From assembly GCA_030826915.1 (NCBI GenBank), contig JAUUDE010000055.1:1-34937 (forward strand): a stretch of 34,937 nucleotides of DNA, given 5' to 3'. The notes below the pieces were generated by a model, which saw only the letters and a program-made list of their open reading frames with translations, was not told where the DNA came from and ran no database searches. Origin of the DNA: Thiomicrospira sp. Its GTDB lineage: Bacteria; Pseudomonadota; Gammaproteobacteria; Thiomicrospirales; Thiomicrospiraceae. Both the position numbers and the translations under genes were made by a program. Positions 1-34,937 of this stretch are shown one piece after another. Positions within the stretch are counted from its first letter, which is position 1. The number at the start of each line of letters is the position of its first letter.

Positions 1-97
1 AATAATGGCGATAAGATGAATTTATCAGCCTCTTTGTATACATCAGGATTTTTTTTAGGGTAAAATCTTGGAACTCATTTAAAAAAAGATAATACGG

Positions 98-643
98 ATG
101 GAATCAATGCATAAACTTTTACAAACAACAATCGCACTGTGTTTTTTGGCTATCTCCACACCGAGCCTGTCAGAGTCAGGTGTTAAACTTGGTGTTGTGA
201 ATGTTGCTTTGTTACTTGAGCAAGCTCCACAGGCAAAGTCTGCAACGGCATCTTTAGAAAAAGAATTTTCACCGCAGCAAGCTGAACTTAAATCTCTTGC
301 AGGTAAGCTAGAGAAACAACAGTCAGCTTATCAAAAAAATAAAACAGCAATGAGTGATGCACAAAAAATCAGTAAAGAGCGTGAAATTTCTATGCTGACG
401 CGTGAAATTCAACGTCGCCGAAATGATGTTCAAGAGCTTCTAAATTTAAGAAGAAATGAAGAGCTAGCTAAACTGCAAAATGTGGTTAATGAAGCTATTA
501 AGGCAATTGGTAAAAAAGAAGGATTTGACCTAATTTTATATGAAGGTATTGCCTACACAAATGAACGTATAGATATTACCAAAGATGTGTTAAGGCATTT
601 AAAAACCAACAGTCAAAAAAAACGTTCTGAATTTAATAAATAA
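98..643 (+). CDS. skp: OmpH/Skp-family periplasmic chaperone
   Basis: 181-aa ORF with signal peptide and coiled-coil Skp-like sequence (KLGVVNVALLLEQAPQ...); directly upstream of lpxD. Confidence 0.9.
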   Translation: MESMHKLLQTTIALCFLAISTPSLSESGVKLGVVNVALLLEQAPQAKSATASLEKEFSPQQAELKSLAGKLEKQQSAYQKNKTAMSDAQKISKEREISMLTREIQRRRNDVQELLNLRRNEELAKLQNVVNEAIKAIGKKEGFDLILYEGIAYTNERIDITKDVLRHLKTNSQKKRSEFNK

Positions 644-657
644 TTCAGGAGATTTTT

Positions 658-1689
658 GTGCAATTAAAAAAAATTTTAAGCCACCTCAAATCTAAAGGGG
701 TGGTACTGGAACTGATAGGCGATGACTCAGTCGAAATAACTCAGGTTTCTGGGTTAGATATCGCCAAACCTGGTGAAATCTCATTTCTTACAGATAAAAA
801 GTACTTAACTCACTTAAATACGACGCAGGCTGAGGCTGTCATTCTTCAAAAGAATTTAGCTGGTGATTTTCCGTGTAGTCAAATTCTTGTCGATAACCCT
901 TATTATATCTATGCATTAGTGGCTCAATTTTTGAACCCAATGCTTCTTTCCGTAAAAGGTATTCATAAATCTGCACAAGTGGATGCTTCTGCTTCGGTCG
1001 ATGACTCAGTTACTATTCAAGAAAATGCCGTTGTGCAATCTAACGTTAAGATAGGTCACAACACAGTTATATCAGCTGGTGCTGTTTTAGAAAGCGGTGT
1101 TGTTATTGGCACTAGTTGTCGAATTGGCTCGAACGTTACCATTTGTCATGATTGTGTGGTTGGTGATAACGTCTTTATCGAGGCAGGAACAGTGATTGGT
1201 GGTGATGGTTTTGGTTGGGCAAATAATCAAGGACAGTGGGTTAAAATACCTCAAGTAGGGCGAGTATTGATTGGTAACAATGTTTCTATTGGCAATAACG
1301 CTACTATTGACCGTGGGGCGATACAAGATACAGTGATAGAAGATAATTGCATTATTGATAATCTTGTCCATATAGCACATAACGTAGAGATTGGTTCTGG
1401 CTCAGCTATTGCAGGACAAACTGGTTTTGCGGGTAGTACAACTTTAGGAAAGAACTGCACAGTAGCAGGCCAGGTTGGCTTTTCTGGTCATATTGAAATA
1501 ACTGATAACGTACATTTTTTAGCAAAATCAGGCGTGACTCATAATATAAATGAATCAGGAGCGTATGCTGGTTTTCCTGCTGTAAAAGCTTCGGACTGGC
1601 AAAAAAATAGCGTACGAATTCGTCAGCTAGATAAGCTGGCTAAACAGGTTAAAGCATTACAAAAGCAAGTTGACTTGCTTACAGAATAA
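658..1689 (+). CDS. lpxD: UDP-3-O-(3-hydroxyacyl)glucosamine N-acyltransferase LpxD
   Basis: Hexapeptide-repeat acyltransferase; lpxD-fabZ-lpxA-lpxB order; GTG start. Confidence 0.95.
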
Positions 1690-1718
1690 AACACATATTA
1701 TTATTGGATTATAAAACC

Positions 1719-2153
1719 ATGGAAGTTAAAGAAATATTCGAATATTTACCTCATCGTTACCCATTTTTATTGGTGGATAGAGTGACTGATTTTGAGTCAG
1801 GAAAACGTCTAACTGCATTTAAAAATGTTACGTTCAATGAGCCTCAGTTCACGGGGCATTTCCCGAATAATCCAATTATGCCTGGTGTTATGATTATTGA
1901 AGCGATGGCTCAATGTACTGGTATCTTGGCTTTCCGTTCTCAAGCCGAGAAACCGGATGGTTCATCTATGTATTACCTTGCTGCTGTTGATAACTGTCGT
2001 TTTAGACAGCCTGCTATTCCTGGAGATCGTTTAGATTTTGAGGTTGTTGCTTTAGGTAATAAACGTGGAATTTGGAAGTTTGAGTGTACAACAAAAGTGG
2101 ATGGTAAAATCATTGCTTCTGCTGATCTAATGTGTGCAGAAAGAAAGGTATAA
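1719..2153 (+). CDS. fabZ: 3-hydroxyacyl-[ACP] dehydratase FabZ
   Basis: [13 protein letters not shown] and [20 protein letters not shown] motifs; ATG 1719 preferred over the TTG at 1704. Confidence 0.95.
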
Positions 2154-2156
2154 GTC

Positions 2157-2924
2157 TTGATTCATTCTACAGCGATTATTGATCCTAATGCTTCGATTGA
2201 ACCAGGTGTTAAAATCGGGCCATATTGTGTTATTCAAGGCAATGTAAAGATTGGCTCCGGCACAATCTTAGAGTCGCATATCATTATTGAAGGTGATGTG
2301 ACGATTGGTGAAAATAATCATTTTTTCTCATTTGTTTCTATTGCAGCACCTCAAGATAAAAAATATGCAGGTGAGCCAACCACTGTAATTATTGGTAATA
2401 ACAATACGTTCCGTGAAAATGTGACCATTAACCGTGGAACTGTTCAAGATATTGGTAAAACGGTTATTGGAGATGATAATTGGATTATGGCAGGTGTGCA
2501 CATTGCTCATGATTGTATCGTTGGTAATCATTGTATTTTTGCAAATGCTGCTGCCTTAGCAGGCCATGTAGTTGTTCATGATTGGGCGATTTTAGGTGGC
2601 TATACTTTGGTTCACCAGTTTTGTCGTATTGGTGAGCATAGTTTTTGTGGTATGGGTAGTGTCATTAATCAAGATGTTCCAAACTTTATTGTTGTATCTG
2701 GTAATCTTGCTGCACCGAGAGGTATTAATCTTGAAGGTCTTAAACGACGCGGTTTTGATAAAGAACAGTTGTCTGTTGTTAAAAAAGCCTACCGGGTTTT
2801 ATACAGAACCGGAAACAGGTTGGAAGAAGCGTTGCACGAATTAGAGCTGCTCAATGATGACAAGGGCACTTTGGACTCTTTAACTATGTTTTTAAATAAT
2901 TCAGATCGTGGCATTGTTAGATAA
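2157..2924 (+). CDS. lpxA: Acyl-[ACP]-UDP-N-acetylglucosamine O-acyltransferase LpxA
   Basis: Hexapeptide repeats, HVAHDCIVGNHCIFAN-like motif, synteny; TTG start. Confidence 0.95.
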   Translation: MIHSTAIIDPNASIEPGVKIGPYCVIQGNVKIGSGTILESHIIIEGDVTIGENNHFFSFVSIAAPQDKKYAGEPTTVIIGNNNTFRENVTINRGTVQDIGKTVIGDDNWIMAGVHIAHDCIVGNHCIFANAAALAGHVVVHDWAILGGYTLVHQFCRIGEHSFCGMGSVINQDVPNFIVVSGNLAAPRGINLEGLKRRGFDKEQLSVVKKAYRVLYRTGNRLEEALHELELLNDDKGTLDSLTMFLNNSDRGIVR

Positions 2925-4074
2925 TAGTCAAAATTCTGAATATAAGGTTTTTGCGCTTGTTGCTGGTGAAGCCTCTGGTGACACTTTAGGTGCAGATCTA
3001 ATATTAAGTTTAAAAAAGCGCTATCCAAATGCAAAATTTGTTGGTATAGGCGGCCCTAAAATGCAATTACAAGGCTTTGACAGTTGGTTTCCTATGGAAG
3101 AACTTTCTGTTATGGGCTTCTTTGAGGTTCTTAAGCACCTCCCATCTCTTCTTAAAATTCGTAAAAAATTAATCCAAAAGTTACTAAAACTTAAACCTGA
3201 TGTTTTTATTGGTATTGATGCGCCTGATTTTAACTTTAAAGTCGAATCCGTTTTGAAATCCAATCATATAAAAACAGTGCATTATGTCGGTCCTTCGGTT
3301 TGGGCATGGCGTGAAAAACGCCTTTTTAAAGTAAAAAATGCGGTTGACGGCATGTTGGTACTGTTTCCGTTTGAGCCTAGCTACTACCATCGATATGGTA
3401 TTCCTGTTAAATTTGTTGGTCACCCTTTAGCGAACCAATTTCCTGAAGTACCCAACACGTCAGCCTGTAAATCTGAATTAGGTTTTTTGCCAGTAGATTC
3501 AGTCACAGCAATTTTACCTGGCTCTCGCATGAGCGAAATTGACCGTATGGCAGATATATACATGCAAGCGGCTACAAAGGTTGCCGAAATTTATCCTCAT
3601 ATGAAATTTGTGATTCCATGCGTGCATGATAAAGCTAGACAACGTATTGAAAAGTCGGTTTCTGAGTTCGGGTCAGATTTATCCGTTACTCTTTTAGATG
3701 GGCAATCTAGGTTGGCTTTAGAGGCGTGTGATCAAGCTCTGGTTACATCAGGTACTGCAACACTTGAATGTGCATTGATGAAAAAACCATTGGTATTAGC
3801 TATCGTTGTGCATCCTATTTCATATTGGATTATGAAAAGGTTGGCAACTACCGAATGGATTGGATTGCCTAATATTCTAGCAGGCCAGTCTTTAGTAACC
3901 GAGCTCATACAAGAGTCGGCAACGCCTGATAATATTGCTGTTAGTTTAGGTAAACTTATTGCGGACGAATCGTTAAGAAATAAACAGATTGAAGCTTTTA
4001 ACAAACAATATGAGCAGTTAAAACAGAATGCTTCTGAACGTGCTGCCGATGCGATTGATGAGTGGATTAAATAA
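2908..4074 (+). CDS. lpxB: Lipid-A-disaccharide synthase LpxB
   Basis: [36 protein letters not shown] motifs; overlaps the lpxA end. Confidence 0.95.
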
Positions 4075-4079
4075 TTAAA

Positions 4080-4721
4080 ATGCCTGTAAATCAACAAAGT
4101 TTATTTGAAGAAGATGAGCCTATTACTCATTATGAGTCATTAACGGGTCGCACTGTTGGCGTTGATGAAGTAGGCAGGGGGCCTTTGATTGGAGATGTTG
4201 TTGCTGCAGCTGTTATTTTGCCAGAGAATTGTCAACTACCTTTAAGAGACTCTAAAAAACTTTCTGAAGCAAAGCGTTATGAACTTGCCAAACTCATTAA
4301 AGAAGAAGCTGTGAGTTTTGAAATTGCCGTCGCTTCACCAGAAGAAATTGATGAATTAAACATCCTACATGCCACGATGCTTGCTATGCAAAGGGCGGTA
4401 AATGGCCTAGCTAAATCAGGTTGTGAAATTCAACAAGTTTATATTGACGGCAATCGCTGCCCAAAATTGACTTACCCATGCCAGTCGGTTGTCAAAGGTG
4501 ATGATAAAATTATGGAAATCAGTGCGGCTTCAATATTGGCTAAGGTGTACCGTGACCAACAAATGCATGAACTACATACAAAGTACCCTCAATACGGCTT
4601 CAATCAACACAAAGGTTACCCAACAGTAAAACATTTAGCAGCGTTGAAAGAATTTGGCATGATTCATGGTTATAGAAAAACATTTAAACCAGTAAAAGCT
4701 TTGTTTGAAACGTCTGATTGA
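4080..4721 (+). CDS. rnhB: Ribonuclease HII
   Basis: [22 protein letters not shown] and DGNRCPKL; synteny with lpxB. Confidence 0.95.
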
Positions 4722-4988
4722 ATTTATGTTTTAAATAAACTCTTGGTTTGTTCATTTATTCAATGTTAGGGTGATTTTATTAATGAACTTGATTTTGAAT
4801 GTTACTTTCCACAGAGAACTTCGCTTGAAATTGAATGGTTAATGGCTAAATCGTAATGAGTTAGTTTTTAAATCACTTCTTTATTTTGAGTAGCCGTGAT
4901 GCAAAGTTTCACGTCATAGATAAGGTATAGACATACGACAACTTTAGAACAGGTTGAAAAGACCGCACAGTTAAGTAAAAACAATCAA

Positions 4989-5918
4989 ATGAGCTTGATG
5001 ATTTTTCAGGTGCAATTTCCTAAAGACGGCCAGCAGCCTGCCTATTATGGAATGAATGTTTTCAAAGTTCGAGAGGTATTGGAAGCCCGAGCTTATGAAG
5101 TTTCTGATATGCCAGATTCAAATAGTTTAATAGAGGGTATGATTGAACTGCGCGGTGTTTATTTGCCTGTTATTAATTTACCAAAGTGGATGGGCTTTGA
5201 AATGACAGAAGAGGAGCGTGAAAAATCAATTATTATCGTTTCTGACTTTAGTCATAACTTTGTCGGTTTACGTGTTTCATATATCCATGGGGTAGAAGAA
5301 AAGAATTGGTCGGATGTTCATGCTGCTGGTAATTACAATGTGAACGTGAATACCAATCAAATTGTGAATCACACATATCTGGCTAATAGCGACACTTTGT
5401 GTTTTATTCTTGATATTGAAAAGCTGCTTATTGAAGCCATGCCTACAATGGCAGAGAAAATTTTTGTGTCTGCTAAAGAAGTTGGTAAGAAAGCACATGA
5501 ATTCACTAATGCAGTTAGAGAGAAAACCATTTTATTTGCAGAAGACAGTAAGTCCATTCAGAAATACATGGGAATGGTATTTGATCAGCTAGGTTTAAAG
5601 TATAAGTGTTTTGATAATGGTCGTTTATTACTTAACTATATTGGAAACCTTGATAATCTTCATGATATTTCTATGGTGTTTACTGATTTAGAAATGCCTG
5701 TGGCTTCTGGACATACCGTTATCCGAGAATTACAAGCCAATATCAATACTAAAAAGATTCCTATTATTGTCCATACTTCAATGACAAGTGAAAATAACAG
5801 TCGTGAGGTTTTGGATATGGGAGCGAACTATTTTATTGGTAAGGTGGATACCGATTTAATTGTTGAGACAATAACGAAAGTCGAAAATGATTTTAAAGAG
5901 TGGTTGGTTGAATTGTAG
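4989..5918 (+). CDS. cheV: CheV-like chemotaxis protein (CheW domain plus receiver domain)
   Basis: N-terminal CheW-like NVFKVREVLE...IELRGVYLPVINLPKWMG; C-terminal REC domain ILFAEDS...VFTDLEMP...IIVHTSMT. Confidence 0.85.
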   Translation: MSLMIFQVQFPKDGQQPAYYGMNVFKVREVLEARAYEVSDMPDSNSLIEGMIELRGVYLPVINLPKWMGFEMTEEEREKSIIIVSDFSHNFVGLRVSYIHGVEEKNWSDVHAAGNYNVNVNTNQIVNHTYLANSDTLCFILDIEKLLIEAMPTMAEKIFVSAKEVGKKAHEFTNAVREKTILFAEDSKSIQKYMGMVFDQLGLKYKCFDNGRLLLNYIGNLDNLHDISMVFTDLEMPVASGHTVIRELQANINTKKIPIIVHTSMTSENNSREVLDMGANYFIGKVDTDLIVETITKVENDFKEWLVEL

Positions 5919-5971
5919 ATAGTTTATATAGGTCTTACATAACTTTTTAAGTTTATTGTAAAATTTAGATA

Positions 5972-6004
5972 CAAAAAAAGGCGCATGATCAGTGCGCCTT
6001 TTTC
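5972..6004. terminator. Bidirectional intrinsic terminator between convergent cheV and rpmJ
   Basis: aaaaaaaGGCGCAtgatcagTGCGCCttttt stem-loop with A- and T-tracts. Confidence 0.85.
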
Positions 6005-6022
6005 GTTGTGGAAACCTAATTC

Positions 6023-6148
6023 TTAACGCTGACGCGCTTTAAATTTTGGGTTTGTTTTACAAATTACGTAAACTTTTCCACGACGCTTAACAACCTGACA
6101 GTCCTTATGACGTGTCTTAGCTGATTTTAAAGAAGATAAAATTTTCAT
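6023..6148 (-). CDS. rpmJ: 50S ribosomal protein L36, alternative (YkgO) type
   Basis: 41 aa [41 protein letters not shown]; the upstream ORF extension is spurious. Confidence 0.92.
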
Positions 6149-6391
6149 CAGATATATCCATTTTATTTTGCCGAATATTAAGAACCAATCCGACTTAAGT
6201 TCAAATTTGAAGTCGCGGATTATATCCACTCTCAGGTTTATTGTCTAGTAAACAAGCCAAAAAAATCGTTTAAATCGAACATTTTGTGTTTTTTCTTGTT
6301 AAATACTGCTGTTGGTACTGTATATAGTGTTGTTTCACCGTATAATTTACTGCAATTCAATTCTTAGTTTATCTCTGGTCAATTTTTATAT

Positions 6392-8332
6392 ATGAGCGCT
6401 TCAGAAGACAAAAAAAATCAAAAGACAAGTTTGTCTATTGATTCCGTGCTTGGTGAGAGCGGAACTCTATCTGAGCTTGTCACTGACTATGCAGCCCGTC
6501 AATCGCAGATTGATATGGCTTTAGAAGTGCATGAGTTAATTGAGGCTGAGACAACACTTTTGGCAGAAGCTGGGACCGGTACAGGAAAGACTTTTGCCTA
6601 CTTAGTTCCCGCTTTGTTGTCGGGTAAAAAAGTGATTGTATCTACGGCCACAAAAACGCTTCAAGAACAGCTAGTACAAAAAGATCTGCCTATTTTATTT
6701 AAAGCTTGTAATGTCAGTGGTCGAGCTCGTCTTTTAAAGGGCCGAGATAATTACGTTTGTCCGCAACGTCTAGAAATTACAGAAACGGCTGAGCAGCATA
6801 CTAAGCAAGATTGGAAAAAACTTTCTGAAATACGTCAATGGGTTGATAACAAAACAAAATATGGTGACCGAGCTGAGCTAGATACGGTTCCTGAAACAGA
6901 TCAAATATGGCGTAAAGTCTGTGCTCGAATGGAGTTTTGTCAATCGGCTGAATGCAATTCAGAGTCAGGTTGTTTTTATCCAAAAGTGAAACAGGCTGCA
7001 TCTGAAGCGCAAGTGCTTGTGGTGAATCACCATCTGTTTTGTGCTGATTTAGCGTTGCGAGAGCAAGGCTTTGGTGAAATTTTGCCGGATGCGGATATTT
7101 ATATTTTCGATGAAGCTCATAAGTTACCAGATGTTGCCGCCCAGTTTCTTGGCTTTTCAATATCAAGAGGGCAGTTAGATGAATTGGTCAGGGATATTAA
7201 GCAAGCTCAAAAACTAGAAGCACCTGAAACTAAAAAAATCACCGATTTGGCTAGTTTGATGGATGAACAGATAAAACTCGTAAATGACTCTTTAGGCAAG
7301 TGGGAACAACGTTGGACCTGGGAGCAGATAAATAACGAAAAAGTCTTTCAAGTAGCAATAAAACGCTTAATGGATAACCTTACTTTGGTTTCTGATGAAC
7401 TTAAACAAGTTGTTGAGAGAGGTAAGCAGTTAGCTGCGGTACATAAACGCTGTCAGGACTTTTTAGCGCAGTTTAAAGATTGGTTAACCAGTCAGTCTGA
7501 AAATAAAATTCGTTGGATAGAATCTTCTCAAGGTCGCTTTAAGTTTAATTTAACGCCATTGAGTGTGGCAGGGCCTTTTAGACGCCAAAGAGATGATATA
7601 GGCGGTGCCTGGTTATTTACATCAGCGACTTTGAGTGTGAATAACAATTTTAGCTATTTTGCTAAACGTTTAGGTTTGGATGATTCTAAAACTTGCAATT
7701 GGCCAAGTCCATTTGATTATCAATCTCAAGGTATGGTTTATCACCCAATAGGTTTACCACAACCAAGGGATGCAGAGTATATAAAAGTGCTTTTAAGAGC
7801 CGCATGGCCGTTATTAAAGGCCAGTAAAGGCTGTGCCTTTATGTTATTTACTAGCCATAAAGCCATGCAAGAAGCTAATGCGATACTTAATAGTCACTGG
7901 GATGGAGAGCTTTTAGTTCAAGGAGACTTGCCAAAGTTAACTTTGTTGCAGCGTTTTAAATTGTCTGATAATGCCATTCTTCTGGGTACCAGTAGTTTTT
8001 GGGAAGGAGTGGATGTAAAGGGAGATGACTTAAAATTAGTCATAATAGATCGTATTCCATTTGCACCGCCTGATGATCCCATTGTGCAAGCTCGAGAGGC
8101 TTACTTAAAAGAGAAAGGTTTAAATGGTTTTGCACACTTCCAGTTACCTGAAGCAGTAATCGCCATGAAGCAAGGAGCAGGACGACTTATAAGAGATGTT
8201 GGGGATAGTGGTGTGCTTATGCTCTGTGATCCAAGATTATCTTCAAAAGGTTATGGCAATACCATTCGCCAAAGCCTACCGGATTTTCCGTGGGTATATG
8301 ATGCCGAATTGGCTATTAAAAAACTCTCTTAA
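6392..8332 (+). CDS. DinG-family ATP-dependent helicase (YoaA-like)
   Basis: Walker A EAGTGTGKTFAYLVPAL, DEAH box IFDEAHKLPD, Fe-S-type cysteines, SATLSV and QGAGRLIRD motifs. Confidence 0.88.
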   Translation: MSASEDKKNQKTSLSIDSVLGESGTLSELVTDYAARQSQIDMALEVHELIEAETTLLAEAGTGTGKTFAYLVPALLSGKKVIVSTATKTLQEQLVQKDLPILFKACNVSGRARLLKGRDNYVCPQRLEITETAEQHTKQDWKKLSEIRQWVDNKTKYGDRAELDTVPETDQIWRKVCARMEFCQSAECNSESGCFYPKVKQAASEAQVLVVNHHLFCADLALREQGFGEILPDADIYIFDEAHKLPDVAAQFLGFSISRGQLDELVRDIKQAQKLEAPETKKITDLASLMDEQIKLVNDSLGKWEQRWTWEQINNEKVFQVAIKRLMDNLTLVSDELKQVVERGKQLAAVHKRCQDFLAQFKDWLTSQSENKIRWIESSQGRFKFNLTPLSVAGPFRRQRDDIGGAWLFTSATLSVNNNFSYFAKRLGLDDSKTCNWPSPFDYQSQGMVYHPIGLPQPRDAEYIKVLLRAAWPLLKASKGCAFMLFTSHKAMQEANAILNSHWDGELLVQGDLPKLTLLQRFKLSDNAILLGTSSFWEGVDVKGDDLKLVIIDRIPFAPPDDPIVQAREAYLKEKGLNGFAHFQLPEAVIAMKQGAGRLIRDVGDSGVLMLCDPRLSSKGYGNTIRQSLPDFPWVYDAELAIKKLS

Positions 8333-8435
8333 AATCGATCGGTAAAACCTTAATTTTATAAACAAATTTACACCGTTTTAGCTGTATTTTCAGGTGGTAT
8401 AATAAATTTCATATTCGTACAAAGGCCAAATTTAA

Positions 8436-9161
8436 ATGTTACAAGATATACGCCCTAACGTGTTAGCGATTGAAACCTCTACCCAGGCCTGTTCCGTTGC
8501 CTTGATATCTAAAAATCATGAGTATATTCGTCATGAAATTTTGCCACAAAAACACGCACATAGAGTTTTGGCTATGGTTGATGAGGTCCTAAAAGAGGCA
8601 GGCATAGATTGTTCTGAAATTGATTTGATTGCTTATGGTGAAGGGCCGGGCGCTTTTACTGGTGTGCGTATTGCGTCAGGAGTGGTTCAAGGTTTAGCTT
8701 TAGGGTGGGATAAGCCCGTATTGCCAGTATCGTCTTTGTTTGCAATGGCAGAAGGTGTTATTCAATCTTTATCAATAACACAGGCCACCGATTGGGTGGC
8801 ATTGCTGGATGCTCGCATGGGTGAAGTCTATTTTCAAAAAGGTCGTTACTTTCCTAAGGAAGATTGTTTTCAAGTTAATGATCCAGTTCTTGTTTCTCCT
8901 GCCGACGTAGCGGATTTAATTGAGACTAGTGAGAAGGTTGTTGGTGTTGGTGATACGGAACAAGAGTACTCTGAACTGTCTGCATTGTTTGCTGATTGGT
9001 ACCCATCATTACCAAATGCGGTATCCATTGCCAGAATTGCGCAAAATCATGCCAACGAAGCTAAGTCTTTAAGTGAATCGGTTCCAAATCCATTGTATTT
9101 AAGAAACCATATTGCAGATACAATTGAAGAAAGAAAGCAAAAAAAGTTAGCCCAGGCATGA
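8436..9161 (+). CDS. tsaB: tRNA threonylcarbamoyladenosine biosynthesis protein TsaB
   Basis: LAIETSTQACSVAL, YGEGPGAFTGVRIASGVVQGLAL. Confidence 0.93.
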   Translation: MLQDIRPNVLAIETSTQACSVALISKNHEYIRHEILPQKHAHRVLAMVDEVLKEAGIDCSEIDLIAYGEGPGAFTGVRIASGVVQGLALGWDKPVLPVSSLFAMAEGVIQSLSITQATDWVALLDARMGEVYFQKGRYFPKEDCFQVNDPVLVSPADVADLIETSEKVVGVGDTEQEYSELSALFADWYPSLPNAVSIARIAQNHANEAKSLSESVPNPLYLRNHIADTIEERKQKKLAQA

Positions 9162-9206
9162 AATGGTAACGCCAATTAATACCAGATGCTTAAAATTTAA
9201 GCATAT

Positions 9207-9240
9207 GCGATAAAGTGTAAGACTTTATTAAGCTTTTTTG
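9207..9240 (+). terminator. Probable intrinsic terminator after tsaB
   Basis: ATAAAGTgtaagACTTTAT hairpin followed by a T-rich run (aagcttttttgtttt). Confidence 0.5.
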
Positions 9241-9265
9241 TTTTAACCTTTTATTACACACAAGT

Positions 9266-9288
9266 TTATCCACAGTTAATGTGAATAA
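9266..9288. promoter_or_regulatory. Two convergent DnaA-box-like 9-mers
   Basis: TTATCCACA (9266-9274, +) and TGTGAATAA (9280-9288, i.e. TTATTCACA on -); both fit TTATNCACA. Confidence 0.45.
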
Positions 9289-9311
9289 CACGTTTTTAAA
9301 GGAACTTATAT

Positions 9312-9785
9312 ATGAGTGATTTAGTTGGTCAATCTGGGATGTATAAACACATTTTAGTTGCTGTAGATTTTTCTGAAAACAGTCATTTTGCACTGAAAAA
9401 AGCCAAGGCATTGGCTGAAAATTGTCATGCAACGATTGAACTTATTCATGTTGTTGAAATTCCGACTTACCCCATTTTAGAAGATGTGGCAGTAATGGGT
9501 ATGCCTGGTATTTGGGATGAAGAGATGACTGAAAGTATTATTTCAGCCTCTAACACAAGGTTAAGTAAGTTAGCTAAAGAGTTTAATATAGATAATTTCC
9601 ACACCATTGCAGGCATTGCTGATGTTGATATTGTCGAATATGCAAAGCAAAAAAAACATGATTTGATTATTATGGGTAGTCACGGTTTATCAGGTTTACA
9701 ACGATTGATTGGTTCTACTACTAATTCTGTTATTAACAGCTCAAGTTGTGATGTGTTGGCTGTCAAACTGGAAGGTAAGGGTTAA
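9312..9785 (+). CDS. Universal stress protein, UspA family
   Basis: MYKHILVAVDFSENSHFALKKA...IIMGSHGLSGLQRLIGSTTNSVI; AAAGGA upstream of the ATG. Confidence 0.92.
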   Translation: MSDLVGQSGMYKHILVAVDFSENSHFALKKAKALAENCHATIELIHVVEIPTYPILEDVAVMGMPGIWDEEMTESIISASNTRLSKLAKEFNIDNFHTIAGIADVDIVEYAKQKKHDLIIMGSHGLSGLQRLIGSTTNSVINSSSCDVLAVKLEGKG

Positions 9786-9788
9786 AAA

Positions 9789-10649
9789 GTGATTGGATTT
9801 ATAAACAAACATTATTCTAAAGTATTGGCATTATGTTTCGCCGTGCTTTTTGTAAACAGTGCTTTAGCGAGCCAGTTCAAAGTTGGCGATACGGTTTTTG
9901 TTGCGTATCCTGCAGCAAACATAAAAGATGATGCTTTTATTATCGGCAAAGTAAAGCAGGTTTTACCCAATGGAGACTATAAAATCTCGGTTATTGATTA
10001 TGTGGAAGGGCATGATTACGGTGTTTCATGTGTGCCGATGGTTAAAAATGAATCAGCCACTAGTTCTAAGGATGAATTGTCTCAAGTGTGGGATATGTGG
10101 ACAGATACAACTAAGTTAAATAAAGAGGAGTTAGATTACGTAGTCTCTAAAAAGGATGTTGTTGATTTAGGTTATGGCAAAACATCTTTTATTGAGCGCA
10201 ATAATTTATATATTGTATTTGGACGATGGAAATCCGATGCACCAATGTTAAATGTAGAACGAATTGCTAAAGCTGAACAGCAAGCAAAGGCGGTTGGGTT
10301 AGCGGATATGAATCCAGCATTTGAATTAGCTAAACTGCATAGAGCGAGTTTTTATGGTGATTTTGGACGACCATTAATGCCATTTGAAAGTATTAAGCCT
10401 TTAGTATCAGCGTTAAAAGCTATTGAAGCTTTGTTTACTGAAGATAAAGAACTAAAGAATATCTGGTTTGCCAAACAACGTGACTGGAAGAAGTTATCAA
10501 AAAATACCAAATATTATTTTATGGTGGAAGCCATTGATAAGGTTGTCGAAGATTCAAAAAGTCAATTATATGAAGAAGATATAGATAAAGCTGATCCAAA
10601 AGATTTAAATCAGCTTAAGCAATTAGTCACTGAGTTTAGTCGCAAGTAA
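9789..10649 (+). CDS. Predicted exported protein of unknown function
   Basis: 286-aa ORF, signal peptide (LALCFAVLFVNSALA), N-terminal FKVGDTVFVAYPA...GKVKQVLPNGDYKISVIDY resembling a small beta-barrel (Tudor/KOW-like) domain; 3 nt after uspA. Confidence 0.7.
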   Translation: MIGFINKHYSKVLALCFAVLFVNSALASQFKVGDTVFVAYPAANIKDDAFIIGKVKQVLPNGDYKISVIDYVEGHDYGVSCVPMVKNESATSSKDELSQVWDMWTDTTKLNKEELDYVVSKKDVVDLGYGKTSFIERNNLYIVFGRWKSDAPMLNVERIAKAEQQAKAVGLADMNPAFELAKLHRASFYGDFGRPLMPFESIKPLVSALKAIEALFTEDKELKNIWFAKQRDWKKLSKNTKYYFMVEAIDKVVEDSKSQLYEEDIDKADPKDLNQLKQLVTEFSRK

Positions 10650-10675
10650 AGCAAAAAAATTAACGACGATTTTTA

Positions 10676-10984
10676 CTACTTAGGATGATGATAGTAAGTT
10701 TCATTAAGATAATCAGCAAGTTGTTCTATTTCGTCTTCAAACATACCCGCGTTTAAGTTATCGTTGCAGAATTGAACTGTTTTGACCAGTTTAGGCCAAG
10801 AGTCTGATTTTTGTGGATTGTATGGTTTTGCAGTATGGCACTTCATGCAATCTGCATCGTCATGCAGAACTTTACCTGGATGAGGTTCTGCCATACTACT
10901 TTGTGAAAATACGGTTAGACTTAAACCTACTAAAGATGCAGCAAGTAATGACGGTTTTGATAATGTTTTTTTCAAACTTTTCAT
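10676..10984 (-). CDS. Small periplasmic c-type cytochrome-like protein
   Basis: Signal peptide and a single CMKCH haem-binding motif in 102 aa. Confidence 0.75.
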   Translation of the reverse strand: MKSLKKTLSKPSLLAASLVGLSLTVFSQSSMAEPHPGKVLHDDADCMKCHTAKPYNPQKSDSWPKLVKTVQFCNDNLNAGMFEDEIEQLADYLNETYYHHPK

Positions 10985-11145
10985 TTTTATAGCCTTGTTG
11001 TTTTTTTCTGAGTTTTCAAGTATTTATTCTAATCAAAATTTCAAGCTGTTCTATAAAAAGAATAGATGCATGTCATAGCTAAATTTATTAGAGGATATGT
11101 TAAATTGTGAATATCCTAAATCAACTATTGAAAAGAAGTATGTAA

Positions 11146-12858
11146 ATGAGTGAAGTCACCTTTATAAAGGGCAAGGATGCCTGTCTAGAAAATTCCATTG
11201 CGAGTATGCATGAAACACTTAAAAACATGGGGTTTAAAATTCATGAGGCATCTTGGTTAAATCCTGTAAACAATGTATTTTCTTTACATATTCATGATGA
11301 ACGTTGCCCAGGCCTGTTTACTAATGGAAAAGGTACAAGCCGAAAGTCAACTTTAGCGAGTGCTTTAGGTGAGTATTTAGAACGTCTATCTACAAATTAC
11401 TTTTTTTCTGATTACTGGATTGAACCTTCACAAGAAGGCTGTGACTGGCTCTATTACCCAGATGAAAAATCATTTACCGAACAGAATATAAAAGGATGTC
11501 TTACAGAAGAGTTGTGGCAGTTTTATGATACAGAAGGCGAGTTAGGTTTTAATGAATTGCTAAGTTTTAATGATTCAGAAGATATTGTTAAAGCGATTCC
11601 GATGGTGAATGTGCATACAAACGAAACAGTCTACTTTCCAATGAATTTATTAAGTAACCTTTATGCAAGTAATGGTCTATCTGCAGGCAATACCGCTTTA
11701 GAAGCTCAAGTTCAAGGGTTGTCTGAGGTTTTTGAACGTTGGGTTAAGGCAAAAATATTAAGAGAAAACTTGTGTTTACCAGAGATTCCTAATGATGTTG
11801 TGGAGCAATTTCCAGCCATTGTTGAGGCTGTTTCAGCACTAAAAGAGGTCGGTATTGAAGTCTCTATGAGGGATGCTTCATTGGGAGGGTTGTTTCCTGT
11901 CATTAATGTCACACTGTTTGAACAAAAAACAGGTAATTGTTTTGCCTCATTTGGAGCTCATCCTATATTTGAAGTTGCTTTGGAAAGAACCTTAACAGAG
12001 TCATTGCAGGGACGACATCTAGATAATCTTGATGGCTTTCAAATACCTGTGTTTGATGAAGAAGCGATTGCAGAAGATGAAAATATCGAAAACCATTTTA
12101 TCGATTCCAGTGGACTCATTCATGCAAATTTTATCTCCCAGAATTATGACTTTGAGTTTGTAAACTGGGATTTTTCTGGTGATACAGAATCTCAGTGGCT
12201 TAAGTTATGTAACTTGGTTGAACAGCAGGGTACACAGGTTTATGTGGCCAATTATCAACATTGTGGTTTTGAAGCTTGCAGAATTGTTGTACCAGGTATG
12301 TCTGAGATTTACCCAAATGAAGAGTTGATTGACAGTAATCAAAATGTAGGGCGTTTATTAAGAGAAGCCTTACTTAACTTGGATGCAACTCAGGACTATC
12401 TTGGATTGGTTGATTTAATAGATGCATTGGGGTTCAGTGATCATCAAGGTGTCGCCTCTATTATCGGTTTAATGCCAGATGCAGGTAGTTTTTGGGCTGA
12501 GTTAAAGGTGGTTGAGCTCAAATTTTGGGCATTGCTTGCTGCTCAAGACTATGAGACGGCCTTAGATGCGTTGCATGATGTTATCTATTTTGTTAATCCA
12601 CAGAGTAAGTGGCTAGTTCAATATAATGCGCTTAAATTCTGTTTAGAAATGCTTCAAGAATCCACTGAAGATCATTTTGTGACTGAACAGCTGTTTGGAA
12701 AGTTATTAAGTGACCGGGCCTGGTTACATATTGAAGGAAAAATGGTGTTTGCAGGTGAAGATTTAGGTATGACTATATTTAATAATAGCCAGAATCACCA
12801 AGCTTTGCTTAATATTTATGAAGAATTACAAAATACCAAACAGAAGTGTTTTAACTAA
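11146..12858 (+). CDS. ycaO: YcaO-domain protein (E. coli YcaO type)
   Basis: GKGTSRKSTLASALGEYLERLSTNYFFSDY, GLSAGNTALEAQVQGLSEVFERW; length and architecture of YcaO. Confidence 0.88.
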   Translation: MSEVTFIKGKDACLENSIASMHETLKNMGFKIHEASWLNPVNNVFSLHIHDERCPGLFTNGKGTSRKSTLASALGEYLERLSTNYFFSDYWIEPSQEGCDWLYYPDEKSFTEQNIKGCLTEELWQFYDTEGELGFNELLSFNDSEDIVKAIPMVNVHTNETVYFPMNLLSNLYASNGLSAGNTALEAQVQGLSEVFERWVKAKILRENLCLPEIPNDVVEQFPAIVEAVSALKEVGIEVSMRDASLGGLFPVINVTLFEQKTGNCFASFGAHPIFEVALERTLTESLQGRHLDNLDGFQIPVFDEEAIAEDENIENHFIDSSGLIHANFISQNYDFEFVNWDFSGDTESQWLKLCNLVEQQGTQVYVANYQHCGFEACRIVVPGMSEIYPNEELIDSNQNVGRLLREALLNLDATQDYLGLVDLIDALGFSDHQGVASIIGLMPDAGSFWAELKVVELKFWALLAAQDYETALDALHDVIYFVNPQSKWLVQYNALKFCLEMLQESTEDHFVTEQLFGKLLSDRAWLHIEGKMVFAGEDLGMTIFNNSQNHQALLNIYEELQNTKQKCFN

Positions 12859-12908
12859 GAGTTCGGTTATAAAAGATTTAATGGAACTTTTTAAAGCTGA
12901 ATGGTACT

Positions 12909-12934
12909 GCTGTGTACGTTAAATTATACACAGC
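12909..12934. terminator. Hairpin between convergent ycaO and DUF481 genes
   Basis: GCTGTGTAcgttaaattaTACACAGC; no clear U-tract. Confidence 0.4.
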
Positions 12935-12962
12935 CGTTGAGTAACTAATTAACCTTGTTTAC

Positions 12963-13697
12963 TTAGAAATCATAAATCAAAGTTAGCATTGTTTGAGTGT
13001 CAGTTTTTTTGGTTCCTGGAGCAGGGTTATCATTATGTCTATATTTGTATGAAGCCTTTAAGTTCAATTTTTCAGCGACTTTCACTTTAAAACCGGTGTT
13101 GCTCTCAATCTTTGTTTGAGTAGAGCCTGAGGTATATTTTAGGTCTTGAGTGAAACTGACTTGTTCATTAATTTGATGAGTTAAATCTAATTTAGCCACT
13201 CCCACTACTTGATCTTCAGATTTAACGCCTTTGGTAATGTAGTCGGTGTTTTGATAACCAACACCTATTTCACCATTAAGTTGAGTTGCAGTTGTTTTGT
13301 ATAACGTTTTACCTAAACCCAGCGAAAAAGTGCTATCTAAATCTATATCTTCAAATTTATTTTTCTCGAATCGAGTGCCAATTAAACTGTAATAACTTTT
13401 ATCATTTGAATAATAACGATTCATCTGAATATCAACGATATAACGTTCTTCTGTTTGTGTATCATTTTCTGATTGATACTTGGCTTCAATAGTGGATTTT
13501 ACAAGATAGTTTTTCTGCGAGAAATTGATCTTTAATGCACCGTAAGCAGAGGTGTTTATGGTGTTTCCTGTGCTATAACTTAGTCCGAGCTCTCCTGAGC
13601 CAGAATAACCTGTTTTGTCAGATGAATAGGCATTACTTGCACTTAAAAGCATTATTAAAGCGATGAGTGCAGTTCGTTTTGTTGTCATGTTTAACAT
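12963..13697 (-). CDS. DUF481 outer-membrane beta-barrel family protein
   Basis: Signal peptide, GELGLSYSTGNTNT-type start, C-terminal TMLTLIYDF, YKYRHNDNPAPGTKKTDT. Confidence 0.82.
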   Translation of the reverse strand: MLNMTTKRTALIALIMLLSASNAYSSDKTGYSGSGELGLSYSTGNTINTSAYGALKINFSQKNYLVKSTIEAKYQSENDTQTEERYIVDIQMNRYYSNDKSYYSLIGTRFEKNKFEDIDLDSTFSLGLGKTLYKTTATQLNGEIGVGYQNTDYITKGVKSEDQVVGVAKLDLTHQINEQVSFTQDLKYTSGSTQTKIESNTGFKVKVAEKLNLKASYKYRHNDNPAPGTKKTDTQTMLTLIYDF

Positions 13698-13942
13698 TGG
13701 AATCTCGTTTGCTGTTTTGGTTTTGAAGACTTAATGATTTTGCATTGAGCAAAATATTTTGGGTGCTAAGTCTACACTATTTTGCATACATTTCATTTTA
13801 GGTAGTAGGGTTTCATTTTTTCTTTGAAAAATATTGATTAATAATCTTAGAAAAAAAGTTTTCAAAACATCCATTACATAAGCATTTTTGGTAGAATACT
13901 TTTATTAAATGTACTCCATTGTTATGACGGAATAAGAAGAAT

Positions 13943-14899
13943 ATGAAACTTGATTTTTTAGATTTTGAACAACCTATTGCCGAGTTAGAAGCAAAGATTG
14001 AAGAGCTACGCAACTTAGATGGCGGAGATATGAATCTGCTTCAAGAGATTTCTGCTTTAGAAGAAAAGAGTAAAAATCTTACCGAATCAATTTTTAAGAA
14101 ATTAACAGATGTACAGATTGCTAAAGTATCGAGACACCCCCAACGTCCATACGCTTTAGATTATATTGATTCTGTATTTACAGATTTTAAAGAACTGCAT
14201 GGTGATAGAGCGTTTGCAGATGATCAAGCCATTGTTGCAGGTATTGCTCGCTTAGAAGGCCAGTCGGTCATGGTTATTTCTCAAGAGAAAGGCCGTGATA
14301 CTAAAGAAAAGATTCGCCGTAATTTCGGTATGCCACGTCCTGAAGGATACCGTAAAGCGTTACGTTTAATGAAAATGGCAGAGCGTTTTGGTTTGCCAAT
14401 CGTTACATTTATTGACACTCCAGGTGCCTACCCTGGTATCAATGCAGAAGAGCGTGGACAGAGTGAAGCGATTGCACGTAATTTGATTGAAATGTCAGAG
14501 TTGAAAGTGCCGGTTATCTGTACCGTTATTGGTGAAGGTGGTTCTGGTGGTGCTTTAGCCATTGGTGTGGGTGATGTCACTATGATGATGGAATACAGTA
14601 CTTATTCGGTCATTTCTCCAGAAGGCTGTGCTTCGATTTTATGGAAAAATGCCGCCAATGCTTCTGATGCGGCTGAAGCTCTAGGAATTACAGCTAAGCG
14701 TTTAAAATCATTAGGTTTGGTTGATGAAATTATTCCAGAACCATTAGGTGGTGCTCACCGTGATTACAACCTTGCCGCGGAGAATTTAAAAAACGCTTTG
14801 TTAGCGCAGTTGAATATCTTAAAAACAAAATCAACGGACGAATTAGTTTCCAGTCGCTATCAGCGTTATATGGGTTATGGTAATTTTGAATCTGCCTAA
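13943..14899 (+). CDS. accA: Acetyl-CoA carboxylase carboxyltransferase subunit alpha
   Basis: [53 protein letters not shown]. Confidence 0.97.
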
Positions 14900-14951
14900 T
14901 TTATATTCAAAAAATATTCTCTTGCAACGCCTCTAGTCAATAGGGGTGTTA

Positions 14952-16343
14952 ATGTCTTTCTCAAAAGATTTATCTGCTTCTCATGTTAATTTATCCATCG
15001 ATAAATTCATAAATACATTTCAAAAAACTCCTACGGTTTATGTTGCCTTTAGTGGTGGTTTAGACTCTACTGTGCTATTACACGCGTTAGTTCAATCTAA
15101 GTTAGATAATCATCGAATTATTGCTGTGTATATTGATCATGGATTGCAAGCTGTATCCGCACAGTGGGCAGAGCGTTGCGCTAAAGTTTGTCATGATTTA
15201 GGTGTTGAATTTACTGCTTTAAATGTTGATATCCAAGCTACGGCAAGAAAAGGAGTTGAAGCCGTTGCGCGACAACTTAGATATCAGGCTTTGTCAGATG
15301 TCATAAATGAACGGGGCGAGCGTGATTCAGTTTTAGTGACAGGGCACCACCAACGCGACCAGGCAGAGACTGTATTGCTCAACCTTTTTAGAGGTGCGGG
15401 TGTGAATGGGCTTGCAGCCATGCCAAATAGCATATATTTGCACGATAATAAGCAGAGCTTACATTGCAGGCCTTTACTCAATATTCCATATTCGTTATTG
15501 GTTGAATATGCAGAAACCCATCAACTTTCATTTGTTACAGATGAGAGCAATCATTCTTCTGTTTATCGACGCAATTTAGTGCGTAACGAAATTCTTCCAA
15601 AAATAGAGTTAACATGGCCGACTATTCATGCCAGTCTCTCTTCCACTGCTTCTCATATGCAAGAAGCGAGTACTTTATTAGATAAATACGCAAAAAAGGA
15701 TTTACGCTCAATCCAGAATTCAAAGGTTTTTGTTGAATTAAAAGATGTAAATGAGCAGGCCTGGTTAGAACAAAAAAACATTATTCGTTATTGGTTTAAA
15801 CAGAATTGGCCAGCTGTTGTGTTGAGTAAGACGCATTATGAATGGTTATATTCAGCTTTAAAAAATTATGCAAAGAGTGAGAATCAAAAGTTTTCTTACC
15901 AATTATCAAATGGTCAGTTAAGGGTTTATAAAGATCGTATTTATTATTTGAAAAAAATACCAAGTGAATATGGTTGTAGTATTGGAGATATTTTAGAACT
16001 TGAGAAAGAGTTTAATGGCTTAGGCTCTGACGATATGGCTTATAAGGAAGATTTCTTTATTAATTACAATCTCTTAAGTAGTGAATCTAAAGTTTATTTT
16101 AGGGCAATCAAACCTGGTGATAAACTGAATAGAAAGCTTTTAAAGCGTTTCTTTCAGAACCATAAAATTCCATTTTGGGAGCGTTCTGTATGGCCAGTCA
16201 TCTCAACCATTGATGGGTTGGTGCTGAGTGTTTTAGGTTGTGATGATTGTTTAAAGGGTGAGATGTTTGCTATTGATAAATCGCTAAAAAAATCAATTAA
16301 ATTGAGTTATTTACAACGCATGAGGTTGATGGAGTTGCTTTAG
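14952..16343 (+). CDS. tilS: tRNA(Ile)-lysidine synthase
   Basis: PP-loop AFSGGLDSTVLLHAL, GHHQRDQAETVLLNLFRGAGVNGLAAM. Confidence 0.95.
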   Translation: MSFSKDLSASHVNLSIDKFINTFQKTPTVYVAFSGGLDSTVLLHALVQSKLDNHRIIAVYIDHGLQAVSAQWAERCAKVCHDLGVEFTALNVDIQATARKGVEAVARQLRYQALSDVINERGERDSVLVTGHHQRDQAETVLLNLFRGAGVNGLAAMPNSIYLHDNKQSLHCRPLLNIPYSLLVEYAETHQLSFVTDESNHSSVYRRNLVRNEILPKIELTWPTIHASLSSTASHMQEASTLLDKYAKKDLRSIQNSKVFVELKDVNEQAWLEQKNIIRYWFKQNWPAVVLSKTHYEWLYSALKNYAKSENQKFSYQLSNGQLRVYKDRIYYLKKIPSEYGCSIGDILELEKEFNGLGSDDMAYKEDFFINYNLLSSESKVYFRAIKPGDKLNRKLLKRFFQNHKIPFWERSVWPVISTIDGLVLSVLGCDDCLKGEMFAIDKSLKKSIKLSYLQRMRLMELL

Positions 16344-16387
16344 CTTTCAATTCGCTGTTTTGCAGAGGTTAAATTTTAATTATTTCA

Positions 16388-18103
<1,716 letters not shown>

Positions 18104-18108
18104 TTTAG

Positions 18109-18942
18109 ATGAAATTATGTGGATTTGATGTTGGTATTGACCAACCGTTTTTCCTAATTGCAGGCCCATGTGTGATTGAGTCTGAACAACTTGCTATCGA
18201 TACAGCAGGCCAGCTAAAAGAGATGACCGATTCTTTAGGGATTCCTTTTATCTATAAGTCGTCTTACGATAAAGCTAATCGCTCATCTACCAAAAGTTTC
18301 AGAGGGTTAGGTGTTGAAGAAGGTCTACGTATTTTACAAAAAGTAAAAGATGAGATTGGCGTTCCTGTTTTAACGGACGTGCATGAAGACACGCCGCTTG
18401 AAGAAGTAGCATCAGTGGTTGATGTTATGCAAACGCCTGCATTTTTAGTGCGTCAAACTAACTTTATTCAAAACGTCTGTCGTCAAGGAGTTCCTGTCAA
18501 TATCAAAAAAGGGCAGTTTCAAGCACCTTGGGATATGGATCAGGTTGTGGCCAAGGCGCATGAGGTAGGTAACGAAAACATTATGGTGTGTGATCGTGGA
18601 ACCTCTTTTGGTTATAACACTTTAGTATCTGATATGAGAGGTTTAGCCTCAATGCGATCAACTGGTTGTCCAGTTGTGTTTGATGCAACGCACTCTGTTC
18701 AACAGCCTGGTGGGCAAGGCACCACTTCTGGTGGTCAAAGAGAGATGGTACCTGTTCTAGCTAGATCGGCTATTGCAGCGGGTGTTTCTGGTGTTTTCAT
18801 GGAAACTCATCCAAACCCAGAAAAAGCATTAAGTGATGGCCCGAATATGTGGCCAATTGGAAATCTTAAGCCGTTGTTAGAAACGCTTAAAATGCTGGAT
18901 GATACCGTTAAAAAACAGGGCTTTATTGAAGATACATTATAA
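18109..18942 (+). CDS. kdsA: 3-deoxy-8-phosphooctulonate (KDO8P) synthase
   Basis: [45 protein letters not shown]. Confidence 0.97.
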
Positions 18943-19014
18943 TTTAACGGCCTTTTGGTGAAAAATGTCATTTAAGAGTCATATAGGTTGTTTAAAATTA
19001 CCCAGATTAAATAA

Positions 19015-20322
<1,308 letters not shown>

Positions 20323-20345
20323 TTTAAAGTTAGCAGGCCTGCAAT

Positions 20346-20699
20346 GTGAAAAAACTCTATCTTGCATTAGCTATCCTGATTGTAATTTTACAAGCTCGTT
20401 TATTGTCCTCCGAAGGAGGGCTCGGCGAGCTTTTTTCGTTACAGGAGCAGCTAAAAATACAAGAACACGCTTTGGAGCAGCAGCGTTTGTTAAATATTAA
20501 ACTTGCTGAAGAGGTTAAGTCTTTGCAAACCAATCCTCAATCAATTGAAACATTGGCCAGACAAACATTGGGTATGGTTAAAGAGGATGAGGTATTTATT
20601 CAAGTTATTGAGTTAAAGTCAGAACAACCTGCTGTTTTAGAGGATGGACTGAACGATAATGAAGGGAGTATTTCAGAGTCGAATCAGACAAGCCAGTAG
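20346..20699 (+). CDS. ftsB: Cell division protein FtsB
   Basis: Short N-terminal TM plus coiled coil, downstream of eno; GTG start. Confidence 0.85.
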   Translation: MKKLYLALAILIVILQARLLSSEGGLGELFSLQEQLKIQEHALEQQRLLNIKLAEEVKSLQTNPQSIETLARQTLGMVKEDEVFIQVIELKSEQPAVLEDGLNDNEGSISESNQTSQ

Positions 20700-20763
20700 T
20701 CTTTGTCTATTGCTGAAAACACTGAATTAACAATAGGTTAAGATCTGGTTTGAATACTTGTTG

Positions 20764-21327
20764 TTAATGAGATTTAAGAAAGATATTTACCGCACCTGTA
20801 CCACCGTCTTTTTCTGGTGTACTGCTAAAAGCCAAAACAAGTTTTGTTTGTCTTAAAATCTGGTTTACTAGGTTTTTTAATGCGGGGTAGCTATCATCTG
20901 AGTTGTAGCCTTTGCCATGAATAATTCTAATGTAGCGAAAATATTCTTGGTATGCACGGTGAATGAAATCTAAGCTTTCAATTTCGGCTTGGTCAATGGT
21001 TAGACCGTGTAAATCTAAAACAGCTTGAACTGTAAAGTCGCCTTTCTTTAATTTTGATAACTCTTGTAATCGAATACCTTTTTGATGGTAAAACAAGCTT
21101 TCAAAAGTTGTGACTTTTGTTACATGTTTAGCTTTGTCTAGCTTATGTGGATTATCAGTTTCTAAGCTTGTTTTATATACTTTTTGCTTACGTTTGACTC
21201 GCTTGATAACTTCTTTCTGGGTATGACTTACCTTGCCTTGGTTGTATAAAGGTTGTTTTGTTGTCTCATTTAATGGTGTAACATCTTGCATTGCTTCAAG
21301 AAATAGAGAATTATCTTCTTCTGACAT
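20764..21327 (-). CDS. Smr-domain endonuclease-like protein
   Basis: VLDLHGLTIDQA...IIHGKGYNS...GGTGAVNIFLK Smr signature. Confidence 0.9.
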   Translation of the reverse strand: MSEEDNSLFLEAMQDVTPLNETTKQPLYNQGKVSHTQKEVIKRVKRKQKVYKTSLETDNPHKLDKAKHVTKVTTFESLFYHQKGIRLQELSKLKKGDFTVQAVLDLHGLTIDQAEIESLDFIHRAYQEYFRYIRIIHGKGYNSDDSYPALKNLVNQILRQTKLVLAFSSTPEKDGGTGAVNIFLKSH

Positions 21328-21376
21328 GGTTCAAGCTATATAATTTGTGGGTTTGTTTTATTTCTAAACTTTGCTA

Positions 21377-21399
21377 AAGGTATTTAGTCGACTATTTAG
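21377..21399. repeat. 23-bp AGTCGACT-centred motif matching the reconstructed target of the 23547-23810 element
   Basis: Reverse complement CTAAATAGTCGACTAAATACCTT matches the joined flanks CTAAATAGTCGACT + AACTACCTT at 22/23 positions. Confidence 0.6.
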
Positions 21400-21426
21400 C
21401 GCTTTCTAACTTTTAAGGTATTGTAC

Positions 21427-22200
21427 ATGATGAAAATCTTACTCTCTAATGATGATGGGTATTTTGCACCAGGTATTCAAACCGTTTTTCACTCTTTACG
21501 TCAAAATCTAGCATTTACACGTTTAGACATTATGGCACCTGAAAGAAATAGAAGTGCAGCCAGTAATTCATTGACGCTTTTAGAGCCTCTGCGTATGAAT
21601 TTACACACAAGTCTTAGTGAAGATCCACGCTGTCATGTTTATAGTGTTAATGGCACACCAACAGATTGTGTTCATCTAGGCATGAACGGTGGGTTAGATT
21701 ATCAACCAGATATTGTTGTCTCGGGGATTAATGCGGGTGCGAATATGGGAGACGATGTTCTTTATTCAGGTACGGTTGCAGCTGCTACAGAAGGGCGTTT
21801 TTTAGGAAAACCATCTATTGCGATTTCATTATGTGGAGATCAGTTTTTTGAAACGGCCGCTGATGTTTTGCTCAAGTTTCTGAATGATATGCCCAAACTT
21901 AACCTTACTACAGATACCATTATTAATATCAATGTTCCAGATATTCCATTAGAAGATTTAAAGGGTATTAAAATTACTCGTCTTGGAAGGCGTCATATTT
22001 CTGAACCCGTTGTTAAAGAAAATGACCCTCGCGGCCTGCCTATTTATTGGATAGGCCCTGCTGGAGAAGCCGCTGATGCCGGTGAAGGAACGGATTTTTA
22101 TGCCGTTGAACAAGGCTATGCTTCTATAACACCGCTCAAAATTGATTTAAGTCACTATGAGATGATGGAAACCCTCCAAAACTGGGAAAAAGGTTTGTAA
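21427..22200 (+). CDS. surE: 5'/3'-nucleotidase SurE
   Basis: MKILLSNDDGYFAPGI, GTPTDCVHLG, VSGINAGANMGDDVLYSGTVAAATEG. Confidence 0.96.
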   Translation: MMKILLSNDDGYFAPGIQTVFHSLRQNLAFTRLDIMAPERNRSAASNSLTLLEPLRMNLHTSLSEDPRCHVYSVNGTPTDCVHLGMNGGLDYQPDIVVSGINAGANMGDDVLYSGTVAAATEGRFLGKPSIAISLCGDQFFETAADVLLKFLNDMPKLNLTTDTIININVPDIPLEDLKGIKITRLGRRHISEPVVKENDPRGLPIYWIGPAGEAADAGEGTDFYAVEQGYASITPLKIDLSHYEMMETLQNWEKGL

Positions 22201-22259
22201 TTTGCCAAGCGTTCAAAGATTCTCACTTTATTTTTATCTATTATTGTTAGGACAAACTC

Positions 22260-22940
22260 GTGCAGTATCCTAATTCTGCTTTTGAAAGCTATCAAGGGCT
22301 TGGCATGACCTCACAGCGTACCCGTAACCGTTTGGTTGATCGGCTAAAGGAAAAGGGTGTGAATGATATGAATGTACTAGAAACGATGCGTATGGTTCCT
22401 AGGCATTTATTTCTAGATGAAGCTATGGCTTCACGTTCTTATGAAGATACAGCGTTGCCTATTGGCTATGGACAAACAATTTCTCAACCCTGGGTAGTGG
22501 CTAAAATGACACAATGGTTGATGGATTCATCACAACCGATTAAAAAAGTGCTTGAAATTGGTACAGGTTCTGGATATCAAACCGCTATTTTGTCATTATT
22601 AGTAGATGAAGTTTATAGCGTTGAGCGTATTCAGCCACTCTCTGAGCGAGCTGAAAAAAACCTTAATAAGCTTGAATTAAATAATATCCATTTTTCTTTA
22701 AGTGACGGACATTGGGGATGGCCTGATAAAGCGCCATTTGATGCTATAATTTCTGCCGCTTCGCCAGCTGAATTACCACAAGAATTGCTCAATCAACTTA
22801 AAGTTGGAGGCCGTCTTGTTATGCCAATTGGTGAATCGGAACAGTTGTTGTATGGCTATAAAAAAACATCAAATGGTGTGCTTAAAACTTGTTTAGGAGA
22901 GGTTATGTTTGTACCAATGAAAGCTGGAGTGGAAGCTTGA
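22260..22940 (+). CDS. pcm: Protein-L-isoaspartate O-methyltransferase
   Basis: MVPRHLFLDEAMASRSYEDTALPIGYGQTISQPWVVA, VLEIGTGSGYQTAIL. Confidence 0.96.
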   Translation: MQYPNSAFESYQGLGMTSQRTRNRLVDRLKEKGVNDMNVLETMRMVPRHLFLDEAMASRSYEDTALPIGYGQTISQPWVVAKMTQWLMDSSQPIKKVLEIGTGSGYQTAILSLLVDEVYSVERIQPLSERAEKNLNKLELNNIHFSLSDGHWGWPDKAPFDAIISAASPAELPQELLNQLKVGGRLVMPIGESEQLLYGYKKTSNGVLKTCLGEVMFVPMKAGVEA

Positions 22941-23524
22941 AAATTTTTACTACTTTATATGATAAAGCCTTGCTTTGGTCTAAGCATGAAAAGGCATCAC
23001 GTTACCTTTGCGGGTTAAGTTTTGCAGAGTCTTCATTTTTTCCGATACCACCGGATGTTATGCTTATGCCTATGAGTTTGGCACAGCCTAACAAAGCGTT
23101 TTATTATGCATGGTTAACTACTGTGTTTTCTATACTTGGCGGGATTCTAGGTTACGCAATTGGTTATTGGGCAATGGACTTATTAATGCCTCTTATTGAA
23201 TCGCTTGGTTACCAATCTAAAATAGAAAAAGTGAATGGTTGGTTTGCTGAATATGGTGTCTGGATCGTTTTTGTCGCAGGTTTTAGTCCAGTTCCGTATA
23301 AATTATTTACCATTACGGCAGGTGCAAGTGCAATGGCTTTCTTGCCATTTGTCATTGCTTCATTTATTGGCCGTGGTGCGAGGTTTTTCTTGGTTGCAGG
23401 ATTGATGCGTTTTGGCGGTCAGAAATTTGAATCAAGTATCCGAAAATGGGTTGACTGGATTGGATGGGGCTTAGTAATATTGATTTTAATGTATATTGGT
23501 TACAAAATGCTGAGTTCTCATTAG
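22937..23524 (+). CDS. DedA/SNARE-associated family membrane protein, YqaA type
   Basis: AESSFFPIPPDVMLMPM...AGFSPVPYKLFTITAG; overlaps the pcm stop; TTG start inferred. Confidence 0.85.
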   Translation: MKIFTTLYDKALLWSKHEKASRYLCGLSFAESSFFPIPPDVMLMPMSLAQPNKAFYYAWLTTVFSILGGILGYAIGYWAMDLLMPLIESLGYQSKIEKVNGWFAEYGVWIVFVAGFSPVPYKLFTITAGASAMAFLPFVIASFIGRGARFFLVAGLMRFGGQKFESSIRKWVDWIGWGLVILILMYIGYKMLSSH

Positions 23525-23545
23525 GTGTAAATAGTTGATACTAAA

Positions 23546-23811
23546 TAGTCGACTCTGAATAACTACTTTAAAATTATGTGGGACGTTTAAGTAGGTAGGC
23601 TTTAGGCGTGGATCGCAGGTAAGGGTTGTATCCTTGCCAAGATTCACAACAACGAGCATGCCTGCTTAAACGCCCACCCGAAGGGGCTGCGCCAGTTTTC
23701 CCTCAACTCCGTTAGAATTTCTTATGTTATCTAGATAGCACTTTAAAATTCTGCCTTGTTGAGGAAAAGCTGGCTTTGCCATAATTTAAACTAGTTATTT
23801 AGAGTCGACTA
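23546..23811. repeat. Non-coding foldback (MITE-like) element with ~32-bp inverted ends and two internal long hairpins
   Basis: Left TAGTCGACTCTGAATAACTACTTTAAAATTATG versus right (rc) TAGTCGACTCTAAATAACTAGTTTAAATTATG; internal stems 23578-23676 and 23691-23774; no ORF. Confidence 0.75.
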
Positions 23812-23866
23812 ACTACCTTATAATTAATTCATCAGTCATTTTTAATTGGAATTTGATAAAAACACT

Positions 23867-24757
23867 ATGTTTGTTTCTTTAACTCGTTTTTCACGAATCG
23901 TTACTTTTATTTTGGTAGCTGGTTTTTTATCTTCGTGTTCATCTCCCTTGAAATACACTGAAAGAAATAAAAGTGGCAGCACAAGCAGTAGTAAGCCAAT
24001 AAAAACCGTAACAGGTAACCCATGTCGTTCACCTTATATCGTGAAGTCGGGTGATACCTTGAGCGAAATTGCATATCATTGTAAGGTTGATATGAAAGCC
24101 GTCGCTCGATTGAACCACCTTTTACCTCCTTATATTATTTACCTTAAACAAGAATTGGTTTTACCACTTTCTGCGGGTAGTGAAGAGCCTGTTAAACAGG
24201 TAAAAAAATCACCTAAAATCAAACAAGAAACCAGTAAAGGTGAAGTTTTAAAGGCTGGCAAAAAGACGGTAAATCCTCAGCCAATAAAAATAGTGCAGGT
24301 TAAGTCAAAACCTAAGGATGTGACCGCTAAAGCGATTTCTCGTCCTGCAGCAAATAAAGCGACTTCCAGATCAAAAAAGGTTAAGTCTAAAGCTTGGGTT
24401 TGGCCTATGCATAAAGGTGTTGCTTATAAATATCGTCGTGATAATGCAGGTTTATCAATATTAGAAGTTTATGGTGTACCGGGCCAAAAGGTGAGAGCAG
24501 TTGCCCCAGGAAAAGTGGTCTATGCTGGTAATGGAATTATTAATTATGGGTGGATGTTGGTGATTAAACATGCCAATGATTATATGTCGATTTATGCACA
24601 TAACAGTGCATTGTTAGTCAATAAAGGTGATGAAGTTAAAGCGGGGCAAGATATTGCAACTTTGGGTGCAACTGGCAATACAAAACGGCCTAAGTTGTAT
24701 TTAGAAGCCCGTTATCAAGGACGAAAAATTGATATTAAAAAAATGTTAAAACGCTAA
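23867..24757 (+). CDS. nlpD: NlpD/murein hydrolase activator lipoprotein (LysM + M23/LytM)
   Basis: Lipobox-like FLSSC, LysM YIVKSGDTLSEIAYHCKVD, LytM domain; surE-pcm-...-nlpD synteny; ATG 23867 preferred. Confidence 0.88.
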   Translation: MFVSLTRFSRIVTFILVAGFLSSCSSPLKYTERNKSGSTSSSKPIKTVTGNPCRSPYIVKSGDTLSEIAYHCKVDMKAVARLNHLLPPYIIYLKQELVLPLSAGSEEPVKQVKKSPKIKQETSKGEVLKAGKKTVNPQPIKIVQVKSKPKDVTAKAISRPAANKATSRSKKVKSKAWVWPMHKGVAYKYRRDNAGLSILEVYGVPGQKVRAVAPGKVVYAGNGIINYGWMLVIKHANDYMSIYAHNSALLVNKGDEVKAGQDIATLGATGNTKRPKLYLEARYQGRKIDIKKMLKR

Positions 24758-24795
24758 AATTAATTTAAAAAAATCAAAGATTTATCATGATTATA

Positions 24796-24822
24796 AAAAA
24801 CAGGCTTTAAGCCTGTTTTTTT
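24796..24822. terminator. Bidirectional intrinsic terminator
   Basis: aaaaaCAGGCTTTAAGCCTGttttttt between convergent genes. Confidence 0.88.
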
Positions 24823-24841
24823 CATCTTGTACAAAATAAAT

Positions 24842-25219
24842 TTAAGCTTGATTTATGATTAGAGCTAGAACGATCTCTCTATCTTCAGTGGTTAATACAT
24901 TGTAAGTACGACAAGCGGCATCATTTGCCATTACCTCTAAGCCAACGCCTTTGTGCGCGCAATATGCAAACAACTTTGGCTCAGGAAAATGCTGTGTTTC
25001 GCCAGTTCCTAAAATAATTACTTCAGGCTTCTCATTTAGCAGTTCGTCTAATAATTCGGCACTTAAGGCGTCAATGGATTTACAAGGCCAATCACTTTCA
25101 GTCTTCGTTTGGGTAATGTAACAACTCTGATCAAAAGAAAGGTTGTTAACAATAACCAGGCCTGGTTCATATTTTTTTACAGCGTAGATGTTAGAATCTC
25201 GGTGTTCAGTAAACTTCAT
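24842..25219 (-). CDS. Mth938-like domain-containing protein (DUF498 family)
   Basis: PEVIILGTGETQHFPEPKLFAYCAHKGVGLEVMANDAACRTYNVLTTEDREIVLALI. Confidence 0.85.
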   Translation of the reverse strand: MKFTEHRDSNIYAVKKYEPGLVIVNNLSFDQSCYITQTKTESDWPCKSIDALSAELLDELLNEKPEVIILGTGETQHFPEPKLFAYCAHKGVGLEVMANDAACRTYNVLTTEDREIVLALIINQA

Positions 25220-25549
25220 TTTTAGTTTGTCCTATCAGGTTTTATGTAATTATATCGAATTGTGAATGAAAAGATTTTGTTGAAATTTTTTTCTGTTTTA
25301 TGAATCTTGATTAAAACGCTTTCGTTAGAGTTTTCAAATTACATAAAATATTGTTTTAAAATCCCTTGTGGTGGTGATTTAAGCGTGATTTTCAATTGAC
25401 GAAAAAAATGGATGCTGTATCATTATTCCTTTAATTATTTCCCTCTCAGAATCTGATAATAACAGCAATTTAATTGCAAGAATTTACGACTACTCTGGTT
25501 CTTTTCATATTGACGGACTGACTGAGACAGTGATAGAAGGCATACTTTC

Positions 25550-26746
25550 GTGGCAGATGATTTTCAAAGAATAAATAGACTACCTCCATATGTTTTTAAT
25601 ATTGTGGGCGAGCTTAAAGCAGAAGCACGTCGCAAAGGTGAAGACATTATTGATTTTGGGATGGGAAACCCTGACCAAGATACACCAAAACATATTGTTG
25701 ATAAGTTAATTGAGGTGGTTCAGCGAGAAGGTACTCACCGTTATTCTGTTTCTCAAGGTATACCACGTTTACGTAAAGCAATTTGTACTTGGTATAAAAA
25801 TAAATTTGATGTTGCACTGGATTACGAAACTGAAGCGGTTGTAACGATTGGTTCTAAAGAAGGTTTGGCTCACTTAGCGTTGGCTACTGTAGATAAAGGT
25901 GATACGGTTTTAGTTCCAAATCCTGCTTACCCAATTCACCCTTATGGTTTTGTTATAGCGGGTGCGGATGTGCGTCATGTTCAGATGACTCCAGATGTGG
26001 ATTTCTTTGAAGAGCTTGAAAAAGCGATTAAAGAGTCTTGGCCAAAACCCAAAATGTTGGTTTTAAACTTTCCAGGAAACCCAACCACGCAAACGGTTGA
26101 ATTAGAGTTTTTTGAAAAAGTTATTGCGATTGCCAAAGAACATAATATTTGGGTTATCCACGATTTGGCTTATGCTGATATTGTTTTTGATGGATACAAA
26201 GCACCGTCAATTATGCAAGTAGAGGGTGCTAAAGATATTGCCGTTGAGTTCTATACATTATCAAAAAGTTACAATATGCCAGGTTGGCGTGTTGGTTTTA
26301 TGGTGGGTAATCCTACGCTTGTTAATGCCCTGAAGCGCATGAAATCTTATTTGGATTATGGAACATTTACACCCATCCAGGTTGCAGCAATTGCGGCTTT
26401 AGAAGGTCCGCAAGACTGTGTTCAAGAAATTTCGGATATGTATAAATTACGCCGTGATGTTCTTTGTAATGGTTTAAATGCGATTGGCTGGCCTGTTGAA
26501 CCACCAAAAGCGACAATGTTTGTTTGGGCTCCAATTCCTGAAGAGTATAAAGATATGGGGTCAATAGAGTTTTCTAAGAAATTGCTTAAAGACGCTAAAG
26601 TCGCTGTTTCACCTGGTATTGGCTTTGGTGACTATGGTGATGACCATGTCCGTTTTGGTCTTATTGAAAATGAACATAGAACGCGTCAAGCTATTCGCGG
26701 TATCCGCGATATGTTCAGAAAAGACGGCTTGATTTCACAAGATTAA
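25550..26746 (+). CDS. alaC: PLP-dependent aminotransferase, alanine transaminase AlaC type
   Basis: [37 protein letters not shown]; immediately upstream of hom; GTG start. Confidence 0.88.
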
Positions 26747-26789
26747 TAACTCAAAAATACATAAGATAATCGTTAGGAAAGCAAATAGA

Positions 26790-28100
26790 ATGAAGACTGT
26801 TAAAGTAGGTTTACTCGGTTTAGGTACAGTAGGTGGTGGTACTGTTGATATATTAACAAACACCTTACCTGAGATTGAAAGACGCCTTGGTCAAAAAATT
26901 GAAGTGGCGATTATTGCTGTACGTGATTTAACACGTTCACGTTCTGTTGATACAACGGGAATCACTTTAACCGATAAGACAGAAGAAGTGGTTAATCACC
27001 CTGATGTTGATATTGTTGTTGAATTAATGGGTGGTACAGGTTTAGCCAAAACGTTACTTGAGACAGCGATTAAAAACGGTAAACACATTGTTACCGCAAA
27101 CAAAGCATTAATTGCAGAGCATGGTAATTCACTTTTTGCGTTAGCTAAAGAACATAACGTCATTGTTAATTATGAAGCGGCTGTTGCAGGTGGTATTCCG
27201 GTTATTAAAGCTGTTCGTGAAGGTTTAGCCGCCAATAAAATTGAGTGGGTTGCTGGAATCATTAATGGTACAGGAAACTACATTTTAACTGAGATGAAAA
27301 AGCCAGGCGCTGACTTTGCTAAAGTGTTAAAAGTGGCACAAGAGTTAGGCTATGCAGAAGCGGATCCAACGTTTGATGTGGAAGGTATTGATGCAGCGCA
27401 CAAGTTGACAATTTTAGCGTCTATCGCATTTGGTATTGAATTGCAATTTAACAAAGTTTATACCGAAGGGATAAGCAAGGTATCTGCGGATGATATTCGT
27501 TTTGCACAGCAATTAGGCTATGAAATTAAACATTTAGGTGTGGCTAGCCGTGCCGAAAATGGTTATTCATTACGTGTACACCCAACCTTAGTGCCTAAGG
27601 ACGTTTTGATTGCCAATGTTAACGGTGTTATGAATGCCGTTATGGCAAAAGGAAACCATGTAGGGCCAACTATGTATTTCGGTCCTGGTGCAGGTGCTGG
27701 TCCAACAGCAAGTTCTGTTGTTGCAGATATTATTGATATCGTTCGCTGGCAAGACCAGCCTCAAGCCGATCAAGTTCCTGCATTGGGTTTTGCGGCGGAT
27801 AAGCTTGAATCTGCACCGGTTGTTGCTATTGAAGAGATTGAAACTTCGTATTATGTTCGTTGTTTTGCAAAGGATCATAGTGGCGTTCTAGCTAAAGTTA
27901 CCGCTATTTTTGCAGATTCAGATATTAGTATTGAGCATCTCCACCAAGAGCCATGCTCAGAAAAAGTGGATGACGCAACCTTAGTTATGATTACCAATAC
28001 GATTAAAGAATCTAAAATCAATGTTGCATTGGCAGCACTCGCTGAGCTAGATGATATTGATGGTGAAATTCAGCGTATTCGTATTGAAACACTTGGCTAA
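26790..28100 (+). CDS. hom: Homoserine dehydrogenase (with ACT domain)
   Basis: VGLLGLGTVGGGTVDIL, GIINGTGNYILTEM, C-terminal ACT domain. Confidence 0.97.
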   Translation: MKTVKVGLLGLGTVGGGTVDILTNTLPEIERRLGQKIEVAIIAVRDLTRSRSVDTTGITLTDKTEEVVNHPDVDIVVELMGGTGLAKTLLETAIKNGKHIVTANKALIAEHGNSLFALAKEHNVIVNYEAAVAGGIPVIKAVREGLAANKIEWVAGIINGTGNYILTEMKKPGADFAKVLKVAQELGYAEADPTFDVEGIDAAHKLTILASIAFGIELQFNKVYTEGISKVSADDIRFAQQLGYEIKHLGVASRAENGYSLRVHPTLVPKDVLIANVNGVMNAVMAKGNHVGPTMYFGPGAGAGPTASSVVADIIDIVRWQDQPQADQVPALGFAADKLESAPVVAIEEIETSYYVRCFAKDHSGVLAKVTAIFADSDISIEHLHQEPCSEKVDDATLVMITNTIKESKINVALAALAELDDIDGEIQRIRIETLG

Positions 28101-28135
28101 TTTATCGTTTATTTATTCAAATAGATAAATATATT

Positions 28136-28162
28136 AAAGTCGGGCTTGCCCGGCTTTTTTAT
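28136..28162 (+). terminator. Intrinsic terminator downstream of hom
   Basis: AGtCGGGCttGCCCGgCTttttt. Confidence 0.8.
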
Positions 28163-28182
28163 TGTATTTTGGGGAATTTTCA

Positions 28183-29226
28183 TTGTCACATGCATTAACC
28201 TTTTGGGCACCAGGCCTGCTAGATAAGTTAAGAGTTAAAGAAGCTAAAGAAGCTTTATCAACGCTAAAATTGCCTGCCTTACAGTCTATATTGGCTAAGT
28301 CGGATCGTTTTGCAGCCAAACCACAAAACTTTTATCAACAAGCCAGTTTTTTATTTCATCAGCCTGAATGCTTGCCAATTGCGGCAACTCAAGCTAAAGC
28401 AGAGCTTAAAACGTTTAACGCCAATCACTTTTGGTTAAGTGTCGATCCAGTGCAAATGGTTGCTGACAGAGATACTTTGGTGTTAATTCCAGGTAAGGCA
28501 TTACAGATTTCAAAGGATGAATCGCATCAATTAATCGAAGCTTTTAATCAACACTTTGCAGAAGACAAAGTGGAATTAATTTGGGCCAGTGCCAATCATT
28601 GGTATTTATCCATTGTTCAGTCGGTAGATATTAAAACTACAGTGATAGATAAAGTCGCTTACCAATCAGTTAATGACTTTTATCCAACTGGAAATGCCGC
28701 TCAGTACTGGAGACAGTTACTTAATGAAACTCAGATGTTGTTTTACACACATCCAGTTAATGAGGCTCGTAGAGATAAAGGCTGGCCTGAGATTAACAGT
28801 GTTTGGGTTTGGGGAGAGGGTAAAATATCTCCCGAAAAGGTGAAGGTTCGTATGGATGCGGCAATTTACTCAAATCACCCATATTTAAAAGGTATGGCAA
28901 AATTATGCCAATCGCAAATTAGTCCTGTTCCCGAAAGCTACCAGGCCTGGTTAAGTGGAATTGATCAGTCTCCAACCCCAAGAATTAATAAACATCTTAT
29001 TTGTTTGGATAACCTAAGTAGCCGCCTTGATGACTTGCAAATGTCTGAATGGGTTGAATTATTACAGCAGTTAGAAAAAGATTGGTTTGAACCGCTCATG
29101 TCTGCCGTTAAGCAGGGTACTATTGATTCTTTGCTACTGGATTTGGGTCAAGAATACCATAGTCACCTTACAACAGCACACATGAAACGCTTTTGGCGGT
29201 TTAAAAAAAGTTTAAGCAAGGCTTAG
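28183..29226 (+). CDS. RpfE-type conserved protein (phosphoglycerate-mutase-like annotation in relatives)
   Basis: HFWLSVDPVQMVADRDTLVLIPG motif and neighbourhood with hom/thrC/recJ; TTG start inferred (ORF could extend to 28162). Confidence 0.6.
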   Translation: MSHALTFWAPGLLDKLRVKEAKEALSTLKLPALQSILAKSDRFAAKPQNFYQQASFLFHQPECLPIAATQAKAELKTFNANHFWLSVDPVQMVADRDTLVLIPGKALQISKDESHQLIEAFNQHFAEDKVELIWASANHWYLSIVQSVDIKTTVIDKVAYQSVNDFYPTGNAAQYWRQLLNETQMLFYTHPVNEARRDKGWPEINSVWVWGEGKISPEKVKVRMDAAIYSNHPYLKGMAKLCQSQISPVPESYQAWLSGIDQSPTPRINKHLICLDNLSSRLDDLQMSEWVELLQQLEKDWFEPLMSAVKQGTIDSLLLDLGQEYHSHLTTAHMKRFWRFKKSLSKA

Positions 29227-29337
29227 CGTAAATATTTGAATTCAGAAAATAAGTGTTTATATCTTGGTGATTAGCTAGGATTGAGCAAAAAATCGAGCTA
29301 TATTTCTGTATAATTCGCGCTAAATATATTACTAAAT

Positions 29338-29496
29338 GAGACTTCAGCACGAGTGAATTCACATATAAAAATGGTTAAAACCCGTCTGATTTTTGTTAAA
29401 AACCTTGCTAATAGCTAGCTATTAGCTTCGTTTTTTGCCTAAATCAGACAAGTTTTTCGACATTTTTCGTTTGTGCCTCACTCGAGCAAAGGTCTC
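29338..29496. mobile_element. ~159-bp near-palindromic MITE-like element in the thrC leader, with possible TSD TAAAT
   Basis: Ends GAGACttcaGCaCGAGTGA / rc GAGACctttGCtCGAGTGA; core GTCTGATTT...GCTAATAGCTAGCTATTAGC...AAATCAGAC; flanked by TAAAT at 29333-29337 and 29497-29501. Confidence 0.65.
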
Positions 29497-29519
29497 TAAA
29501 TCAATTAAATAGGTTTGTT

Positions 29520-30995
29520 ATGAAATTTATTGAAACACGTGGCAATGATGGCCAAAGACCAACTTCAATTACGTTTGCTCAGGCAATCTTAAGCCCAATG
29601 TCTTCATTTGGTGGTATTTACTCACCAGAAACTTTGCCTACTTTTGATTTAGATTTTATGCAGTCGCATATAGATTCAGGCTACAAGAAGCTGGCTAAAG
29701 ATGTGTTAACCGCATTTGAAGTTGATATTGAAGAGTCTGTTATTGATGAAGCTTTAAGTCTTTATGACCATTTCGATGATCCACAAAACCCTGTTCCAGT
29801 TGTTAAAGTCTACGATGATTTATACGTGAGTGAGTTATATCATGGGCCAACCCGTGCTTTTAAAGATATGGCATTACAGCCTTTTGGAACGGTGTTATCA
29901 GCAGTGGCAGAGAAAAGAAATGAAAAATACCTAATTTTAGCCGCAACCAGTGGTGATACAGGACCAGCGGCTTTAGAAACCTTTAAAAACCGTAATAATG
30001 TTCAAGTTGCGTGTTTGTATCCTGATGGTGGAACTTCAGATGTTCAGCGCCTACAAATGGTGACTGAAGATGCAGATAACCTAAAAGTTATTGGTATTCA
30101 TGGTGATTTTGATGATGCTCAATCTGCACTTAAAACATTATTAACATCGCAAGCATTTGAAGCCTCTTTAAAAGAGCATGATATTTCATTGTCTGCGGCA
30201 AACTCTGTGAACTTTGGCCGTATTATTTTCCAAACCATTTATCACATTTACAGCTATCTAGAGCTAGTGCGTCAAGGTGCAATCAAGCTTGGTGATGAAG
30301 TATATCTAAATGTTCCAAGTGGTAACTTTGGTAATGCTTTAGGTGGTTATTACGCTTATAAAATGGGCTTGCCTGTTAAGCAAATTCACATTGCATCTAA
30401 CAACAACAACGTCCTAACTAAGTTCATTACAACGGGTGAATACGACTTACGTGAAGCATCTGTAATTGCAACCACTTCACCAGCAATGGATATTCTAAAA
30501 TCCTCCAATATTGAACGAATTTTATTTGATATGTTTGGTGCAGAGCGTACTAAAGAGTTAATGCTTCAGCTTGATTCAGATAAGTTCTATAAAATTACGG
30601 CTGATGAGTTAGCACAAGTAAAAGCTATTTTTGCCGCTGATTTCTGTACGGATAAAGAGGGCTTGGAGTATATCAAGCAAGCGTTTGAAGTGGGTTATTT
30701 AATGTGTCCTCATACTGCTACGTGTTTTAAAGCTTATGATACCTGCCGTGAAGACAAGTCAATCAAGACCATCGCATACTCAACGGCAGAATGGACTAAG
30801 TTCTCACCAGTCATTGCTTACGCTTTAACAGGTAAAAAATATGAACATGATATCGATGCACTTAAAATGATTGCTGATAAAGCTAAGGTTGACATACCTG
30901 CGCAAATTGCGGAGTTGTTTGACAAGCCTATAGCTCAAGAAACAGTAATTGATAAAGCGGATATTGAAAAAGGGATTTTGGAATTTTTAAGTTAA
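29520..30995 (+). CDS. thrC: Threonine synthase
   Basis: MKFIETRGNDGQRPTSITFAQAILSPMSSFGGIYSPE, HGPTRAFKDMALQPFG, AATSGDTGPAALE. Confidence 0.97.
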   Translation: MKFIETRGNDGQRPTSITFAQAILSPMSSFGGIYSPETLPTFDLDFMQSHIDSGYKKLAKDVLTAFEVDIEESVIDEALSLYDHFDDPQNPVPVVKVYDDLYVSELYHGPTRAFKDMALQPFGTVLSAVAEKRNEKYLILAATSGDTGPAALETFKNRNNVQVACLYPDGGTSDVQRLQMVTEDADNLKVIGIHGDFDDAQSALKTLLTSQAFEASLKEHDISLSAANSVNFGRIIFQTIYHIYSYLELVRQGAIKLGDEVYLNVPSGNFGNALGGYYAYKMGLPVKQIHIASNNNNVLTKFITTGEYDLREASVIATTSPAMDILKSSNIERILFDMFGAERTKELMLQLDSDKFYKITADELAQVKAIFAADFCTDKEGLEYIKQAFEVGYLMCPHTATCFKAYDTCREDKSIKTIAYSTAEWTKFSPVIAYALTGKKYEHDIDALKMIADKAKVDIPAQIAELFDKPIAQETVIDKADIEKGILEFLS

Positions 30996-31020
30996 ATGAT
31001 ATTTTCTCACTAATATACAC

Positions 31021-31045
31021 AAAACTGGGTTTTATCCGGTTTTTT
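31021..31045 (+). terminator. Intrinsic terminator downstream of thrC
   Basis: AAAACtGGgttttatCCgGTTTTTT. Confidence 0.75.
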
Positions 31046-31107
31046 GTTATTTAGAAATATGTAAAAAATAGAAGAGTTGAGTCGCTTTCTTTGCTAAAGA
31101 AGACTTT

Positions 31108-32862
31108 TTAAATCATAGTGTTAATACGAAGCTGTAAACTCGTTCTGCCAGCAAAATGATTTAAACTCGGCTGGTAGGCACATCTCACAGTATCACCTGT
31201 TACAAATGGGGTTGGCTCGTCTGCGTTTTGTTTTGCATTAAAATATATAGCTTGAAAAATAGAGCCGCTCACCGTTTTAAGCTTACATGAAAGATGGGTT
31301 TTATTTTGACCCACTTCTCTCACCTGAACAATTGTAAACTCTCCAGAAAATATGGGCTTAGGCCATTCTCTTCCATAAGGTTCCAATGCATTAATTTCAT
31401 CAATTAAGCTTGGTGTAAGCTGCCAATCATGGAGTTCACCATCGGTTTCAATAATTGGGGTAGGAGGTGAATCTCCTAGTTGAATCTTGATTGCTTTTTC
31501 AAATAAATCGCTAAATTCGCTGTAATATTCAATAGGTATCATGCAGCCTGCAGCACCTTTATGACCACCCATGGAAACAAACAAATTTTCTTTTTGTTCT
31601 GACATCCATTGAAAGGCTTCTCTCAAATCAATGTTTGGAACGACACCACGAGCACTACCAGCTAAAAAACCGTCTTCTAAGTCTGTCATAGCAACCGTTG
31701 GAACACCGTATTGTTCACCTATTCTTGAGGCGATAATGCCTTGAATGCCTGCATTTCCTGTTAGCTTTAAAGCAAGTGAGTAGGTTTGATCTGTATATTT
31801 TTCACATGCTTGTTCATTTGCTTGTTCAAGCATGACTTCTTGTTGGGCACGTCGATTTTTATTATCAGTATCTAATTGTTCTAAATACATACTGGCTTGA
31901 TGAGCATCGGTTGCAGATAGAAAGTTAAATGCAGTGGTTACATCACTAACACGACTGGCAGCATTGATTCGTGTGGCCACTTGGAAACCTAAAAACTCAG
32001 CATCAAAAGGTAAGCCTTGATTGTCATTAAGTTGTCTTAAAGCCTGCCAAGCAGGGGATTGGAACATATTAATAAGTTGCAACCCTGCATGAACAATGGC
32101 TCTATTGTTTGGTGTTTTCAGGCTCACACTATCAGCGATAGTGCCTAAAGCAATATTGAGTGCCAAATACTTTAATGAAGGACTGTTTTCATCTAGCAAA
32201 CTGTTTTTAATCAGTGTTTGGCGAACTTGAGTCATGACCAGAAAAATCACAAAACAACCAGCGACTGTCTTGTCGTATTCGCAACCCTGCTGTTGTGGAT
32301 TTACGGTGCACGCAGCACTTTTGGGTGGACCTTCTGCTGGAATTTGGTGGTGGTCTGTTACACAAACAGGAATGCCGTGAGAGGCTAGAGTAGCAATACG
32401 TTTTTCATCGCTTGATCCTTGGTCTGCGGAGATAACAAGTTCTATTGGCTGTTCAATCGATAAGATACGTTTAACAACATCTTCTGTGATGCCGTAACCT
32501 GTTTTACGGTCACCAATAACATGAATGATTCTTGAATTAGGTACACCGAAATATTCAGTTAGAGCGGTTGTGGCAACCCATGCTGAGGTAACACCATCTG
32601 TGTCATAATCGGTGGCCAGAACAATCACGCCGCTGCCCTTAATGGCATTTACTATCAGTTCTGCGGCAAACTCAATATTTTTTAGAGCAGATGGGTGTTG
32701 TATGTGTTTTAATTTTGGAAATACAATCTCATCCAGCTGTTCGGTTTGATCCGTTCTGTTAGCAACAAGCGAGGCTTGGAAGTCACTTAACCCTAATTCT
32801 TTTGCAGAGTTAAAGACCGCTTGGGACGAAGTTCGTTGGACAATTTTAGGGCTTTTTATCAT
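31108..32862 (-). CDS. RecJ-like DHH-family single-strand exonuclease (divergent)
   Basis: LATDYDTDGVTS, VTDHHQIP, RINAASRVSD, GGHKGAAGCMI motifs. Confidence 0.82.
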   Translation of the reverse strand: MIKSPKIVQRTSSQAVFNSAKELGLSDFQASLVANRTDQTEQLDEIVFPKLKHIQHPSALKNIEFAAELIVNAIKGSGVIVLATDYDTDGVTSAWVATTALTEYFGVPNSRIIHVIGDRKTGYGITEDVVKRILSIEQPIELVISADQGSSDEKRIATLASHGIPVCVTDHHQIPAEGPPKSAACTVNPQQQGCEYDKTVAGCFVIFLVMTQVRQTLIKNSLLDENSPSLKYLALNIALGTIADSVSLKTPNNRAIVHAGLQLINMFQSPAWQALRQLNDNQGLPFDAEFLGFQVATRINAASRVSDVTTAFNFLSATDAHQASMYLEQLDTDNKNRRAQQEVMLEQANEQACEKYTDQTYSLALKLTGNAGIQGIIASRIGEQYGVPTVAMTDLEDGFLAGSARGVVPNIDLREAFQWMSEQKENLFVSMGGHKGAAGCMIPIEYYSEFSDLFEKAIKIQLGDSPPTPIIETDGELHDWQLTPSLIDEINALEPYGREWPKPIFSGEFTIVQVREVGQNKTHLSCKLKTVSGSIFQAIYFNAKQNADEPTPFVTGDTVRCAYQPSLNHFAGRTSLQLRINTMI

Positions 32863-32879
32863 AAGGAGATTCTACCAGA

Positions 32880-33527
32880 ATGCGTGCTTGTATTTGTGTG
32901 TATCTACACGGCTTTTTAAGTAGCGGAAACAGTGAAAAAGGGCAGTGGCTTAAGCAAGAACTAGCTAAAGAGCAATCAGGGCATAGCAATGATGAAAGCC
33001 CTCACGTTTTTAGCCAAATTATAACGCTGACTTATCCAATAAAATCCCCGAAAGACAGTGTAGATAATATTGAATCCATTCTTTTGGAAGCGCTTGAAAA
33101 CAACAGTAATGTTGTTTTAATGGGCTCTTCTATGGGTGGGTATTACGCACAATGCCTCGGTCAAAAATACAATATTCCCTATATTATGATTAATCCAGCG
33201 TTACATCCTGAACCTATTTTTAGAGAGAGTATAGGAGCCCATACAAATCCGGCGACGGGTGAGCGCTTTACCATTAATGAAGGTTATATTTCAGATTTAA
33301 AAAAATATGATGTGGAAACGCCAAACCCAAAAATTGCGACGCTACTATTGATAGATAAAGATGACGAAGTGATTGATGTGAATTATGCAATAAGTCGCTA
33401 TCAAGCTGATTTAAAGAATAAAAATAGTTTAAATAATAGAAGCGTAATCTATTCTGGTGGAGATCATCGTTTTGTTCACATGCAGCAGGCCTGGTCAGAA
33501 ATTAAAAAATTTGTTGCAGACTTGTAA
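32880..33527 (+). CDS. yqiA: YqiA-type alpha/beta-hydrolase esterase
   Basis: CVYLHGFLSSGNSEKGQWLKQ, VLMGSSMGGYYAQCLGQKY, INPALHP, GGDHRF. Confidence 0.88.
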   Translation: MRACICVYLHGFLSSGNSEKGQWLKQELAKEQSGHSNDESPHVFSQIITLTYPIKSPKDSVDNIESILLEALENNSNVVLMGSSMGGYYAQCLGQKYNIPYIMINPALHPEPIFRESIGAHTNPATGERFTINEGYISDLKKYDVETPNPKIATLLLIDKDDEVIDVNYAISRYQADLKNKNSLNNRSVIYSGGDHRFVHMQQAWSEIKKFVADL

Positions 33528-33794
33528 TATCAAACAGGATAATTTTTAAAACTTCAGTCATGTTGACTTGGATTGAATTTTTATAATTTTGAAAAAAATT
33601 AAACTTTCTGGTTAAAAATTTTACCCAGTGACTCATCGAATAACTGGTTCTCAACTTCTAATACTTTAATCAAGCTTTTCATGTAAGATTATGCGTGAAA
33701 GAATGCTTGCCTCGCTATCCTCTCAAGAAACTCAAGAAGATGAAGACGAGATAGAGCTATTCTGAGTCTGACAATAAAACAGGAGAAACTTAAC

Positions 33795-34367
33795 ATGAAA
33801 AAGTCGATTGGGGCTTTAGCCTTACTTTGTGTCACTTCGAGTGCTATCGCGTCTGATAATGAACCTCTACGAATCATGAGCTCTGATTCAGCAGACACTT
33901 CATATACAGTCAAGGTAAACGGAGAGGATTATAAAATCACTCGAACCATGACCTCTTGCGCTAAGAACAAAGGTTGGCTACAACCGTTAGTTCCAGTCAA
34001 AGGAGTCAATCCAATTACAGAGATCGAACTTCTAAAATACATGGGTAAGCCCAATTACATTTTAGTCGACATGCGGATGCAAGACCATTATGTAGAAGGG
34101 GCAATACCTGGGGCTAAAAACATCCCATATACAGAAGTTTCCCTAAGACTCGATGAGCTTGGTTGCGAAAAAAATGGGAATGGATGGAATTGCTCTAATG
34201 CAAAACAGGTTATTGCCTATTGCAACGGACCTGTCTGCCCGCAGACAGGATTGGCCATTAAAGCTTCTGTAAGAGAAGGGTTTCCAGCAGAAAACTTCCA
34301 CTATTACCGAGGCGGAATGCTGGACTGGGCGGCTTTAGGATTCCCTATTGTTGAACCTGATTTTTAA
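33795..34367 (+). CDS. Exported rhodanese-domain protein
   Basis: Signal peptide; YILVDMRMQDHYVEGAIPGAKNIPY; active-site loop YCNGPVCPQT; aacaggagaaac SD. Confidence 0.85.
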   Translation: MKKSIGALALLCVTSSAIASDNEPLRIMSSDSADTSYTVKVNGEDYKITRTMTSCAKNKGWLQPLVPVKGVNPITEIELLKYMGKPNYILVDMRMQDHYVEGAIPGAKNIPYTEVSLRLDELGCEKNGNGWNCSNAKQVIAYCNGPVCPQTGLAIKASVREGFPAENFHYYRGGMLDWAALGFPIVEPDF

Positions 34368-34384
34368 CCAGAAAATCCAAAATA

Positions 34385-34413
34385 AAGACCCGCACCTAGA
34401 TTGCGGGTTTTTT
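34385..34413 (+). terminator. Intrinsic terminator after the rhodanese gene
   Basis: aCCCGCAcctagatTGCGGGtttttt. Confidence 0.88.
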
Positions 34414-34521
34414 ATGCGCCATCTTTCATTGGCACACATTATGTTGTTAACAAAAAAGATTAAACAATTCTTTATCCCTCTCGATTCTTATAGATAGAAA
34501 GTTAAATACAAGGAAAATCAA

Positions 34522-34797
34522 ATGTCTGATACGGACGCTGCTGCTGAAGCACAGAAGGAGTTAGAAAAAGCCTTAAGCTCTGGCGTACTTCTGGACGATG
34601 CAACAACTGACGCATTAATGGCCAAGATTAATACTGGAAAAAACACTGATGACAGCGTGAAAGAAGCCGCTCCAGAATCAAATCCAAGCAGACCTGTAGA
34701 CAATGCTTCAAGCACAAGTCCTTCTGAAAAGAAGTTAGAGTGGTGGGCACTAGGGGCGCTCGGGGTAATCTCTATCTCATCGCTGGTACTAAACATT
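34522..34797 (+). pseudogene. 5' part of a small membrane-protein gene interrupted by an IS element
   Basis: Ala/Asp-rich N-terminus then TM WWALGALGVISISSLVLNIC; reading frame continues only into IS-end sequence. Confidence 0.6.
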
Positions 34798-34937
34798 TGT
34801 AGTGGTCTAATAAACCCGAACGCTTTTTTAGGTGGTAAACTCCATCCAAAAGAGGTGTTCAATGACAAGACAAAGACGATCATTCACAACAGAATTTAAA
34901 CGCGAAGCAGCTCAGCTAGTTTTAGATGAAGGTTACT
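34798..34937 (+). mobile_element. Left end of an IS3-family insertion sequence (truncated by the window edge)
   Basis: IS-end-like TGTAGTGGTCTAATAAACCCGAACGCTTTTTTAGGTGG; orfA start MTRQRRSFTTEFKREAAQLVLDEGY at 34862. Confidence 0.8.
34862..34937 (+). CDS. IS3-family transposase OrfA (N-terminal fragment)
   Basis: MTRQRRSFTTEFKREAAQLVLDEGY..., open to window end; GAGGTG SD. Confidence 0.85.
   Translation, partial: MTRQRRSFTTEFKREAAQLVLDEGY

Follow-up and report, generated by a model that had tools for sequence, protein, structure and literature searches.

IS-derived MITEs are thought to be mobilized in trans by their parent IS (PMC10969869). Membership in the REP/BIME group is recognized by GT[AG]G at the 5' foot of a hairpin of 21-65 nt (PMC6006769, PMC2817692). 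In Pseudomonas fluorescens, the intergenic repeats R0, R2, R26 and R200 are dispersed and MITE-like; R200 is 320 bp long, with 47 copies in SBW25, and R26 is 352 bp long. The table describing these repeats gives no structure for R200 and R26, and no conserved fold is described (PMC2718517). Bacterial MITEs are usually seen as dead IS fragments. The element considered here departs from this picture by exchangeable ends and by a conserved interior with very strong covariation. It lies in the window (the whole stretch of 34,937 nucleotides that was analysed), where it starts 23 bp past a yqaA-like gene (VTT domain) and has nlpD (LysM/M23) on its other side. A literature search by concept and by end sequence, among mainly non-subscription papers, found no description of it.

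The element between yqaA and nlpD and its copies

The sequence-only reading described a non-coding region at positions 23546-23811, with inverted ends and two hairpins, and the sequence is present as stated (Table 1). The predicted RNA fold of this interval reproduces the long closing stem and both hairpins where that reading had placed them, at -125.3 kcal/mol compared with -65.7 +/- 5.1 for shuffles (z -11.7); the opposite strand is also strongly folded (z -8.7), and so is the sequence under DNA parameters (z -8.6). In the window, no ORF of at least 80 aa covers the element. The MITE proper amounts to 262 bp of non-coding DNA. As checks, the same reading had put forward a genome-wide search for homologues, a comparison of the yqaA-nlpD gap in relatives, a covariance model and an Rfam search, the outcomes of which are given below.

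Table 1. Positions of the MITE, its parts and a related solo hairpin in the window
Feature	Positions	Strand	Evidence or remark
Left target-site duplication	23542-23547	.	TAAATA, read directly; TANNTA pattern across the family
Left terminal inverted repeat, 16 bp	23548-23563	+	GTCGACTCTGAATAAC; in all complete copies; matches IS5-family ends
Full MITE, 262 bp	23548-23809	+	Repeat copies in its own genome and comparison of ends and duplications
Hairpin A and linker, module in sense orientation	23574-23694	+	Model R1, 126.5 bits
Conserved internal loop of hairpin A, 5' side	23601-23607	+	TTTAGGC here; CWAGGC in the family
Conserved internal loop of hairpin A, 3' side	23648-23655	+	AACAACGA
Short linker hairpin between A and B	23677-23686	+	CCCGAAGGGG; two GC pairs never vary
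Hairpin B, diverged inverted module copy	23663-23784	-	R1, 27.4 bits, E 1.9e-5; next noise match E 1.1
Right terminal inverted repeat	23794-23809	-	GTTATTTAGAGTCGAC as read on the + strand
Right target-site duplication	23810-23815	.	TAACTA, one mismatch to TAAATA
Solo AT-rich hairpin of the same family	29352-29469	-	Palindromic tip AATAGCTAGCTATT; R1, 51.5 bits, E 5.8e-12

The genome that carries the window, G000 (1.79 Mb, 99 contigs, 86% complete), holds about 35 copies matched by a 266-bp query, many of them full length and 88-95% identical; full-length copies with 84% identity occur in G023 and G015. G000 is a Thiomicrorhabdus genome, most of the closest named relatives of the protein encoded next to the element being from that genus. 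Complete copies bear the 16-bp ends and fall into several length groups, the shortest of 55 bp with nothing but the ends, then about 122 bp, about 175-203 bp with a single hairpin, and about 262 bp. Perfect 6-bp flank duplications border 29 of 41 complete elements spanning 49 to 269 bp, compared with 6.4 expected from pairing flanks across different elements. The target reads TA(A/T)(A/T)TA in consensus, and three TTATTA copies show a duplication length of 6 bp, not 2 bp. In the 18 relatives examined at this place, the gap between yqaA and nlpD lacks the element, and the copy at this site is thus an insertion. Copy number, terminal inverted repeats (TIRs), target duplications of 6 bp and an IS5-family insertion sequence with like ends identify the element as a MITE, as the 'MITE-like' wording of the sequence-only reading had anticipated. 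The window copy matched nothing in collections of plasmids and phages, and the exact TIR pattern matched nothing in a genome-contig collection. The G000 contigs C71, C35, C18, C79 and C20 end inside MITE copies, so that the family probably fragments this assembly.

The copies all lie between genes, often within a few bases of a stop codon, and none breaks a long ORF. Their gene pairs are tandem in 24 cases, divergent in 10 and convergent in 7. The constant intergenic position, the proximity to stop codons and the very stable predicted fold would suit a structured RNA or 3'-UTR element serving the host and domesticated at yqaA-nlpD-like sites, for instance as an mRNA stabilizer, an attenuator or an sRNA. 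This interpretation is nevertheless quite improbable, given that the element is missing from the gap in relatives, that its copies decay nearly neutrally, that gene orientations are mixed with no terminator-type bias, and that neither a terminator nor promoter-like sites above chance were found in or beside the element. A terminator function was itself rejected, for lack of a terminator signal and of a bias toward convergent genes.

Partnerless terminal repeats of 16-20 bp (L090-L103, for example L094 4096 and L097 4006) were also observed, about 7 in G023 and about 11 in G000; most are located at the ends of genes. One of them (L094) sits in the loop of an intrinsic-terminator-like hairpin, and some seem to provide a stop codon. 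These solo repeats are possibly footprints of hairpin deletion.

A candidate source of the transposase came from an end search across the genus, which found in G024 a 5.4-kb element (L201 988-6375) with TIRs GTCGGCTCTGAATAAC/GTCGATCCTGAATAAC and TAATTA on both sides. Its IS5-family transposase matches NF033578 (E 3.3e-116), as well as DUF772 and DDE_Tnp_1 by Pfam, and is split by nested IS66- and IS3-type insertions. The same genome contains a 51-bp ends-only element (L208) that consists of the end of this very IS. In other bacteria, related transposases are flanked by GTCGRCYCTGAAYAAC-form ends, and the 6-bp duplications of related IS copies read GACTTC (L213), TACTTA (L224) and TATCGA (L235). 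The disrupted copy in G024 is the only one of a matching IS5-type transposase in the genus; no intact match was detected in G000 or in the other genomes rich in GTCGACTCTGAATAAC-type ends, and a PF01609 search of G000 and G023 found no transposase. As no intact copy was found in these two genomes, the parent may be lost or missing from the assembly. Given the match of its ends to those of IS5-family insertion sequences, the MITE is probably moved in trans by an IS5-family transposase of the NF033578 type.

Covariation and strand of the twin module

The module is marked by the conserved unpaired motifs CWAGGC and CAACRMCG. Elements built like that of the window, with different ends and different stem sequences, were recognized in other Thiomicrorhabdus from weak BLAST matches (L034, L035, L036) and also from motif matches (L100, in G000, and L203). 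In the genus set (A2), a plain alignment of nine sequences gathered without any covariance model, 22 of the 38 pairs of hairpin A are changed on both sides; the covariation score is 0.514, compared with 0.227 for shuffled controls (0 of 500 reach the score), and slid structures do not exceed 0.159. All nine sequences carry the unpaired motifs T.TAGGC and AACAACGA without change. In the class-wide alignment, whose members were chosen by an RNA model in a way that favours pairing, unlike those of the genus set, two-sided changes affect 32 of 37 pairs and the score reaches 0.675 (0.203 shuffled, at most 0.111 slid). The unpaired internal loops are among the most conserved columns class-wide, while the stems vary. 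Against the 4227 families of Rfam 15, neither the window nor 19 class-wide loci gave a match at the gathering score, and nothing credible appeared at E up to 1. The interior is therefore a structured nucleic-acid module of unknown class, as its covariation, its conserved unpaired motifs and its absence from Rfam attest. The 'structured RNA of unknown class' of the sequence-only reading thus survives in the wider sense of a nucleic-acid module; homologues exist and their stems covary, the opposite of the outcome that this reading had named against itself.

The two hairpins had also been called independent, and here the earlier description has to be corrected: hairpin B repeats hairpin A in diverged and inverted form, and is matched on the minus strand by R1, the covariance model of hairpin A. 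Run unfiltered on the window, R1 gives three places above noise, namely hairpin A, hairpin B and the solo hairpin of Table 1. At 12 of 19 out-of-genus loci, the same element is matched on both strands around a shared linker. Hairpin B covaries in its own right, with 27 of 31 pairs altered on both sides. Solo hairpins similar to that of the window are numerous in G015 and G018, and one lies near a solo TIR in G000 (contig C23).

A G-C pair that mutates to G-U on one strand reads A-C on the other, and the kind of mismatch found in a stem can thus indicate the strand that folds. In its own sense, hairpin A shows 65 G-U and 9 A-C, or 52 and 9 if only mostly Watson-Crick columns are counted. On such columns, hairpin B read in the sense of A shows 6 G-U and 22 A-C, a result against which its structure, predicted in the A sense, works. 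The asymmetry between the two is marked on mostly Watson-Crick columns (Fisher p 8e-9) and over all columns, including one invariant U-G column (p 9e-5), both p-values being overstated as cells are not independent events. This opposite asymmetry indicates that selection favours the folding of A on one strand and of B on the opposite one. One transcript in which both A and B are working folds is unlikely, and transcripts from either direction, or ssDNA, fit. The excess of G-U in hairpin A (65, compared with 20 other mismatches) leans toward RNA rather than ssDNA and does not decide between them.

Covariation in a palindrome could have another origin. In an ordinary MITE with a functionless interior, paired changes would result from arm-to-arm repair by template switching and not from selection. 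Arm-to-arm correction of long palindromes is known, and in recent copies the ends, loops and stems have diverged to nearly the same degree (3.6-7.2%), with only a weak wobble bias. We nonetheless hold this explanation to be unlikely: the unpaired internal loops, which such repair would remove, are strongly conserved class-wide; the module survives changes of terminal repeat; and the wobble asymmetry of A and B indicates opposite strands. The even divergence and weak wobble bias of recent copies suggest that selection acts on the spreading lineage and not on each resident copy.

Folding on opposite strands also brings to mind REP/BIME (REPIN)-type elements, whose single-stranded hairpins are the substrate on which a RAYT (TnpA-REP) HuH transposase acts to move them. 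Two inverted mismatched hairpins, an intergenic position and multiple copies would agree with such an element, as would the presence of Y1-transposase genes in 21 of 32 genomes. However, a confident module match lies within 1.5 kb of only 1 of 30 Y1-transposase loci; the module-rich G023, G020 and G004 have no Y1 gene, and G044 and G046 have the gene and no module. Moreover, the hairpin has C[AT]AG at its foot, not GT[AG]G, and measures about 100 nt, and TIRs with duplications of fixed length suit a DDE transposase. This origin is thus very improbable, and the RAYT hypothesis was rejected on the distribution of Y1 loci and modules.

Spread of the module and exchange of its ends

Of 32 Thiomicrorhabdus genomes, 26 contain the module according to R1, with between 1 and 85 hits per genome. 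Beyond the genus, it was found, often as multiple copies, in 78 of 369 sampled Gammaproteobacteria (E 1e-7 or better) and in 48 of 399 members of a phylum sample, including one family outside the class; in both scans E-values are rough and copy numbers are lower bounds, at most nine candidates having been scored per genome. Among named organisms, it occurs on plasmids of Azotobacter chroococcum, Pseudomonas aeruginosa PA83 and Halomonas sp. PA16-9, the PA83 copy being placed between two annotated genes. When used as a query, a non-Thiomicrorhabdus member matched four plasmids and gave no match in the phage collection or in E. coli genomes.

Elsewhere, the element of about 260-266 bp is bounded by GGAACCTCTGAATAAG-like, GGGAAACTCTGCACGA-like, GTGTCC-like, GGGTCTGTT-like or GGGCACCTC-like ends, and a simple search found 4-bp duplications (among them TTAA, CTAG and TTAG) in 17 of 42 elements outside the family of the window. 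Within G000 itself the core occurs between two end types, as illustrated by L100 and L303 compared with the window copy. The core has no match in 19 IS-related loci, which argues that the module is not an IS fragment, and its interpretation as an IS remnant was rejected on this ground. The neighbouring genes, considered as possible partners of the module, are unrelated housekeeping genes, and no protein partner was found. Carried between varied terminal repeats across Gammaproteobacteria, the module has been under long-term structural selection.

In L273, an open frame of 694 aa with ABC-transporter domains (717-2798, +) contains a core element that adds no stop. The palindrome CAGGCCTG recurs intergenically in Thiomicrorhabdus and relatives (L055, L105, L112, L119).

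Proposed explanation and known systems

The explanation that we favour, and consider fairly likely as a whole, is that of a MITE between yqaA and nlpD, from a widespread superfamily, whose covarying twin module acts as a single-stranded fold. A non-autonomous element has inserted between the two genes and would be cut and pasted in trans by an IS5-family transposase. Its module would work as a folded single strand, either transcript or ssDNA, and a widely conserved host factor would bind the CWAGGC/CAACRMCG internal loops. The inverted pair would provide one correctly oriented hairpin for either direction of insertion. The gain, a tolerated insertion or mobility, would fall to the propagating element rather than to individual host loci. 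Alternatively, a double-stranded or cruciform DNA form of the module could in principle assist transposition.

A broader version of the favoured explanation is put forward tentatively, with doubts that slightly outweigh our confidence. Gammaproteobacteria and one further proteobacterial family would share an unnamed class of RNA or ssDNA modules, housed in MITEs of about 260 bp that swap terminal repeats and hence transposases; the inverted pair would keep one hairpin oriented, and the module would bind a conserved host factor that aids tolerance or spread. If this is true, a folded single-strand module is the core around which a class of small selfish elements is organized. Annotators would gain a family outside Rfam, behind many intergenic repeats and assembly breaks, and a clear experiment would be at hand on how elements become tolerable to their host.

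Known systems resemble the element in different respects. First, IS-derived MITEs such as Coxiella QMITE2 (PMC10969869) are likewise short, non-coding, intergenic and multi-copy, with TIRs, target duplications and a strongly folded predicted transcript. In contrast, the interior here is a conserved covarying twin module found class-wide between varied ends, and not the remnant of one IS. Second, the IS5 family (NF033578; ISPna3-like) shares the terminal consensus GTCGRCYCTGAAYAAC, with 6-bp duplications in several relatives, and is a plausible source of transposase; its IS loci lack the module, and the MITE encodes nothing. Third, REP/BIME/REPIN elements with RAYT (PMC6006769, PMC2817692) also consist of an inverted pair of imperfect hairpins, dispersed between genes and structured as single strands, but the hairpins described here are of about 100 nt, have conserved internal loops, are bounded by TIRs and show no GT[AG]G foot and no RAYT linkage. 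Finally, R200 and R26 are comparable to the element in size, and a Pseudomonas plasmid and related records contain members of the module family; by this likeness in size and host, some of the Pseudomonas 'R' repeats (R200, R26) may be members of the module family.
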